Below are positions 1 through 64,000 of a stretch of 64,000 nt of DNA, in pieces; position 1 is the first letter of the stretch, and every line of letters begins with the position of its first letter. The DNA lies in NCBI RefSeq assembly GCF_009663685.2, contig NZ_RCOG02000027.1:328240-392239 (forward strand), written 5' to 3'. The translations under genes and the position numbers were made by a program. Under the pieces are notes generated by a model. That model was given only the letters and a program-made list of their open reading frames with translations, had not been told where the DNA came from and did not search any database. The DNA comes from Cupriavidus sp. U2. GTDB lineage: Bacteria; Pseudomonadota; Gammaproteobacteria; Burkholderiales; Burkholderiaceae.

Positions 1-1220
1 TCGACGAGCATGCCCAGCGCGATGGCCAGCCCGCCCAGGCTCATGAGGTTGGCCGTCAGGCCCACGTAACGCATCATCAGGAAGGTGGCCAGCAGCGACA
101 GCGGCAACGTGGCTGCCACCACCAGCGCCGCCCGCAGGCCACCGAGGAACAGGTACAGCGTGACGATCACCAGCAGGCTGGCCTCGACCAGCGCGCGCAC
201 CACGGTGTTTGCCGCGCGCGATACCAGTTCGCCCCGGTCGTAGAACACCTTCGTGCTCATGCCCCTGGGCAGGGTGGGCGCCAGTTCGTCGAGCTTGTCC
301 TGCACGGCCTTGACGACCCTGGACGCATCGGCACCGCGCAAGGCCAGCACCAGGCCCTGCACCGCCTCGCCCTTGCCGTCCATCGACACCGCGCCGTTGC
401 GCGTGGTGGACCCCAGCCGCACGGTCGCCACGTCGGCCACGGTGACCTGGGCCACCTGCGCCGCATCGGCGCCCGCCTGCACGACGATGCGACGCAGGTC
501 GTCCAGCCCGCGCACGCCGCCTTCCACGCGCACCACCCAGGTTTCGTCGCCCTGCTCCACGCGCCCCGCGCCGTCGTTGCGGTTGTTGCTTTCCAGCGCC
601 TGGCGCAACTGCTCCAGCGTCACGCCACGCGCGCGCAGCCGGGCTGGATCGGGAATCACCTCGTAGCTGCGTACCTCGCCGCCCAGCGCATTGACGTCTG
701 CCACGCCGCTGACGGTACGTAGCGCCGGGCGGATCACCCAGTCCAGCACCTGGCGGCGCTCGGCCAGCGTGTGGGTATCGCTTTCGAGCGTGAACATGAA
801 CATCTCGCCCAGCGGCGTGGTGATCGGCGCGAGGCCGCCCACCGCGTTGTCGGGCAGGTCCCGCATCAGGCCGGACAGCCGTTCGGTCACCTGCTGGCGG
901 GCCCAGTACGGGTCCACGCCCTCCTCGAAGTCGACGGTCACGTCGCTGAGCCCGTACTTCGACACCGACCGTACGATGGTCTTCTGCGGGATGCCCAGCA
1001 GTTCCTGCTCGATCGGCGTGGACACGCGCTGCTCTACTTCCTCGGGCGTCATGCCGGGGATCTTGAGGATGACCTTGACCTGCGTCGGAGCGATATCCGG
1101 GAAGGCATCGATCGGCAGGTTGGCATACGCCCAGGCGCCGGCACATGCGAGCACGGCGGCCGCGATCAGCACCAGCACGCGCTGGCGCAAGGCGGCATCG
1201 ACGATTCTGTCCAGCATCAT
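1..1220 (-). CDS. Heavy-metal RND efflux pump, inner-membrane subunit (partial, CzcA/CusA family)
   Basis: This is the N-terminal part (about 406 residues) of a proton-driven HME-RND pump; the gene runs off the left edge of the window. The reading begins MMLDRIVDAAL, followed by a first membrane helix and the NLPIDAFPDIAPTQV segment typical of CzcA/CusA periplasmic porter domains. The last visible part is the fourth helix with LGGLAIALGMLVD, the HME-RND signature. The start codon overlaps the stop of the membrane-fusion gene in an ATGA, so the two are translationally coupled. The metal cannot be told from the visible part. No outer-membrane CzcC-type gene lies upstream, which is where it usually sits. 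Confidence 0.9.
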   Translation of the reverse strand, partial: MMLDRIVDAALRQRVLVLIAAAVLACAGAWAYANLPIDAFPDIAPTQVKVILKIPGMTPEEVEQRVSTPIEQELLGIPQKTIVRSVSKYGLSDVTVDFEEGVDPYWARQQVTERLSGLMRDLPDNAVGGLAPITTPLGEMFMFTLESDTHTLAERRQVLDWVIRPALRTVSGVADVNALGGEVRSYEVIPDPARLRARGVTLEQLRQALESNNRNDGAGRVEQGDETWVVRVEGGVRGLDDLRRIVVQAGADAAQVAQVTVADVATVRLGSTTRNGAVSMDGKGEAVQGLVLALRGADASRVVKAVQDKLDELAPTLPRGMSTKVFYDRGELVSRAANTVVRALVEASLLVIVTLYLFLGGLRAALVVAATLPLSLLATFLMMRYVGLTANLMSLGGLAIALGMLV

Positions 1221-2296
1221 TGGCCTCCGACGAGCATGCCTTTGAGCGCGCCGATGCCCGTGACGGCCACCCTGGCGTCGGCCGGCAGCACGCCACGCAC
1301 CGTGGCAAAGGCATCGTCCGTGGCATCGACCGTCACCGGGTAATAGGCCACGCCGTCCTTGACGGCCACGAACACCCCTGCCTTGCCTTGCGTGTAGGTC
1401 AGCGCGGCCACCGGCACGCGCAGGCGGACGCCGGACTGACCGGTTGCGCCGCCGGTGGCCGCGCCCAGGTGGATGACCACCCCGACGCTCTCGCCAGCCT
1501 GCAGGCTGCCACGCGCGTCCAGCGTGGCCCGGATGCGCACCGAGCCAGTCCCGTCGCTGGACGGCACCACGCCCGCCACCTTGCCGGCCGCGCCACGCTG
1601 GCGGACCTCCACGCGCTCGCCGCCGCGGATCGTGGGCACGTCGCGGCCCACCAGCAGGTCAAGCTCCAGCGCATCGGGATCGACGATGCGGAACAGCGGC
1701 GCCGAGGCATCGACGCGCGTGCCCGGCACGGCGTGGATCTCGGCAACCAGCCCGTCGCGCCCCGCCACCATGCGCGCGTCGCCACGCGGGCTCACGCCAA
1801 TGCCGGCGGCCGCCATTTCGGCCTCGCGCGCCCGCACGGTAGCGGCGGCCTCGCGGGCGCGCGCCTGGGTGGTCTCCCAGCGGCTGCCGGCAATGATGCC
1901 GTCGTCGTGCAACTGGCGGTCGCGCTTGAGCGCAAGCTGGGACAGCGCTGCCTGCGAACGGGCTTCGGCCAGCGCACGGGTGGCCTCGAACATCTGCGGG
2001 CTGGCAAACAGCGCCAGCGGCTGGCCCTTCTTCACGGACTGGCCGATGGCAACCAGCACTTGCGACACCATTCCCGGATATGGCGCGGCCACCACAAACT
2101 GCGCATCGGGACGCAGCACCACGCGCGCGGTAGCGCCGATTTCCATATGCGCGGCGTTCTCGGCAGCCGCGAAGCGGATGCCCAGCGCCTGGGCCTGGGC
2201 GGCGGTGAGCGCCAGCGTGCGTGCCTGGACGGGGGCGATACAGGTCAGCGCCGACACCGCAAATGCGGCCAGCGCCAGACGACGACGGAAAGACAT
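1217..2296 (-). CDS. RND efflux periplasmic adaptor (CzcB/CusB-type membrane fusion protein)
   Basis: This periplasmic adaptor links the RND pump to an outer-membrane channel. The chosen ATG at 2296 gives 359 residues beginning MSFRRRLALAAFAV, a clean signal peptide ending near PVQA, and has GGAG six bases upstream. A longer frame to 2359 lacks these features. After the leader come a lipoyl/barrel-sandwich half (VVAAPYPGMVSQVLV, GQSVKKGQPLALF), a helical hairpin rich in Ala, Arg and Glu, the second half (GLVAEIHAVPGTRVDASAPLFRI in two pieces), and a C-terminal beta domain (RVPVAALTY, GKAGVFV). It is coupled by a 4-bp overlap to the pump gene. Confidence 0.88.
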   Translation of the reverse strand: MSFRRRLALAAFAVSALTCIAPVQARTLALTAAQAQALGIRFAAAENAAHMEIGATARVVLRPDAQFVVAAPYPGMVSQVLVAIGQSVKKGQPLALFASPQMFEATRALAEARSQAALSQLALKRDRQLHDDGIIAGSRWETTQARAREAAATVRAREAEMAAAGIGVSPRGDARMVAGRDGLVAEIHAVPGTRVDASAPLFRIVDPDALELDLLVGRDVPTIRGGERVEVRQRGAAGKVAGVVPSSDGTGSVRIRATLDARGSLQAGESVGVVIHLGAATGGATGQSGVRLRVPVAALTYTQGKAGVFVAVKDGVAYYPVTVDATDDAFATVRGVLPADARVAVTGIGALKGMLVGGQ

Positions 2297-2383
2297 TCCT
2301 GACTCCGAATCAATGCGAGTGAAAGCCGCACGCCGCAGGTCGCGGGCGTGCAAGGGCACCGGGTAGGCCCGGTGGGTTCGCTG

Positions 2384-2812
2384 TCAGGAATACAGAGGAG
2401 GCGCGTGCGCGGGCGGGGGATGGCTGCTGCCGCCGCGCCAGCGCAGGCGGTGCGGCGTGGCGGCACGTACCAGCGGCCAGGCGACCCATGTCGCCAGCAC
2501 CAGCAGTACGGCACACAGGGCCAGCAGCGCCTCGATCATCGATGGATCGACATCGAGCCCCGGCCCGGCATGGCTCAGGCCTTTTTCGACATCGATCGAA
2601 AAAGGCTCGTCATCGGCATGGGGAACGGCAGCGATGGCCTGGGCCTTGCGCTCGTCGAGCACGACCTTGAACAGGCCCGGCATCGGGATATCCAGATGGA
2701 ACCCGGTCTGGTGCGGCGTGCCCATGTGGGCATGCAGCAGCGGACCCAGGCACTGGATCACGATCAGGATCGTCAGGAAACCAAATCTGGTGAAAGGTAC
2801 TAGGCGCCCCAT
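2384..2812 (-). CDS. Small membrane protein with periplasmic histidines, metal-efflux operon leader gene
   Basis: This 142-residue protein is not assigned to a named family. It begins MGRLVPFTRFGFLTILIVIQ, a signal-anchor-like helix, followed by HAHMGTPHQTGFHLDIPMP and a soluble segment. A second helix (about residues 93-112, ALLALCAVLLVLATWVAW) precedes a His/Pro-rich tail. It sits 87 bp upstream of the adaptor gene on the same strand, so it is probably first in the metal-efflux operon. The clustered His and Met residues fit metal contact, but that is inference. The start is uncertain because no good ribosome binding site is seen at 2812 and the frame stays open to 2986. Confidence 0.55.
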   Translation of the reverse strand: MGRLVPFTRFGFLTILIVIQCLGPLLHAHMGTPHQTGFHLDIPMPGLFKVVLDERKAQAIAAVPHADDEPFSIDVEKGLSHAGPGLDVDPSMIEALLALCAVLLVLATWVAWPLVRAATPHRLRWRGGSSHPPPAHAPPLYS

Positions 2813-3196
2813 GGCGGTGGAATCACAAGGTCGGGGCTGGCGGAGTTTGCGACCATCTAAGCCGGTTGCCGGCGCCATGGCTGGTCTGGCCAGGTATGTT
2901 GACGACGGCGCCCCCGTGGTGGAGGCAGGCTGCTCCCCCAGGACGGACCGAATGCTAGCACGGCTTGGTTGCCGCTGCCACCGCACCCGGACATGGCAGG
3001 CGGCCAGGCAAGCCGGACGACATGTCGCGACATGACATGACGAGACTTGTCAATCGCCCATTTCGACGACAAATAAGCGCATGACCGGGCGACCGTTCGA
3101 TCGGCACACTATTGGCCGCAGTCACACAGAATCTGCCGTATGCTGAATTGTTCAGCGTGCAAGCGCGCCCTGTCCGACCCTGCCCGGAGGCGACTC
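2813..3196. other. Intergenic region with a 14-bp perfect palindrome
   Basis: No convincing gene is seen between the leftward metal-efflux operon and the rightward small gene at 3197. A perfect palindrome CATGTCGCGACATG lies at 3021-3034, with a further CATGACATGACG next to it. It is suitably placed to be an operator for the leftward operon. The reverse strand also carries TTGACA at 3053-3048, but no good -10 follows. Confidence 0.4.
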
Positions 3197-3451
3197 ATGC
3201 TTGTTGGAAGCGCAGTAGACAAGCTGCGACGTGAAGCAGCCGTCGCACGCGAGACCGCGCCCGTCGATCGGCGCATCGCACGACTTCGCCAGGACATTCG
3301 CTGGCAACTGCACTATGCAAAAACGCAGAAGGCCCGCGGCTACCCGGCGCGGGACTACGCGCGGGTACTCCGGTTACTGCGGCAGACCCTGAGCGTCGAA
3401 AGAGCCTATCGTGCCGCGTTGCGCAAGGCGGCGCTGGCCCGGCTGCTTTGA
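3197..3451 (+). CDS. Small basic hypothetical protein
   Basis: The gene encodes 84 residues starting MLVGSAVDKLRREAAVARE. I prefer the ATG at 3197 to the ATG at 3140 because CGGAGGCGACTC precedes it (GGAGG at good spacing), while 3140 has no ribosome binding site. The product is very rich in Arg and Ala and predicted mostly helical (RRIARLRQDIRWQLHYAK, ARVLRLLRQTLSVERAYR). It has no signal peptide and no cysteines after the chosen start. I do not recognise the family. It is convergent with the MFS gene at 3516-4787. Confidence 0.5.
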   Translation: MLVGSAVDKLRREAAVARETAPVDRRIARLRQDIRWQLHYAKTQKARGYPARDYARVLRLLRQTLSVERAYRAALRKAALARLL

Positions 3452-3515
3452 ACCACCGCCGCCCTCCCGGCCGGATTTCCGCATATTGGGGAGCGGCGCA
3501 CCGGCCACCCGGCGC

Positions 3516-4787
3516 TCACGGGCTCTTTGCCGCCCACCGCGCAGGGGACGCCGGTTCCACGCACGCCGGAGCCTTGCGCGTGGCGGCCCAGAACACCAGT
3601 GCCGCCACGCTGACCGCCGCACCCAGCGCGCAGACGCCATACCATCCGCCGGCCCCGTATGCCGCGGTGGTGCCGATGGCGCCCAGCCCGCTGCCCACGG
3701 CATAGAACAGCATATAGAGGCCGATGAGGCGGCCGGGCGCCTCCGGGCGCGTCCGGACGATCATGCTCTGGCTGGTGACATGCAGCGCCTGCCCCGCCGC
3801 GTCGAGCAGCACGATTCCCACGGCCAGTATCCACAGCGACACATGCAATTGGGCAAGCGGCCACCAGGCCAGGACCAGCATCACCAGTGCCGCCAGGGTC
3901 GTGCGCTGGCCGTGTCCGGCGTCTACCCACTTGCCGGCACGCGCGGCCGCCAGCGCGCCAATCACGCCCACCAGCCCGAACGCGCCGATGGCCGTGTGCG
4001 GCAGCGAGATCGGCGGCGCGCCCAGCGGCAGCACCACTGCGCTCCAGAAAATGTTTAGCGCGGCAAACATCAGCAGCGCCAGCATGCCCCTGACCTGCAG
4101 CGTGCGCTCGTGACGCAGCAGCGCGAACATCGACAGGATGAGACGCGGGTAGCTCACCCGCACGCGTGGCGGCGCAAGCACCGGCAAGCGGTTCCACAGC
4201 AGCACACCCGCCACGAACATCAGCATCGCCGCCGCAAGGTAGACCCAGCGCCATCCCGTAAGATCGCTGACCGCCCCGGCAAACACCCGGGCGGACAGCA
4301 GGCCCACGAACACGCCGCTCTGGGCTGCCCCGACTACCCGGCCCTGCTCGTGGACCGACGCCGCGCTGGCCGCATAGGCCAGCAGGCCTTGCGTCATCGC
4401 CGTGCCAAGCAGGCCCACCGCCAGCATGCCCGCGAACAGCGCGGGCAACGTCCGCGCCAGGGCCACCCCCACCAGCGCGACGACCAGCGCAACCAGCTGC
4501 ACACGCATCAGCCGGCGCCTGTCGAGCAGATCGCCCAACGGCACGACGAACAGCAAGGCCAGCGCGCTGCCGGCCTGCGTCATCGCCACCACGCTACCAA
4601 CGACCGCCACGTCGATCCGGAAATCGCGCGCCAGGGCATCGAGCAGCGGTTGAACGTAATAGACGTTGGCCACGCTGAAACCGGCCGACGCGGCAAACAG
4701 CGCGACAAGGCCCGTGGCCATGCCAGGGCCGCCCGGCCGCGCTGCGGCCTCGATGCGTGATCTTTCCAGCGTGTCTTCCGGTGCCAT
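3516..4787 (-). CDS. MFS transporter (YnfM-like)
   Basis: This is a 423-residue major facilitator with about twelve membrane helices and a short cytoplasmic N-terminus. Early helices carry SVANVYYVQPLLDALARDF, seen in YnfM/NepI-like exporters, and the loop between helices 2 and 3 carries GDLLDRRRLM, the MFS motif A region. The substrate cannot be predicted. It is divergent from an HxlR-type regulator with 91 bp between the starts. That intergenic space holds two palindromic elements, so the regulator probably controls this gene. The C-terminal tail is short and Ala/Pro-rich. Confidence 0.88.
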   Translation of the reverse strand: MAPEDTLERSRIEAAARPGGPGMATGLVALFAASAGFSVANVYYVQPLLDALARDFRIDVAVVGSVVAMTQAGSALALLFVVPLGDLLDRRRLMRVQLVALVVALVGVALARTLPALFAGMLAVGLLGTAMTQGLLAYAASAASVHEQGRVVGAAQSGVFVGLLSARVFAGAVSDLTGWRWVYLAAAMLMFVAGVLLWNRLPVLAPPRVRVSYPRLILSMFALLRHERTLQVRGMLALLMFAALNIFWSAVVLPLGAPPISLPHTAIGAFGLVGVIGALAAARAGKWVDAGHGQRTTLAALVMLVLAWWPLAQLHVSLWILAVGIVLLDAAGQALHVTSQSMIVRTRPEAPGRLIGLYMLFYAVGSGLGAIGTTAAYGAGGWYGVCALGAAVSVAALVFWAATRKAPACVEPASPARWAAKSP

Positions 4788-4799
4788 GGCGCCTATTAT

Positions 4800-4858
4800 C
4801 CAGTTTCAAAACAAAACTGGTTGAATGCTAGGGCAGCCGGTTTTAAAATGCAACCAGA
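4800..4858. promoter_or_regulatory. Two palindromic operators between MFS and hxlR-type genes
   Basis: The first element, 4800-4820, is CCAGTTT-N7-AAACTGG, a perfect 7-bp inverted repeat. The second, 4838-4858, is a degenerate copy (CCGGTTT...AACCAG). Their starts are 38 bp apart and both lie between two divergent starts. HxlR-family dimers bind such palindromes, so autoregulation plus control of the MFS gene is likely but untested. Confidence 0.5.
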
Positions 4859-4878
4859 TCATTGCGTGCCGAGACCCC

Positions 4879-5403
4879 ATGCCAACACCTTCGACCCCCG
4901 CGACACCCGCGGCGCCCGTGACGCGTACCGCCCCGAAGCCCCCAGAATCCTGCCCGGTCGCCAGGTCTCTCGATGTGGTGGGCGACCGCTGGTCGCTCCT
5001 GATCGTGCGCGACGCCTTCGATGGCGTGCGGCGCTTCAGCGATTTCCAGCGCGGCCTGGGCATGGCACGGAACATCCTGGCGGACCGGCTGCACAGGCTG
5101 GTGGAGGCCGGCGTGCTGGCATTGCAGGCGGCATCCGATGGCTCGGCCTACCAGGAGTACGTGCTGACCGCAGCGGGCGAGCGGCTGTTTCCGGTGGTGG
5201 TGGCGCTGCGCCAATGGGGCGAGCGGCATCGGTTCGCGGCCGGTGAGCGCCATTCCACGCTGATCGACCGGCGCACCGGCAAACCCGTGCCGCCCATGCA
5301 GCCCTTGGCGAAGGACGGCTCCGTCATACGCGCCGCCGATACCGAGGTCCGCAAGGTGAAGCAGGACAAGCAGGACATCGGCTCCGCCCGGACCGGCGTA
5401 TGA
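4879..5403 (+). CDS. HxlR-family winged-helix transcriptional regulator
   Basis: The 174-residue product has a Pro/Thr/Ala-rich N-terminal stretch and then the HxlR core: CPVARSLDVVGDRWSLLIVRD, RRFSDFQRGLGMARNILADRL and LVEAGVL, then a wing (YVLTAAGERLFPVV). The cysteine before PVARSLD is the conserved position that senses electrophiles or oxidants in some family members such as HypR and YodB; whether it does so here is unknown. The ATG at 4879 (MPTPSTPATPA) is chosen over an upstream in-frame ATG at 4825, which lies inside the second operator. Confidence 0.88.
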   Translation: MPTPSTPATPAAPVTRTAPKPPESCPVARSLDVVGDRWSLLIVRDAFDGVRRFSDFQRGLGMARNILADRLHRLVEAGVLALQAASDGSAYQEYVLTAAGERLFPVVVALRQWGERHRFAAGERHSTLIDRRTGKPVPPMQPLAKDGSVIRAADTEVRKVKQDKQDIGSARTGV

Positions 5404-5428
5404 TCGCTGGCATCCCCTGGCCGCCGGA

Positions 5429-6232
5429 ATGTCCGCGATGACCGACCGCCCTCATCTGTCTCCCAAACTGCATCTGACCGTCACGCACGGCTTTGCGCTG
5501 CATAACAGCCGGCAGCCCGCGTTCCGGCGCGAGTGGCACGAGCATGACTGCGGCATGCTGCTTTGGCCGCGCATGGGCCGGCTCAAGACGGTGTGGGATA
5601 CCCCCGGCGATGCGCCGAGGGCGGCTGCGCACGCTACGGCGGCACGTGCACGGCGTGCCGCGACGCTGGTGCGCGGTGCCGCGGTGCTGCTGCCGGCGTC
5701 GACGTCCCACCTCACGGCGTCCGAGCATCGGCTGCAGCAGCACGGCGAACTCTATCTGCCCCCCGACCGCATGCCCGCCCTGCGGTATGGCGCGATCCGC
5801 CTGGACGGGCCCACTGTCGCCATGCTGGAGGCGCTGCTGGCCCCCAACCTGTCCACCCCGAGTGCATCCTGGCTGGTGCGTGCCATCGTCGAGCAACTGG
5901 TGACGAGCCAGCCGCTGGCGCATCCCGAAGCGCCGGCATCGATCGCCCATCGCATGGTGTGGCGCTTCACACAGGCGCTGGAATGCGACCAGCCCCTGCC
6001 GTCGATCGATGCGGTGGCCAGCGAACTCGGTGTGGCGATTCGCCAGTTGCAGCGGGCATGCCAGATCGAATTCGGCACCACGCCCGTGGCGATCCGGCGG
6101 CGCGTGCTGGCGGCGCATGCCAGGGCGCTGATCGCGACCGGGCATCCACCCGCCAGTGTCAGCGTGCAGCTGGGCTTTGCCTCCAGCGGCCATCTGCACC
6201 GGCTGCTGCGCGAGGTGCCGGCGCCGGCCTAG
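5429..6232 (+). CDS. AraC-family transcriptional regulator
   Basis: This 267-residue regulator has an N-terminal cupin-like sensing part (HNSRQPAFRREWHEHDCGMLLWPRMG) and a C-terminal pair of helix-turn-helix motifs (IDAVASELGVAIRQLQRACQ; ALIATGHPPASVSVQLGFAS, then HLHRLLRE). It starts 26 bp after the HxlR gene, possibly in the same transcript, and ends convergent with the RidA-like gene with only 12 bp between. Its targets are unknown; the neighbouring MFS gene or the Bug-PhzF-RidA operon are candidates. Confidence 0.82.
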   Translation: MSAMTDRPHLSPKLHLTVTHGFALHNSRQPAFRREWHEHDCGMLLWPRMGRLKTVWDTPGDAPRAAAHATAARARRAATLVRGAAVLLPASTSHLTASEHRLQQHGELYLPPDRMPALRYGAIRLDGPTVAMLEALLAPNLSTPSASWLVRAIVEQLVTSQPLAHPEAPASIAHRMVWRFTQALECDQPLPSIDAVASELGVAIRQLQRACQIEFGTTPVAIRRRVLAAHARALIATGHPPASVSVQLGFASSGHLHRLLREVPAPA

Positions 6233-6244
6233 GCGCGGTGTTCC

Positions 6245-6751
6245 TCACACGCTGGCCACGATCGCTTCCACTTCGATCTCTGTCCATGCACAGTCAGGCA
6301 GACTGGCCACGCCCAGCGCGCTGCGGGCGGGCAAAGGCTGATCGGGAAACGCCACGCGCAACACGGCCGAAGCCGCATCGAGTACCGCGGGATGCCGCGT
6401 GAACGTGTCCGCCGCACGAATGAACCCGCGCAGCCGTACCACCTGCACCACGCGCGACAACTCGCCGCCACAGGCCAGCCGCAGCGCCGCCAGCGCATTC
6501 AGCATCGAGACCTGCGCCGCTTCGCGGGCCGGTATCAGGTCGTCGTCGGTGCGGCACAGACCGGCCATGGCCACGCCGTGCCGCCGGCAGACCTGACCGG
6601 AAATCGACACCCATTGCGCACCGCCGACCGGCACCGCGCAATACGGCGCGTAGTGTCCTCGGGGCGCCGATACCTCCGGCAGCACCAGACCCATCGCCGC
6701 GAGCCGCGCTTCCGGCGTGCCTGGCGGCGTGCCCGGTGCCTGTGCCGTCAT
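6245..6751 (-). CDS. RidA/YjgF-family protein
   Basis: The 168-residue product resembles RidA (YjgF/YER057c) proteins, many of which deaminate reactive enamine/imine intermediates. Visible family features are the YCAVPVGGAQWVSISGQV strand, the central helix (AREAAQVSMLNALAALRLAC) and the C-terminal LPARSALGVASLP...EIEVEAI segment, where the family Arg is present (PARSALG). The start at 6751 overlaps the upstream PhzF stop as ATGA, the best translational fit; an ATG at 6763 would overlap more. It is the last gene of a three-gene leftward operon (Bug, PhzF, RidA). Confidence 0.85.
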   Translation of the reverse strand: MTAQAPGTPPGTPEARLAAMGLVLPEVSAPRGHYAPYCAVPVGGAQWVSISGQVCRRHGVAMAGLCRTDDDLIPAREAAQVSMLNALAALRLACGGELSRVVQVVRLRGFIRAADTFTRHPAVLDAASAVLRVAFPDQPLPARSALGVASLPDCAWTEIEVEAIVASV

Positions 6752-7620
6752 GGCGCGCCCCATGCCGTCTGGCCACTAAGCCAGCAGCCGTCCGCCGCGC
6801 CCTGCTCGTCAATGCGCGGCGCCACCAGAATCTCCGACGGACTGCCCATGGCATCGCCTTGCCAGACGGCGATGGATGGCGCGGCGGCCGCGTCCGCCCC
6901 GTTGCCCAGACCGCCTTCGCCGGCCAGGTAGCCCCACAGCGCGGCGGCGGCGATGCCGGTGGCGGCGTCCTCCGGATAGCCCGACGATTTCGGAAACTGC
7001 CGCGCATGCACGATGCGCCGGCCATCCGCCTTCGTCGCGCCCAGCGCGTATGGATAGAGGCCCGTGGAGCCGATCGATTCGCAGAGCGCCTGCATCGTGG
7101 CGAAGTCGGGCTGCAGACCATCGAGCATCGCCACGGACGGCAGCGCCACCAGCGTCTTCACGCGGCTGGTGGCGGCGTTGGTCATCGACCACGCGCCCAC
7201 CGGCAAGCGCAACTGCGCGGCCACCCGTGCACTGTCCTGCGCGCCCAGCGGCTGCGTGCGTACCGCCGGCTGCGAGATCCACGCGCATTGCAGCACGTCG
7301 TCCCACCGGGCGTGCACCACGCCGCTCAAGGTTTCGATCCGCGCGGTGGGCGTGGTCCACTGCCCCCACTGCCGTAGCGCCCATAACGTGCCGACAGTGG
7401 CGTGGCCGCACATTTCCATCTCGTGCTGGGGGACGAAGAAGCGGATGCGCCAGTCGCAGCCGATGGCGCTGGGCAATACAAAGGCGGACTCGTGCCCGTG
7501 CGAGGCGGCCACCGCCTGCATGGCCGCCGCATCCATGCGCTGTGCATCGGCAACCAGCGGCACAGGGTTGCCGCCCCGGCCATCACGCACGAATACGTGG
7601 ATCAGACTGACTTCATTCAC
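6748..7620 (-). CDS. PhzF-family isomerase/epimerase
   Basis: This 290-residue protein has the two-lobed diaminopimelate-epimerase fold of the PhzF family. HGHESAFVLP near residues 41-50 carries the catalytic glutamate equivalent (E44). MEMCGHATVGTLWAL is the conserved anion-binding loop, and SSGYPEDAATGIAAAALWGYLA is the C-terminal signature. The family isomerises small acids; the substrate here is unknown. The gene overlaps the upstream Bug gene by 8 bp and the RidA gene by 4 bp, so the three are cotranslated. The set suggests uptake and processing of one organic acid. Confidence 0.9.
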   Translation of the reverse strand: MNEVSLIHVFVRDGRGGNPVPLVADAQRMDAAAMQAVAASHGHESAFVLPSAIGCDWRIRFFVPQHEMEMCGHATVGTLWALRQWGQWTTPTARIETLSGVVHARWDDVLQCAWISQPAVRTQPLGAQDSARVAAQLRLPVGAWSMTNAATSRVKTLVALPSVAMLDGLQPDFATMQALCESIGSTGLYPYALGATKADGRRIVHARQFPKSSGYPEDAATGIAAAALWGYLAGEGGLGNGADAAAAPSIAVWQGDAMGSPSEILVAPRIDEQGAADGCWLSGQTAWGAP

Positions 7621-8596
7621 CTGTGGCTCCTACCGATCGTGCAATCGCTCCCCAATAGGGGATGTCCTTCTGTACGGCAGCCTGCAACGCCGCCGGCGTG
7701 CCCGGCCGGGCCGTGACACCCTTGGCGGCAAGGTCTTCCGCCACGGCCTTGTCTCGCAATACCTTGTTCAGTGCGGCATTGAACCGGTCCACCACCGCTG
7801 CCGGGGTCCCCTTGGGGAACGCAATGCCGTACCAGAGCTGCTGCTCGAAATCGGGCACGCCCTGGCTGGCAAACGTCGGCACATCGGCCAGCAGCGGCGT
7901 GGGCGCAGTGGTGGCGATGGCGGTGATCTTGCGCGCCTTGATGTACGGCGCCAGGCCCACCGGGTTGTCGAACATGATCTGCACCTGCCCGCCGATCAGG
8001 TCGGTGTAGGCCGGGGACGCGCCGCGATACGGCACGTGCACCAGCGGCACGCCCGCCAGCTTCTGGAACTGCTCGCCCATCAGGTGCGATACGGTGCCCA
8101 CGCCCACCGAGCCGAAGCTGTGCTGCGTCTTGTCGGCCTTGAGCCTGGCCAGCAACGCCTTGACATCGGTCGACTGCAACTGGTTGTTGACGGCCAGCAC
8201 GTACGGCGAGGTGCCGATGAACCCGGCATAGCTGAAGTCCCTGGCCGGATGGTAGGTCAGCTTGGGATAGATCGCCACGCTCACCGCGTGCGTGCTGGTG
8301 GTCACCACGCCGGCGGTGTAGCCATCGGCCGTGGCGCGTGCCACGTAGGCCGAGCCCAGCGTGCCGCCGGCTCCGCTGCGGTTGTCGACCACCACCGGCT
8401 GGCCCAGTTCGCGCTGCAGCAGCGGCTGGATCGATCGCACCACCAGGTCGGTGCCGCCGCCCGCCGGGAACGGCACGACGATGACAACGGGCCTGGCTGG
8501 CCAGGTTTCGGCCTGCGCGGCCCCGAAACAGAGTCCGGCTACGATGGCCAGCAGTGCGCGGCGCGCCGCGCGAGGCGGATGGGACAGGATTGACAC
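7613..8596 (-). CDS. Bug-family tripartite tricarboxylate transporter solute-binding protein
   Basis: This is a 327-residue periplasmic binding protein with a signal peptide (ARRALLAIVAGLCFGAAQA) and the Bug/TctC core. The core includes WPARPVVIVVPFPAGGGTDLVVR, VVVDNRSGAGGTLGS, the LVHVPYRGASPAYTDLIGGQVQIMFDN region and the LADVPTFASQGVPDFE region. Such proteins present carboxylates to TctAB-type transporters or signal their presence; no TctA/TctB genes are in this window. It is the first gene of the operon with PhzF and RidA. A GGAGG-like site (GGAGGAAGCCC) precedes the ATG. Confidence 0.92.
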   Translation of the reverse strand: MSILSHPPRAARRALLAIVAGLCFGAAQAETWPARPVVIVVPFPAGGGTDLVVRSIQPLLQRELGQPVVVDNRSGAGGTLGSAYVARATADGYTAGVVTTSTHAVSVAIYPKLTYHPARDFSYAGFIGTSPYVLAVNNQLQSTDVKALLARLKADKTQHSFGSVGVGTVSHLMGEQFQKLAGVPLVHVPYRGASPAYTDLIGGQVQIMFDNPVGLAPYIKARKITAIATTAPTPLLADVPTFASQGVPDFEQQLWYGIAFPKGTPAAVVDRFNAALNKVLRDKAVAEDLAAKGVTARPGTPAALQAAVQKDIPYWGAIARSVGATGE

Positions 8597-8716
8597 GGGC
8601 TTCCTCCTTGTGGGTGTGCAGGGAGTCTAGGCACGCGGCGCGCGGGATTCGAACCGGAATGCGACCCCTGCCGATCCGAAATGCGCCCGGCGGCCAGGCC
8701 GCCCGCCCTGACCACA

Positions 8717-8745
8717 ACAAAAAGGGCACCCTCGCGGATGCCCTT
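8717..8745 (-). terminator. Rho-independent terminator after the HD-domain gene
   Basis: On the reverse strand AAGGGCA (8745-8739) pairs with TGCCCTT (8728-8722) across a ten-base loop, followed by TTTTTGTTG. It lies 23 bp past the stop of the HD-domain gene and separates it from the Bug operon. Confidence 0.8.
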
Positions 8746-8767
8746 CGATTCAAAGCCGCCCGGGGCC

Positions 8768-9370
8768 TCAGGGGCTATCGTCCGCGGCCTGCGGGTCGCG
8801 GAAATGCGCGCGCACCAGACTGGCGGCTGCTTCCCAGAGCGCCGGGGCGCCACGCTCGATGGTCGGCCCGTAGCGGGCGACGACCTGCGCCTCATCGAGC
8901 CCAGGCGCAATCCACGTGCCGCCGCCGGTGGCGACGTTATGAAGCAGCGGCTGAAAGCGGTCCAGCGACTTGGCAAACTTCGCATCGTCGCTTTCGGCTG
9001 CCTCGAATTCCTTCCATAGCCCGCGAAACTCGGCGGCCTGCGCTGCCGGCAGCAACGAAAAGATCCGCTCCGCCGCCCGCCGCTCCCGTTCGGCCTGGTC
9101 AGCCTGTCTCGACGCAGCATGAAGCGGCGTGTCGCCGGCATCGATCTCCACGATATCGTGGAGCAGCAGCATCTTGACGACGCGCACCACATCGACCGGC
9201 GCCGCGGCATGTTCGGACAGCACGAGCGCGTACATGGCAAGATGCCAGGAATGCTCGGCACTGTTCTCGCGGCGAGACTGGTCAATCAGCGGCGACATCC
9301 GCACCACGTTTTTCAGCCGGTCGATCTCCCGCAGAAATGCCAGCTGACGCTCCAGCTTGGAAACGTTCAT
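8768..9370 (-). CDS. HD-domain phosphohydrolase (YfbR/HDDC2-like)
   Basis: The 200-residue protein matches the HD_3 group, which includes 5'-deoxynucleotidase YfbR and HDDC2. Metal ligands are visible: H40 in SAEHSWHL, H71-D72 in LLLHDIVEIDAGDT and D137 in SLDRFQPLLHN. ENSAEHSWHLA and HDIVEIDAGDT are the two family signatures. A cytoplasmic nucleotidase acting on 5'-(deoxy)nucleotides is the best guess. The ATG overlaps the stop of the upstream small gene by 4 bp, and a clear terminator follows. Confidence 0.88.
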   Translation of the reverse strand: MNVSKLERQLAFLREIDRLKNVVRMSPLIDQSRRENSAEHSWHLAMYALVLSEHAAAPVDVVRVVKMLLLHDIVEIDAGDTPLHAASRQADQAERERRAAERIFSLLPAAQAAEFRGLWKEFEAAESDDAKFAKSLDRFQPLLHNVATGGGTWIAPGLDEAQVVARYGPTIERGAPALWEAAASLVRAHFRDPQAADDSP

Positions 9371-9729
9371 GGTGCTGCTTCGTCCGGCTCGTCTTCCAGC
9401 AGATGCCCGTAGGCATCGATCTCCTTCTGGGTCCGCGCCTCGCTGGCGGCAATCTTGTCGGCGGTGATCTCGCCGTCCACGAACTCGACCGACACCCGGC
9501 GCACGCGCGAATCCTTGTCGACGATGCCCTGCAGCACCTTGTCGAACAGCTTTTCTCCGGCCTTGAGGCCTAGCGCCTGCGGCACCAGCACCTTGACCAG
9601 AAGGATCTCGTTGTCGTCCGAGCCCTTGGCCACATCGGCGATGGCTGTCCTGAGGTAGCCCTTCAGTTTGAGCACACTGAGGTTGCCGGGAACCGCCACG
9701 TGCGATACCCGAATCCGTTTCTTGTCCAT
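9367..9729 (-). CDS. Conserved small hypothetical protein coupled to the HD-domain gene
   Basis: The product has 120 residues, begins MDKKRIRVSHVAVPGNLSVL, and has no leader or membrane helix. It contains alternating strands (EILLVKVLVPQALGLKAGEK, VRRVSVEFVDGEITADKI) and an acidic C-terminus ending EDEPDEAAP. I do not recognise a named domain. A 4-bp ATGA overlap ties it to the HD-domain hydrolase. The real coding character is supported by this overlap and by codon use like its neighbours. Confidence 0.65.
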   Translation of the reverse strand: MDKKRIRVSHVAVPGNLSVLKLKGYLRTAIADVAKGSDDNEILLVKVLVPQALGLKAGEKLFDKVLQGIVDKDSRVRRVSVEFVDGEITADKIAASEARTQKEIDAYGHLLEDEPDEAAP

Positions 9730-9840
9730 ACGCTACTGCCCGGCTGTGATGTCAACGCGCCGAATATAACGCACGGACGCCGCAGGCCGGCTCCCGCCGC
9801 GACCGGGCGCTTCATTAAGCATTCTTAACGGAAGATGCAT

Positions 9841-9861
9841 ACGAGAATCATTATCATTTGA
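9841..9861. promoter_or_regulatory. Fur box upstream of the heme-uptake operon
   Basis: The AT-rich stretch ACGAGAATCATTATCATTTG matches the Fur consensus GATAATGATAATCATTATC closely in its right half. It stands out in otherwise GC-rich DNA, about 50 bp upstream of the TonB receptor start. Iron-dependent repression of the heme-uptake operon is expected. Confidence 0.8.
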
Positions 9862-9908
9862 GGCTCGTTTGTCATGACCGGATCGGTAGACCGCCGGTTC
9901 CGCCCCGA

Positions 9909-11894
9909 ATGCGCCTGAAAACCCTTGCCCTCGTTGCCGGCACCCTCCTTTGCGCAGCGCCGCACGTGCGAGCCCAGCAGACCGGTTCCGGCGATCCCCT
10001 GCCAACGGTGGTTGTCACGGGCACCCGGAGCGAAAAAACGCTGGACGAGACCCCGATCCGTACCGAAGTGGTGGACCGCCAGGAAATCGAGCGCACCCAT
10101 GCGCGCACGCTCAAGGATGCGCTGGAAAACGTGCCCGGCCTGCAACTGCGCGAGATCCACGGCAAGTCGGGCTACGAAGTCACGCTGCAGGGCATGACCA
10201 GCGACCAGGTGCTGATCCTGGTCGACGGACTGCCCATCTCGGCCAGTACCGGGTCCACCGTCGATGTCTCGCAATACCTGCTGACCGAGGTGGACCGTGT
10301 CGAGGTGGTCAAGGGCGCCAGTTCGGCCCAGTACGGCAGTTCGGCGATGGGGGGTGTCATCAACGTGATCACGCGCCCGATTGCCAAGGGGTTCTCGGGT
10401 GCCGTCACGGCCGACGCCGGCAGCTATGGCGCGCAGAATGCCGATGGCGCGCCCGGCGCCCTGCACGGCAACATCCGCCTCGAAGGGGGCACCGGGCAGG
10501 TCCGGGCGCGCCTCAGCGCCGATGCGCTCGACAACAAGGGCTTTGCCGTCGATCCGGACGGCTGGACGCGTCACGGCGACAAGATCCGGCGTGAACAATA
10601 CGCAGGGCGCCTGGAATGGCTGCCCGCCCAGGCCGGCAACTTCTGGTTCGACGCCAGCGCCTACCGCGAGACCGACGAGCAACGGTATCAGTACTACGCG
10701 CCGCCCCGCTACGTGCCGCAGCGCAAGACCGAGGACATCGACCGCAACCGATACACCTACGGTGGCCAATGGCGCTTCGACAACGGCGTGCGGGCACGGC
10801 TGGCCGGCGTGCATGAAACCTACGACAGCACGTCGCGCGAATACTCGAACGGCGCCCAGACCTCGGTCCGCAACGCCGCGCAGCAGACCGACCATGTTTC
10901 GGCACAGTTCGACCTGCCGGCCTGGTATCGCCAGCTTTGGCAGTTCGGCGGCGACTTCCATCGCGAAACCCTCGACCAGTCGGTCAATGGCACTTCGGAA
11001 CTGGCGGGCACCGGCAGCGCCGAGCGCCAGTCGGGCGAGCTCTACCTGCAGAACGACATCCTGTTCAACGACACGTGGGAGATGGTGGTCGGCCTGCGCG
11101 GCCAGCACGATTCCGACTTCGGCAGCCACTTCGCGCCCAAGGTGGGCGTGCGCGCCAACCTGCTGTCCAACGACACGTGGAAAGGCGTGCTGCGCGCCAA
11201 CTACGGCCAGGGCTACCGCGTGCCGAACCTCAAGGAACGCCATTACCTGTTCGACCACAGCTCGCTGGGGTACGTCGTGCTGGGCAATCCGAACCTGAAG
11301 CCGGAATCGTCGAACAGCTTCCAGCTGGGCGGCCAGCTGAGCTGGCGCGACCGCGTGACCCTCGACACCAACCTGTTCTACAACCGCGTGACGGACCTGA
11401 TCCAGACCGACATGACCAACTTCACCATGGTCAACGGCATCGCGGTCTACACGTACCGCAACGTGGCGCGCGCCAGGACGCAGGGCGTCGAGACATCGTT
11501 GCGCTGGCGTGCCACCAGCCAGCTGAACCTGACCACGGCCTACACCTTCACCGATACCAAGGACCTCGATACAGGCTTCGAACTGACCCGCCGGCCGCGC
11601 CACATGGGCCGCGTGGGCGCCGACTGGCGTGTCCTGCCCTCGACGGAGCTGTCGGCCCGTGCGCGCTTCCAGAGCAGCGAACTGACCGACTCGGCCACCG
11701 GCGCCCGCTCGCCAGGCTGGGGCACGCTCGATCTGGTGCTGAACCAGAAGATCGGCCGCAACGTGACCGCTTTCGCCGGCGTGAACAACCTGTTCGATCG
11801 CCAGCGCGATTTTGCGAATGCCAGTGACTTCGGGCCCGTGGCGGGGCGCTTTATCTACCTGGGCGCGCGGTTCAACGTCGACGTCGCCCGCTAA
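9909..11894 (+). CDS. TonB-dependent heme/hemoprotein receptor
   Basis: This 661-residue outer-membrane receptor begins MRLKTLALVAGTLLCAAPHVRA, a signal peptide. A TonB box-like LPTVVVTGTR follows, then the plug (DALENVPGLQLREI, ILVDGLPI, VEVVKGASSAQYGSSAMGG) and a 22-strand type barrel. In the barrel, YRVPNLKERHYLFDHS and GNPNLKPESS correspond to the FRAP/NPNL region of heme receptors. The C-terminus (LGARFNVDVAR) lacks the usual terminal aromatic residue. I chose the ATG at 9909 because it starts the signal peptide; the frame is open further upstream into the Fur box. It is followed by hmuY-like and hmuSTUV genes. Confidence 0.92.
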   Translation: MRLKTLALVAGTLLCAAPHVRAQQTGSGDPLPTVVVTGTRSEKTLDETPIRTEVVDRQEIERTHARTLKDALENVPGLQLREIHGKSGYEVTLQGMTSDQVLILVDGLPISASTGSTVDVSQYLLTEVDRVEVVKGASSAQYGSSAMGGVINVITRPIAKGFSGAVTADAGSYGAQNADGAPGALHGNIRLEGGTGQVRARLSADALDNKGFAVDPDGWTRHGDKIRREQYAGRLEWLPAQAGNFWFDASAYRETDEQRYQYYAPPRYVPQRKTEDIDRNRYTYGGQWRFDNGVRARLAGVHETYDSTSREYSNGAQTSVRNAAQQTDHVSAQFDLPAWYRQLWQFGGDFHRETLDQSVNGTSELAGTGSAERQSGELYLQNDILFNDTWEMVVGLRGQHDSDFGSHFAPKVGVRANLLSNDTWKGVLRANYGQGYRVPNLKERHYLFDHSSLGYVVLGNPNLKPESSNSFQLGGQLSWRDRVTLDTNLFYNRVTDLIQTDMTNFTMVNGIAVYTYRNVARARTQGVETSLRWRATSQLNLTTAYTFTDTKDLDTGFELTRRPRHMGRVGADWRVLPSTELSARARFQSSELTDSATGARSPGWGTLDLVLNQKIGRNVTAFAGVNNLFDRQRDFANASDFGPVAGRFIYLGARFNVDVAR

Positions 11895-11922
11895 CGAGAC
11901 ATCAAACGGGGAAGCACTGATC

Positions 11923-13260
11923 ATGATCCACGACACGCTTGCACTGCATCGCCGCCCGCTGGGCGTCATCGGCGCGGCCGCGCTGGCACTGATGCTGGCC
12001 GCCTGTGGCGGCGGCGACGGCGACAGCGGCGGCGGTACCACCACCGGCGGCACCGGCGGCGGCAGCACGGGGGGCGGCACCACGACCCCGCCCGCCTCCA
12101 CCTCGGCATTCACGCAGACGGCCGACTGGACCTTCGCATTGCCGGCCGCCGGCAATTCCCTGTGCTATGACTTCAACGCCAAGACCGAAACGGCCTGTAC
12201 CGGCACCGCGTGGGACCTGAAGGTCAAGACCGAAGCCGGCGGCCTCACGGCAAAGCTGTGGACCAACAGCGGCACCAGCGGCACCGGCAACGGCGGCGCG
12301 TTCGGTAGCCCGTTCGACCACACCTGGACCACGCTGGCGACCTGGAAAAACGCGACCATCGATCCGGCCAATGGCGCCCTGCCCGCCACGGTATTCCTGA
12401 AGGACTCGGCCAGCGGCGTGTTTGCCAGCACCGCCAACGACATCGGCTCGGCCGCATTCGAATACGGCGTGACCGGCGCGGCGACCGATCACCTGCTGTA
12501 CCCGACTTTCCGTACCTTCGTGATCACGACCAACAGCGCGCTGGCCGACACCACGGGCACCGCCGCGGCGCCGGTATTCGCCCTGCAGGTGACCGGCTAC
12601 TACGGTGGCGCCGGCGGCACGACATCGGGCTATCCGAGCTTCCGCTTCGTGGATCGCAGCGCGCCGGGCACGGTCTACACCGCTTCGGTCAACGCATCGG
12701 CAGACTGGGTCTACTACGACCTGGTCAACCGGGCCGTCACCACCGCCTCGGGCACCTGGCATATCGCGTTCAACCGCTACAACGTCAAGCTGAACGGCGG
12801 CGAATCGGGCACGGGCACGGTGGCGGGCTTCGTGGGCAAGACGCCGGCCGGCTTCTATGACGCATCGAACAAGCCGGTGGCATCGGCGTTCACCAGTGCC
12901 ACCAATGTCAGCACGACGCTGGCCGATCTCACCGCCGCCGACATGCGCCTGCCCACCGCCGCCGCGCAGTGGGTCAAGGATTCGACGGCTTCGGTGCTGA
13001 ACCCGGCCTACACGGGCGCGTACCCGAATCCGATGAATTTCGGCTGGTATTCGTACTTCCCGACCGCTGCGGCGGCTGCCGCCAACGGCTTGCCGGCGGT
13101 GGCGCACCTGATCAGCGCCAACCCCGACGCTGGCGGCCTGATCCGCGGCGGCGAAGGCGGCACGTATGCGCGCTTCCACCTGACAAAGATCGCCTACGCC
13201 GATTCGAACTCGAACAGCAGCCAGCAAACGTGGACGATCCACTTCGACGTCCAGCCCTGA
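11923..13260 (+). CDS. HmuY-family heme-binding lipoprotein
   Basis: The product has 445 residues with a lipoprotein signal (LMLAACGGGDGDSGGG), a Gly/Ser/Thr linker, and then two repeated beta-rich halves. The segment WHIAFNRYNVKLNGGESG matches the HmuY motif, and earlier FASTANDIGSAAFEYG and YPTFRTFVI resemble the first half. HmuY proteins are best known in Porphyromonas, where a surface lipoprotein captures heme for the TonB receptor HmuR. The location between the receptor and hmuS supports the same role here. GGGGAAG lies about 9 bp before the ATG. The family call rests on motif memory and should be tested by profile search. Confidence 0.78.
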   Translation: MIHDTLALHRRPLGVIGAAALALMLAACGGGDGDSGGGTTTGGTGGGSTGGGTTTPPASTSAFTQTADWTFALPAAGNSLCYDFNAKTETACTGTAWDLKVKTEAGGLTAKLWTNSGTSGTGNGGAFGSPFDHTWTTLATWKNATIDPANGALPATVFLKDSASGVFASTANDIGSAAFEYGVTGAATDHLLYPTFRTFVITTNSALADTTGTAAAPVFALQVTGYYGGAGGTTSGYPSFRFVDRSAPGTVYTASVNASADWVYYDLVNRAVTTASGTWHIAFNRYNVKLNGGESGTGTVAGFVGKTPAGFYDASNKPVASAFTSATNVSTTLADLTAADMRLPTAAAQWVKDSTASVLNPAYTGAYPNPMNFGWYSYFPTAAAAAANGLPAVAHLISANPDAGGLIRGGEGGTYARFHLTKIAYADSNSNSSQQTWTIHFDVQP

Positions 13261-13305
13261 GCCCCGACTGGAACGAGCCACTACCCGCGACACCTCACGA
13301 CACAC

Positions 13306-14346
13306 ATGGACATGGAACAACAAGGCATCGAGACGCTGCGCCAGCGCCATCAGGCATTGACGGACGCCCACCCGAAACTGCGCATGCGCGAGCGCGCCCA
13401 GCGCCTTGGCGCCAGCGAGGCCGAACTGGTCGCGGCCGGGTGCGGCGTGGCCGTGCGACAGCTGGGCGGCACGGCGCAGCAGCTGTTCCGTGATCTCGGC
13501 ACGCTCGGCCCGGTGATGGCCCTGTCGCGCAACGACCATGCCGTTCACGAACGGCATGGCCAGTACCAGGGCATCGAGGCGGACGGCCCCGTCGGCATCG
13601 TGCTCGGGCCGGACATCGACCTGCGCATGTTCTTCGGCAACTGGCGGTATTTCTACGCCGTGACGCAGCATGGCCGCGACAGCCTGCAGTTTTTCGACCG
13701 GGCTGGCGAAGCGGTACACAAGGTCTACCGCACCGACGCGACCGATGCGACGGCATGGCGGGCGTACGTGGATCGCCATGCCGTGGCGACGGTGACGCCG
13801 GTCCTGCCCGAGCCCGTTGCGCCAGCGACCGAGTCCGAGGCGCCTGCCGACGCCGATGCCATGCGTGCCCACTGGCTGGGGCTCAAGGACACGCATGATT
13901 TCTTTGCCATGCTGCGGCAGTTCAAGGTATCGCGCCTGGGCGCCCTGCGCACGGCCGGCGACGACCTGGCCCAGCAGGTGGGCAACACGGCCGTCGAAAC
14001 CGTGCTTGGCCGTGCCGCCGAATCGGCGCTGCCCGTCATGTGCTTTGTCGGCAACCGGGGCATCGTGCAGATCCATACCGGTCCGGTGCACAAGCTGGTG
14101 CGCACCGGCCCCTGGTTCAACGTGCTCGACGAAGCCTTCAACCTGCACCTGAACACCGAGGCCGTGGCGTCGAGCTGGGTCGTCAACAAGCCCACGGTCG
14201 ATGGCTGGGTGACGTCGCTGGAACTGTACGGCGCCGGCGGTGAGCTGATTGTCCAGTTCTTTGGCGAGCGCAAGCCGGGCAAGCCGGAACTGGGCGCGTG
14301 GCGCGCGCTGCTGCAATCGCTCTGCCCGACGGCACTGGCCGCCTGA
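13306..14346 (+). CDS. hmuS: HmuS/HemS-family hemin-degrading or heme-carrier protein
   Basis: This 346-residue cytoplasmic protein has the two repeated HemS/ChuX halves. The first begins around ALTDAHPKLRMRERAQRLG and carries LSRNDHAVHERHGQY; the second, from LGLKDTHDFFAMLRQF, carries FVGNRGIVQIHTGPV and WFNVLDEAFNLHL. The family receives heme from the ABC importer and in some members cleaves it. The gene sits between the HmuY-like gene and hmuT. A second ATG at 13312 could also serve as the start. The mid-protein Pro/Ala/Glu linker (about residues 165-180) separates the repeats. Confidence 0.92.
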   Translation: MDMEQQGIETLRQRHQALTDAHPKLRMRERAQRLGASEAELVAAGCGVAVRQLGGTAQQLFRDLGTLGPVMALSRNDHAVHERHGQYQGIEADGPVGIVLGPDIDLRMFFGNWRYFYAVTQHGRDSLQFFDRAGEAVHKVYRTDATDATAWRAYVDRHAVATVTPVLPEPVAPATESEAPADADAMRAHWLGLKDTHDFFAMLRQFKVSRLGALRTAGDDLAQQVGNTAVETVLGRAAESALPVMCFVGNRGIVQIHTGPVHKLVRTGPWFNVLDEAFNLHLNTEAVASSWVVNKPTVDGWVTSLELYGAGGELIVQFFGERKPGKPELGAWRALLQSLCPTALAA

Positions 14347-14365
14347 CCGCTTTGTCGGAGTCGAC

Positions 14366-15205
14366 ATGAAACTGCTGCGCTCTGCGCTGTTGTCCCTGCT
14401 GTGCGCGGCAGGCCTGGCCCATGCCGCACCGCCGGCCCGCGTGGTCGGCCTGGGCGGCGCGATCACTGAGATCATTTACGCACTGGACGCGGAAAAGACG
14501 CTCGTCGGCGCCGATTCGTCCAGCGTCTACCCTGCTGCCGCGCTGAAGCTGCCCAAGGTGGGCTACTACCGCGCGGTGTCGGTCGAAGGGCTCGCCAGCC
14601 TCAGGCCCGACCTTGTACTGGCCGCCGACCAGGCCGGTCCGCCCCAGGCGCTGGAACAGATCCGCAAGCTCGGCAGCAAGGTGGTGACGCTGCCTTCGGC
14701 GCCCACCCTGGCGGCGCTGGACCAACGCATTCTCGGCACCGCCACGGCGCTAGGGATGCCGGAGCGCGGCCGCGCGCTGGTTGACCGCCTGCACGCCGAA
14801 CTGCGGGCCATCCGCGCGGTCAGCCAGCCGGTGCGCGTGCTGATCGTGAGCAGCCATACCGGCAAGATGCAGGGGATGGGCACCGCGACTGCCGGGGACG
14901 CCATGCTCGCGCTGGCGGGCGGCACCAACGTGTTGGCCAGCCAGACCGGGTTCAAGCCGTTTTCGGCCGAGGCGGCCGCGGCCCTGAAGCCGGACGTGAT
15001 CGTCACCACGACGATGTCGGTCGGTGCCAGCGGCAGCGCCGACGCGTTCCTGGCGCAGCCGGGCCTCAATGCGACGCCAGCCGCCCGCAACCGGCGCATC
15101 GTCGTCATGGACGATCTTCTGCTGCTGGGCTTCGGGCCCCGCCTGCCAGAGGCGCTTCGGCTGTTGCAGACGGGGCTGGCTGCCCCGCAAACGGCGGCCC
15201 GCTGA
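14366..15205 (+). CDS. hmuT: Heme ABC transporter periplasmic binding protein HmuT
   Basis: This 279-residue class III solute-binding protein has the signal peptide MKLLRSALLSLLCAAGLAHA. Typical HmuT segments are RVVGLGGAITEIIYALDAE, LVGADSSSVYPAAALKLPKVGYYR, SVEGLASLRPDLVLAADQAGPP and GTNVLASQTGFKPFSAEA. It delivers heme to HmuU. GGAG stands about six bases before the ATG, and the stop overlaps the hmuU start by one base (TGATG). Confidence 0.95.
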   Translation: MKLLRSALLSLLCAAGLAHAAPPARVVGLGGAITEIIYALDAEKTLVGADSSSVYPAAALKLPKVGYYRAVSVEGLASLRPDLVLAADQAGPPQALEQIRKLGSKVVTLPSAPTLAALDQRILGTATALGMPERGRALVDRLHAELRAIRAVSQPVRVLIVSSHTGKMQGMGTATAGDAMLALAGGTNVLASQTGFKPFSAEAAAALKPDVIVTTTMSVGASGSADAFLAQPGLNATPAARNRRIVVMDDLLLLGFGPRLPEALRLLQTGLAAPQTAAR

Positions 15206-16194
15206 TGCGCCGCCACCGCCTGGCCATCTTCACCACGCTGTGCGTCATGCTGGTGCTGGCCGCCCTCTGCACGGCTTCCAGCGGCGCGCTGTCGATCCCG
15301 CACCAACGTCTGCTGCCATTGCTGTGGTCGGCCGCTGGTGACGGCGACGAAGCCATGTGGCGCAACGTGCTGATCGAAGTGCGGCTGCCGCGTATCGTGC
15401 TGGCCATCACGGTGGGCGCCGCGCTGGCACTCTCGGGCGCGGTCATGCAGGCGTTGTTTCGCAATCCGCTTGCCGAGCCGGGCCTGATCGGCATCTCGCT
15501 GGGCGGCGCGGCCGGCGCGGTGGCGGCCATCGTGCTGGGCGCCGAAGGGCTGGCCGGCGTCGCGCCCGCCGCGTTCCTCGGCAGCCTTGCGGCAACGTCG
15601 TTTGCCTACCGGCTCGGCGCGCGGCGCGGGGGCATGGCCAGCCTGCTGCTGGCCGGCATCGCGATCAACGCCATCTGCGCGGCCATCGTCGGTTTCTTCA
15701 CGTATCAGGCCAGTGACGTGCAGCTTCGCAACCTCACGTTCTGGAACATGGGTAGTCTTGCCGGCGCCACGTGGCCCTTGCTGGCGTGGCTGGTCCCGCT
15801 GGTGACTGTGCTGTGCGCGCTGCTGCTGCGTGACTGGCGTGCCATGAATGCGCTGCTGCTGGGCGAGCGCGAGGCCCTGCACCTGGGCTTCGATCTCAAG
15901 CGGCTGCGCCGCCGGCTGATCGTGCTGACCGCCCTGCTGGTGGGCCCCATCGTCGCCGTCACCGGCACGATCTCGTTCGTTGGGCTTGTCGTTCCGCACC
16001 TGGTGCGCATGCCGCTCGGTGCGGACCACCGCTGGCTGCTGCCGAACACGCTGGCCGGCGGCGCCATTGCCATGACACTGGCGGACTGGCTGTCCCGCAT
16101 GGTGGTGATCCCGGCCGAGTTGCCGATCGGCATCGTCACGAGCCTTGCGGGCGGGCCCTTCCTGCTCTGGATGCTGACGCGAAAGGGGGCATGA
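15205..16194 (+). CDS. hmuU: Heme ABC transporter permease HmuU
   Basis: The protein is a 329-residue FecCD-family permease with about ten membrane helices. Conserved segments include [39 protein letters not shown] near the N-terminus (read here in parts), [15 protein letters not shown] in the middle, and [28 protein letters not shown] at the coupling region. It forms the translocation channel for heme across the inner membrane. It is translationally coupled to hmuT, and the ATPase gene begins one base after its stop. Confidence 0.95.
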
Positions 16195-16195
16195 C

Positions 16196-16981
16196 GTGCT
16201 GGTCGCCCGGAATCTGCACTGCAACCGCGGGCGCCGACAGGTGATCTCCGGTATCGATCTGAGTCTGCGCCCCGGCGAAGTGCTCGGCATTCTCGGCGCA
16301 AATGGCGCGGGCAAGAGCACGCTGCTGGGTGCGCTTGCCGGGGAGATCGCCGTCCCGGCGTCGGCTGTCTCGCTCAACGGGCGTGACATGGCGCACTGGC
16401 CTGCGCACGCCCTGGCGCGCACGCGCGCGGTACTGCCGCAGTCGCCGGGGCTGAACTTCGATCTGGACGTGACCGAAGTGGTCGCCATGGGCGGCTATCC
16501 GTTCCCCGAGCTCGACCGACGGGCGCTGGACGCACTGATACGCCGCGCGCTCGGGCTGGCAGAGGTGGCACACCTGGCCGGCCGCGATTACCAGCGCCTG
16601 TCTGGCGGCGAACAACAGCGCGTGCAGTTTGCCCGTACGCTGGTGCAGACGCTGGCCTGCCGGGCTGCCGACAGCTACCGGGCCCTGCTGCTCGACGAGC
16701 CGATTTCGAGCCTGGACCCGCGCCACCAACTGCTGCTGCTCGACAGCGTCAGAACGCTGAGCCGCACTGATGACCTGGCTGTGCTCGTGGTATTGCACGA
16801 TGTCAACCTCGCCGCTCGCTGGTGCGACCGCTTGCTGCTGCTGGCCGAGGGCCAGGCCGTCGCCAGCGGCGATCCCGCCGAAGTCCTGACGGAACGCCAT
16901 CTGGCGAGTGTCTACGGCATACCCGCCAGGGTGATGCCGTCGCCAGTACACGCGGGCGTGCCATTTGTCGTCTTCGGATGA
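16196..16981 (+). CDS. hmuV: Heme ABC transporter ATP-binding protein HmuV
   Basis: This 261-residue ABC ATPase uses a GTG start just after the hmuU stop. Walker A is GANGAGKST, the signature is LSGGEQQR, Walker B is [12 protein letters not shown], and the switch histidine lies in [15 protein letters not shown]. The length and the SLDPRHQ segment fit HmuV rather than a general FecE. It powers heme import with HmuU and ends the operon of six genes. Confidence 0.95.
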
Positions 16982-17045
16982 CCGGGCCCCGAAACGCACC
17001 GGGTGCGCCATTCCCCATGCCGACTTCGCGCCTGCGAGCCTGCGT

Positions 17046-17624
17046 ATGACCGACTGCCTGCAGCAGATCCTGCAAGGCGTGCTGTCGCACAAGCCGGGCC
17101 CGCCGACGTTCGCGGCGCTGGTACTTCCGCCCGTGCTGCTCTGGATTGCCGTGTCCGACCTGCTGTATCGCCGTATTGCGAACGCGCTGGTGCTGGCGCT
17201 GCTGGCCGTGTGGCTGGTTCACCTTGCGTGGATGGGCTTGCCCGGGGGGCAGTCGCCCGCCTGGCCGGAGATCGCCCGTGGCGGCGCGGCGGCAGCGGTC
17301 GTGCTGGGTGTGGGCTACGGCCTGTTTTCCATGCGATGGGCGGGGGCGGGCGACGTGAAGCTGATGGCGGTACTGTGCCTCTGGCTCGGCCGTGAAGTCG
17401 CCATGTTCCTGCTGGTCACCTCGCTGGCGGGCGGCGTGCTGGCGCTCTTCATGCCGATCCTGCACCGGCTGGAACTGCTGGCCGCCCGGTGCGTCACGCA
17501 TCTTGGCGCGTGCCTGCACCGGGCGCTACCGACGCCGACGGCGCTGCAAGGCCATTCGTCGCCCGGCATTCCGTATGGATGCGCGATGGCCGCCGGCGCG
17601 GCGTTCGTATTGCTCAGGCACTGA
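17046..17624 (+). CDS. CpaA/TadV-like A24 prepilin peptidase
   Basis: This 192-residue membrane protein has the two aspartates of A24 aspartic peptidases: the first in WIAVSDLLYRRIAN and the second in RWAGAGDVKLMAVL (GxGD motif). About five to six helices are predicted. The short single-domain form without the N-methylase region is typical of CpaA/TadV enzymes that process Flp-type prepilins. It is followed 4 bp later by a TadE-like gene, but no tadA, tadB or flp gene is in the window. The start at 17046 (MTDCLQQILQG) is chosen because upstream codons overlap the end of hmuV. Confidence 0.85.
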   Translation: MTDCLQQILQGVLSHKPGPPTFAALVLPPVLLWIAVSDLLYRRIANALVLALLAVWLVHLAWMGLPGGQSPAWPEIARGGAAAAVVLGVGYGLFSMRWAGAGDVKLMAVLCLWLGREVAMFLLVTSLAGGVLALFMPILHRLELLAARCVTHLGACLHRALPTPTALQGHSSPGIPYGCAMAAGAAFVLLRH

Positions 17625-17628
17625 CGTC

Positions 17629-18144
17629 GTGCACCGGACCCGCCCGCCCTCGCCCGTGGCCGCTCGCGGTGCGCTTGCCGTCGAAGCCGCGTTCGCGCTG
17701 CCCGTCATCATTGCCGGCGCGATGATGTTCATGGAGCTGGGCAACATCGGACTGACCATCGCCATGGGCAACACGGCGCTGGACCATGCGATCCGCCGCA
17801 TGCATGCCGAGGCTGCGTACGCACCCGACCCTGCGAGCATGGCGCAGCGCGTGCGCCTTGGCATGGCTGCGGCGTCGCATCGCTTCCTCGACGACCGCCA
17901 TATCGCCGCGGTTGCCGTCGAACGCTTTACCGCGCTCGATGCGATGGGCGCGGGCAGCGCCGCCAGCGCCGGGCGCACCGCCAGCCGTGCCGTGCCGGCG
18001 TGGCGGGTCACCGTCGAAATTCGCAAGGACTTCATTACCCCGCTGCCGCGCCTGCTGGGCACAGGCGGGACCGCATTCCGCTACCAGTACCAGCAGTGGC
18101 TCGACAAACTGCCCGCGCAGGCCAGCCACATGAAGCAAGATTGA
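17629..18144 (+). CDS. TadE-like pseudopilin protein
   Basis: The 171-residue product begins at a GTG four bases after the peptidase stop. It has a short Arg/Pro-rich N-terminus, then ARGALAVEAAFALPVIIAGAMMFMELGNIGL, given here as the TadE pattern: a Glu five residues into a long hydrophobic helix, the pseudopilin-like processing region. The rest (about 110 residues) is a mixed soluble domain without cysteines. With the adjacent A24 peptidase it forms a minimal processing-plus-pseudopilin pair. It is convergent with the histidine kinase gene, 4 bp apart. Confidence 0.75.
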   Translation: MHRTRPPSPVAARGALAVEAAFALPVIIAGAMMFMELGNIGLTIAMGNTALDHAIRRMHAEAAYAPDPASMAQRVRLGMAAASHRFLDDRHIAAVAVERFTALDAMGAGSAASAGRTASRAVPAWRVTVEIRKDFITPLPRLLGTGGTAFRYQYQQWLDKLPAQASHMKQD

Positions 18145-18148
18145 CGTG

Positions 18149-19594
18149 TCACCGGCAGCGCAGCGCGTCCTTGAGGCTCGTCCTGTCGCTCCACTGCCGG
18201 CGGTCCAGCAACAACACGGCCAGCAGTCCCTCGGGAAGGTTCTCTTCGAGCGAAAGCCGGGCGCCATGCAGCCTGGCGATGGCATTGACCAGGGCCAGGC
18301 CGAGCCCGCTGCCCGATGGCGCGACGCCGCCCGATGTCCGGCCCGACGTTGCACCCAGGCGCCGGAACCGCTCCACCGCCTGGCCGCGCAGGTCTGCCGG
18401 AATGCCGGGGCCGTGGTCGGCCACGCCCAGCGCCATGCCGTCGCCACGGCGGCGCGCCAACAGCACCAGCGCCTTGCCCTCCGGCGCATACTTGATGGCG
18501 TTTTCCATAAGGTTCGACAACGCCTGGAACAGCAGCGCGCGGTCGCCGTACAGTTCGCGTCCCGGCTCGGCTTCGATGCGCAGCGCCATGCCGGACATCG
18601 ACACCAGCGGTGCATAGTATTCGGCCAGGTCGTCGAGCAGCCCGCGAACCTCGAACCATTCGAACGCGTGCTCGCAACGTCCGGCTTCCACTTCGCCGAT
18701 ACGAAGCACCGCGCGGACCATGCGCTGGATGCGCTCGCCTTCTTCCAGCGCGCCCAGCACGTCGTCGCGCATGGAGTCATCGACTTTCTCCGCCAGGGTG
18801 GCCAAGCGGTTGTGCATGCGCGTGAGCGGCGTGCGCAGTTCGTGGGCCAGATGGCTGCTTACGCTCTTGACTTCCTCCATCAGACGGTTCACGCGATCGA
18901 GCACATGGTTGATGTCCTGCCCCAGCAGGTCGAATTCATCGCCATCGCGCCGGCAGGGCACCGTCGCGTCGCGTTCGCCGGTCACGTAGCGGCGCAGTGC
19001 GCTGCGGATACGATCCACACGACGCATGCTTTGCACGCTGGAATAGAGCCCGATGGCCAGGCTCGACAGCAGCACCGCGAAGAGGCCCGCGCCGGCTACC
19101 AGCGGAATCACGCGCAGCCGTTCACGCATGGGCAGGATGTCGTAGCCGCTGAAGAACACGCCGCCGTCGGCCAGCGGCACCTGCACGCCGAACAGCTGGG
19201 CAAGTTGCGCACTGGTATCGCCCACCGTGACATTGCGCCACTGCAAGTCGCAAGGGGGCTCGCATTGCAGCGCCGCCCTGACCTTGGCATCGCCGAACAG
19301 CAACCTGCCCGACGGCGCCAGGACCAGCGACTTGCTGCCTTCGCGCTCGCGGCTGTCTTCCTGGGTCAGCGCCACGTCCAGCCGGCTGGCGTCGGCAAAG
19401 TGATGCCTGTGTTCCTGGGCACGCACATCGGCCAGCACCATGTCGCGCACATGGCTGTGCAGCAACACGTCGATCTGATGCGCGCTCAGCAGCACCGATC
19501 CGATGGCGACCAGCAGGAAGAGGAACGCCACCAGCGAGGCATGGCGGAAGGTCCTGGTCTCCAGCAGATGGGCTACGCGCTCAGCCCAGGACAT
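18149..19594 (-). CDS. Two-component sensor histidine kinase
   Basis: This 481-residue kinase has one membrane helix near residues 20-38 and another at about 164-186, enclosing a periplasmic sensor of some 125 residues that contains a CEPPC pair (residues 111-115). HAMP follows, then the H-box SSHLAHELRTPLTRM with H251, the N-box NLMENAIKYA, and G boxes DHGPGIP and GSGLGLAL. The start overlaps the response-regulator gene by 14 bp. A CxxxC pair in the periplasm could sense redox state or metal, which is inference. Confidence 0.92.
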   Translation of the reverse strand: MSWAERVAHLLETRTFRHASLVAFLFLLVAIGSVLLSAHQIDVLLHSHVRDMVLADVRAQEHRHHFADASRLDVALTQEDSREREGSKSLVLAPSGRLLFGDAKVRAALQCEPPCDLQWRNVTVGDTSAQLAQLFGVQVPLADGGVFFSGYDILPMRERLRVIPLVAGAGLFAVLLSSLAIGLYSSVQSMRRVDRIRSALRRYVTGERDATVPCRRDGDEFDLLGQDINHVLDRVNRLMEEVKSVSSHLAHELRTPLTRMHNRLATLAEKVDDSMRDDVLGALEEGERIQRMVRAVLRIGEVEAGRCEHAFEWFEVRGLLDDLAEYYAPLVSMSGMALRIEAEPGRELYGDRALLFQALSNLMENAIKYAPEGKALVLLARRRGDGMALGVADHGPGIPADLRGQAVERFRRLGATSGRTSGGVAPSGSGLGLALVNAIARLHGARLSLEENLPEGLLAVLLLDRRQWSDRTSLKDALRCR

Positions 19595-20249
19595 AGCCGA
19601 CCGCGCGCACCGTACGCAGCAGCGATCGCGGGAAATTGCGGTCGATCTTGCTGCGCAGCTTCGAAACGTGAACGTCGATCAGGTTCGTCTGTGGATCGAA
19701 CTGGTAACCCCAGACCTTTTCCAGCAGCATCGCACGCGTGACCGTGCGGCCGACGTTGGTGGCCAGTACCTGCAGCAGTGCGAACTCCTTCTCGGTGAGA
19801 TCGATCGGTTGGCCGCCCCGCGACACGCGGCGCTCGCGCCAGTCGATGCAGAGGTCTTCAAGACGCGTGACCCAGTCTGCGCCGTTCGGCAAGGCACGCC
19901 ACTTGGCCAGCCCTTCCAGCCGCAGCAACAGTTCAGTGAAGTCGAAGGGCTTGCCCAGGTAATCGCCGGCGCCGGCACGCAGCCCTTCCACGCGGTCGCT
20001 GGGCTGGTCCACGGCCGAAAGCACCATGACGGGGGGATGCGGTTGATCGGCCAATGCACGCAGTACACCGATGCCATCGATGCCGGGCAGCATCCGGTCC
20101 AGCAGGACGGCGTCGAAGGCTTCGTCCCGGATCAGTTCCAGCGCGTGTTCCCCGGTGTCTGTCAGGCGGCAGGCGTGCCCCTGCTGTTGCAGCCTGGTGC
20201 CGAGCCAATGCCTCACCCGCGGATCGTCCTCCACGATCAGAACACGCAT
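19581..20249 (-). CDS. OmpR-family response regulator
   Basis: This 222-residue regulator has a receiver domain (acidic pair D8-D9, phospho-acceptor D51 in VLLDRMLPG, K in LGKPFDF) and a C-terminal winged helix (TEKEFALLQVLATN, GYQFDPQTNLIDVHVSKLR, RTVRAVGYVLG). It is upstream of, and overlaps, its kinase gene. A palindrome with Fur-box character lies about 95 bp upstream. The targets are not evident; the nearby TadE/peptidase pair, heme operon or secreted Pro-rich protein are candidates. Confidence 0.93.
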   Translation of the reverse strand: MRVLIVEDDPRVRHWLGTRLQQQGHACRLTDTGEHALELIRDEAFDAVLLDRMLPGIDGIGVLRALADQPHPPVMVLSAVDQPSDRVEGLRAGAGDYLGKPFDFTELLLRLEGLAKWRALPNGADWVTRLEDLCIDWRERRVSRGGQPIDLTEKEFALLQVLATNVGRTVTRAMLLEKVWGYQFDPQTNLIDVHVSKLRSKIDRNFPRSLLRTVRAVGYVLG

Positions 20250-20341
20250 GACAGTCCTCCCCCCTTGCCCAAGTTCCCCCGCACGTCGACCCTTCTTTCA
20301 TCCGGACCTGTTGTCATCGTCCGGTTTCGGCACGATTCTAC

Positions 20342-20358
20342 ATGAGACGCATTCTCAT
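20342..20358. promoter_or_regulatory. Fur-like palindrome between the two-component genes and a small secreted protein gene
   Basis: ATGAGA-CGCAT-TCTCAT is a perfect 6-bp inverted repeat. Read as a 7-1-7 element (TGAGACG-C-ATTCTCA) its right half equals the common Fur half-site ATTCTCA. It lies in a 331-bp gap that contains no other recognisable gene, between the leftward two-component operon and the rightward gene at 20581. Confidence 0.4.
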
Positions 20359-20580
20359 TGGCAGGGGAGTTTGCCGGAGGGTTGTCCACCCGGACATCGG
20401 CCGTTTCAAGCCCGGAAAATCGGCTGGCACCTCAAGTTTGTGGTCCGCCTGCCGTAAGCCTCCGTACTACCATTGCTCCGTGGAAGCGTCCGTCGCGACC
20501 TGGAAATGGGCTACTGGCCGGACTGCCGGCGCGTCGCGCCAGCGTCACGCGGTGCGACAACGGGAATATGTGGAGTCGAA

Positions 20581-20895
20581 ATGCTGAGATTTTTGACGAT
20601 TATCTTGCTCTCGACATTGGGTTCGTCTGCGGCGAATGCCGCGCCGGATACGGGCAGTCGGCCCCAGATTCTGAGTACCGAACGCGGCATCAGCGATGGC
20701 CAGCGTGATGCGACGGTGTTGCACACGCCGCCGCCCTCGCGGGCGGGCGTCATGGCGACACAGCCGAACGCGCCCACGTATGACCAGCAGGTCAATGGAT
20801 CTGCCCCGTACCCGTATATCGTCGCGCCATATATTCAGATACCCGGCAATACGCCGTACCCGCCTCCCCCGCGTCCCGTACCGCACGGTCGATAA
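20581..20895 (+). CDS. Small secreted proline-rich protein
   Basis: The 104-residue product begins MLRFLTIILLSTLGSSAANA, a signal peptide, after a GGAG six bases upstream. The mature part is disordered-looking and has a Pro/Tyr-rich end (PYPYIVAPYIQIPGNTPYPPPPRP). There is no cysteine or membrane anchor. I do not recognise the family. A Fur-like palindrome lies about 220 bp upstream. Confidence 0.6.
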   Translation: MLRFLTIILLSTLGSSAANAAPDTGSRPQILSTERGISDGQRDATVLHTPPPSRAGVMATQPNAPTYDQQVNGSAPYPYIVAPYIQIPGNTPYPPPPRPVPHGR

Positions 20896-20965
20896 ATCGC
20901 GACAAACCCGGGGAAACGATCCCTTCCCGGGCAGGAAGGGACATTCGGCGGCCCGGACCACAGGG

Positions 20966-21889
20966 CTACGCGAGCATCAGGTCCAGGTTCTGAATCGCGG
21001 CGCCTGAAGCGCCTTTTCCAAGATTGTCGAAAACCGCAGACAGTAGTACCTGCCCGTGCGCCGTGCTGGGAAATACGCTCAGACGCAGGTCATTCGTCCC
21101 GTTGAGCGCCTGCGGGTCCAGATGCTTCACATCGCGCGACACTTGCAGCGGCAAGACATGGACGTGCTTCGCCCCGTCGTAGTGGCGCGCGAGGCAGTCC
21201 TGTAACGTCGCGCCATCCACCCCCGGCGCCAGCAGCCGCAGCGCCAACGGCACCGTCAGCACGATGCCCTGCCGGAACGCGCCATAGGCAGGCATGAAAA
21301 TGGGGGGCTGGCTGAGCCCGGCATGCTGCTGGATCTCGGGCGTGTGCTTGTGCGCGAGTTCCAGGCCATATACCTGGTAGGCCGGCGCGCTGGCGGCCGC
21401 CTGCCCCTCATATTCCTCCACGCCGGTGCGTCCGCGGCCGGAGTAGCCCGATACCGCATGAATGCTGATGGGGTAGTCGTCCGGTATCAGCCCGGCCTGC
21501 ACCAATGGATGCAGCAGGCCAATCGCACCGGTCGGGTAGCAACCGGGGTTGGTGACCCGGCGTGCCTTTGCAATGCGCTCGGCCTGGCCCGGTGTCATCT
21601 CTGGAAATCCGTAGGTCCAGTCCGGGTGCGTACGGTGGGCCGAGCTTGCGTCGATCACGCGAACGGCGGGATTGACAATGGTGGCCACTGCCTCGCGCGC
21701 GGCGGCGTCCGGCAGGCAGAGGATGGCGATGTCGCAGGCGTTGATGGCTTCTGCGCGACGCCGCAAGTCCTTGCGCTCCGCAGCCGCCAGCGTCATCAGT
21801 CTGATATCGGTCCGGTGACGCAGCCGTTCGTGGATCAGCAACCCGGTGGTGCCTTGGTCGCCATCGATGAAAACCACGGGAGAACTCAT
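20966..21889 (-). CDS. argC: N-acetyl-gamma-glutamyl-phosphate reductase, type 2
   Basis: This 307-residue NADPH-dependent enzyme makes N-acetylglutamate semialdehyde in arginine biosynthesis. The N-terminus ([19 protein letters not shown]) is the dinucleotide-binding loop of the short AGPR-2 class, and the catalytic cysteine is in [36 protein letters not shown] and [16 protein letters not shown] hold other active-site residues. The ATG at 21889 gives the usual length; the frame continues upstream to 21988. It is divergent from a LysR gene, which is unusual for an arginine gene. Confidence 0.92.
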
Positions 21890-21968
21890 AGGTGAAATGC
21901 TCCGCAAACTTTGGATGGGAAGAAGCAGGACAGGAGAAAGAGCCCCTATGTTCGGCGGACCGCTACAA

Positions 21969-21989
21969 TATGAAAAGTTGAATTTCATA
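21969..21989. promoter_or_regulatory. LysR-type operator between argC and lysR
   Basis: TATGAAA-N7-TTTCATA is a perfect 7-bp inverted repeat of the T-N11-A class. It is centred between the divergent starts of argC and the LysR gene and probably serves both promoters. Confidence 0.55.
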
Positions 21990-22026
21990 ACGTGAACATT
22001 CAGTTTTCCTGAATCTGGACGCCGAT

Positions 22027-22911
22027 ATGCGAGAAATCAGTCTTGACCGCCTGCGCACTCTGGTCGCCATCGCCGACCGTGGCTCGTTTGCCGATGCGGC
22101 GCGTGCGTTGCATCTGGCGCCGCCAACGGTCAGCCTCCATATCGCGGAACTGGAAAACCGCATTGGGGCGCCCCTGCTGTCCCGCAAGCGCGGACATGTC
22201 AGGCCGTCGGCCATCGGAGAGGTGCTGATAGAGCGCGCGCGCCGGCTCCTTGCCGATGCGGAGCGGGCCTTGGACGATATTCAACGCCAGGTGCAGGGCC
22301 TTGAAGGGCGCGTGCGGATCGGGGCCTCGACCGGCGCCATCGCGCATCTGTTGCCGCAGGCGCTTGAGGTCTTGCGCCAGCAGCATCCCGGCATCGACAT
22401 TCAGGTCGCCGTGCTGACCTCGCATGAAACACTGTCCCGGCTGGCGGATGGGACGTTGGATATCGGGCTCGTTGCACTGCCCCAGCCGCCCGTGGCCGGG
22501 CTCGTCATCAAGCCCTGGCGGCGCGATCCCGTGATGGCCTTCGTGCCGGCGCACTGGGAGTGCCCGGCCCACGTCACGCCAGAATGGCTCGCTGCCCAAC
22601 CGCTCATTCTGAATGACGCGACCACGCGTCTGTCACGCCTGACGGCCGAGTGGTTCGCGACGTCCGGGCATCAGCCTGCGCCGCGCATCGCGCTTAACTT
22701 CAACGACGCGATCAAGAGTCTGGTCGCGGCAGGCTATGGCGCCGCGCTGCTGCCCCATGAGGCGACAGCGCCGGCCCCCGACCAACGCATTGTCATGCGT
22801 CCGCTGCGGCCGGCATTGTGGCGTCGGCTCGGCCTCGCGCATCGTGCCGGGCACGTCGAGCGATCCACGCAACATGTTCTGGATCTGTTGCGCGATCTGC
22901 GACTGGCGTAG
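22027..22911 (+). CDS. LysR-family regulator divergent from argC
   Basis: This 294-residue regulator has the N-terminal helix-turn-helix ([38 protein letters not shown] in sequence) and a periplasmic-binding-like effector domain ([38 protein letters not shown]). It is divergent from argC with a shared palindrome. Control of argC by a dedicated LysR suggests response to arginine, ornithine or a related metabolite; that is inference. Confidence 0.92.
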
Positions 22912-23008
22912 GCGCTCCGGGGCCTGGCAATGACGGTCGCGGTCGGTGAACGGCTGCAGGCGACTGCTGATGACGAAAACGCCATTGCGCCGCACTGGCG
23001 AACTTGGC

Positions 23009-23854
23009 TTACCGGTGATTGCAGTTCCCGAAACGGGCCAGGCAATGCCACACCTGCTTGAGCATCTGCGGATCGTGCTGGCCGACGCGCACGGCCTCGC
23101 CGATCCGCATCGGTGTCAGCGGGCCATCGCACGCAAGCAACGCCGCAAGTTCAGCGACAGCCCGGCCGCGGTATTCGTGCTGTTGGCGCAGCAGATCGGC
23201 TTCCGCGCGAAAACCGGCGTGCCATTCGACGCGGCACGGCAATGCATGCGCAAGCGCCTCGACTTCCGTATTCCGGAATGATGGGTCGAGTACGATGGCA
23301 TCCACGTCGCTCGCGATGTGCACGCCGCCGTGAACATGCGCCTCGATGTAATGGTCAAGCGGATCGCCCTGCCCCGCCACGGCAGCCAGACGTTCTACAA
23401 GGGCGAAGCGGTCCGCCACGCCGAAGTGACTCGGCCCATAGACACTGTCCGGGTGGCAAAACGTCGTGCGAGCCAGTACGCCGGAAGCAAGCCGCAGATG
23501 CGCCGAGCCAAAGCGTGGCGCTGCACCGGCTGGCGCATGACCCAGATTCAGTGCGCCATAGCGCGGCCGCTCGGAAGGCGATGCCGTGTCATAGGCCTGC
23601 CCGAAGATCCGGCTTTCCCATTGCCAACGATCACCACCAGGGTAGGCGGTCAGCCCGCCATTGCTGGTACCGGTTTCGAATTGGGATCGATACACGCCAT
23701 CCTCGGCCATCACCGCCAGCAGCGGCCGCCCGCGAACCATTCGGTCCGGGTGGAAGTTCAGCGTTACGCGCCAGCCCGGATCGACCGGCTGGCCTGCAGA
23801 TCTCGCGGCAACGTAGGCCCAAGCACGGGCGGCAGGGGTTCGGGCGGATGACAT
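23009..23854 (-). CDS. DUF3626 family protein
   Basis: The 281-residue protein has no leader. It matches my memory of the DUF3626 family: VTLNFHPDRMVRGRPLL, GVYRSQFETGTSNGGLTAYPGGDRWQWE, RPRYGALNLGH, RFGSAHLRLASGVLARTTFCHPDS and HYIEAHVHGGVHIASDVDAIVLDPSFRNT (shown in parts). Conserved Arg, Glu, His and Asp residues suggest a nucleotidyl- or ADP-ribosyl-type enzyme fold, but no function is established. It is convergent with the LysR gene. Confidence 0.78.
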   Translation of the reverse strand: MSSARTPAARAWAYVAARSAGQPVDPGWRVTLNFHPDRMVRGRPLLAVMAEDGVYRSQFETGTSNGGLTAYPGGDRWQWESRIFGQAYDTASPSERPRYGALNLGHAPAGAAPRFGSAHLRLASGVLARTTFCHPDSVYGPSHFGVADRFALVERLAAVAGQGDPLDHYIEAHVHGGVHIASDVDAIVLDPSFRNTEVEALAHALPCRVEWHAGFRAEADLLRQQHEYRGRAVAELAALLACDGPLTPMRIGEAVRVGQHDPQMLKQVWHCLARFGNCNHR

Positions 23855-23939
23855 GGTGGCGCGGAAGTTTCACGGAAACACTTGGCCAATTTTACCGGCA
23901 GCGCAAACCTGTTGCGGGCGCCGACGTATAGCGCTCCGC

Positions 23940-24695
23940 TCAGATTCCCTGTCCGCCAGACACTTCAATCCGTTGCGCATTGACCCAGCGGTTGTCCTCC
24001 GACAGCAGGCTGGCGATCATCGGACCAACGTCTTCGGCCACGCCGACGCGCCCCAACGCCGTCATCCCGGCAAAGAACCGGTTGAATGCCGGCGTGTCGC
24101 GCACGGCGCCGCCGAAGAAGTCCGTTTCGATCGCACCCGGCGCTACGGCGTTGACCGTGATCCTGCGCGGGCCAAGCTCTTTGGCCATGTAGACGGTGAG
24201 CACTTCCACGGCGCCCTTGACCGCAGCGTAGGCGGACCAACCTTCGGCGGATACGCGCGTCAGCCCCGTCGAGAGATTCACAATGTGACCGCCATCTGCA
24301 AGCAGCGGCAGCATCGTCTGCGTGAGAAAGAACACCCCCTTGAAATGCACATTGACGAGCATGTCGAACGCCGCCTCGCGCATCTCGGCGATTGGCGCTA
24401 CGTCGCCATGTCCCGCGTTGTTGACAAGGTGATCGAAGCTGTCGCGCTGCCAGGTATGACGCAGCACGGATCTCAGCCGTTCTGCGAAGCCGGGGAACGT
24501 GGTGATATCGCCGGCATCGAGTTGCAGCGCCACTGCCTTGCGGCCCAGCTTCCCGATCTCCGCGACGACTGCGCTTGCCTCCGCTTCGCGGCTTTGGTAG
24601 GTGAGGATGACGTCCCCGCCCTTGCGGGCGATCGACAGGGCCGTGTTCCGGCCGAGGCCGCGGCTGGCGCCGGTGACGAGAGAGATCGTGGTCAT
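23940..24695 (-). CDS. Short-chain dehydrogenase/reductase
   Basis: This 251-residue classical SDR has the nucleotide-binding TGASRGLGRNTALS, NNAGHGD, catalytic Ser in VNLSTGL, and YAAVKGAVEVLT with the YxxxK pair. The C-terminal part (RITVNAVAPGAIETDFFGG, VNAQRIEVSGGQ) fits 3-oxoacyl-reductase-like oxidoreductases. AAGGAG lies eight bases before the ATG at 24695, so the longer frame to 24797 is not used. It is divergent from an AraC regulator that is probably its activator, as often seen for such SDR/AraC pairs. Confidence 0.92.
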   Translation of the reverse strand: MTTISLVTGASRGLGRNTALSIARKGGDVILTYQSREAEASAVVAEIGKLGRKAVALQLDAGDITTFPGFAERLRSVLRHTWQRDSFDHLVNNAGHGDVAPIAEMREAAFDMLVNVHFKGVFFLTQTMLPLLADGGHIVNLSTGLTRVSAEGWSAYAAVKGAVEVLTVYMAKELGPRRITVNAVAPGAIETDFFGGAVRDTPAFNRFFAGMTALGRVGVAEDVGPMIASLLSEDNRWVNAQRIEVSGGQGI

Positions 24696-24862
24696 GCGTA
24701 CACTCCTTGGCGTGTGAGGGAAACCGGTGTCCATTCTGTTGCCCGGCACGCCTGAATCCCTTGCCTGAATCTCTTTCTTCCTTGCCTTTTTCTCCAAACG
24801 TGGTGTCCCACTTCGCGGAACCCGCTACGATGGCAGGTGATGAATCACCACCCTGCCCAACG

Positions 24863-25813
24863 ATGAGTGACCTGTTGCTTGATGCCGTGCGCCGCTATGC
24901 GGAGGCGCATGCCGGTCCCACCGGCATTGCCCGGACTCCCATCCCGGGCCTGACAGCCATCCGGGCGACGGCCCCGAGCGGGATTGACTATGCAATCTCC
25001 AGACCACTCGCCTGTATTGTCCTGCAAGGCAGCAAGCGCGTGGCGATGGGCAAGCAGACGTTCGACTTCAGCGCCGGCGATTCGCTGCTGATTACGTCAG
25101 ACGTGCCGACGAGCAGCCAGATCACGCGCGCCAGCACTGATGCGCCGTACTATTCGCTCGTGTTGGATCTTGATGTGGCAGCTATCGCCGAACTGGCGGT
25201 CGAGATAAAGCCCGGGCCGGTCGCCCACGAGTCGCCTGTGCAGGTCGAACCGTCGGACGCCGACGTCGCCGATGCGGCGCTGCGGCTGATGCGGCTGATT
25301 GCGCGTCCGGCGGCAATACCAGTGCTGCAGGCACAGCTCGTGCGCGAAATCCACTACTGGCTGCTGGTGGGCAAGCATGGCCCGGTGATTCGGCAGATCG
25401 GCCGTCCGCAGAGTCACGCTCAACGTCTGGCCCGCGCCGTGGCTTTGCTGCGCGCCGAGTTCGCTCAGCCGCTTCCGGTTGAACGCCTCGCTTCAGCCGC
25501 TGGCATGAGCGCGTCGTCCTTTTACCAGCACTTCCGGGCAGCGACATCGCTGTCGCCGCTACAGTTCCAGAAGCAGTTGCGCCTCATCGAGGCACGCCGA
25601 CTGATGACGTCCGAAGGCATTTCGGCGAGCGATGCTGCGTTTTCCGTGGGTTATGAAAGTGTCCAGCAATTTACGCGTGAGTACCGCCGGATGTTCGGCC
25701 TACCGCCGGGCAAGGACCGGGATGCGGCAATGCAAGGAGCCCAGCCCCACCGATCCGCCGCGCAGGGCGAGGGAATTGCCTGCGTGGGCGATATGTCGAA
25801 CGTGCGCGCGTAG
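24863..25813 (+). CDS. AraC-family regulator (AraC_N type) divergent from SDR
   Basis: The 316-residue product has the AraC_N effector domain (IPGLTAIRATAPSGIDYAI, PLACIVLQGSKRVAMGKQTFDF, DSLLITSDVPTSSQI) and the C-terminal double helix-turn-helix (LPVERLASAAGMSASSFYQHF, GISASDAAFSVGYESVQQFTREYRRMFG). Start choice is between ATG at 24830 and 24863; the latter (MSDLLLDAVRRYAEAH) fits the family N-terminus. The tail after the HTH is longer than usual. It likely regulates the divergent SDR gene. Confidence 0.9.
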   Translation: MSDLLLDAVRRYAEAHAGPTGIARTPIPGLTAIRATAPSGIDYAISRPLACIVLQGSKRVAMGKQTFDFSAGDSLLITSDVPTSSQITRASTDAPYYSLVLDLDVAAIAELAVEIKPGPVAHESPVQVEPSDADVADAALRLMRLIARPAAIPVLQAQLVREIHYWLLVGKHGPVIRQIGRPQSHAQRLARAVALLRAEFAQPLPVERLASAAGMSASSFYQHFRAATSLSPLQFQKQLRLIEARRLMTSEGISASDAAFSVGYESVQQFTREYRRMFGLPPGKDRDAAMQGAQPHRSAAQGEGIACVGDMSNVRA

Positions 25814-25855
25814 TGTCGACGGCAGCTCGGAAGCGCGTATCCGGGGTATGGAGTG

Positions 25856-26761
25856 TCATGCGCTTGGCGATGTCGCTACGCCTCTGTCGACGAGCATGTC
25901 AAAGAGAAGCTGCGCGGCCGGCGCCAACGGGCGCCCCCGGCGCGAGATCAATCCCAGCGTTCGAGTGATCGCCGGTTCGGTCAGTGGTATCGCCAGTAGC
26001 CCACTGCTCGATTTGGGCGGCAAGGCCATTCGCGGCACGACACCGATTCCCAGACCCGCCTCGACCAGGCTTACCAAGGCGGGAACATGATTTACCTCGC
26101 AGTACCAACGCGGTCTCACCGGCTGTCGCGCCAAGGCCTGGTCGATCAGCAAGCGATTGCCGCTGCCTTGCGCGAGCGTGATGTAGTCAAAATTCCCAAG
26201 GTCTTTCCATTGGACGCTTTGATGCCTGGCTAACGGATGCCCCTTGCGGCAGGCGACAACGAACGCCTCTTCAATCAACGGGCAGAATTCTATGTCAGGC
26301 TCCTGTGTCCCGATATAGGTCAGACCAAAATCGGCATCGCCGCGCGTGACGGCGAGCAGGACATCGCCAGAAGATTCGTCAATGATGCGCAGGCGTATCC
26401 CCGGATATCGCTCGTGATACGGCCCCACGACAGAAGGCAGGAAATGGCCTACCGCGGAAGGCACGCAGGCTAGTGTCACCTGGCCCGACAGCCGCTCGGA
26501 AACGGTCTGAATGCCGAGCATGGCTTCCTCCAACTCATTGATGACGTTGCGTGCCTTGTGGACAAACATGCGCCCCACAGTCGTCAGTTCCACCTTCCGT
26601 GTGGTCCGCGTGAAGAGCGCGACGCCGAGCGCTTCTTCCAGTTTGTCCACGCGGCGCGAAAGCGCCGACTGCGACAGGAACATCGAATCGGAAGCCGCTT
26701 TAAAGCTGCCAAGGTCGGCAACGGCCAGGAACGCCCGCAAGTCCGCGAGATCAAAATTCAT
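25856..26761 (-). CDS. LysR-family regulator of the Bug/Ldh2 catabolic set
   Basis: This 301-residue regulator has the HTH (LADLRAFLAVADLGSFKAASDSM, LSQSALSRRVDKLEEAL) and an effector domain (VTLACVPSAVGHFLPSVVG, GDADFGLTYIG, HVPALVSLVEAGLGIGVVP). It is divergent from a Bug gene with 113 bp between starts and a strong palindrome just upstream of its own ATG. It probably senses the substrate of the adjacent operon. Confidence 0.92.
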   Translation of the reverse strand: MNFDLADLRAFLAVADLGSFKAASDSMFLSQSALSRRVDKLEEALGVALFTRTTRKVELTTVGRMFVHKARNVINELEEAMLGIQTVSERLSGQVTLACVPSAVGHFLPSVVGPYHERYPGIRLRIIDESSGDVLLAVTRGDADFGLTYIGTQEPDIEFCPLIEEAFVVACRKGHPLARHQSVQWKDLGNFDYITLAQGSGNRLLIDQALARQPVRPRWYCEVNHVPALVSLVEAGLGIGVVPRMALPPKSSSGLLAIPLTEPAITRTLGLISRRGRPLAPAAQLLFDMLVDRGVATSPSA

Positions 26762-26770
26762 GTGTCAAAC

Positions 26771-26793
26771 GCAAAAATACTTGTGATTTTTGC
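26771..26793. promoter_or_regulatory. LysR operator (perfect 8-bp inverted repeat)
   Basis: GCAAAAAT-N7-ATTTTTGC is a perfect inverted repeat 10 bp upstream of the LysR start and about 80 bp upstream of the divergent Bug start. Its A/T content contrasts with the surrounding DNA. Confidence 0.65.
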
Positions 26794-26874
26794 ACTTTAC
26801 ACTGGAATCGGGGACGGCGACCAGGTGCAGCACGGACAGCGACGTCATGCCGTCCTGAATGAGCAGGAGACAAA

Positions 26875-27882
26875 ATGCCTAAACAAGTACGCGAGCCGGT
26901 ACGCGGCATGTCGCGCCGTACCGCGCTCGCCGCCCTCGCGGTGCCGCTAGCCACTTTACTGATTCCCGCGCAAGCGCAGACCTGGACACCCGTCAGACCT
27001 ATCCGGCTGATCGTCCCCTACGGCCCCGGCGGCAGTTCGGACGCCATTGCCCGCGTCATCGCGGCCGAAATGTCGAAGGGTCTCGGCCAACAGATCGTGG
27101 TGGACAACAAGGGTGGCGGCCAGGGTGTCATCGCGATGCAGGAAACCGCCCGTGCCGCGCCGGACGGCTACACCCTGGTTCTGGGCCACGTGGGCACGCT
27201 TGCCGTCAACCCGGCCATGATGCGCAAGCTTCCCTACGATGCCACGAAGGACTTCACGCCCGTGACGTTGCTCGCGAAGGTGCCAATGGTGTTCGCAGTG
27301 GGGCCTACCGTCCATAGCGAATCCATCAAGGCGTTCATCACGCAGGCCAAGGCGAAGCCTGGCGCGATGACCTACGGCTCAGCGGGCAACGGCAGCGCGG
27401 GCAATGTCGCCTTCGAGATGCTCAAGCAGACCGCACATATCGATCTTGTGCACGTGCCATACAAAGGCACCGGCGCCCAGATTACCGACTTGCTGGCCGG
27501 CAACATCGACGCCGCATCGGCCGGCCTGGCGGGCATCCTGCAACACGCCAAGGCAGGCAAGCTGCGCATCCTCGCGGTGGGATCGACAAAACGCCTTGCA
27601 CCGATTCCCAACGTTCCCACGATTGCCGAAGAAGGCTACCCGGGATTCGAAAGTTCCCAGTGGTTCGGGCTGATGGCACCGGCAGGCACGCCGGCCCCGG
27701 TTGTCGGCCGTCTGCACGCCGAGGCCGTAAAGGCCCTTGCTACGCCACTGGTGCGACAACGCCTTGAAGAGGACGCGAGCACGCCTGTCGGCGCCGGCAG
27801 TGCCGAGTTCGCGGCATTCATTCGAACCGAGCAACAGCGCTGGGGCACCGTAGTCCGCAGCGCAGGCATTCAGGCCAACTAA
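26875..27882 (+). CDS. Bug-family tripartite tricarboxylate transporter solute-binding protein
   Basis: This 335-residue protein has a signal containing a twin-arginine-like SRRTALAALAVPLATLLIPAQA. Bug motifs are PIRLIVPYGPGGSSDAIAR, IVVDNKGGGQGVIAMQ, LVHVPYKGTGAQITDLLAG and PTIAEEGYPGFESSQWFG. AGGAG lies six bases before the ATG. It begins a three-gene operon with an Ldh2-type dehydrogenase and a second binding protein, so the ligand is probably a hydroxy- or keto-acid. Confidence 0.92.
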   Translation: MPKQVREPVRGMSRRTALAALAVPLATLLIPAQAQTWTPVRPIRLIVPYGPGGSSDAIARVIAAEMSKGLGQQIVVDNKGGGQGVIAMQETARAAPDGYTLVLGHVGTLAVNPAMMRKLPYDATKDFTPVTLLAKVPMVFAVGPTVHSESIKAFITQAKAKPGAMTYGSAGNGSAGNVAFEMLKQTAHIDLVHVPYKGTGAQITDLLAGNIDAASAGLAGILQHAKAGKLRILAVGSTKRLAPIPNVPTIAEEGYPGFESSQWFGLMAPAGTPAPVVGRLHAEAVKALATPLVRQRLEEDASTPVGAGSAEFAAFIRTEQQRWGTVVRSAGIQAN

Positions 27883-27904
27883 AATCCCTCGGAGATTCTT
27901 CCGC

Positions 27905-28948
27905 ATGCAACAAGATCGAATCACCCTATCCGAAGCCGAACTGCGCCAACTCGGAACGCGCGCGTTCCAGGGGCTGGGCCTCACGGAAGACGACGCCCGT
28001 GATGTCGTTGACATCCTCGTGCTGGCAGACCTTTTCGGGTTGAGTACCCATGGCCTGTCGCGCATTGAATCCTATGGCGAACGCCTGCTGTCCGGCGGTA
28101 TCTCGGCACGTCCCGCCATCACCATCGAGCGCGCCGCACCGGCGCTGGTAAAGGTCGATGGCGGCAACGCCGTCGGTCCGCTCGCAGGCATGAAGGCACT
28201 GCGTTCCGCCATGGAGGTTGCCGGGCAATTCGGCATCGGCATGGCCTTCGTCCGGGGCAGCAATCACTTCGGGCCGGTTTCGCCCTACAGCTATATTGCG
28301 GCGGAAGCCGGATTCGCCAGCATGATCGGCAGCAACGCCACAACGACCATCGCGCCATGGGGCGGCAGCGATGCGCGCCTGGGCAACAGCCCGCTGGGCT
28401 TCGGCGTACCCGGGCACGACGGCCGCCACTTCCTGCTGGATATGGCAATGAGCGTGGCCGCGCGGGCCAAGATCCGCAATGCGCTCAAGGCAGGACAACC
28501 CATCCCGGATTCCTGGGCCACCGACGCGCAGGGACGACCGACCACCGACCCAAAAGCCGCGCTGGACGGCTTTCTGTTGCCTATCGGCGGGCACAAGGGC
28601 TATGGGCTCGCCCTGGTGGTCGATCTCTTCGCTGGGTTGCTCTCGGACGCGGCGTACCTCACGCACGTCAAGTCCTGGGTCGATGCACCCGACGAACCTC
28701 AGAACCTGGGCCATTTCTTCATCCTGATCGATACCCGGAAACTGGGCCCCACGCAGTGGCTGGCTGCACGCATGCAGGACTTTGCAGCCATTCTCCACGG
28801 CAGCGCGCCGGCCGATCCTGGCAGGCCGGTCATCGTTCCCGGGGAGATCGAGCTCGACAAGCTGACACGTCAGCGCGAAACGGGCATTGCCATGGACCCC
28901 GGCGTGAAGGCCCTGCTGGATCAACATGCGAACGCAAAGGCCACTTGA
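27905..28948 (+). CDS. Malate/lactate/sulfolactate dehydrogenase family (Ldh2) oxidoreductase
   Basis: The 347-residue enzyme belongs to the NAD(P)-dependent Ldh_2 family. Visible active-site residues are H49 in FGLSTHGLSRI and H121 in RGSNHFGPVSPYS; GHKGYGLALVVDLFAGLLSDAAY holds the cofactor and substrate loop. Members oxidise malate, sulfolactate, ureidoglycolate or delta1-piperideine-2-carboxylate type substrates, and which one applies here cannot be told. It follows the Bug gene by 22 bp, and its stop abuts the next ATG. Confidence 0.9.
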   Translation: MQQDRITLSEAELRQLGTRAFQGLGLTEDDARDVVDILVLADLFGLSTHGLSRIESYGERLLSGGISARPAITIERAAPALVKVDGGNAVGPLAGMKALRSAMEVAGQFGIGMAFVRGSNHFGPVSPYSYIAAEAGFASMIGSNATTTIAPWGGSDARLGNSPLGFGVPGHDGRHFLLDMAMSVAARAKIRNALKAGQPIPDSWATDAQGRPTTDPKAALDGFLLPIGGHKGYGLALVVDLFAGLLSDAAYLTHVKSWVDAPDEPQNLGHFFILIDTRKLGPTQWLAARMQDFAAILHGSAPADPGRPVIVPGEIELDKLTRQRETGIAMDPGVKALLDQHANAKAT

Positions 28949-29704
28949 ATGACGCACTCCGAAGGCACCATGATCGATGACAATGCACGGCGCGAGCTTG
29001 CGCCGAATGGAACCATTCGCGCGTCCATCAATGTTGGCAACCCCATCCTTGCGAACCTCGACGCCCAGGGAAATCCAGTCGGCGTTTCAGTAGACCTGGC
29101 CGGCGAGTTCGCCCGTCGCCTTGGCGTCCCGCTCGAACTTGTGGTGTTCGACGCTGCAGGAAAGTCGGTCGATGCAGTCACGGCCGAGCAGGCTGACTTC
29201 GGATTCTTTGCCGTCGATCCGGTCCGAGGGGCTGGCATTGCCTTTTCCGCACCCTATGTGCTTATCGAAGGCGCCTACCTGGTCAGGAACGACTCCCCGG
29301 TCAGGACGTGCGACGAAGTCGACCTTCCCGGACGCGGCGTTGTGGTGGGTAAAGGGAGCGCCTACGACCTGTATCTGACACGTACCTTGCGACATGCACA
29401 CATTGTGCGCGCCCCAACATCTCCGTCCGTCGTGCAAACGTTCCTGGAACAGGGCGCCGACGTGGCCGCCGGAGTTCGACAGCAATTGGAAGCCGATGCC
29501 GCGCGCACGCCAGGCCTGAGGCTGCTCCCGGGCCGCTTCATGGTCATACAGCAGGCGATGGGCGTTCCCAAGGCCCGAAGCCCTGAAGCGGTGGCATTGC
29601 TACGGCGGTTCGTCGAGGAAATGAAGGCCTCCGGCTTCGTCTCGGACGCCCTCACCCGTCACGGAATCGAAGGTGCGTCTGTCGCGCCCATGACACCGCA
29701 GTGA
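28949..29704 (+). CDS. Leaderless amino-acid-type (SBP_bac_3) binding protein
   Basis: This 251-residue protein has the type 3 extracellular solute-binding fold (TIRASINVGNPILANLDAQG, VGVSVDLAGEFARRLGVPLELVVFDA, ADFGFFAVDPVRGAGIAFSAPYV in parts) but no signal peptide; it begins MTHSEGTMIDDNARREL. Unless secreted otherwise, it works in the cytoplasm. It starts directly after the dehydrogenase stop (TGAATG) and is part of that operon. Possible roles are intracellular ligand sensing or a scaffold/enzyme role. The ATG at 28970 would also lack a leader. Confidence 0.8.
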   Translation: MTHSEGTMIDDNARRELAPNGTIRASINVGNPILANLDAQGNPVGVSVDLAGEFARRLGVPLELVVFDAAGKSVDAVTAEQADFGFFAVDPVRGAGIAFSAPYVLIEGAYLVRNDSPVRTCDEVDLPGRGVVVGKGSAYDLYLTRTLRHAHIVRAPTSPSVVQTFLEQGADVAAGVRQQLEADAARTPGLRLLPGRFMVIQQAMGVPKARSPEAVALLRRFVEEMKASGFVSDALTRHGIEGASVAPMTPQ

Positions 29705-29858
29705 CTGTGAAAGGGCTCGCCCCAACGCGCCACCTGTGAGCGGCGATCCCGGGCCCCCAAAAAGACTGGCAGAGGTTCTATCCTTGGGAAAGGGGATGGC
29801 GGGCATGAAGCCATCCTCGCTGGATCTTGGTCAGGCAACGACACCGATGGCTGGCATC

Positions 29859-30247
29859 ATGAAGCTCATTCACGCGCTGACGCGCTGACCGCGGTGTGCT
29901 TTATGTTGGCCGGCTGTGTTTCAACCGGCGTCGACATACGGCCGGAGCAGTTGTCGAACTTCCTGCTTGGCTTCTCCACCATCGACGATGTGACCAACCA
30001 GCTTGGCACACCCTCATCCCAGGTCACGCTCAAGACGGGGTCAACCATCCTGGTTTATTCCTTCGCCACATCCCATCCCCACGCTGAGAGTTTTATCCCG
30101 TTCATTGGCCCGCTCTTTTCCGGAGGCGAAATCCGGTCGTCGACCGTCTTGCTCGAATTTGACGAGAACGGCATTCTCAGAAGTGAACGCCGAACCACGT
30201 CGAGCGGGACGTCCGGCCTGACTGTATTGCCCGCCACTGCAATGTAG
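29859..30247 (+). pseudogene. Frameshifted BamE-like lipoprotein
   Basis: The 3' part, readable from a GTG at 29894, encodes CFMLAGCVSTGVDIRPEQL and then a BamE/SmpA-like domain (TIDDVTNQLGTPSSQV, LKTGSTILVYSFAT). The lipobox LAGC is present, but the charged start of the signal is missing in this frame. An ATG at 29859 in another frame reads MKLIHALTR and stops at 29886. Shifting by one base inside the repeated GCGCTGAC joins them into a complete lipoprotein signal, MKLIHALTR-LTAVCFMLAGC. So the gene appears to have lost one base, or the assembly has. It follows the binding-protein gene by about 150 bp. Confidence 0.6.
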
Positions 30248-30324
30248 TTTGGCTTCATCCGGCGACTCACCACCTGGCTCTCATCAGGTAATCACAGCAG
30301 TGGCTCAGAATCGCCCTTTCGAGA

Positions 30325-31080
30325 TCACGGATGCCATGTCGTAGGGCGGACGCTCGGGTCCCGGGAGCCGGAAATTGCATAGGACACTTCCTTTCCCGCT
30401 GCCAGCAACAGATCAACATACTCGGCCAGCTTTTCGCGCGTCAGCCGGCTAATGGGCCCGGAGATGCAAAGAGCCCCGGCCAACGTCCAGTGGATTCCAA
30501 ACACCGGGACCGCCAGGCTCGAAACTTCAGGCTCCCGTTCGCCCATTGAAATGAAATAACCATCCCTGCGGATGGTCTCGTATGGCTCGCCGCTTTCGCC
30601 TGCGAACGCCCGCAACACTCTGCCCGGCGCCCCGGTGAGAGGAAGCCGTTCCCCCACGCGCACGTGGTGCCGCACCGCGCCCGGTCCTTCCACTCGCACC
30701 AGGCAGGCCCGAGTGTCTCCTTCCCGGACATAAAAGGCCGCGCTTTCGCGTGTTTCGTAGCTGATTCGCCTGAGCACCGGCTCCACCGTTTCATTCACGC
30801 GAAATGCAGCCTGATAGCGCGCACCCAGCCACCCTGCGGCAGCGCCGAGGCGCCATTGGCCATCTTCGCGTTGGACCAGGTACTCACTTTGCGCAAGCGT
30901 CCGCGCCGTGCGCAGAACGGTCGATTTGCCCATCCCGACTCGTCGGCTCAACTCCGACAGGGTCAACGAAGCGTCATCGGCGGAGAACGCCTCCAGAATT
31001 TGCAAGGCGCGCGTGACCGCGATGATTGTGTCTTTATCGGCACCCTCGGGGGCTTGGGCAGGCTGAGCATTCCGTTTCAT
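30325..31080 (-). CDS. IclR-family regulator
   Basis: The product has 251 residues. The N-terminal winged helix (IIAVTRALQILEAFSADDASLTLSELSRRVGMGKSTVLRT in parts) is followed by an IclR effector domain (ESAAFYVREGDTRACLVRVEGPGAVRHHVRVGERLPL, GAPGRVLRAF). The ATG at 31080 fits the family, although the frame is open to 31248. It is divergent from the Bug-aldolase-dehydrogenase-cyclase-Bug operon with a nested palindrome between, and is the likely regulator of that operon. Confidence 0.92.
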   Translation of the reverse strand: MKRNAQPAQAPEGADKDTIIAVTRALQILEAFSADDASLTLSELSRRVGMGKSTVLRTARTLAQSEYLVQREDGQWRLGAAAGWLGARYQAAFRVNETVEPVLRRISYETRESAAFYVREGDTRACLVRVEGPGAVRHHVRVGERLPLTGAPGRVLRAFAGESGEPYETIRRDGYFISMGEREPEVSSLAVPVFGIHWTLAGALCISGPISRLTREKLAEYVDLLLAAGKEVSYAISGSRDPSVRPTTWHP

Positions 31081-31086
31081 GGCACA

Positions 31087-31125
31087 TGTTCCGCTATGGA
31101 CAACGCGATTGTATAGCACGGAACA
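31087..31125. promoter_or_regulatory. Nested palindromic operator for the IclR regulator
   Basis: The outer repeat is TGTTCCG (31087-31093) and CGGAACA (31119-31125), with CTAT/ATAG just inside. The inner repeat is ACAA (31100-31103) and TTGT (31109-31112). The whole 39-bp element lies between the divergent iclR and Bug starts. Confidence 0.55.
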
Positions 31126-31171
31126 GAAATCTATAGTCGAGGCACAAATACAAGTTCGACTGGAGACACCC

Positions 31172-32146
31172 TTGAACATCATCCTTCGCGTTCTCGCGGC
31201 ATGCGCCATTGCCGCAGTGCCTGGCCTTCCTGCATACGCCGCAGACACCTATCCGACCAAGCCCATTCGCCTCATCGTTCCCTTCCCACCGGGGGGCGCG
31301 CCGGATACCTTCTCGCGCGAGATCGCCCAACAACTTAGCCCGGACCTGAAGTGGACCATCATCGTCGACAACAAGCCAGGGGCTGGCGGCAACCTCGGCG
31401 TCGAAGCTGCGGCCAAAGCATCGCCTGACGGCTACACGCTGGTATTCGGCCAGACCAGCAATCTTGCTATCAACCCGTCGCTGTACAAGAAGCTGCCGTA
31501 TGACCCGACGAAAGATCTGACGCCTATCGGCTTGATTGCCTCCGCACCGCTCGCGATTGTTACCAACAACAGTTCACCGTACAAGAATCTGACCGACGTG
31601 CTTGCCGCCGCAAAAGCCAAGCCAGGCACGGTCACGTTCGGCACGCCGGGCAACGGTACGGTCGCCCACCTCGCCATGGAACTCCTGCAAAAGCAGGCCG
31701 GTGTGAAGATGCAGCACATTCCATACAAGGGTGCATCGCAGGCTCTCACTGACGTTCTGAGTGGCCAGGTAGAAATCTATATTGGCTCCGTCCCGACGGT
31801 GATGGGTCAAATCAAGATGGGCAAGTTGCGCGGAATCGCCGTGACCTCTGCGAAGCGATCGCCGCAACTGCCGAACACGCCGACCGTAGCGGAAGCCGGC
31901 GTAAAGCAATTCGACGCGGACACATGGTTCGGTCTGCTTGCACCCGCCGGCACCCCGGCACCCATCGTCGCGAGACTCAACGCTGAATTGAATCGCGTAC
32001 TCCAGGTCCCGGCCGTGCGTTCCAAGATCGAGGCGGAAGGCGGACAGGTCCTGGGCGGTAGTAGCTCGGCGTTTGCCGGCCTATTGCAAAAGGATCTTGC
32101 TCGCTGGCGAGTCGTGGTCAGCGACTCGGGCGCGACCATCGATTAA
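31172..32146 (+). CDS. Bug-family solute-binding protein (first gene of IclR-linked operon)
   Basis: The 324-residue product begins at a TTG (31172) with GGAG about six bases upstream. This start begins an exact signal peptide, MNIILRVLAACAIAAVPG...AYA, and no ATG fits. Bug motifs are PIRLIVPFPPGGAPDTFSR, IIVDNKPGAGGNLGVE, HIPYKGASQALTDVLSGQ and PTVAEAGVKQFDADTWFG. It shares an operon with an RraA-like aldolase, a hydroxyacid dehydrogenase and a cyclase. Confidence 0.9.
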   Translation: MNIILRVLAACAIAAVPGLPAYAADTYPTKPIRLIVPFPPGGAPDTFSREIAQQLSPDLKWTIIVDNKPGAGGNLGVEAAAKASPDGYTLVFGQTSNLAINPSLYKKLPYDPTKDLTPIGLIASAPLAIVTNNSSPYKNLTDVLAAAKAKPGTVTFGTPGNGTVAHLAMELLQKQAGVKMQHIPYKGASQALTDVLSGQVEIYIGSVPTVMGQIKMGKLRGIAVTSAKRSPQLPNTPTVAEAGVKQFDADTWFGLLAPAGTPAPIVARLNAELNRVLQVPAVRSKIEAEGGQVLGGSSSAFAGLLQKDLARWRVVVSDSGATID

Positions 32147-32254
32147 CGCATCGGCGCGCGCCCGCGCGCCGGATTCCACTTTCGCAGTTTCACGATCCGT
32201 CAGTTGCCTTGCCAACTGCGCGGCTGGCTTCACTCGTACACTTTAGGAGCAACT

Positions 32255-32953
32255 ATGTCGCCCACCCAGCAACTTCCTGATGTCATCCGTGATTTCGAAC
32301 GCGTTTCGTCCGACATCGTCAGGCAGGCGTCCGAGTTCGCGTCTTCGATCTTCGCCGATGTCGCGGGCCGCCGCGGCGGCCTGCACGGACGGATCGCACC
32401 ACTGAGCCAAAAGAGCAAGTTCTGCGGTCCGGCTGTCACCGTGGAAGTTCGCCCCGGGGATAACCTCATGATTCACGCCGCGATGGCACTGGCCAAGCCT
32501 GGCGACGTCATCATCGTTGACGGCAAAGGCGACCAAAACAGCGCGCTGATGGGCGCAATCATGGTCAATCAGTGCATTGCTCTTGGTGTGGCGGCCGTCG
32601 TTCTCGACGCCGCTGCGCGGGATGCCGAAGAGATCATCGAGACGGGCTTTCCCATGTACTCCGTAGGGCTGAATCCCAACGGGCCCACCAAGTTCGTACC
32701 CGGCCGCGTCAATCATCCGATTCAATGTGGCGGGGTTACGGTGCGCCCGGGCGACCTCGTCATCGGCGATGCGGACGGCGTGGTCGTCATCGAACGCGAA
32801 AAGGCGCCGTCTCTGATCGAGGAGGCTGCAAAGAAGGTAGCGGCGGAGCGCAAACGCATCGAAGGTATCAAGTCTGGCGAAGCACTGCGACCGTCCTGGC
32901 TGGACGATGCCCTGCGTGCCGCCGGTGTCCTGAAGGCTGGAGAAACGCTGTGA
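32255..32953 (+). CDS. RraA-like protein / HMG-CHA aldolase family
   Basis: This 232-residue protein has the RraA/4-hydroxy-4-methyl-2-oxoglutarate aldolase fold. AVTVEVRPGDNLMIHAAMALAKPGDVIIVDG, NSALMGAIMVNQCIALGVAAVVLDAAARDAEEI and DLVIGDADGVVVI hold the metal and pyruvate-binding residues (shown in parts). The conserved RD pair in AARDAEE fits an aldolase or decarboxylase rather than an RNase E regulator. AGGAG precedes the ATG at 32255. Its stop overlaps the next GTG start by 4 bp. Confidence 0.88.
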   Translation: MSPTQQLPDVIRDFERVSSDIVRQASEFASSIFADVAGRRGGLHGRIAPLSQKSKFCGPAVTVEVRPGDNLMIHAAMALAKPGDVIIVDGKGDQNSALMGAIMVNQCIALGVAAVVLDAAARDAEEIIETGFPMYSVGLNPNGPTKFVPGRVNHPIQCGGVTVRPGDLVIGDADGVVVIEREKAPSLIEEAAKKVAAERKRIEGIKSGEALRPSWLDDALRAAGVLKAGETL

Positions 32954-33882
32954 GTACGCCAGCCAAGCCCGTCATCGTTGTGACCGCGGCGAACATTGCG
33001 CCACAGGCGGTCGCGCTGCTGTCCGACTTCGAACTGGTCTATGCAGGAAAAGCGGCAACCGAAGAAGAAACCGCAGCACTTTGCCGCCGATACGCGCCTG
33101 TGGCGATCATCGTCCGCACGAGCAAGGTGGGCGCCATGGCGCTCGATGCGGCGCCGTCGATCCGCGTCCTGTCGAAGCACGGAAGTGGCATCGACAACAT
33201 CGACCAGGAAGCAGCGAAGGCGCGCGGCGTCAAAGTGGTGGCTGCGGCAGGCGCAAATGCGGCGGCAGTGGCCGAGCAGGCACTGGCGCTAATGCTGGCT
33301 TGCGCGAAATCGGTGGTGACGCTGGACCAGCGAACACGCAATGGCCATTGGGACAAATCGACGCACCAAAGTCTCGAACTGCAGGGGCGCACGCTCGGCC
33401 TCGTCGGCCTGGGTGCGATCGGCCGGCGCTTCGCGCGGATCGCCTGTGCCATGGATATGAAGGTGATCGGATATGACCCTTATGCCGCCGATCTGCCGAC
33501 GAGCATCGAGCCCGTCAGCCTGGACGCGATCTGGGAAACCTCGGATGTCATCTCGTTCCACTGCCCCCTGACGGCCGACAATCGCGGCCTGCTCAACGAG
33601 GCCAGCCTGTCCCGATGCAAGGACGGCGTGATCATCGTCAATACCGCACGCGGCGGGCTCATCGACGAAGCGGCACTTCTGGCAGCCGTTGGAAGCGGAA
33701 AAGTGGCTGCAGCAGGCCTGGATTCGTTGCAGCAAGAGCCGCCACCTGCCGATCATCCCTTCTTCAGAAACAGCAAGTTCATCCTCAGTCCGCACATCGG
33801 CGGCGTCACCAGCGATGCCTTCGTCAACATGGGCGTCGCCGCTGCGAAGAACGTGCTGGCCGAACTTGCGAAGCTGCAGTAA
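32950..33882 (+). CDS. D-2-hydroxyacid dehydrogenase (phosphoglycerate dehydrogenase-like)
   Basis: The 310-residue NAD(P)-dependent enzyme starts at a GTG overlapping the aldolase stop. It has the cofactor loop GLVGLGAIGRRFARI and the catalytic Arg in VNTARGGLID, Glu in LQQEPPPADHP and His in LSPHIGGVTS. SKHGSGIDNID and AAAVAEQALALML are typical of the family. Substrate is unknown; in context it would interconvert a 2-hydroxy and a 2-oxo acid made or used by the neighbouring aldolase. Confidence 0.92.
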   Translation: MSTPAKPVIVVTAANIAPQAVALLSDFELVYAGKAATEEETAALCRRYAPVAIIVRTSKVGAMALDAAPSIRVLSKHGSGIDNIDQEAAKARGVKVVAAAGANAAAVAEQALALMLACAKSVVTLDQRTRNGHWDKSTHQSLELQGRTLGLVGLGAIGRRFARIACAMDMKVIGYDPYAADLPTSIEPVSLDAIWETSDVISFHCPLTADNRGLLNEASLSRCKDGVIIVNTARGGLIDEAALLAAVGSGKVAAAGLDSLQQEPPPADHPFFRNSKFILSPHIGGVTSDAFVNMGVAAAKNVLAELAKLQ

Positions 33883-33891
33883 GGAGCCGAC

Positions 33892-34962
33892 ATGAGTGAA
33901 GCACCAAGGCGGTGGCAGCGTAAGCCGGACGGCAGCAATTGGGGCGAGTTTGGGCCAAACGATCAGCGTGGACGCATGAACCTCGTGGATCGTGCCAAGG
34001 TACTGCAAGGCGTCGCGGAAGTACGCGAAGGCATTACGTTTTGCCTTTCGCTTCCCCTCGATTACCCCGGCGGCCAAACCATGAACGTGCGTCGGCAGCC
34101 ACCGCGGCGATTCGCCGTCGTTCGGGATGGGAAGAGCGCCGGGCAGCAGGGCTTCTGCTGGTCGTACCGTTCCGAGGACCCCGATCTGACGGACGTGGTC
34201 AATGACGATGTCGTGCTCATGAGCCTGCAATATTCCACGCAGTGGGACAGCCTGGCACACGTGGGCAGTCATTTCGATGCCGACGGTGACGGCAGCGACG
34301 AAGCTGTCTTCTACAACGGCTTCCGGGCCGGCGAGGACATCAGAGCCGGTGTCGAGACGCAAGCCCCCGAGGCATGGGCAAGATACGAGAACCCGGAAGC
34401 CGGCGCGTTGAGTATTGCCGTGCTTGCCGAGCACGGCGCGCAAGGTCGTGGCGTCATGATCGACATCGAGCGCCACATTGGCCGCAAACGACAAGCCGTC
34501 GGCTACGACCACCTCATGCGCATTCTGGAAGCCGATAACGTAACGGTCGAGCCGGGCGATATGGTCTGTCTCCATACCGGGTTCGCCGACACTTTGCTGT
34601 CGATGAACAAGTCGCCAGACCTCAAGGTACTTCACGAATCCGGCACCGGATTGGACGGCTACGACGCGAAGGTGCTCAATTGGATCACCGACTCGCGCCT
34701 GGCGTGCCTGCTGGCAGACAATCCCGCCGTGGAACTGGTTGTGCCGAAACCGCTGACGCCTTCGCCCATTCGCGGGCCACGACTGCCGCTGCATGAACAT
34801 TGCCTGTTCAAGAATGGCATCCACCTGGGCGAGCTTTGGCATTTGACACCGTTGGCATACTGGCTGCGCGAGAACAAACGTAGCCGCTTCCTGCTGACCG
34901 CGCCGCCTCTGCGCCTTCCCGGTGCCGTCGGATCGCCCGCGACGCCGATCGCAACCGTCTAA
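33892..34962 (+). CDS. Cyclase-family (kynurenine formamidase-like) metal-dependent hydrolase
   Basis: The 356-residue protein belongs to the cyclase/KynB family (PF04199). The segment TQWDSLAHVGSHFDADGDG takes the place of the HxGTHxDxPxH metal motif: the family Asp/His residues are partly kept, but the spacing differs. GDMVCLHTGFADTLLS and PLHEHCLFKNGIHLGELWHL are conserved later segments. It probably opens a lactone, amide or cyclic acid. It lies 9 bp after the dehydrogenase, preceded by AAGGAG. An N-terminal extension of about 40 residues is seen in longer members. Confidence 0.87.
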   Translation: MSEAPRRWQRKPDGSNWGEFGPNDQRGRMNLVDRAKVLQGVAEVREGITFCLSLPLDYPGGQTMNVRRQPPRRFAVVRDGKSAGQQGFCWSYRSEDPDLTDVVNDDVVLMSLQYSTQWDSLAHVGSHFDADGDGSDEAVFYNGFRAGEDIRAGVETQAPEAWARYENPEAGALSIAVLAEHGAQGRGVMIDIERHIGRKRQAVGYDHLMRILEADNVTVEPGDMVCLHTGFADTLLSMNKSPDLKVLHESGTGLDGYDAKVLNWITDSRLACLLADNPAVELVVPKPLTPSPIRGPRLPLHEHCLFKNGIHLGELWHLTPLAYWLRENKRSRFLLTAPPLRLPGAVGSPATPIATV

Positions 34963-34996
34963 ACCATAACGACAGCTACACCTTCTGGAGACAAGA

Positions 34997-35962
34997 ATGT
35001 TCAAGCCCGTTACCGGATCCATTGCCAGCCTCGCACTGCTGTGCGCGGCCACCTGTGCCAGCGCCGCCTATCCCGATCATCCAATTCGCCTCGTCGTTCC
35101 CTATCCGGCAGGCGGCGCGGCCGATACGGTCGCCCGCATTGTCGCCGCACCTCTGGGCACCAAGCTGGGCCAGACCATCGTTGTCGACAACCGCCCCGGC
35201 GCAAGCGGTGTGATCGGTGCGGGCGCTGTCGCCAAGGCCGCGCCGGACGGTTACACCCTGCTGCTCGACGCCACCGCTTTTTCGGTCAACCCCAGCCTGC
35301 AACCGAAGCTTCCCTACGATACCGCGAAGGACTTTGCTCCCATCTCACTCGTGGTACGCGTGCCTAACCTCCTGGTGGTGCCACCGAACTCTCCGTTCAA
35401 TTCGCCCAAGGATATCGTGGCGCGCGCGAAGGCGACGCCTGGAAAACTCACCTATGCGTCGGCGGGTTCGGGCACCGCACAGCACCTGGCGGCAGAACTG
35501 TTCCGTCAACAGTCCGGGCTGAATATGCTGCACGTACCCTACAAGGGCGGTGCACCAGCGTTGAGCGACCTGATGGGCGGCCAGGTCGACATGATGTTCA
35601 GCAACATGGCAGCGTCTTACCCACTGGTCTCCGGCAAGAAGTTGAAGGTACTGGCGACCACAGGCGCGAAGCGGTCTCCCGCACTGCCAGATGTCCCTAC
35701 CATCGCCGAATCGGGGCTGCCGGGCTACCAGGTGTATGAGTGGAACGGCTTGTTCGCGCCCGCTGGCACCTCCGCGGAGATCATCGACAAGATCAACAAG
35801 GCAACCATCGAGGTCTTGACACAGCCCGCCGTCAAGGAACGTCTCGCGGCGATCGGCGCGGAAGCTTCTGGCGATAAGCCCCAGGAATTCCGGAAGTTCC
35901 TGGATGCCGAGCGCGAGAAATGGGCGACAGTCATTAAGCAGGGCAATATTCGCCCGGAATGA
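34997..35962 (+). CDS. Bug-family solute-binding protein (last gene of IclR-linked operon)
   Basis: This 321-residue protein has a signal peptide (GSIASLALLCAATCASA) and Bug motifs HPIRLVVPYPAGGAADTVAR, IVVDNRPGASGVIGAG, MLHVPYKGGAPALSDLMGGQ and PTIAESGLPGYQVYEWNG. The operon thus carries two different Bug proteins, at its start and its end. A 13-bp imperfect hairpin (35992-36004 with 36020-36032) lies about 30 bp after the stop, without a T-run. Confidence 0.92.
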   Translation: MFKPVTGSIASLALLCAATCASAAYPDHPIRLVVPYPAGGAADTVARIVAAPLGTKLGQTIVVDNRPGASGVIGAGAVAKAAPDGYTLLLDATAFSVNPSLQPKLPYDTAKDFAPISLVVRVPNLLVVPPNSPFNSPKDIVARAKATPGKLTYASAGSGTAQHLAAELFRQQSGLNMLHVPYKGGAPALSDLMGGQVDMMFSNMAASYPLVSGKKLKVLATTGAKRSPALPDVPTIAESGLPGYQVYEWNGLFAPAGTSAEIIDKINKATIEVLTQPAVKERLAAIGAEASGDKPQEFRKFLDAEREKWATVIKQGNIRPE

Positions 35963-36075
35963 CGTCGGGTCTGGAGCGCGTACTGCGCGAAATGCCGATG
36001 GCCGCCACCTCGGTCGCCACGGCCATTGGCATGGCCGTGGCAAACGTCCGTGAAGGGTCGCGATAGCCCGCTGCC

Positions 36076-36441
36076 TTACACCATTGGCAGTTGCCGAACT
36101 GGCTTGCCAGTGAGCTGGGCGACGGCATGTGCCACGGCGGGCGCGATCGGCGGCACGGCCACTTCACCGACGCCGCTGGGTTCGGCCGTGCTCGGCACAA
36201 TGTGGGTCTCGATCAAGGGTGTCTCCGCCATCTTGATCATCGGATAGTCGGTGAAGTTGGTCTGCAGGATCTGTCCGTCCTTGATCTGAATGTGGCTGTA
36301 CAGTGCGGCCGTCAGCCCGAAGATAATCCCGCTTTCCATCTGCTGGGCAACGACACCCGGATTGACCACCGTGCCGCATAACAGGGGGGTGGCCGGGTCG
36401 CATTCGACGCTGACCGGCCTGTGGTTGACGTCCAGATTCAT
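36076..36441 (-). pseudogene. Chimeric relic of isoquinoline 1-oxidoreductase alpha and beta subunits
   Basis: From the ATG at 36441, with AAGGAAG upstream, the frame reads MNLDVNHRPVSVECDPATPLL, the N-terminus of the small [2Fe-2S] subunit of the IorA type. It then changes abruptly to CGTVVNPGVVAQQMESGIIF...LTAALYSHI...NFTDYPMIKMAETP...VGEVAVPPIAPAVAHAV, the C-terminal part of the molybdopterin subunit IorB. About 20 alpha-subunit residues are fused in frame to about 100 beta-subunit residues. All four iron-sulfur cysteine motifs and most of the molybdenum domain are missing, so no oxidoreductase function remains. The most direct explanation is one large internal deletion of an iorAB pair. 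Confidence 0.7.
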
Positions 36442-36536
36442 GTATTGCTTCCTTGCCCTGGTCCAGGGGTCTGATGACATTCCGCCATTCAGCCGGCGGT
36501 CGCGTGGACGTGTGATGACCGGTTATCGCCTGTCCA

Positions 36537-37019
36537 CTACGTGGGTTCTTCCCGCCGGCGCCGGCTTGCCTTTCGAAACATGGCGACGTCGTCGGGTGCC
36601 AGGCTCGAGCCTTCCATTTCCCCGGATCGGATGTGCGACAGCACCGGCTTCGCGTTGGTAGCGCAGTCGATTCCCGCTGGCTTGCCCTCGATATCAGCCA
36701 GCAGGGCATGAATGTGCGCCTTGCTCTGAGCGAGCCGCGCCTCCATTGCCTCGATGTCACGCACCTTGTTGCGCAGCGTTTCGACCAGCGACCCATGCTG
36801 CCATTCCGCCAGATCGGGAGGCAGCAGCGCGCGAATCTCGTCGAGCGTGAAGCCTGCCTGCTGCGCGCTGGCGATCAGGTTGAGCAGCAGCACGGCTTGG
36901 GATGGATAGCTTCGGTAGCCGTTCGCCTGACGCTCGACCTTCAGGAGACCGATGCCCTCGTAGAAGCGGATTCGCGATGGGGCGAGGCCGGTCCGCTTTG
37001 CCAGTTCTCCGATCTTCAT
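36537..37019 (-). CDS. MerR-family transcriptional regulator
   Basis: The 160-residue product begins MKIGELAKRTGLAPSRIRFYEGIGLL, the MerR winged helix, with ANGYRSY in the wing. A long dimer helix (about residues 80-115) and a C-terminal effector tail with a single cysteine (GIDCATNAK) follow. One cysteine argues against a CueR/ZntR metal site. A MerR-type promoter with a 19-bp spacer lies upstream of its own start, and a second drives the divergent decarboxylase-like gene. The longer frame to 37088 is not used because the family start is at 37019. Confidence 0.9.
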   Translation of the reverse strand: MKIGELAKRTGLAPSRIRFYEGIGLLKVERQANGYRSYPSQAVLLLNLIASAQQAGFTLDEIRALLPPDLAEWQHGSLVETLRNKVRDIEAMEARLAQSKAHIHALLADIEGKPAGIDCATNAKPVLSHIRSGEMEGSSLAPDDVAMFRKASRRRREEPT

Positions 37020-37120
37020 GTCTTTCACACCCCTCGCGCAGAGTTGGTGGGGCCAAACCGGCTCCCAATGTCGCTGACCATTCCCCATGGCTGAATACGT
37101 TGAAACTGCCTTCAGTCCGA

Positions 37121-37151
37121 ACTCTAAGGTTCAACGGAACTTGAAGGTCAA
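37121..37151 (-). promoter_or_regulatory. MerR-type promoter (19-bp spacer) for merR-like gene
   Basis: On the reverse strand, -35 TTGACC (37151-37146) and -10 TAGAGT (37126-37121) are 19 bp apart. The spacer holds the dyad TTCAA-N6-TTGAA. The long spacer and central dyad are the hallmark of MerR-activated promoters. It points to the regulator's own gene about 100 bp away. Confidence 0.65.
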
Positions 37152-37272
37152 GCATCCGTCAGGCACCCGCACCGAGAACACGCTCCTAATAGCGGCTATT
37201 CGTTCACATATTAACCTGGAGGCACGAGAACTCCAGCCTCCCGTGGCAGTCCGCTGTCAGCCAAAAATGATG

Positions 37273-37303
37273 TTGACATTAAAGCTGACTTCAAACTTAG
37301 AGT
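37273..37303 (+). promoter_or_regulatory. MerR-type promoter (19-bp spacer) for the decarboxylase-like gene
   Basis: TTGACA (37273-37278) and TAGAGT (37298-37303) are separated by 19 bp. The spacer holds TTAAAG-N4-CTTCAA, a near-palindrome like that in the divergent promoter, and the -10 hexamer is identical. It lies about 35 bp upstream of the ATG at 37337. Confidence 0.65.
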
Positions 37304-37336
37304 CGACGCACGATCCAATTACCACTACCCAACCAC

Positions 37337-38323
37337 ATGAAGATCCGAAAACTGGCGGCGGCTACCGGTGTACTTCTGAGCGCCAATTTGAGCCCTGTCT
37401 GGGCCGATGGCGCATCGGATATCCGGCACACAGAGAGCACAACCATCGATATCGGCGGCCATGAGGTCCCTGTCGTAAAAGGCGGGCTGTATGACCGCTA
37501 TCGCTCCAATCCTCCTCTTTCCGTCATTGAGGCGGAAGCCCCGGACGTTGACCTGAGCTGGTTCAAGGAACTCAAGAAGGAGAAGGTGGATATTGGCTTC
37601 GAATCCTATTCGCCAAATTTCTACTACAAGAACAGTAGGGTGACGATCATCTTCACCGCCGACTTGTACAGGTTGCGGGAATTGATGCCGGCGGACGTGC
37701 TCGAGAAGGTGCAACCGCTTCAGATCTGGCCCGGCCGCGACCTTGTCGCGCTCACCGCCTACGCCTACCACTTTTGCGATAACGACGCTTACAACGAGAT
37801 GGGTCTCTCGGTCCTCACGAATGGGCCGGCCACTTCCAACCTGGGACCACTCACGTTGATAAGTCAGGCGATGTCCGGCGACTTCTGGGGCTACGTACTG
37901 AAGCTTCCTGTCAACACGGAGCTGGCGAGGGTACGCGGTGTTGTCGGCTATAACCTGCCCAAATGGCTGACAGGCATTAACTACCGCGAGACCGAGAAGT
38001 CAGTCATCGTCAAGATCCTCGACAACGAAACGGGCAAAGTCGATGTCACCATCGACGCGGAAAAGCTGGGCGATCTCTCGAGCAAGATCTCGATGGTGAC
38101 CCATCGCTTTACAAACGTGGATCAGCAAGGGAAATTGACCACCGGTATTGCAACTTCCCGGCAGCTCAGCTATGCCTCCACCACAAATGCGGACACGGTG
38201 AGCCTCGGCTTGACTGAAGGAAGCCTGTCGACATTCATCAAGTCCTTGAAGCTCGGCAAGATGCTCAAGTACGAGTACGTCCCGGAATTCCAAAGCGCCC
38301 TGTACTCGCCCAAGCCGCTTTGA
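37337..38323 (+). CDS. Secreted acetoacetate decarboxylase-like protein
   Basis: The 328-residue product has an apparent signal peptide (MKIRKLAAATGVLLSANLS...WADG), unusual for this normally cytoplasmic fold. The body resembles the ADC family (PF06314): VTIIFTADLYRLRELMPADV, LTAYAYHFCDNDAYNEMGLSV, and VRGVVGYNLPKWLTGINYRE, where K in LPKW aligns with the Schiff-base lysine region. The substrate is unknown. No good ribosome binding site is seen upstream. It is divergent from the MerR gene and appears to be its target. Confidence 0.78.
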   Translation: MKIRKLAAATGVLLSANLSPVWADGASDIRHTESTTIDIGGHEVPVVKGGLYDRYRSNPPLSVIEAEAPDVDLSWFKELKKEKVDIGFESYSPNFYYKNSRVTIIFTADLYRLRELMPADVLEKVQPLQIWPGRDLVALTAYAYHFCDNDAYNEMGLSVLTNGPATSNLGPLTLISQAMSGDFWGYVLKLPVNTELARVRGVVGYNLPKWLTGINYRETEKSVIVKILDNETGKVDVTIDAEKLGDLSSKISMVTHRFTNVDQQGKLTTGIATSRQLSYASTTNADTVSLGLTEGSLSTFIKSLKLGKMLKYEYVPEFQSALYSPKPL

Positions 38324-38501
38324 TGGAAGTTCTAGTGTCGAGTTGACACCGGTGGCATCTTACGGGCAGTCCTTTGGGCCACCGCTTTATCGCATCCTCG
38401 TCCGCGGCGGACAGTGATCTCCAATGACCACTTCAGGTTCATCCGCGGCACTGCGACACCCCGCCACACCCCTCCACCCCATCCGCCCCGCGCACGTTTC
38501 T

Positions 38502-38543
38502 AAGTTTTGTTCTAAACTTTCACAAATTTTTGAAAATTCAAAA
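38502..38543. promoter_or_regulatory. Two palindromes upstream of gbsR-cydAB
   Basis: AAGTTT-TGTTCT-AAACTT (38502-38519) and TTTTGAA-AA-TTCAAAA (38528-38543) are perfect inverted repeats in an AT-rich patch just before the regulator's ATG at 38550. They are good candidates for autoregulatory sites that would also control the downstream oxidase genes. Confidence 0.5.
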
Positions 38544-38549
38544 CAGACA

Positions 38550-39200
38550 ATGCAGCTCTCGCCCCTGGTCCAGCGATTTGTCCTCCACTTCGGTGAGATG
38601 GGCAGCCGCTGGGGGATCAACCGTACGGTTGGTCAGATCTATGCCCTCCTCTTTACCGCCGCGCGGCCGCTGAATGCGGACGAGATCGCGGAATCACTTG
38701 GATTTTCGCGCTCCAATGTCAGCATCGGGCTCAAGGAACTGGAATCCTGGAACCTGGTGAGGCTGTCGCACCAGCCCGGCGACCGCCGCGAGTATTTCTC
38801 CGCGCCCGACGATGTCTGGGCGATCTTCCGCACGCTGGCCGAGGAACGTCGCCGGCGCGAGATCGATCCCACGTTGTCGATGCTGCGCGAAGTCCAGCTG
38901 GAAACGCCGCTGTCCGACGAAGACCGGCACGCCCAGGCCCGCATGAAGGAGATGTACGGGCTGATCCTGCTGGTCACGACATGGTTCGGCGACATGCAGA
39001 AGCTCGATGTCGCCACCCTCGAAAAGCTGATGCGCCTGGGCTCGCGCGTCACGAAGCTGCTGGACGTCAAGGACCGGCTGACCTCTGCCATCGGCATGGG
39101 CGGCGCCGCGAAAGACAAGACTGCCAAGGCCGACAAGGCCCCGGCGAAGTCCGCCAGCAGCAAGCCCCCCGCAAAGTCTGCCCGCCCCCGCAAGGAGTAA
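38550..39200 (+). CDS. GbsR/MarR-type transcriptional regulator of the cyd operon
   Basis: The 216-residue protein starts at an ATG giving MQLSPLVQRFVLHFGEMGSRWGINRTVGQIYALLF, the GbsR N-terminus (in parts). The winged helix ADEIAESLGFSRSNVSIGLKELESWNLVRL and wing PGDRREYFSAPDDVW follow. The last 30 residues are Lys/Ala/Ser/Pro-rich (TAKADKAPAKSASSKPPAKS), like a histone H1 tail, an unusual ending for this family. It is 3 bp upstream of cydA and so is probably its dedicated regulator. The start has no strong ribosome binding site; the frame is open to 38424. Confidence 0.85.
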   Translation: MQLSPLVQRFVLHFGEMGSRWGINRTVGQIYALLFTAARPLNADEIAESLGFSRSNVSIGLKELESWNLVRLSHQPGDRREYFSAPDDVWAIFRTLAEERRRREIDPTLSMLREVQLETPLSDEDRHAQARMKEMYGLILLVTTWFGDMQKLDVATLEKLMRLGSRVTKLLDVKDRLTSAIGMGGAAKDKTAKADKAPAKSASSKPPAKSARPRKE

Positions 39201-39203
39201 CCC

Positions 39204-40577
39204 GTGTTTGCAAGTGTCGATCCGGTCATACTGGCGCGCATCCAGTTCGCCGCGAATATCACGTTCCACATCCTGTTTCCCACCATCAGCATCTCGCTGG
39301 GGTGGGTGCTGCTGTTCTTCAAGCTGCGCTACAACAAGACCGGCGATGAAAGCTGGATGGACGCCTACCGCGTCTGGGTCAAGATCTTCGCGCTGACCTT
39401 CGCGCTGGGCGTGGTCAGCGGCATCACCATGAGCTTCCAGTTCGGCACCAACTGGCCCGGCTACATGGAAACCGTGGGCAACATCGCCGGCCCGTTGCTG
39501 GCCTACGAAGTGCTGACCGCGTTCTTCCTCGAAGCCACCTTCCTCGGCATCATGCTGTTCGGCATGCGGCGCGTGGGCAATCGCATGCACACCATCGCCA
39601 CGCTGCTGGTGGCCGGCGGCACCACGCTGTCGGCGTTCTGGATCCTGGCGCTGAACTCGTGGATGCAAACCCCGGCCGGCTTCGAGATGATCGACGGCCG
39701 CGCGCATGTCACCAGCTGGCTCCAGGTCATCTTCAACCCGTCGTTCCCCTACCGGCTCGTGCACATGCTGCTGGCGTCGGGCCTGACCGTGGCCTTCCTG
39801 CTGGCCGGCATCTCGGCCTATCGCTGGCTGCGCCACGACCGCAGCCGCGAAGTCATGCATTCGCTGTGCACCGGCGTGACGCTGGCGGCGTTGCTGATTC
39901 CGCTGCAGATCGTGGTCGGCGACCTGCACGGCCTGAACACGCTGCATCACCAGCCGGCCAAGATCGCGGCGATGGAAGGAATCTGGAAGACCGAAAAGGG
40001 CGCGCCGGCCGTGCTGTTCGGCCTGCCCAATGCGACCACGCAGTCGAATGACTTCGAGATCGCGATTCCAAAACTCGCGTCGATCTACCTGACCCACAAG
40101 GCCGACGGCGAGATCAAGGGCATCGACGCCTTTGCCGATCGGCATCCGCCCGTGGCACCGCTGTTCTTCGCCTTCCGCATCATGGTAGGGGTTGGCCTGC
40201 TGATGCTGGCCGTGTCGTGGCTGGGCACCTGGCAGATCCGCCGGCAGGGCGCGCCGTCACCGTGGCTGGCACGCGTGCTGGTGGCGATGACGTTTTCTGG
40301 CTGGATCGCGCTGGTGGCGGGCTGGTATGTGACCGAGATCGGCCGGCAGCCTTATCTGGTCTATGGCGTGCTGACCACCGCCCAGGCCGCCTCGAAGGTG
40401 CCCGCCGCCATGATCGGCAGCACCCTCGCCATGTACCTGTCGCTGTATCTGGCGCTGATCGTGGCCTACATATCGGTGGTTTTCCACCTGGCCCGCAAGG
40501 CGGGCAAGTCCGCCGCGTCCAGCCCCACCGAGGGCACGCCGCAACCCGTCATCGACCAACCCAGGAGCGCGCAATGA
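39204..40577 (+). CDS. cydA: Cytochrome bd-type quinol oxidase subunit I
   Basis: This 457-residue subunit starts at a GTG; AAGGAG lies in the last codons of the upstream gene. ARIQFAANITFHILFPTISI includes the N-terminal heme b595-ligand His. WILALNSWMQTPAGFEM, FPYRLVHMLLASGLTV and YGVLTTAQAAS are conserved. The Q-loop is short, as in the cyanide-insensitive CioA branch. It oxidises quinol and reduces oxygen with high affinity in the inner membrane. The stop overlaps the cydB ATG (ATGA). Confidence 0.95.
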   Translation: MFASVDPVILARIQFAANITFHILFPTISISLGWVLLFFKLRYNKTGDESWMDAYRVWVKIFALTFALGVVSGITMSFQFGTNWPGYMETVGNIAGPLLAYEVLTAFFLEATFLGIMLFGMRRVGNRMHTIATLLVAGGTTLSAFWILALNSWMQTPAGFEMIDGRAHVTSWLQVIFNPSFPYRLVHMLLASGLTVAFLLAGISAYRWLRHDRSREVMHSLCTGVTLAALLIPLQIVVGDLHGLNTLHHQPAKIAAMEGIWKTEKGAPAVLFGLPNATTQSNDFEIAIPKLASIYLTHKADGEIKGIDAFADRHPPVAPLFFAFRIMVGVGLLMLAVSWLGTWQIRRQGAPSPWLARVLVAMTFSGWIALVAGWYVTEIGRQPYLVYGVLTTAQAASKVPAAMIGSTLAMYLSLYLALIVAYISVVFHLARKAGKSAASSPTEGTPQPVIDQPRSAQ

Positions 40578-41611
40578 ACCCGGCCACGATTCACGACCTG
40601 ACCCAGCCGGCCGGCTGGCTGCCGCTGGTGTTCCTGGCGCTGATGGGCCTGTCGATGCTGATCTACGTGATCCTCGACGGCTACGACCTGGGCGTGGGCG
40701 TGCTGCTGCGCCGCGCCGACGATGCCGACAAGGACACCATGATCGCGTCGATCGGCCCGTTCTGGGATGCCAACGAAACCTGGCTGGTGCTCGGCGTGGG
40801 GCTGCTGTTGACGGCGTTCCCGCTGGCCCACGGCGTCATCCTGACCAACCTGTACCTGCCCGTGGCGTTGATGCTGGCCGGACTGATCATCCGCGGCGTG
40901 GCGTTCGACTTCCGCGTCAAGGCGCGCGATCCGCACAAGCCGTGGTGGAACTTCGCGTTCTATGCTGGCTCGCTGCTGGCCAGCTTCTCGCAGGGGCTGA
41001 TGCTGGGCCTCTATATCACCGGCTTCCGCTACGACCTGCCCAACCTGCTGTTCGCCGTGGCCGTGGGGCTTTGCCTGGTGGCCGGCTACTGCCTGCTGGG
41101 CGCCACGTGGCTGATCATGAAGACCACGGGCAGCCTGCAGTTGCGTGCCATCTACTGGGCGCGGCGCAGCCTGTGGCTGACGGCGGCCGGCGTGGCGGCG
41201 ATCTCGGTGGTCACGCCGATGGTCAGCACGCGCATCTTCGACAAGTGGTTTGCGCTGCCGAACATCATCATGCTGGCGCCGATCCCGTTGCTGACGATGG
41301 GCCTGTTCGTGGTAATCGAGCGGTTCCTGCGCCGCATGCGCAACCTGCAGGCCAACGGCAGCGACCGCTGGTGCTGGCTGCCGTTCGCCGGGACGGCGGT
41401 GATCTTCCTGCTGGCATTCAACGGCCTGGCCTACAGCCTCTTTCCGTACCTCGTGGTCGATCGCATCGACATCTGGCAGGCGGCCAGCGCGCCGGAATCG
41501 CTGATGGTCATCCTGCTAGGCGCCGCGGTGGTGCTGCCGACGATCATGGGCTATACGGTCTACGCGTACCGCGTGTTCTGGGGCAAGGCCACCGACCTTC
41601 GCTACGACTGA
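40574..41611 (+). CDS. cydB: Cytochrome bd-type quinol oxidase subunit II
   Basis: The 345-residue partner subunit begins MNPATIHDLTQPAGWLPLVF, followed by LIYVILDGYDLGVGVLL, the family signature in helix 1. GPFWDANETWLVLGVGLLLTAFP and RGVAFDFRVKA are further conserved parts. It is coupled to cydA by a 4-bp overlap. No cydX-like small gene is seen directly after it. Confidence 0.95.
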   Translation: MNPATIHDLTQPAGWLPLVFLALMGLSMLIYVILDGYDLGVGVLLRRADDADKDTMIASIGPFWDANETWLVLGVGLLLTAFPLAHGVILTNLYLPVALMLAGLIIRGVAFDFRVKARDPHKPWWNFAFYAGSLLASFSQGLMLGLYITGFRYDLPNLLFAVAVGLCLVAGYCLLGATWLIMKTTGSLQLRAIYWARRSLWLTAAGVAAISVVTPMVSTRIFDKWFALPNIIMLAPIPLLTMGLFVVIERFLRRMRNLQANGSDRWCWLPFAGTAVIFLLAFNGLAYSLFPYLVVDRIDIWQAASAPESLMVILLGAAVVLPTIMGYTVYAYRVFWGKATDLRYD

Positions 41612-41652
41612 GGCCACCGCGCCGCCATCGGCCGTGGCGGCACGGCGGGTGT

Positions 41653-42636
41653 ATGCTGGCGACAGCCAGACAACACCCGCCATTTTCGTTCCGCACCTTG
41701 TCCGCCTCGCCCGACCCCACCCACCGTGCGCCCGCGGGCGCTGTTACCGGCCCGCTCATGCGTCGCCTGCGCAGCCACGCCGGCAATCAGGTTCGCGCGC
41801 TCACGCGCAGCAATTCCGGGCTGACCCTCGACTACGACAATCCGCCCGGCGATCCCGGCCTGTTCGGTCCGGACGCTGTCTGCTGGCGCGTGCATGCCGA
41901 TTTCCCGGCGATGCTGGCCGGCGGCGTCAGCGCGCTGTTGTTGCAGGCGCTACACCCGCGCGCGCTGGCCGGCGTGTGGGACCACTCCAGCTTCCGCACC
42001 GACATGCAGGGCCGCCTGGGGCGCACCGCGCAGTTCATCGCCGGCACCACGTACGGCAGCCGGGCCGACGCGACGCTGCTGATCGAACGGGTAAAGCGCA
42101 TCCATGCGTCGATCCAGGGCACGGCACCCGATGGCCAGCCCTACGCCGCCGACGACCCCGACCTGCTGACGTGGGTGCACGTGGCCGAGGTGTCGAGCTT
42201 CATGGCCGGATACCTGCGCTACGTGGGGCCGCTGTCCGTGGCCGAGCAGGATCGGTATTTCGCGGAAGAGGCGACCGTCGCGGCGTTGCTGGGCGCACCG
42301 GACGTGCCGCGCTCGCGCGCCGGGGTCGATGCCTATCTGGAAGCCCAGCGTCCCGGTCTGGTGAACAGCGACCGGACAAAGGAAGTGGTCCGGCTGATCA
42401 TGGCGATGCCGGTGGCCAACCCGCTGCTGGTGCCAGCCGTGCGAACCATGGCCGATGCCGGCGTGGCCCTGCTGCCACCCTGGGCGCGCCAGATGCTTGG
42501 TCTGCACCGCCCTTCGCTGCGCCGCTCGCTGGCACTTGCCGGCATGCGCGGGCTGGCGCCCACGCTGCGCTGGGCGCTGGGGCCTGGTCTGGCGGCACGT
42601 GCCAGACGGCGGGTACAGGCGCGGCCCGCCGCCTGA
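41653..42636 (+). CDS. DUF2236 / MpaB-like oxygenase family protein
   Basis: The product (327 residues from ATG 41653; starts at TTG 41698 and ATG 41758 are also possible) matches the ER-bound oxygenase MpaB/rubber oxygenase (Lcp) domain. Key segments are GLFGPDAVCWRVHADFPAML, LLLQALHPRALAGVWDHSSF, GRLGRTAQFIAGTTYG with the conserved Arg and Thr, and TWVHVAEVSSFMAGY with a likely heme-ligand His. A b-type heme oxygenase or peroxidase role is possible but unproven. It starts about 40 bp after cydB and ends next to the convergent MFS gene. Confidence 0.8.
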   Translation: MLATARQHPPFSFRTLSASPDPTHRAPAGAVTGPLMRRLRSHAGNQVRALTRSNSGLTLDYDNPPGDPGLFGPDAVCWRVHADFPAMLAGGVSALLLQALHPRALAGVWDHSSFRTDMQGRLGRTAQFIAGTTYGSRADATLLIERVKRIHASIQGTAPDGQPYAADDPDLLTWVHVAEVSSFMAGYLRYVGPLSVAEQDRYFAEEATVAALLGAPDVPRSRAGVDAYLEAQRPGLVNSDRTKEVVRLIMAMPVANPLLVPAVRTMADAGVALLPPWARQMLGLHRPSLRRSLALAGMRGLAPTLRWALGPGLAARARRRVQARPAA

Positions 42637-44187
42637 TTACTCCGCTGTAGCCGCCGCCTTGGCTGCGGCGGCGGGGCTGCCACGCAGCGTCGTTTCCTTC
42701 AGGCGGGCCACGAAGAACGGCGCGATCAACGAGACCGCCGCGCTCATCAGGAACAGCACGCGGAACGCACGCTCGGCCGCCACACGCACGGCGGCGGCAT
42801 CGCCGTGGTCGCCGCCGGACATCGCCCGACGGAACATGCTCATCAGCACATCCTCGCCGCCGCGCATGTCCGACACCGCCACGCCGCTATGGCGCAGCAG
42901 CGCGATCAGCACCGTGGTAAGCACGGCCACGCCGACAGCGCCGCCCAGCAGCCGCGAAAACGCTGTCAGCGCCGTGGCGATCCCCACCTGCTGGGGCGGC
43001 ACGGCGTTCTGCGTCGCTACCAGCCCGCTGGGCAGCTGCAGGCCGATCGACAGGCCCAGTACGATCATTACCAGCGCCGCCAGCGTCACCGATTGCGGTG
43101 GCGTGAATGCCAGCGCCACGATGGCCACGGGCGCCACCAGGCAGCCCGTCATCTGCAGCGGCTTGTAGCGGCCGCTCCACGACATCAGCCGGCCCGAGAC
43201 ATACGCGCCGAACGGAATGGCCAGCGTCAGCGGCACCAGCCGCAGCGCGGCGGTGTCCGCAGCCGCACCGCCCACCACCTGAAAGCGCAGCGGCAACAGC
43301 ACCGACATCGCGATCAGCTGGAAGAAGCACAGGAACAGCGTCAGGCAGCAGATGGCCACGGTGGGCACGCCCAGCATGGCAAGCGGAATCACTGGATCGG
43401 TGGCGCGGCGCTCCTGCCACACGAACACCACCATGCCGATCAGGCCCGCCGCCAGCAGGCCGATCGTTTGCGGTTCCAGCGGCGAATGGCCCTGCCCCAG
43501 ACGGGTCAGGAACACCAGCACGCCGGACAGGCCGCCGCCGAACAGCAACGCGCCCAGGTAGTCGATCTTGTGCTTGCGGCCGCTCACGGGCAGATGGCGC
43601 AGCGCGCGGCGCACCACCACCAGCGCGATCAGGGCCAGCGGGATGTTGATCCAGAAAATCCAGCGCCACGACAGGAAGTGCGCCAGGTAGCCGCCGATCA
43701 CCGGCCCCGCCATGCTGGCCACGGCCCACACGCCGCTGACATAGCCCTGGTACTTGCCGCGTTCGCGCAGCGGTACCACGTCGGCGATGGTAGCCTGCGA
43801 CACCGAAATCAGCCCGCCGCCGCCCAGGCCCTGCAGGATGCGCGCGACGATCAGCATCGGCATGGTCGTGGCGAGCGCACAGGCGATCGACGCCAGCAGG
43901 AACAGGATGATCGAGAACGTCAGCACCGAGCGGCGCCCCAGCACATCGGACAGCTTGCCGTAGATCGGCGTCACCACCGTCGACGCCACCAGATAGGCCG
44001 AAATCACCCAGGCCATGTCCTCGAAACCATTGAGCTGCAGCGCGATGTCGGGCAGCACCACGGCCACGATCGACTGTTCGAGCGCGCCGAGCAGGATGGC
44101 CAGCATCAGGCCAAAGATGACCTGCATGACCGGGACGTCAGCCGGAGGAGCGTCGGGGGAAAGCCGGGATGAGGGCGCTGCGGACAT
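42637..44187 (-). CDS. DHA2-family (EmrB/QacA) MFS drug exporter
   Basis: This 516-residue exporter has about 14 membrane helices. LGALEQSIVAVVLPDIAL is the D1-like first helix, YGKLSDVLGRRSVL is motif A, ARILQGLGGGGLIS is motif B, and GPVIGGYLAHFLSWRWIFWINIP is motif C/D1. It probably expels hydrophobic drugs or metabolites with proton antiport. No TetR or MarR gene is beside it; the nearest regulator is the LysR gene upstream on the same strand. Confidence 0.92.
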   Translation of the reverse strand: MSAAPSSRLSPDAPPADVPVMQVIFGLMLAILLGALEQSIVAVVLPDIALQLNGFEDMAWVISAYLVASTVVTPIYGKLSDVLGRRSVLTFSIILFLLASIACALATTMPMLIVARILQGLGGGGLISVSQATIADVVPLRERGKYQGYVSGVWAVASMAGPVIGGYLAHFLSWRWIFWINIPLALIALVVVRRALRHLPVSGRKHKIDYLGALLFGGGLSGVLVFLTRLGQGHSPLEPQTIGLLAAGLIGMVVFVWQERRATDPVIPLAMLGVPTVAICCLTLFLCFFQLIAMSVLLPLRFQVVGGAAADTAALRLVPLTLAIPFGAYVSGRLMSWSGRYKPLQMTGCLVAPVAIVALAFTPPQSVTLAALVMIVLGLSIGLQLPSGLVATQNAVPPQQVGIATALTAFSRLLGGAVGVAVLTTVLIALLRHSGVAVSDMRGGEDVLMSMFRRAMSGGDHGDAAAVRVAAERAFRVLFLMSAAVSLIAPFFVARLKETTLRGSPAAAAKAAATAE

Positions 44188-44355
44188 GGTGTGGCCTGGC
44201 TGGCAGATGAAGGCCCGGACGGGCTTCGCTGCTCTTTTGTCGGTGAAGGAGAGCCGCTATTTTAGGCGACTGCTGAAGACCGCGCTTGTCGATTCCCTTT
44301 CAACGCCCGCTTTTGGACCCGGAACCGAGGCCTGAAAGCGACACCATCATCACTT

Positions 44356-45264
44356 TTATGACAAGGATTCACAGCATGCGCGTACTGCTTGGCGCAACCA
44401 GCGGTGGGCGGGATCGGTGTCGCGCCGCGCATGCCAGGCCTGCTGAAATGGCACCGATGGCAGCGCCACGGGTGGCGCGAACGCGCGCAGCCCCGGCTGG
44501 GGCGGCGCGGCGGACAGCGTCCGGGCGGCCACCGTCAGGATCAGGTCGGTGCCGGCCACCACGTCCAGCGCCGCGCTCCAGTGCGGCAGGACCACCGCGA
44601 CATGGCGGTCCAGGCCCGCTGCCGCCAGGGCGGCGTCGATATCGCTCGGCGCATCGAGCCGCATCGCCACCAGCACGTGGGGACGGGCCAGCCACGCCTC
44701 GCGCGCCAGGTCGCCGTGCGCGGGCAGCGTGGCGCGGTCCGCCACGCTGATGTAGTGGTCCTCGAACAGCAGGTCGACACAGATATCGCGCGGCAGATGC
44801 GGAAACACGCCCAGCGCCAGATCGATCTCGCCGTCGGCCAGCTTGGCGAGCATGGCTTCGCGGCTGGCCTGCACGGCGGCCAGGTCGATGCCGGGCGCCT
44901 CGCTCCGCAGTCGCCGCACCAGCGCCGGCAGAATGATGCGCGCGCCGTAGTCGGACAGCGCCAGGCGGAACGTGCGCCGGGACTGGGCCGGATCGAAGGC
45001 GGATGTGCGCAGCAGGCCGTTGAGCTGGCTCAGCGCATCTTCCAGCGGCGGCAGCAGTTCGCGCGCGCGCGCCGTCAGCACCAGGCCGGCGTCGCGCCGC
45101 ACCAGCAGCGGATCGTCGAACAGGTCGCGCAACTGGGCCAGCGCGTGGCTGACCGCCGGCTGGCTCTTGTGCAGCCGTACCGCCGCGCGCGTGACGTGCT
45201 GCTCCGTCAGCAACGCGTGCAGCGTCAACAGCAGGTTCATGTCGAGGCGGCGCAGGTCATCCAT
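44356..45264 (-). CDS. LysR-family regulator
   Basis: The 302-residue product resembles the NodD/LinR-like group: LRRLDMNLLLTLHALLTEQHVTRAAVRLHKSQPAVSHALAQLRDLFDDPLLVR (in parts). The effector domain includes FRLALSDYGARIILPALVRRL and GEIDLALGVFP. It is divergent from a YdcZ-type transporter gene and upstream of the DHA2 exporter, either of which could be its target. Confidence 0.92.
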   Translation of the reverse strand: MDDLRRLDMNLLLTLHALLTEQHVTRAAVRLHKSQPAVSHALAQLRDLFDDPLLVRRDAGLVLTARARELLPPLEDALSQLNGLLRTSAFDPAQSRRTFRLALSDYGARIILPALVRRLRSEAPGIDLAAVQASREAMLAKLADGEIDLALGVFPHLPRDICVDLLFEDHYISVADRATLPAHGDLAREAWLARPHVLVAMRLDAPSDIDAALAAAGLDRHVAVVLPHWSAALDVVAGTDLILTVAARTLSAAPPQPGLRAFAPPVALPSVPFQQAWHARRDTDPAHRWLRQAVRACCESLS

Positions 45265-45355
45265 GCGGCGAATGTCTCAGGTAAGGATTGCGAATTTCCC
45301 TGGCGGCCCAGCCGCGGGCACCATGGGTGCTTCGTTCTTGAACCGGAGACTTTAC

Positions 45356-45898
45356 ATGACGGCACCTTTGGCCACGCCGCTGGCATCCACCTGGATGCTG
45401 ATGGGCATCGCGCTGCTTGCCGGCGCCATGATCCCGTTCCAAGCCGGCACCAACGCCACGCTGGGCCGCTTGCTCGGCCATCCGCTGTGGGCCACGGTGC
45501 TGTCCCTGCTGCTGAGCTTGCTGGTGGTACTGCCGGTGCTGTGGGGCACGCGGGCGCCACCGCCGGCGCTGGCCGGCGCCCTGCACGGGCCGTGGTGGCA
45601 GTGGATCGGCGGCGTGTTCGGCGTGATCTACATTACGGCCGCGCTGATCCTGGCGCCCCGTGTGGGCACCGCGAACTTCATCGTCGGCGTCGTGGCCGGC
45701 CAGGTGCTGGCTTCGCTGCTGATCGATCACCTCGGGCTGGTGGGGCTCCCCAGCCGGCCCGTCACCTGGATGCGCCTGGCCGGGGTGGGACTGGTGCTGG
45801 CCGGGATGGCAGTCATGCAATGGCAGCCATCGGACGTGGCCACGCAAGCAGACGGCGCCGCGTCTGGCGCCGCCTCGCTGCGCAACCACCAGCGTTAA
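45356..45898 (+). CDS. YdcZ-type DMT-superfamily transporter (DUF606)
   Basis: This 180-residue membrane protein with five helices is half the size of EamA transporters, as usual for YdcZ. It begins MTAPLATPLASTWMLMGIALL; PFQAGTNATLGRLLGHPLWA and GGVFGVIYITAALILAPRVGTANFIVGVVAGQVLASLLIDHLG (in parts) are family segments. GGAG lies seven bases before the ATG. A short Ala/Asp tail ends the protein, and the stop overlaps the convergent chemoreceptor stop by 4 bp. Confidence 0.88.
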   Translation: MTAPLATPLASTWMLMGIALLAGAMIPFQAGTNATLGRLLGHPLWATVLSLLLSLLVVLPVLWGTRAPPPALAGALHGPWWQWIGGVFGVIYITAALILAPRVGTANFIVGVVAGQVLASLLIDHLGLVGLPSRPVTWMRLAGVGLVLAGMAVMQWQPSDVATQADGAASGAASLRNHQR

Positions 45899-47898
45899 AA
45901 CGTTTCCCAGTCGCCGGTATCGGCTGTTGCCGGGGTCGGCGCGGCGGCGGGCCGACGGCGGGCCGGCGTGGCCAGCACGGGTTCCTTGCGCTGATGCGTC
46001 ACCGGCGAGCGCGGCGCGGCCGGCCTGGCGCCGTGGCGCGACAGCACCGGCTCGGCCTTGGCCTTGCGCTGCACGGGCGGCCGCGTCGCGGCGGGCACGG
46101 CGGCCACGCGGGTCGGCGCCCGCGCCGTCACCGGCGCCTGTGCAGCCACCGGGGCCGGCCTTGCAGGCTGGACCGGCTTGGCTGGCTTGACCGGCAAGGC
46201 CCGCTTCACCGGCTCGGCGGCGGGCGCGGGCAATGCCCGGGCTGGCTTTGCAGGAATGACGCGCGCAGGCCTGGCGACCGCCACCGCGGCGGCGCGCGGC
46301 GTTGCCGGGTGCCGCGCGACGGGCTCAGCGGTTGCGATGCCGCCCTGCCCCAAGTCGAACCGCGCCACCTCGGTCACCAGGCCGCCGGCCTGCTGCAGCA
46401 GGCTTTCGGCCGCTGCACTGGCTTCTTCGACCAGCGCGGCGTTCTGCTGCGTCACGCTTTCCATCTGGGTAATCGCCAGGCTCACCTGTTCGATGCCGGC
46501 GGTCTGCTCTTCGCTGGCCGACGAGATCTCGCCCATGATGTCGGTCACGCGGCGCACGGCGGTCACGATGTCGTCCATCGTCTTGCCGGCCGCCTCAACC
46601 TGTTTGGCGCCGTCCTGCACCTGGCGCACGGACCCGTTGATCAGCTCGCCGATTTCCTTGGCCGCCGACGACGACCGCTGGGCCAGGCTGCGGACTTCGG
46701 CCGCCACCACGCTGAAGCCCCGGCCCTGCTCGCCGGCGCGAGCGGCTTCCACGGCCGCGTTCAGCGCCAGGATATTGGTCTGGAATGCGATGCCCTCGAT
46801 CACGCCGATGATTTCGGACACGCGGGCCGACGACTTCGAGATCCCGTCCATCGTATCCACCACGCTGCGCACCGCGCGGCCGCCTTCGGTGGCCACCTCG
46901 GACGCGTTGACGGCAAGCTGGTTGGCCTGCCGCGCGTTCTCGGCGTTCTGGCGCACGGTCGATGTCAACTGTTCCATCGATGCAGCGGTCTGCTCCAGCG
47001 AGGCCGCCTGCTCTTCGGTACGCTGCGACAGGTCGGTGTTGCCACTGGCGATTTCGCGGGCGGCGGTATCGATCGAACCGGCTGCCTGCTGGATGCCACG
47101 CACCAGCGTGCCCAGCTGCCCGAAGGCACGCTCCAGTGCGCCGAGCATGCGGCCCATTTCGTCCTGGCTGCGCACCTGGATCGCGTGGCCAAGCTGGCCC
47201 TGCGCCAGCGCCTCGGCCGCATCCAGCGCCTGGTGAGCGGGACGCGTCACCGAGCGCGCCAGTCCGATGCCAAGCAGTGCAGCGATGACGGCAGCCACGG
47301 CCGACATGCCGATCAGCACGTTGCGCGTGAAGACATACTGCGCCGAGGCCTCGTCGACCGCCGCCATGGCCATCTTGCGGCCCAGTTCGGCGGCGGCATC
47401 GAGACTGTCGAAGTACGCCGCCTGGGCCGCCGGCAGGGTCACCACCAGCCCGGCACGGGCGCCATCGAAGGCGCCACCACGCAGTTGTTGCATGACGAGG
47501 TCGAGCTGGCCGTTGTAATTGGCGCGCACCTGCATCAGTTGCTCAAACCTGGCACTGGAATCGGCGCTTGCGGAAGCCCGCATGACCTTGCCCAGATCTT
47601 CGAGCGTGGCGCTGACCTGTTCCCGGATCTTGCCGATCTTCTCGGCGTTCTGCTCCGCCAGCGCCGGGTCTTCCGTCAGGGCGGCGTCGCGCACCAGGAT
47701 GCCGATCGTCAGCACCCGCTCCTTGGCCAGTTTCAGATCCAGCACGCGCAACAGCCGTTGTTCCACGGCCTGGTGCATCGCGTCGTTCATGCCGCCCAGC
47801 GCCCTCACGCCTACCGTGGCCACCACGGCCAGCAGCACCACCACCACGGCGAATGCCAGCGACATCCGCGCGCCGATCCCCATTTTCCGCAAGCCCAT
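45895..47898 (-). CDS. Methyl-accepting chemotaxis protein with CheR/CheB tether
   Basis: The 667-residue receptor begins [20 protein letters not shown], a first helix. A four-helix-bundle-like periplasmic sensor and a second helix ([21 protein letters not shown]) follow. Then come HAMP and a signalling domain whose hairpin tip is [36 protein letters not shown]-like (here GFSVVAAEV). After this is a Pro/Ala/Arg-rich linker of over 100 residues, ending [8 protein letters not shown]. DWETF is the NWETF-type pentapeptide that tethers CheR and CheB. The ligand is unknown. The frame is open far upstream, but 47898 is the family start. Confidence 0.93.
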   Translation of the reverse strand: [667 protein letters not shown]

Positions 47899-48156
47899 GA
47901 CTTCGTACCTTTCGTCTGTCGGGTTGTATTTGTACGCGCTACGTCCGCCCGAGGAGGGGCGTCGCACGGCACGGTAACGGCGGGCCGCACGCTGCACTTG
48001 AGCGAATAAATGAAATGGGGGGAAAAGTCGCTGCTCTTCCACAAATTGGGGGCGCAGCGCATGGCGTCTAATTGCCTGAGGCACTTCGATCCCGTCGCAA
48101 ATGGACGGGCGAGGCAGACTGCCGGAACGGCGGATTGCATCGAAGGATGCGGGCTC

Positions 48157-48354
48157 AAAAAAAAGAAGCCCACGCGCGGGGTGCTCGTAGGCTTTCAGGA
48201 CTGCTATGAAGGGACCGGCTGTACCCGGTCCCGAACCGCGAATATAAACCTGCTTACATGAGGTGTAAATCGCGTTTCTATCAGGGATTCCCCTGATGGC
48301 GGGTGTAACGAGTGCGTCACTCGCATGCCAAAAGTGATGCAAGAAGACACTTTT
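48157..48354 (-). ncRNA. Candidate structured small RNA or leader with intrinsic terminator
   Basis: On the reverse strand, four perfect hairpin repeats follow one another: AAAAGTG/CACTTTT (48354-48330), CGAGTG/CACTCG (48323-48309), ATCAGGG/CCCTGAT (48297-48280) and GGGACCGG/CCGGTCCC (48232-48211). A terminator stem (GCCTACG with CGTGGGC, 48192-48168) and TTCTTTTTTTT (48167-48157) end the array. No gene is seen upstream on this strand, so this is either a free small RNA or an attenuated leader 260 bp ahead of the chemoreceptor gene. The promoter was not identified. Confidence 0.45.
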
Positions 48355-48813
48355 AGACTTATCGATGAATTACGGACGCTTCCCGGAAACCTTTAGCTGG
48401 CGCGGGTTGTGGAGAATGAGCCAGTCGCGGCGAGCCTCAGCCGATCGATATGTGCTACACAAATCACAAAAGTGCGGCAACTAAATAAGTAGAGCAAATC
48501 CTCTAGGCCCAGCCCCGCAGGGGGTTCGTCAACACTTGTAAAACTTTGTTACTCTCCCGCCTGAAGTATTCCCCTTCTCTCCTGGCAGAGACGACCCCAC
48601 CGGGTAGCAGGGCAGCGTCCATCACTTCCCTCGAACGCCTGTCCGCTGCAATCATGTCGTCGTGTCCCTGCACCGGTTCCGAGAGCGAATGTTTCAATTC
48701 TCGCCGCGATCAGGCTGCAGTAACCGTCACTTTTAGTGCGACGGCACGCAAAGTCCCTGGTCATCGGACCGTTGTCAGCCGCCAGAACCCTCGCGGGCTC
48801 TTCCGGAGAAGTT
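48355..48813. other. Gene-free stretch between RNA candidate and hfq-like gene
   Basis: No convincing gene is seen. A 64-codon frame on the reverse strand (48503-48697) lacks a ribosome binding site and family likeness. The stretch is comparatively AT-rich around 48470-48570, fitting a regulatory region for the rightward hfq-like gene or for the leftward RNA. On the reverse strand TAAA at about 48394 is followed 15 bases later by TCCGTAAT, only half matching a flagellar sigma-28 -10. Confidence 0.35.
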
Positions 48814-49134
48814 GTGAAGAAGGAAATCAAGGCTCCCAGACCCAGCAGAAAGCTGCAGCAGTTGCAGTTCGCCGCGCACAGCGCCAGCCGTGCCGCGGTG
48901 GTCGTGCATCTGTCGAATGGCACGCGGCTCAATGGCATCGTGCTGGCGTCGGACAATTACATGATCCTGCTCGGGCGGACCGCCGAGGATCCCACTCCGA
49001 CACTGATCTACAAGCGCGCCATCACGGTGGTGACGCCCGCCCACGCGTCGACCGACGCCGTGGCGATGCTGGACGCCGACGTATCGCCGGATTTCGTGCG
49101 GATCTTCATTCCGCGCACCCGCAAGCGCCGCTGA
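48814..49134 (+). CDS. Hfq-like Sm-fold protein encoded upstream of fliC
   Basis: The 106-residue product from a GTG start (GGAG six bases upstream) begins MKKEIKAPRPSRKLQQLQFA. The core VVVHLSNGTRLNGIVLASDNYMILL aligns with Hfq Sm1 (VxIYLxNGxKLxGxIxxFDxFxILL), and LIYKRAITVVTPA aligns with Sm2 (MVYKHAISTVVPS). An insertion (GRTAEDPTPT) sits between the two Sm motifs where Hfq has only a few residues. The Hfq Sm2 YKHAIS His is Arg here, and distal-face residues differ. It may bind RNA, but divergence could have changed specificity. The C-terminal tail is basic (PRTRKRR). It is about 270 bp upstream of fliC. Confidence 0.7.
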   Translation: MKKEIKAPRPSRKLQQLQFAAHSASRAAVVVHLSNGTRLNGIVLASDNYMILLGRTAEDPTPTLIYKRAITVVTPAHASTDAVAMLDADVSPDFVRIFIPRTRKRR

Positions 49135-49281
49135 CCGCCCGGCCCGCCGCGGGGCTGGCCGCCGCCGGCGGCATCGTCTCCGCCTCTCTATATATAGCAG
49201 GCCACAACGGGCCCCATGGCGGGCAGGGCCGCCGCCATACACCAGATCGGCCCACGCCCGCAGCACGCGCAAAAGTCACTC

Positions 49282-49308
49282 TAAAGTCTTCTCACCCACG
49301 GTCGATAA
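49282..49308 (+). promoter_or_regulatory. Sigma-28 (FliA) promoter of fliC
   Basis: TAAA (49282-49285) and GTCGATAA (49301-49308) are 15 bp apart, matching TAAA-N15-GCCGATAA with one mismatch. It lies about 95 bp upstream of the fliC ATG. Confidence 0.85.
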
Positions 49309-49404
49309 CCTTTGCAACGGAGGCACTCTACGCCCTGCACTGCAGGCAGCCAACGTTACGGCACCCGCCGGAATGCCTAAAACATTGCAAATAGGAGTCG
49401 TACC

Positions 49405-50661
49405 ATGGCGCAAGTCATTAATACCAACTCGTTGTCTCTGATGACGCAGAACAACCTGAACGCATCGCAGTCGTCGCTGAACACGGCGATCCAGCGCCTG
49501 TCGTCGGGTCTGCGTATCAACAGCGCAAAGGACGATGCAGCCGGCCAGGCCATCGCCAACCGTTTCACCGCCAACATCCGCGGCCTGACGCAAGCTCAGC
49601 GCAACGCCAACGACGGCATCTCGCTGGCGCAAACGACGGAAGGCGCGCTGACGGAAGTCAACAACAACCTGCAACGTATCCGTGAACTGTCGGTCCAAGC
49701 CGCCAACGGCTCGAACTCGTCGTCCGACCTGAAGTCGATCCAGGACGAAATCACCCAGCGTCTGTCGGAAATCGACCGTACCTCGGCTCAGACCGACTTC
49801 AACGGCGTGAAGGTGCTGTCGTCGGCTGCCAAGCCGCTGACGATCCAGGTTGGCGCCAACGACACCGAGACGATCTCGATCAACCTGTCGGAAATCAGCT
49901 CGAAGACGCTGGGTCTGCAAACGTTCAGCGTGTCGGGCCCGCAAGCTACGGGTAGCTTCTCCTTCGACGGCACCGCGGCTTCGGCCGCCAGCGAAAAGCC
50001 GACCGCCGCTCAACTGCAAAACCTCTACGGTTCGACCACCGCCGTCACGCAGACGACGGTTGGCGAAAAAGTCACCGACGCCCTGTCGACCAAGCTGGGC
50101 CTGGCCGCCGGTGGCGCCGTGCTGACCGGCAATGCCGTGGCAGACAAGAACGGCACGCTGTTTGCGGAAGTCGCCATCAAGACGCAGTCGGCTGGCGAAG
50201 CTTCCTCGCTGCAGAATCAGGGCTTCAGCGACGCCGCCTGGAACACCGGAACTAGCACCGGCAACACGGTCTATCGTTACGTTGCTCTGGACCCGCAGTC
50301 CGCCGACACGACCACGGCCGCTACGACGGCTGCCTTCACGGTTGACACCTCGAAGATCTCGGTTTCCGACCTGCAAAAGGGTACGACTGCCAGCCCGCTG
50401 GCCGCTATCGACGCAGCCCTGAAGAAGGTTGACGACCTGCGCAGCTCGCTCGGCGCCGTGCAGAACCGTTTTGACTCGGTGATCGCCAACCTGGGCACGA
50501 CCGTGACGAACCTGTCGTCGTCGCGTTCGCGCATCCAGGACGCAGACTACGCAACGGAAGTGTCGAACATGACCCGCGCGAACATTCTGCAACAAGCTGG
50601 TACGTCGGTTCTGGCCCAGGCCAACCAGACCACGCAAGGCGTGCTGTCGCTGCTGCGTTAA
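49405..50661 (+). CDS. fliC: Flagellin
   Basis: This is a 418-residue flagellin. The conserved N-terminus is MAQVINTNSLSLMTQNNLN, with RLSSGLRINSAKDDAAGQAI, and the C-terminus is RIQDADYATEVSNMTRANILQQAG...TQGVLSLLR; both build the D0/D1 core. The central part is short and rich in Thr/Ser/Ala (TTTAATTAAFTVD), which is where O-linked sugars could attach. AGGAG precedes the ATG. Codon use is strongly biased, as expected for a highly expressed gene. The downstream glycosyltransferase island may act on it. Confidence 0.98.
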   Translation: MAQVINTNSLSLMTQNNLNASQSSLNTAIQRLSSGLRINSAKDDAAGQAIANRFTANIRGLTQAQRNANDGISLAQTTEGALTEVNNNLQRIRELSVQAANGSNSSSDLKSIQDEITQRLSEIDRTSAQTDFNGVKVLSSAAKPLTIQVGANDTETISINLSEISSKTLGLQTFSVSGPQATGSFSFDGTAASAASEKPTAAQLQNLYGSTTAVTQTTVGEKVTDALSTKLGLAAGGAVLTGNAVADKNGTLFAEVAIKTQSAGEASSLQNQGFSDAAWNTGTSTGNTVYRYVALDPQSADTTTAATTAAFTVDTSKISVSDLQKGTTASPLAAIDAALKKVDDLRSSLGAVQNRFDSVIANLGTTVTNLSSSRSRIQDADYATEVSNMTRANILQQAGTSVLAQANQTTQGVLSLLR

Positions 50662-50676
50662 TCGCACCGCCGCGTT

Positions 50677-50750
50677 CCGCAGGAAACCAGGCCCTTGGGC
50701 CCGGTTTCCTGCGGAGTGCTAGGCAAGCGGACTACCGCTTGCCTAGCACT
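50677..50750 (+). terminator. Tandem strong hairpins after fliC
   Basis: The first stem is CCGCAGGAAACC (50677-50688) with GGTTTCCTGCGG (50703-50714), which also has an inner GGCCC/GGGCC. The second is AGTGCTAGGCAAGCGG (50715-50730) with CCGCTTGCCTAGCACT (50735-50750), a perfect 16-bp stem. Neither has a T-run, so they may stabilise the fliC mRNA or act with Rho rather than being classical terminators. Confidence 0.7.
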
Positions 50751-50798
50751 TCCCCCTGACGCATCGCTCGTCATTGCCCGCACCAGAGAGACCGGACC

Positions 50799-51167
50799 AT
50801 GAGCATTTCCGCCGCAGCCGCCGTCACCCTGTCCGCTGCCGTGTCGCAGCAAGCCGAAGTCATCACGCCCGCCGGGGTTCCCAACAAAATCCCGCAAGCA
50901 GCCGTGGATAACGCGCCCGCCGGCGATGCCAGCCGCGAGGCGCTGCCAAAGGACATGACGGCCGCCGTCAGCGAATTGCGCGATGCACTGCGCACCACGC
51001 CGTTCGGCCTGCAATTCGAGATCGACGATGTGACCCACAAGGTCATCACCAAGGTCGTGGATCGTGAAACCGGCGAGGTCATCCGCCAGTTGCCGTCGGA
51101 AGAGATGGTGCGCATCGCCCATGCGCTGAACAAGCTGCAGGGGTTGCTGGTGCGGCAATCGGCATAA
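50799..51167 (+). CDS. flaG: FlaG-family flagellar protein
   Basis: The 122-residue product has an N-terminal Ala-rich variable part and the FlaG domain at the C-terminus: LQFEIDDVTHKVITKVVDRETGEVIRQLPSEEMVRIAHAL (in parts). FlaG affects filament length and lies between fliC and fliD in many bacteria. No signal peptide is seen. It begins about 50 bp after the tandem hairpins. Confidence 0.92.
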   Translation: MSISAAAAVTLSAAVSQQAEVITPAGVPNKIPQAAVDNAPAGDASREALPKDMTAAVSELRDALRTTPFGLQFEIDDVTHKVITKVVDRETGEVIRQLPSEEMVRIAHALNKLQGLLVRQSA

Positions 51168-51231
51168 AGCACCGGAAGAACCCGAAGACGTTCGACGATC
51201 GAAACACCCCCGCAAGCATCGAGGCAACAGC

Positions 51232-52701
51232 ATGACATCCGTCTCCTCCCTTGGCATCGGTTCCGGCCTGCAACTGAACACACTGCTGGACCAGCTCACC
51301 ACCGCGGAAAGCGCACCGCTCACCCAGATTCAGAGCCAGCAGTCGTCCTTCCAGGCAAAGCTCTCCGCATACGGCACGCTGCAAAGCGTGCTGTCTGCAT
51401 TTCAATCGACGGCAAGCAAGCTAGGAAGTGCCGCCACGTTCCAGGCCGTGAAGGCCAGCGCGAGCAACACCGCCGTGATGACCGTGGCCACGAGCACCAG
51501 TGCCGCGGCGGGCTCCTATGCGATCAACGTGACCGGCCTGGCCCAATCGCAATCGCTGGTGAGCGTCGGCGTGGCCAAGCAGGACGCCGCAGTGGTGACC
51601 GGTACCCTGCCGGCCACGCTCACGTTCGACTTCGGCACCGTCACGGGCTATGACAGCACCACCGGCGCGTACAACCCCCCGGGCTTCAACGCCACCGCGG
51701 GTTCGACCAAGACGGTGACGATCGACAGCAGCAACAACTCGCTGCAAGGTATTCGCGACGCGATCAACAAGGCGAACATTGGTGTGACCGCCAGCCTGGT
51801 CAACGATGGCAGCGGCACGCCCTATCACCTGGTGATGACCTCGACGAACACCGGTGCGGCCAATAGCATGCGCATCTCCAGCAGTTCGGCCGATCTGCAG
51901 AACCTGATCGGTTTCGACCCGGCAGCGATGAATGCGAGTACGGCCACGACGGCCAATGGCGTACGCCAGACCGTGCGCGCCACCGATGCCACCCTGACCG
52001 TGAACGGCATCGCCGTAATCAGCGCCAGCAACACGGTGAAGGAAGCGGCTCAGGGCGTGACGATGACGCTGTCGCAAACCGGTACGACCAACCTGACCGT
52101 GACGAGCGACACCGACTCGATGAAAGCCGCCGTCAATGCGTTCGTGTCGGGTTACAACAACCTGCAAGCCGCAGCCAACCAGCTCACCGCGTTCGACACC
52201 TCGGCGGGCACCAACTCGCCGCTGACCGGCGACAGCGTGCTGCGCAACATCCAGACGCGCCTGCGCGGCCTGATGAACACGCCGCAATCCGGCGGCGCCT
52301 ACACAATGCTGTCGCAGATCGGGGTCTCGTTCCAGAAGGACGGAACGATGTCCGTGAACGACACCAAGCTCTCCGCGGCGTTGGCCAGCAATCCGGGAGG
52401 CGTCGCGCAACTGTTCGGCGGCGATGGCACCAAGGGTGGCATCGGGCGCCAGATTGATTCGACGATCTCCGGCTTCTCCGATACCAACGGCATGCTCAAG
52501 AGCGCGCAGGACGGTATCAACCAGACGCTCAAGGATCTCAGTGCGCAGTACGCGAGCGAGCAAAGTCGCATCAACGACACGATCGCCAACTACCGCACGC
52601 AGTTCACGGCACTCGACTTGGCGGTGTCGCAGATGAACCAGACCAGTTCATACCTGACGCAGCAGTTCAGCGCCATGAACGGTACGAGCAGCAAGAAGTA
52701 A
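51232..52701 (+). CDS. fliD: Flagellar filament cap protein
   Basis: The 489-residue cap protein is exported and placed at the filament tip to fold flagellin. It has the FliD N-terminal (GIGSGLQLNTLLDQLTTAE) and C-terminal (TKGGIGRQIDSTISGFSDTNG) coiled regions and a central domain with LQGIRDAINKANIGVTASLVNDGSGTPYHLVMTS (in parts), the flagellin-hook IN motif. It sits upstream of fliS. Confidence 0.96.
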   Translation: MTSVSSLGIGSGLQLNTLLDQLTTAESAPLTQIQSQQSSFQAKLSAYGTLQSVLSAFQSTASKLGSAATFQAVKASASNTAVMTVATSTSAAAGSYAINVTGLAQSQSLVSVGVAKQDAAVVTGTLPATLTFDFGTVTGYDSTTGAYNPPGFNATAGSTKTVTIDSSNNSLQGIRDAINKANIGVTASLVNDGSGTPYHLVMTSTNTGAANSMRISSSSADLQNLIGFDPAAMNASTATTANGVRQTVRATDATLTVNGIAVISASNTVKEAAQGVTMTLSQTGTTNLTVTSDTDSMKAAVNAFVSGYNNLQAAANQLTAFDTSAGTNSPLTGDSVLRNIQTRLRGLMNTPQSGGAYTMLSQIGVSFQKDGTMSVNDTKLSAALASNPGGVAQLFGGDGTKGGIGRQIDSTISGFSDTNGMLKSAQDGINQTLKDLSAQYASEQSRINDTIANYRTQFTALDLAVSQMNQTSSYLTQQFSAMNGTSSKK

Positions 52702-52725
52702 CATCAGCCAACAGCAGGAGTCCAC

Positions 52726-53163
52726 ATGTTCGCGCGCCGCAGTGCCGTCAATACCTACGCCCAGGTGGGCGTCGAAACCGGAGCCATGAGTGCCAGCCCG
52801 CACCAGCTGATCGTCATGCTCTACGACGGGGCGCGCGCCGCGATCGCCCGTGCCAAGTTCCACATGGCCGGTGGCGACATCGCCGCCAAGGGCAACGCCA
52901 TCTCCAAGTCGATCGACATCATCGACAACGGCCTGCGCGCCGTGCTCGATCACAATGCCGGCGGCGATGTTGCCGCCGATCTCGAACGGCTCTACGACTA
53001 CATGTCGCGCCAGCTGATGCTGGCCAACCTGCACAACGACGAGGCCCTGCTCGCTCAGGTCGACGGCCTGCTGCAGGATCTCGCCAACGCCTGGGCGCAG
53101 ATCAGCAACCCGGCCGCCAACGGCGAGCAGGGTGCCCCGCAGCCGATGGTTGCCAACTCGTAA
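52726..53163 (+). CDS. fliS: Flagellar export chaperone FliS
   Basis: This 145-residue cytoplasmic chaperone keeps flagellin unpolymerised before export. MSASPHQLIVMLYDGARAAIARAKFHM and KGNAISKSIDIIDNGLRAVLDHNAGGDVAADLERLYDYMSRQL (in parts) are the helical-bundle signature. It starts 24 bp after fliD. Confidence 0.96.
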   Translation: MFARRSAVNTYAQVGVETGAMSASPHQLIVMLYDGARAAIARAKFHMAGGDIAAKGNAISKSIDIIDNGLRAVLDHNAGGDVAADLERLYDYMSRQLMLANLHNDEALLAQVDGLLQDLANAWAQISNPAANGEQGAPQPMVANS

Positions 53164-53183
53164 TCCTCCGAGGAGCTGAGACG

Positions 53184-53528
53184 ATGTACTCCAATATGCC
53201 TGCCAATGCCTCGGTCATCCAGATCTACGAGGAGCTCGTCCTGCTCTCCGAGCAGATGCTCGAAGCCGCCCGTCATGACAACTGGGACGCGATGACGGAA
53301 GTCCAGCGCGTGTACGTGGCCCAGGTGGACGCACTGCGCAGTAAGAACCCGCCGCCGCCCGCGACGCTGCAGGAACGCATGCAGCATCAGGCGCTGTTGG
53401 CCAGGCTGCTCGCGCACGACGCCGCGATTCGCGACCTGGTCATGCCGCAACTGCAACGCCTGGGGGAACTGCTCGGCAATGCGCGCCGCCGCCGCGGCGT
53501 CAACGACGCCTACGGCGTCTCCGCGTAA
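53184..53528 (+). CDS. fliT: Flagellar chaperone FliT
   Basis: The 114-residue helical protein follows fliS by 20 bp, the position of fliT. YEELVLLSEQMLEAARHDNWDAM and LARLLAHDAAIRDLVMPQLQRLGELL form its helices. FliT binds FliD and, in enteric bacteria, also blocks FlhDC; the latter is untested here. GAGGAGC stands before the ATG. Confidence 0.85.
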   Translation: MYSNMPANASVIQIYEELVLLSEQMLEAARHDNWDAMTEVQRVYVAQVDALRSKNPPPPATLQERMQHQALLARLLAHDAAIRDLVMPQLQRLGELLGNARRRRGVNDAYGVSA

Positions 53529-53626
53529 GAGGCTCCTCCGAAACGTATCCGCGCGAGACGCCTGTCCTGCCCCACTGCAGGCCTTGAGTGCAGACTTGCG
53601 CGGCGCCCCGCGTCGCGGCCCGTTCC

Positions 53627-54970
53627 ATGTCCATACCGATTCATACCCAACCCGACGCAGGCCAGCTTGCGCGTAACGACCTGCTGACGCAGCGAACGGC
53701 CCTAGCGGTAGACAAACTGGCCGCGCTGATGCCGGTCCAGGACACGAACGAAGCCAATTCGCGTGACACCAGCACCGATCTCGGCACCACGGGCCGCGTG
53801 CCTGGCGCACGGCCGGGCGATGCGGCGGCTGGAAACGCCGCCGGCACCATTGTCACCTCCACGCGCGAAACACTGAGCTTTGCCGCGCGCACGATTCTCT
53901 ACCTGCTCGCGAATGCCGACGGCGAGACCGCCGCACTAAAGGCGGCAGCGCCACTCGCCACGCGCACGGAGATGCAATCCGCACCGCTGCTGGCCACCAA
54001 GCTGGCCGGCGTGGTCGATCAAAGCGGCATGTTCTACGAAGCGCATCTTGCCGAGTGGGTGAGCGGCGCACGCCCACTCAAGGACATCGCGCGCGAGCCA
54101 CAGGCCATGCTGGCGTGTGCCGCCGCCGGTGGCGCGGCAGAACAGACTCATGCGGACGAACCGCTGCGCCAGTTGCTGGCCCTGCCCTATTCGCCACGCG
54201 CCGCCGATGCGGCCCGCGCGGCGATGCTTGCAGCCGGTGGCTTGCCCGATGCACCGGACGGTGAAACCGCCGGCCGCAATGGTAACCCTGCACAGGGCTC
54301 GGCGGGGACGAGCACCGGGGGCAACATGGCGGCCAATCGCGCCGCGGAAGTCTCGTCCTTCGGCCGCCACCCACCCGTCACCCGTACGATCACCGTCGGC
54401 CAGCCGATTCCAGCCCCCGAAGGCGCACGTACGCAACTGCTGCAAGCCGCCCAGTCCTACGCTAACGTCGCACACGCAGGCGAACCGGTGCGCGCCTCAC
54501 TACTGCCCTCTCACGCACCGGCATCCGAGCCGGCCGCCGGTGCGCCGCCCGCGCCGCCGCAAGGGCCGGTCGTGCATCCCGCGACGGAAAGCCTGATGCG
54601 CCAGCAGCTCGAACTCATGGCCGCCCAGCAGTTCCGCTGGCAGGGCGAGGCCTGGTCCGGCACCCAGATGAATTGGGAAGTCTCGCCGGCTCTGGTCGAC
54701 GAAGATGGGTCGGGCGCACCGCATCAGGCGCGAAGCTGGACCACGCGGCTGATCGTGCAGATGCCCGGCATGGGCATGGTCGAAGCCAACCTGACGCTAT
54801 CGCCATCGATGCTCGACGTGCGCGTCAACGCATCGCTGGACGATACGATCACGCGGCTCAGCGCCGCGATTCCGGACCTGCACGGCCGGCTCGCGGCCAG
54901 CGGCTTCACCGTGGGCAATATCACGGCCCGTGCCGACGCAACATCCATGGAAAACGGAGCCTCGACATGA
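53627..54970 (+). CDS. FliK-like hook-length control domain protein
   Basis: The 447-residue product has a long low-complexity Ala/Thr/Pro-rich N-terminal part and a C-terminal domain (TTRLIVQMPGMGMVEANLTLSPSMLDVRVNASLDDT, in parts, then LAASGFTVGNITAR) resembling the FliK/Flg_hook domain that interacts with FlhB. It is coupled by an ATGA overlap to an FlhB C-domain protein. The main fliK is normally elsewhere with fliI/fliJ, so this looks like a second pair. The start at 53627 is chosen because upstream codons lack a ribosome binding site. Confidence 0.75.
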   Translation: MSIPIHTQPDAGQLARNDLLTQRTALAVDKLAALMPVQDTNEANSRDTSTDLGTTGRVPGARPGDAAAGNAAGTIVTSTRETLSFAARTILYLLANADGETAALKAAAPLATRTEMQSAPLLATKLAGVVDQSGMFYEAHLAEWVSGARPLKDIAREPQAMLACAAAGGAAEQTHADEPLRQLLALPYSPRAADAARAAMLAAGGLPDAPDGETAGRNGNPAQGSAGTSTGGNMAANRAAEVSSFGRHPPVTRTITVGQPIPAPEGARTQLLQAAQSYANVAHAGEPVRASLLPSHAPASEPAAGAPPAPPQGPVVHPATESLMRQQLELMAAQQFRWQGEAWSGTQMNWEVSPALVDEDGSGAPHQARSWTTRLIVQMPGMGMVEANLTLSPSMLDVRVNASLDDTITRLSAAIPDLHGRLAASGFTVGNITARADATSMENGAST

Positions 54971-55233
54971 CCGACGCATCGCGTGGCGCGGCGGTTGCGC
55001 TGTCCTACGAGGAAGGTGAGAAGGCCCCGCGCGTGGTGGCCAAGGGCTACGGCGTGACCGCAGAGTCGATCATCGCGCGCGCGCAAGAGGCCGGCGTCTA
55101 CGTCCACAACTCGCCGGCGCTGGTCAACCTGCTGATGCAGGTGGACATGGATTCACAGATTCCGCCCCAGCTCTATCTGGCCGTGGCGCAGTTGCTGGCG
55201 TGGCTGCATCAGTTGGAGAATGCGGCCACCTGA
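54967..55233 (+). CDS. FlhB C-terminal-domain protein (FhlB-like)
   Basis: The 88-residue product matches the cytoplasmic part of FlhB after its NPTH cleavage site: AVALSYEEGEKAPRVVAKGYGVTAESIIARAQEAGVYVHNSPALVNLL (in parts). It lacks the membrane domain and the NPTH sequence itself. Free FlhB-C proteins (FhlB) can substitute for the substrate-specificity switch. It overlaps the upstream FliK-like gene by 4 bp. Confidence 0.88.
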   Translation: MTDASRGAAVALSYEEGEKAPRVVAKGYGVTAESIIARAQEAGVYVHNSPALVNLLMQVDMDSQIPPQLYLAVAQLLAWLHQLENAAT

Positions 55234-55382
55234 AACGACCGGCGATTACGCAGCAAGGTGGCGACGATTTCACCCTCTGTTCTGACCATTGCGGCGGTCC
55301 GAATACGGATATGGTGGCAGCATGGCCAAGGCTCGAGCGCGAGCTTTGCAAATCTCCTCCATAGCCGTCAGCCGGCAACCGA

Positions 55383-57623
55383 ATGAAAGTACAAGCCAGC
55401 CGTCAGTCGCACCAGGCAAAGCAAACTGAGCAGCTGCTCCGCGATGCATGGCAATGTTTTCACGAAGCACGCTTTGAAGAAGCCGACAGATACGCGACGG
55501 CGGCACAGAAGCAGAACAGGAAAAACCCTGTCGCGTACTTCATCCGCGCCACGGCCGCCCTGCATCAACACCGGTTTTCGGACGCAGAGGCGTTGCTACG
55601 GGAGGGACTGGGGTACTTTCCGGAGCATGAGCTTCTGAGTGAACAACTTGGCGTCACTCTGATCAAGACTGGAAGATATCCGGAAGCAGAATCGATACTA
55701 TCCCGTTGCGTCGCCAGCAGCTCGCCATCTGGTACCGCATGGATTAACTATACGAACGTCCAATTTCAGCTATCGAACTATGCTGCCGCCAAACATGCGG
55801 CGCAACGCGCACTCGCCATCTTTCCCGACGATGCACAGGTGCTTAGCAATTACGGATCCACGCTGCTGCATACCGGCCTTGCGCGCGAAGCTATTGAACA
55901 GTTCCGGAAGGCTTGCAAGCTTTCGCCGGCAGATCATGCCGCTCGATCAAACCTGCTCTACGCACTATTGTTCGATGACGAATTGAGTGCCGTCGACATT
56001 CGCCAGGAAGCGGAAGAGGCGGGCCGGCACTTCGTACGCTATCCGACCGCGTCAACGCAGCCAGCAAAGCAGCGATCAACCGTTAGGCTACGACTAGGCA
56101 TACTGTCCGCCGACTTCAATCGGCACGCCTGCGCCTACTTCCTGATTCCACTCCTGGCCAATATCGATCATCGAAAATTTGATGTTCATCTTTTCTCGAT
56201 TGGCCGGGAGAAGGATCGGATCACTGAAAAGCTTGGACACTATGCGGACATGTTCCATGATCTTTCCGGGCTGTCGGCTCAGCAGGTCGTGGAACACATT
56301 CAAACCGTCGACACGGATGTTTTGATCGATCTCGGCGGCCATACCCGCCTGTCGCCGCTCAGGTACATGGCCAGTCAGCTTGCGCCCTCGCAGGTGACGT
56401 GGCTCGGCTATCCGGGAACCACAGGCGTTGACGAAGTCCAGTACCGCATCAGCGACTGGACCGCCGACCCGGAAGGCGCAGACGACGCCTACACCGAAAC
56501 CCTGCTGCGAGCGCCTGAAGTCTTCTGTACGTACCATCCATTGGTGAGCGCCCCGCTGGACATCTACGCAGACCGCTATCGCGTTCGGCCCACGCCCGCG
56601 TTGGGCAGTGGCTTCATTACCTTCGGCTCTTGCAACACCATCTCCAAGCTGACGAGCCAGACCCTGCAGCTCTGGAGCGCCGTCCTTGCCAATTGCTCGA
56701 GTAGCCGGCTGCTCGTGGAAGCACACGGTCTCGACAACGAATCTGTCAAGCAGACCCTGCTGGAACGGCTGGCACTGGCAGGAATCGATACAGATCGAGT
56801 GGATCTGGTCACGCGCGACAGTCGCAACCAGTATCTGACTTACCATCGGATCGATGTGGCCCTGGACACCACTCCGATGACTGGCGGCACCACAACTTGT
56901 GATGCACTTTGGATGGGGGTTCCCGTTATCACACGCGAAGGTGCCGCATTCCACCGTCGAATTTCCGCGACCATCTTGCGTGCCGTCGGGCTGCAGGCGC
57001 TGGTCTGCGCATCCGATCAAGAGTATGTCGAACGGGCTGTTCAACTGGCCAGCGATATCGGTTTCCTGAATGACCTTCGACTGTCATTGCGCCAACGGTT
57101 CGAGAAGGCGCCGATCTCGGATGCGGCAGGGTTCAGCCGATGGTTCGAGCACACGATCGCGGGATTGGTCGACTGCGGAGAAGCCTCGCAGCCGGAGGTT
57201 CCACACGACGAGCGTCCAATCTTCTTTGGCGGCGAACTCCACCAACTGGGAGACATCATCGCGGCCGTTGGCGCCCTGCTGGCGAAACACGAGCATCCCC
57301 AACTGCTCAGCCTGCTCGAAAACGTGACAAGCGTCTGGCACCGACACTGGCTGGTTGCCTATGCGATGGCGGAGGTGCATCACGAGAAGGGCGAATGGGA
57401 CGAGTCCCTGGCGCTGCTGATCGAAGCAATCGGACTGCGCAGCTATTCACTGCCGCTCTATCGTCTGCTTAGCGCGCGCATGGATGCGTACCAGATCGAC
57501 AAGTCCGCACTGAAGGAACTCCTGGCCAACTCGTTTGGGATCGAGCTTTCGCATCTCGACCAAAGCCCGGTGCCAACGCCCTTCGACATTCTTGGTTTGA
57601 CCCTTGAGCCAGCACGCACATGA
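55383..57623 (+). CDS. SPINDLY/OGT-type TPR protein glycosyltransferase
   Basis: The 746-residue protein begins with about five TPR repeats (residues 15-190; [39 protein letters not shown]). The GT41 catalytic region (about 225-600) follows: [21 protein letters not shown] with the conserved His, [63 protein letters not shown], and [28 protein letters not shown]-terminal domain of some 130 residues follows. GT41 enzymes add GlcNAc or fucose to Ser/Thr; the donor here is unknown. It is coupled by ATGA to ddhA-like. Codon use looks more AT-tolerant than the flagellar genes around it. It is about 4.7 kb from fliC, so flagellin is the likely acceptor. Confidence 0.9.
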
Positions 57624-58393
57624 AAGCCGTCATCCTTGCGGGCGGCCTTGGCACGCGTATCGCCGAGGAATCGCATCTGCGTCCCAAACCGATGATCGAG
57701 ATTGGCGGCAAGCCAATCCTCTGGCACATCATGAAGATGTACTCCGCACACGGCGTCAACGAGTTCATCGTTTGCCTGGGCTACAAGGGGTACATGATCA
57801 AGGAGTACTTCGCAAACTACTTCCTGCATACGTCGGACGTAACGTTTGACATGTCTACCAACGGCATGGAAGTGCATTGCCAGAAGGCCGAGCCTTGGCG
57901 GATAACACTCGTGGACACCGGCGAGGATTCCCAGACAGGTGGGCGTCTGCGCCGCGTGCGCCAATACCTGCCCCCCGGCGAGAGCTTCTGCTTCACCTAT
58001 GGCGATGGCGTGTCCGATATCGACATCAGCGGCGAGATTGCCTTCCACAAACGCCACGGACGCTGGGCCACGGTGGGTGCCGTGCAGCCGCCTGGCCGCT
58101 ATGGAGCACTGGAGCGCACGCGCGAAGGCATGGTGTCCGGCTTTACCGAAAAGCCCCGCGGTGACGGCGGATGGATCAACGGTGGGTTCTTCGTATTGCA
58201 GCCGGAGGTCATCGACTTGATCGCGGATGACAAAACGGCGTGGGAGCAGGCGCCAATGGGCGAGCTTGCCAAGCGTGGCCACCTGCTGGCCTTTGAACAC
58301 TCGGGATTCTGGCAACCGATGGATACCCTTCGCGAGAAGAACCTGCTAGAGGATCTGTGGCAATCGGGCAAAGCCCCCTGGAAACAGTGGTAA
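57620..58393 (+). CDS. rfbF: Glucose-1-phosphate cytidylyltransferase
   Basis: The 257-residue enzyme makes CDP-glucose from glucose-1-phosphate and CTP, the first step of CDP-3,6-dideoxyhexose synthesis (RfbF/DdhA). The signature [45 protein letters not shown] (in parts), YGDGVSDID for the metal Asp, and [18 protein letters not shown] are visible. Length is standard. It overlaps the glycosyltransferase stop by 4 bp and the next gene by 1 bp (TAATG). Confidence 0.96.
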
Positions 58394-59463
58394 TGGGAAT
58401 GCTGGAATGTTATCGAGGGAGTGACGTCTTCCTCACCGGGCACACGGGATTCAAGGGCGGCTGGCTGGCACTTTGGTTGGCACGGCTGGGGGCTCGCGTG
58501 ACCGGCTATTCGCTGCCTGCCGCGACAGATCCCTGTCTGTTCGACGTTGCCCAGATCGGCCAGACGCTGCACAACCAGCATTTCGCCGATATTCGCGATG
58601 CGTCCGCGCTCACGGCTGCCATGCAAGCGGCAAGGCCCAAATTCGTTTTTCATCTGGCAGCGCGGCCCCTCGTCCGGCAAAGCTACCAGACGCCCCTGGA
58701 CACCTGGTCCACCAACGTCATGGGTTGCGTGCATCTGCTGGAAGCCGTGCGAGTGTGCCCATCCGTTCGGGCGGTCGTGGTTGTCACCACCGACAAGTGC
58801 TACGACAACCACGAATGGGTCTGGGGGTATCGCGAAACAGACCCCCTCGGCGGGCACGATCCCTACAGCGCGAGCAAGGCAGGAGCAGAACTCGTCGTCT
58901 CCAGCTATCGCAAGTCGTTCCTCGCGGCATCGGACCAGCGTATCGCCAGTGCCCGGGCAGGCAATGTGATAGGCGGTGGTGACTGGTCGGAAGACAGGCT
59001 GATTCCCGATGCAGTTCGGGCGATCACCGCGCGTCACACGCTCCGCATACGCAACCCCGGCGCTACCCGTCCATGGCAGCACGTTCTGGAATCACTGAAC
59101 GGCTATCTGCTGCTTGGTGCACGACTTGTCGGCGAGGATGGCGCCCGATTCGCGGATGCGTTCAACTTCGGGCCGAGCGCGGCGGACAATCGCACGGTGA
59201 GTGACGTCTTGCAAGGTCTCAAGATGAACCTGCCGGGCCTGAGCTGGGAATTGGATGGCACCTCGAGCACCAGTCAGCCTCACGAAGCGGCCTTCTTGTA
59301 CCTCGACTCATCCAAATCTACCCGGTCGCTGGGCTGGAAGCCGCGATGGGACCTGGATCGCGCGCTAGCGGAAACGGCCAGATGGTATGGCTCCGTGCAA
59401 GACAAGCCTGCCACGGCACGCGCACTCTGCGAATCCCAGATCGAGGAATTCAGCGCCATATAA
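58393..59463 (+). CDS. rfbG: CDP-glucose 4,6-dehydratase
   Basis: This 356-residue extended SDR converts CDP-glucose to CDP-4-keto-6-deoxyglucose (RfbG/DdhB). The NAD loop is LTGHTGFKGGWLALWL; TTDKCYDN and DPYSASKAGAELVV hold the active site (YxxxK in YSASK), and GNVIGGGDWSEDRLIPD is the substrate loop. It is the last gene of the rightward glycosylation operon and is convergent with the acyltransferase gene. Confidence 0.95.
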   Translation: MGMLECYRGSDVFLTGHTGFKGGWLALWLARLGARVTGYSLPAATDPCLFDVAQIGQTLHNQHFADIRDASALTAAMQAARPKFVFHLAARPLVRQSYQTPLDTWSTNVMGCVHLLEAVRVCPSVRAVVVVTTDKCYDNHEWVWGYRETDPLGGHDPYSASKAGAELVVSSYRKSFLAASDQRIASARAGNVIGGGDWSEDRLIPDAVRAITARHTLRIRNPGATRPWQHVLESLNGYLLLGARLVGEDGARFADAFNFGPSAADNRTVSDVLQGLKMNLPGLSWELDGTSSTSQPHEAAFLYLDSSKSTRSLGWKPRWDLDRALAETARWYGSVQDKPATARALCESQIEEFSAI

Positions 59464-59477
59464 TTGGTGGACCTTCC

Positions 59478-59966
59478 CTACTCCCGATACTTGATGATCC
59501 GGGCGGGACTTCCCGCGATGACGGCGTAGTCCGGCCAATGGCCCTTGATAACCGTGCCTGCACCCACAACGGTTCCCATGCCAAGGCGCGTGCCATCAAG
59601 CAAGACGCAATTGGCACCAATCCAGCAGTCGTCGCCAATGTCGATGCCGCCGCGCGAAGGCATGAATCGCTGATCGATGATGGAGCGGGCCTTCTCACGG
59701 TACTCGTGGTTGGTAGGGGCCAGCGTGGTGTTGGCGGCGATCAAGACACCACGGCCTATCTTCACACCGTTTCCCGAGTAGATGACAACGCCGGAGTTCA
59801 GGTAGGCATGCGCTCCGATCTCGACATCGCCGCCCCCCCCCGCAAACTTAATCTTTACAAAGCTGTCCACGGTGACATGGTCGGCAACCCTGACCATGTT
59901 GCCGCGCACAGAGCTTTCAATGTCTGCCAGCGGCGAGACCTTCGCGAGCGCCGATATCTCGTTCAC
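59478..59966 (-). CDS. Hexapeptide-repeat sugar O-acyltransferase (Maa-like), with poly-G tract
   Basis: The 162-residue product is a left-handed beta-helix acyltransferase: VEIGAHAYLNSGVVIYSGNGVKIGRGVLIAANTTL, GGIDIGDDCWIGANCVLLDGTRLGMGTVVGAGTVI and YAVIAGSPARIIKYRE (in parts). The catalytic His lies in APTNHEY. Such enzymes acetylate sugar hydroxyls. It starts at a GTG overlapping the upstream SDR stop by 4 bp (GTGA). A run of nine G in its coding strand encodes part of FAGGGGD, about 43 codons in, so gain or loss of one G would switch off the product. Confidence 0.88.
   Translation of the reverse strand: MNEISALAKVSPLADIESSVRGNMVRVADHVTVDSFVKIKFAGGGGDVEIGAHAYLNSGVVIYSGNGVKIGRGVLIAANTTLAPTNHEYREKARSIIDQRFMPSRGGIDIGDDCWIGANCVLLDGTRLGMGTVVGAGTVIKGHWPDYAVIAGSPARIIKYRE
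59833..59841 (-). repeat. C9/G9 homopolymer tract inside the acyltransferase gene
   Basis: Nine consecutive C on the + strand (G on the coding strand). Slipped-strand mispairing at such tracts commonly makes ON/OFF expression of surface-glycan genes in other bacteria. The window carries the in-frame state. Confidence 0.85.
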
Positions 59967-60886
59967 CTGACAACTCCGCCAAGATGTTCCACCACGCACC
60001 GCAGGAACTTGGCCATGCGCGACGACATGACCGGCTCGTCCACTTCGGACGGCCAATGGTTTGAGAAGAATCGGTATGGCGTCTCAGTCGATCCAGTTCG
60101 TGCTTCCGCACCGACGCCACCGAGGCTCACATCAATCGTTCGGTCCAACGTTTGGCCCGCGACCTCCGCGCATAGTCTCGCGAGGTCCCCCATCCTCCAC
60201 GGCTGCCCTGACACGTGCGTCAGTTCCGGCAGTTGATCCTTGAGTGCTGCCCGGACCGCACCGGTTAATTGTTCGAGCGAAACGTAGCTGCGCACCGGCG
60301 ATCCATCGGACAGCAGTCGGATTGATCCATCGCGGACTGCTTGCCGCGCAAAATCGAATGGCGCAAGCGACCATCGAGCGAACGTGTGCCATGACGCCGG
60401 GACTCCATACAGATTGGTCAGTCGCAGCACCGTCGCGCGCATGCCGACTTGTCGCGCGTACATCCGTACCATCTGTTCAGCGGCGAGGTGCGTCATGCCG
60501 TAGTCGGTAGCCGGCACCGGCTGGCATTGTTCGTCGATCTCGCCGGCAGGCGATCCGTACACGTGAAACGTCGACAAGTAGACAACCCGGCCCACCCTGG
60601 CGTGGGAAAGCGCCGTCAGCAAGGCCCTCGTTGCCGTAACGTTTGCTGTCCACGCCGACACCGGATCCATGCGGCAGCCAACCTCATGGGCCGCCGCCGC
60701 GTGGATGCACGCATCAACCTGAGGCAGACGCAGCTCGGCAATGGCCTGCGGATTCAATAGATCGAGCCGAATGGCATCCTCCGGGCGGCGGCCTGCGGTC
60801 ATCACTTCGATGCCATCGGCCCGCAGCGTTTGCAGCACTGCAGCTCCCGCATAACCCGAAGCTCCGGTCAGGATCACGCGCGCCAT
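59963..60886 (-). CDS. NAD-dependent epimerase/dehydratase-family sugar reductase
   Basis: The 307-residue extended SDR begins MARVILTGASGYAGAAVLQ. STFHVYG carries the active-site Ser, and TDYGMTHLAAEQM has Tyr but His where the usual YxxxK lysine would be. By position next to DdhC and an epimerase it could be the C4 reductase that ends CDP-3,6-dideoxyhexose synthesis (abequose, paratose or ascarylose type), as RfbJ, RfbS or AscF do. The missing lysine makes activity uncertain. The ATG at 60886 follows the upstream stop by one base. Confidence 0.85.
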   Translation of the reverse strand: MARVILTGASGYAGAAVLQTLRADGIEVMTAGRRPEDAIRLDLLNPQAIAELRLPQVDACIHAAAAHEVGCRMDPVSAWTANVTATRALLTALSHARVGRVVYLSTFHVYGSPAGEIDEQCQPVPATDYGMTHLAAEQMVRMYARQVGMRATVLRLTNLYGVPASWHTFARWSLAPFDFARQAVRDGSIRLLSDGSPVRSYVSLEQLTGAVRAALKDQLPELTHVSGQPWRMGDLARLCAEVAGQTLDRTIDVSLGGVGAEARTGSTETPYRFFSNHWPSEVDEPVMSSRMAKFLRCVVEHLGGVVR

Positions 60887-60887
60887 A

Positions 60888-61454
60888 TCAGGCAATTCCA
60901 AAATCGGATCGTGGCAGGTAGTCGGCCATCGCAGGAAGCGCCTGGTCTCGCGCGGACATGATCGCAGTTGTCACACCTGGCCCATCCTCCCACCAGTCTA
61001 TGCCGACACTGTCTGCATGGATGCCTGCGTCCAGCGCCGGATCGTGCTCGGACGACACCAGGTACCACATGGCGGTACCGTCGCGATGGGCGGCAAAGCC
61101 ATGTGCGATGCCTCTCGGCAAGTACAGTACAGCGGGATCCTCGGCCCTGAGCATCACGCTGACACTGACGCCAAATGTCGGCGACCCGCGCCGCAAATCG
61201 GTGAAACCGTCGCGTGCGCAGCCACTGAGACAGCTTACGAGCTTGGCATGGTCCTTGGGAGGCCGCTGAAAATGCATCCCGCGGATGACCCCTGCATTCG
61301 ACGTCGAAACAAAGGACTCGGCAAACCGGGCTTCCAAGGCGTGTGACGCGAGTGTGGAGCCCTGGAACAGCTTGAGAAAATCACCTCTGGCATCTTCATG
61401 TCGATCGACTCTGAGCAGATAGCATCCGGAAATAGCCAGCGGCTGAAGAATCAT
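60888..61454 (-). CDS. RmlC-like sugar 3,5-epimerase
   Basis: The 188-residue cupin resembles dTDP-4-dehydrorhamnose 3,5-epimerase: GVIRGMHFQRPPKDHAKLVSCLSG with the catalytic His, DLRRGSPTFG, VLYLPRGIAHGFAAH and WYLVSSEHDP. In CDP-dideoxyhexose pathways the AscE-type member epimerises only C5, leading to CDP-L-ascarylose; that assignment is inferred from the neighbours. It starts two bases after the ddhC-like stop and is followed one base later by the reductase gene. Confidence 0.88.
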   Translation of the reverse strand: MILQPLAISGCYLLRVDRHEDARGDFLKLFQGSTLASHALEARFAESFVSTSNAGVIRGMHFQRPPKDHAKLVSCLSGCARDGFTDLRRGSPTFGVSVSVMLRAEDPAVLYLPRGIAHGFAAHRDGTAMWYLVSSEHDPALDAGIHADSVGIDWWEDGPGVTTAIMSARDQALPAMADYLPRSDFGIA

Positions 61455-61456
61455 GC

Positions 61457-62773
61457 TCAGAATCCGATTCCGAAGAACTGCTCCAGCTTTTCGCCGACAA
61501 AGTCGAGCATCGATTCGGACAACCCAGGGTAGATGCCAAGCCAGAACGTATCGTTCATGACGATGTCCGAATTGGTCAGGTCCCCGACCACCCGATAGTT
61601 GCGGCCCTGCATATAGGGCTGTCGAGTCAGATTGCCGGCGAACAGCAGTCGGGTGCCGATCCGGAACTGGTCCAGATAAGTCACCAGGTCGGTACGGCGT
61701 ACGCCTGCCTCCGGCCGCAACGTGACCGGAAATCCAAACCACGACGGATCGGACCCGGGCGTGGCTTTCGGGAGAATCAGCGCCTCGCTGCATGCGGCAA
61801 GGCGTTCCTTGAGGAAGCCGAAATTGTGACGACGGGCAGCGATGAACCCTTCAGCCCGCTCAATCTGTGCCAGGCCGCAAGCGGCCTGCATATCGGTGAT
61901 CTTGAGGTTGTACCCGAGGTGTGAGTACGTGTACTTGTGGTCGTACCCTTCCGGCAATGCGCCGAGCTTCCAGCAGAATCGCCGGCCACAGGTATTGTCC
62001 TTGCCCGGTGGGCAATAGCAATCGCGTCCCCAGTCACGAAACGACTCGGCGATGACCTTGAGCGTGTCATTGTTGGTAAAGACTGCGCCCCCCTCTCCCA
62101 TCGTGATGTGGTGTGCGGGGTAGAAGCTCAACGTCGCAATATCGCCGAACGTGCCGACGAGCTGCCCACCATATGTCGCGCCAAGCGCATCGCAGCAATC
62201 CTCCACCAGCCACAGTCCATGCTTCCGACAGAGGGCGGTAACCACTTCAAGATTGAATGGGTTGCCCAGCGTATGCGCCAGCATGATCGCCTTGGTGCGC
62301 GGCGTAATGGCGGCCTCGATACGGCTGGCGTCAATATTGTAGGTGCCCATTTCCACATCCACGAAGACAGGCACCGCACCACATTGAATGATTGGATTCA
62401 CCGTCGTCGGGAATCCCGCCGCCACTCCGATCACTTCGTCACCGGGACGGATCGCGCGATAGCCCAGCCGGGGAGATGTCAGCGTCGCAAAGGCCACCAG
62501 ATTAGCCGACGACCCCGAATTGACCGTCAGCACATGACGCACGCCAAGCAACTTGCCCAGTCGCTGCTCGAAAGCGTCGTTGAAGCGGCCAGTGGTCAGC
62601 CACGCATCGAGCGATGCCTCAACCATCGACTTCATCTCGGCAGCACCCACGACCTTGCCCGACGGAGGGACTGGAGTCTGGCCCGGCTGGAATGCTGGCG
62701 TCTCGCTTTCGACAAGCGCGGCGTACTCATCGACGAGACCCGCAATCCGTGCGCGCAGTTGTTCCTTGCTCAT
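61457..62773 (-). CDS. rfbH: CDP-4-keto-6-deoxyglucose 3-dehydrase
   Basis: The 438-residue PLP and [2Fe-2S] enzyme (RfbH/DdhC, E1) removes the C3 oxygen on the way to 3,6-dideoxyhexoses. The hallmark [16 protein letters not shown] has His where aminotransferases have the PLP lysine. The iron-sulfur cysteines lie in [19 protein letters not shown]. The ATG at 62773 gives the family length; the frame is open to 62806. Its partner reductase (E3, DdhD/AscD) is not in this window. It begins the leftward four-gene set. Confidence 0.96.
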
Positions 62774-62894
62774 TCCCGATACTTTTGCTGTTTGCCCGTT
62801 CCACATCGGGCCAGGTCATCTCAGCTGAGGCCACCGATGTCACATGCCAAAGACCGACGCATGAGTTGCATTCGATCCGTCGAACCTACCCTTC

Positions 62895-63218
62895 TCACAC
62901 GACCATATTCATCATTTCCTGATACGCAGCCGCCAGGCGGTTACGGACCTGCACGGTGGTCTGGAACGAAATGTTGGCCTTCTGCATGTCGATCATCACG
63001 TCGTTGAGCGACACGCCGGGCTTGCCCACTTCAAAGGCCTCGGCCTGGCCGTAGGCGCGTTCCTGGGTGGCGTTCAGGCGTTGCAGCGAGCGTTGCAGTT
63101 CGCCTGCAAAGCCGGCCGTGGCAGCCGAATTCGCGGCCTGGGAGGTGGTTCCGCCGCCAGCCACCTGCGCCAGGCCGCGCAGTTGGTGGAGCATGCCCTC
63201 GATGGAAGAAATGGTCAT
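62895..63218 (-). CDS. fliE: Flagellar hook-basal body protein FliE
   Basis: The 107-residue protein joins the MS ring to the rod. FAGELQRSLQRLNATQERAYGQAEAFEVGKPGVSLNDVMIDMQKANISFQTTVQVRNRLAAAYQEMMNM (in parts) covers the FliE domain. It is divergent from fliF, and the intergenic region carries a long inverted repeat like a FlhDC box. Confidence 0.96.
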   Translation of the reverse strand: MTISSIEGMLHQLRGLAQVAGGGTTSQAANSAATAGFAGELQRSLQRLNATQERAYGQAEAFEVGKPGVSLNDVMIDMQKANISFQTTVQVRNRLAAAYQEMMNMVV

Positions 63219-63320
63219 GGCACGTACAGGTTGGTCAGTCGGGACAGGATCAATGTGACGAAAGCGCTACTCGCCATCCTGTTTCAGCCCTCGCACTGTA
63301 CTGGCCGCCTGCCTCCTTCC

Positions 63321-63363
63321 AAAGGCTGAAATCGGCGGAAAAACATCGCCTATTCAGCCGATT
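63321..63363. promoter_or_regulatory. Candidate FlhDC box between fliE and fliF
   Basis: Left half AAAGGCTGAAATCGGCG (63321-63337) and right half CGCCTATTCAGCCGATT (63347-63363) form an inverted repeat with a nine-base spacer. They resemble the enterobacterial FlhDC consensus AAYGSNNNAAATAGCG-N10-12-CGCTATTTNNNSCRTT. The position between two class II flagellar genes fits. Confidence 0.6.
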
Positions 63364-63577
63364 GTTCCTCGCCCGTCTGCCCGATCATCGCTACCGTGCC
63401 GGATCTGGCGGATCGACGCGTTTCTTGTCTCGCCGCCTGACTCCATGGGATTCAACTAACGCGGGGAGTGCGCGTGTTTTTTCAGCAGCGTAAAGTGAGC
63501 CGTGCCGAGATGATTAACGGCAGCGAAGGCCTGAGTGGTAAGGGCAGGGAATGCCCGGCCAAGCCGGAGACGCGCGC

Positions 63578-64000
63578 ATGAACGCGGCCGCCACCCTGCC
63601 GAACGGCGCGGCCCTGGTCGAAAAGCTCAAGGGCAATCCGCGTCTGCCCCTGATGCTGGGCGGCGCGGCGCTGGTTGCCGCCATTGCCGTGGGCGTCATG
63701 TGGTCGCGCCAGCCGGACTACAAGGTGCTGTACACCAACCTGTCCGAGCGCGACGGTGGTGCAGTGATCCAGTCGCTGCAGCAAATGAACGTGCCGTACA
63801 AGTTCGCCGAAGGCGGCGGCGCCGTCATGGTGCCGGCCGACAAGGTTGCCGAGACGCGCCTGCGCCTGGCCAGCCAGGGCCTGCCCAAGAGCGGTACCAC
63901 GGGCATGGAACTGATGGACAACCAGAAGTTCGGCATCAGCCAGTTTGCCGAGCAGGTGAACTACCAGCGCGGCCTGGAAGGCGAGCTGGCCCGTTCGATC
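63578..64000 (+). CDS. fliF: Flagellar MS-ring protein FliF (partial)
   Basis: The first 141 residues of FliF are visible; the gene runs off the right edge. After MNAAATLPNGAALVEKLKGNPRLPL comes the first membrane helix, then WSRQPDYKVLYTNLSERDGGAVIQSLQQMNVPYKF and LRLASQGLPKSGTTGMELMDNQKFGISQFAEQVNYQRGLEGELARSI (in parts), all typical. An in-frame ATG at 63551 is possible; 63578 has GGAGA eight bases upstream. Confidence 0.95.
   Translation, partial: MNAAATLPNGAALVEKLKGNPRLPLMLGGAALVAAIAVGVMWSRQPDYKVLYTNLSERDGGAVIQSLQQMNVPYKFAEGGGAVMVPADKVAETRLRLASQGLPKSGTTGMELMDNQKFGISQFAEQVNYQRGLEGELARSI

Follow-up and report, generated by a model that had tools for sequence, protein, structure and literature searches.

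The window, by which we mean the whole stretch of 64,000 nucleotides from Cupriavidus sp. U2 analyzed here, carries a nine-base G tract inside a predicted sugar acyltransferase gene, and the tract and the genes considered around it are as follows.

49405–50661, plus strand: flagellin gene (Pfam Flagellin_N 2.3e-42, Flagellin_C 1.3e-28)
55383–57623, plus strand: TPR and GT41 glycosyltransferase, a candidate flagellin glycosyltransferase (Pfam Glyco_transf_41 9.9e-35, TPRs)
57620–58393, plus strand: glucose-1-phosphate cytidylyltransferase, rfbF type (TIGR02623, 454.6 bits, cut-off 300.25)
58357–59463, plus strand: CDP-glucose 4,6-dehydratase, rfbG type (TIGR02622, 486.2 bits, cut-off 278.45)
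59478–59966, minus strand: hexapeptide (LbH) sugar acyltransferase, 162 codons, GTG start, last of its minus-strand group (open reading frame, PF00132)
59833–59841, minus strand: G9 homopolymer (C9 on the plus strand), codons 42–45 of the acyltransferase (sequence reading)
59963–60886, minus strand: NAD-dependent SDR/epimerase family, ATG at 60886 taken as start (Pfam Epimerase 3.7e-35)
60888–61454, minus strand: rmlC-like sugar epimerase, ATG at 61454 taken as start (TIGR01221, 120.6 bits, below its cut-off of 155.75)
61457–62806, minus strand: rfbH-type gene (NF011936 RfbH, 742.7 bits, cut-off 423)

Read along the minus strand, the order is rfbH, rmlC-like, SDR and acyltransferase, with the acyltransferase at the end and its GTG start overlapping the TGA of the upstream SDR gene by 4 bases; the rfbG-type gene is convergent with it and may have its real start downstream of 58357. 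Because the rfbF, rfbG and rfbH types all exceed curated cut-offs, a CDP-3,6-dideoxyhexose pathway at the locus is well supported by these assignments, the three enzymes presumably filling the roles of that pathway and the rfbH-type gene encoding what we take to be a CDP-4-keto-6-deoxyglucose 3-dehydrase. The SDR and the rmlC-like epimerase passed no specific NCBIfam cut-off. With the flagellin and TPR-GT41 genes nearby, the glycan context that the sequence-only reading had proposed holds up. The same four-gene order is found again in two species of Cupriavidus (L035, L036), in four Achromobacter loci (L037, L038, L039, L041) and in a Sulfuritalea MAG (L040), and each of these Achromobacter loci has a flagellin match that starts at most 2 kb from the acyltransferase. 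This recurrence in Cupriavidus and Achromobacter suggests that several Burkholderiales decorate flagellin with a dideoxyhexose.

Evaluating the acyltransferase itself, we found hexapeptide repeats by Pfam Hexapep (PF00132; 60.1 bits against a cut-off of 27, 1.2e-16), which bears out the gene family named beforehand. The best PDB match, obtained with a profile of 23 sequences, was 3ect, a hexapeptide acetyltransferase (3.8e-21), spanning residues 47–159 and thus the part of the protein beyond the tract. Among the best 25 of the 39 NCBIfam models listed for this protein, none scored at or above its own cut-off, so that acetylation of the dideoxy sugar, as the sequence-only reading had it, stays a hypothesis. 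The WbbJ O-acetyltransferase model gave 78.8 bits where its cut-off is 243, which places the protein outside that equivalog. The predicted structure (mean pLDDT 73) has short strands, with residues 41–46 sitting between those predicted at 38–40 and 47–50, and a Foldseek search with this middling model returned no structural match at E < 0.001.

The tract occupies 59833–59841 as C9 on the plus strand, hence G9 on the coding strand, early in the coding region as the sequence-only reading had noted. It covers codons 42–45 (GCG GGG GGG GGC, followed by a further GGC), and these are the only two GGG codons of the gene. The run had been described as exactly in frame, which is right insofar as the frame is open, and the gene ON, at the assembled length of nine; the run itself is out of step with the codons, consisting of the last G of GCG, two GGG codons and the GG of GGC. 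Computed translation agreed with the proposed ON/OFF effect of a one-base slip on the gene, the product being truncated from 162 residues to 55 at G8 and 90 at G10 (89 at G7), and the frame stayed open at G6 and G12. Since the acyltransferase is the last gene of its group, a slip would probably abolish acylation alone. The tract is the sole G/C run of at least 7 bases in the window, where one further homopolymer of that length occurs (A8 at 48157).

To place the tract in its family, we read the corresponding codons in 39 distinct genes from 41 loci (two being duplicates), apparently all from species other than the source, with the distant matches L057–L061 and the loci L033 and L034 (33–39% identity) excluded. 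No relative exceeded 6 Gs there, and hence none had 7 or more: the longest run was 6 in 4 of the 39, 5 in 3, 4 in 2 and 2–3 in the remaining 30. The nearest orthologues, from the same genus and with 78 and 80% protein identity, had 2 and 3 Gs; the loci of the same-genus genomes G011 and G419 fall within those of C. pauculus and C. basilensis. Conservation of the tract among relatives was thus rejected (0/39 with at least 7 Gs). What the relatives do share is the peptide, with Gly-Gly in 38 of 39 and Gly-Gly-x-Gly in 37 (exceptions L120 and L045), so that a nearly family-wide motif explains where the tract lies. Position x is occupied by D, S, T, L, A, M, Q, N, K or I among these proteins, and by G in L041; the genes from Cupriavidus and Achromobacter encode Asp there, save for this one Achromobacter gene, whose Gly comes with only G5. 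None of the 39 matches contains a stop and the tract position is free of gaps in the 23-sequence alignment, from which it follows that the gene is kept on. Its product is probably an active sugar acyltransferase. One member of the acyltransferase family, from another family of the order, carries a C8 on the plus strand (sense G8; L111:1659–1666) at a different Gly-Gly pair, and long G runs can therefore arise at adjacent glycines.

Searches for the gene gave the following counts, each including its own genome: 3 of 60 genomes of the genus at E 1e-35 (its own and the two at 78 and 80% identity), 4 of 60 relatives at 1e-15, 4 of 398 genomes of the family at 1e-40 and 13 of 399 of the order at 1e-35. 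Plasmid records gave 52 matches, all below 60% identity, of which 4 were read at the tract site, and phage records gave no match.

We then compared the tract with chance at several scales. Dinucleotide shuffles of the window gave a mean of 3.36 G8 matches against the 2 observed, which overlap and both come from the tract. When the G, A, F, K and D codons were shuffled within the gene, a G run of at least 9 appeared in 0.14% of trials. For a coding sample of 267 open reading frames selected on their composition (325 kb in all, from 464 kb of the same genome), synonymous-codon resampling predicted 0.56 sense-strand G runs of at least 9 per 325 kb. The sample, filtered at a third-position GC of 0.72, leans for that reason toward typical host-like genes, and the acyltransferase, at 0.698, lies outside it. 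In this sample 1 G run of at least 7 was observed against 8.1 expected, an avoidance of long G runs in the genes of this genome. Extrapolated to 6.45 Mb, with 88% assumed to be coding, free codon choice predicts about 10 runs of at least 9, and the sample's avoidance lowers this to about 1, a rough figure that rests on one observed run. With 0.14% within the gene and about 10 expected per genome, the G9 is unusual for a single gene and not for a genome, while the low within-gene probability and the avoidance of long G runs count against a chance reading.

Across the whole genome, 32 overlapping G8 matches resolved into 21 runs, 7 of them at least 9 long. Two of these 7 lie within recognizable genes, namely the acyltransferase and a frame-broken alcohol dehydrogenase; two others lie ahead of MFS transporter and further alcohol dehydrogenase domains, upstream of the likely starts; another falls 36 bases past the last sense codon of an open reading frame of coding-like composition; and the remaining two are spanned by open reading frames of at least 100 codons with no Pfam match. 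That a surface-glycan gene should hold one of the two in-gene runs fits phase variation and counts against chance. At 1.71 matches per Mb the genome ranks 22nd from the bottom among 60 of the genus for G9 density (median 2.05; sizes of the other 59 genomes rounded, and a few of them incomplete), 59 of the 60 having at least one match, and genome-wide enrichment for G9 was rejected accordingly.

Other runs were seen along the way. A zinc alcohol dehydrogenase changes frame at a G9 (L067:1535–1543; G000:C35:96834–96842) about 640 bases from a contig end; its first part matches Pfam ADH_N, and its second part has no Pfam match at 1e-5 and does match plasmid alcohol dehydrogenases by tblastn. Two homologues on Neorhizobium plasmids have no run at the G9 position, a search at E 1e-30 found only the genome's own copy (1/60 genomes), and the frame break could be an assembly error or a mutation. 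Two bactofilin genes that resemble each other and lie on separate contigs carry a sense C8 at the same place, 20 codons from the end (L080:1499–1506, L081:1555–1562), and in a PelD-type frame a sense C8 follows shortly after the PelD domain, close to where the frame ends (L077:1512–1519).

Weighing these results, we think it likely, and the simplest account, that the tract is an accidental G9 run on a glycine-rich motif in a functional gene rather than a dedicated on/off switch. The starting points are direct observations (the tract, its frame, the family motif and the absence of the run from relatives), and the steps that join them are our proposal. The family carries a near-conserved Gly-Gly-x-Gly turn, at which the variable x would have become Gly in this lineage, and two GGG codons before the final GG, beside the GCG alanine codon, would complete the G9, in whatever order these changes came. 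The acyltransferase perhaps acts on a CDP-dideoxyhexose made by the enzymes of the neighboring genes, and the TPR-GT41 enzyme would transfer the dideoxyhexose to a presumed flagellin target. Replication slippage at the G9 would probably yield off mutants at a low frequency, as it would at any run of this kind, and the site may be more mutable than ordinary DNA.

The main competing reading is a true contingency locus, in which reversible slippage at the G9 toggles acylation of the flagellar glycan in a subpopulation and selection keeps the tract. Bordetella, which belongs to the Burkholderiales, supplies the precedents. Gogol et al. screened Bordetella genomes for putatively phase-variable G/C tracts with a threshold of more than 8 bases, which the present tract passes, and describe such tracts as commoner than expected in these genomes (PMC1891110). 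In B. pertussis, as given there, cultures held mixtures of lengths for tracts of G9 and above; one locus appeared stable at G8 and unstable beyond it; bapC was mostly G11; and the main tcfA allele was G9 in 82 of the 90 strains, 75 of which had G8 as a minor allele (PMC1891110). For Burkholderia mallei after passage, repeat-length and one-base changes are listed (PMC1574311). The supposition that such tracts are less expected in Burkholderiales therefore does not survive, in view of the many Bordetella tracts (PMC1891110) and the repeat changes of B. mallei (PMC1574311). Since B. pertussis G9 tracts, from the same order, vary within cultures, slippage at the window G9 is plausible, and by this analogy it probably occurs at a raised rate.

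Of the phase-variation reading, then, the slippage part gains plausibility from the B. pertussis literature, and the part that made the tract a conserved, selected contingency locus finds no support, the run being broken in all 39 relatives of apparently other species, an outcome that the sequence-only reading had itself named as refuting. A contingency gene can be recognized by a G/C tract of more than about 8 bases in or upstream of it, by a product that slippage alters and by a length-variable tract in close relatives; here the G9 supplies the first, computed translation the second, and the third was found in 0 of 39 relatives, the nearest of which have 78–80% identity. Absence in other species is weak evidence, because contingency tracts can be lineage-specific. 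In favor of a contingency locus there remain the length of the tract, the tcfA precedent, the short frame-off products and the closeness of a glycan gene to flagellin, which recalls Campylobacter Cj1295 (PMC3068675); against it are the tract missing from 39 of 39 relatives, a genome not enriched for G9 and a single long G/C tract in the window, where C. jejuni NCTC 11168 is described as having ten in its flagellin glycosylation locus (PMC3068675). We consider a selected phase switch an unlikely possibility and give the contingency locus as set out a small share of belief; the narrower version, in which a recently grown G9 serves as a contingency switch for 3,6-dideoxyhexose acylation on flagellin in a Cupriavidus lineage, we consider slightly less probable again.

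Two further accounts fare worse. A wrong tract length through sequencing or assembly error would suit a draft of 37 contigs in which another G9 breaks the alcohol dehydrogenase frame near a contig end; a one- or two-base miscall would, however, disrupt a frame that is open at G9, matches the family motif and is gap-free against 23 aligned proteins, and we regard such an error as very unlikely. The idea that RNA polymerase or the ribosome slips at the G9, giving a fixed minor share of truncated protein as dose tuning, has the long G run inside the gene and nothing else in its favor, runs against the lack of conservation of the tract and is the least credible of these accounts. That the tract might be unstable through lost mismatch repair was unsupported, mutS and mutL both being present, with their models matched above threshold and no stop within the matches.

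Were the switch true, it would give an environmental Burkholderiales bacterium with on/off variation of its flagellar glycan, and tract variation in clones would point to flagellar-glycan phase variation in Cupriavidus, a topic that none of the Cupriavidus papers found in our literature search addresses, judged by title and opening lines of the abstract. The accidental run that we favor carries a caution of its own, in that a GC-rich genome is expected, by codon chance, to hold long G runs over conserved pairs of glycines at one place or another.

Set beside known systems, the acyltransferase resembles WbbJ/LacA-type hexapeptide O-acetyltransferases in its hexapeptide sequence and differs from WbbJ by its score (78.8 bits against the cut-off of 243). 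FlmG of Caulobacter combines TPRs with GT-B-like domains and is described as glycosylating flagellins with pseudaminic acid; the GT41 protein of the window likewise has TPRs ahead of its glycosyltransferase domain, whereas the genes around it are of the CDP-dideoxyhexose type (PMC7591256). Campylobacter jejuni Cj1295 offers a G tract in a gene that modifies the flagellin glycan, as the acyltransferase possibly does; that locus is described as having ten tracts and variation has been shown there, whereas the window has one tract and another sugar pathway (PMC3068675). The tract genes tcfA and bapC of B. pertussis have alleles that are reported to vary between and within strains (PMC1891110), whereas here there is one genome with relatives that lack the tract; they share with the acyltransferase the same order, a long G tract inside the gene and a slip that truncates the product.
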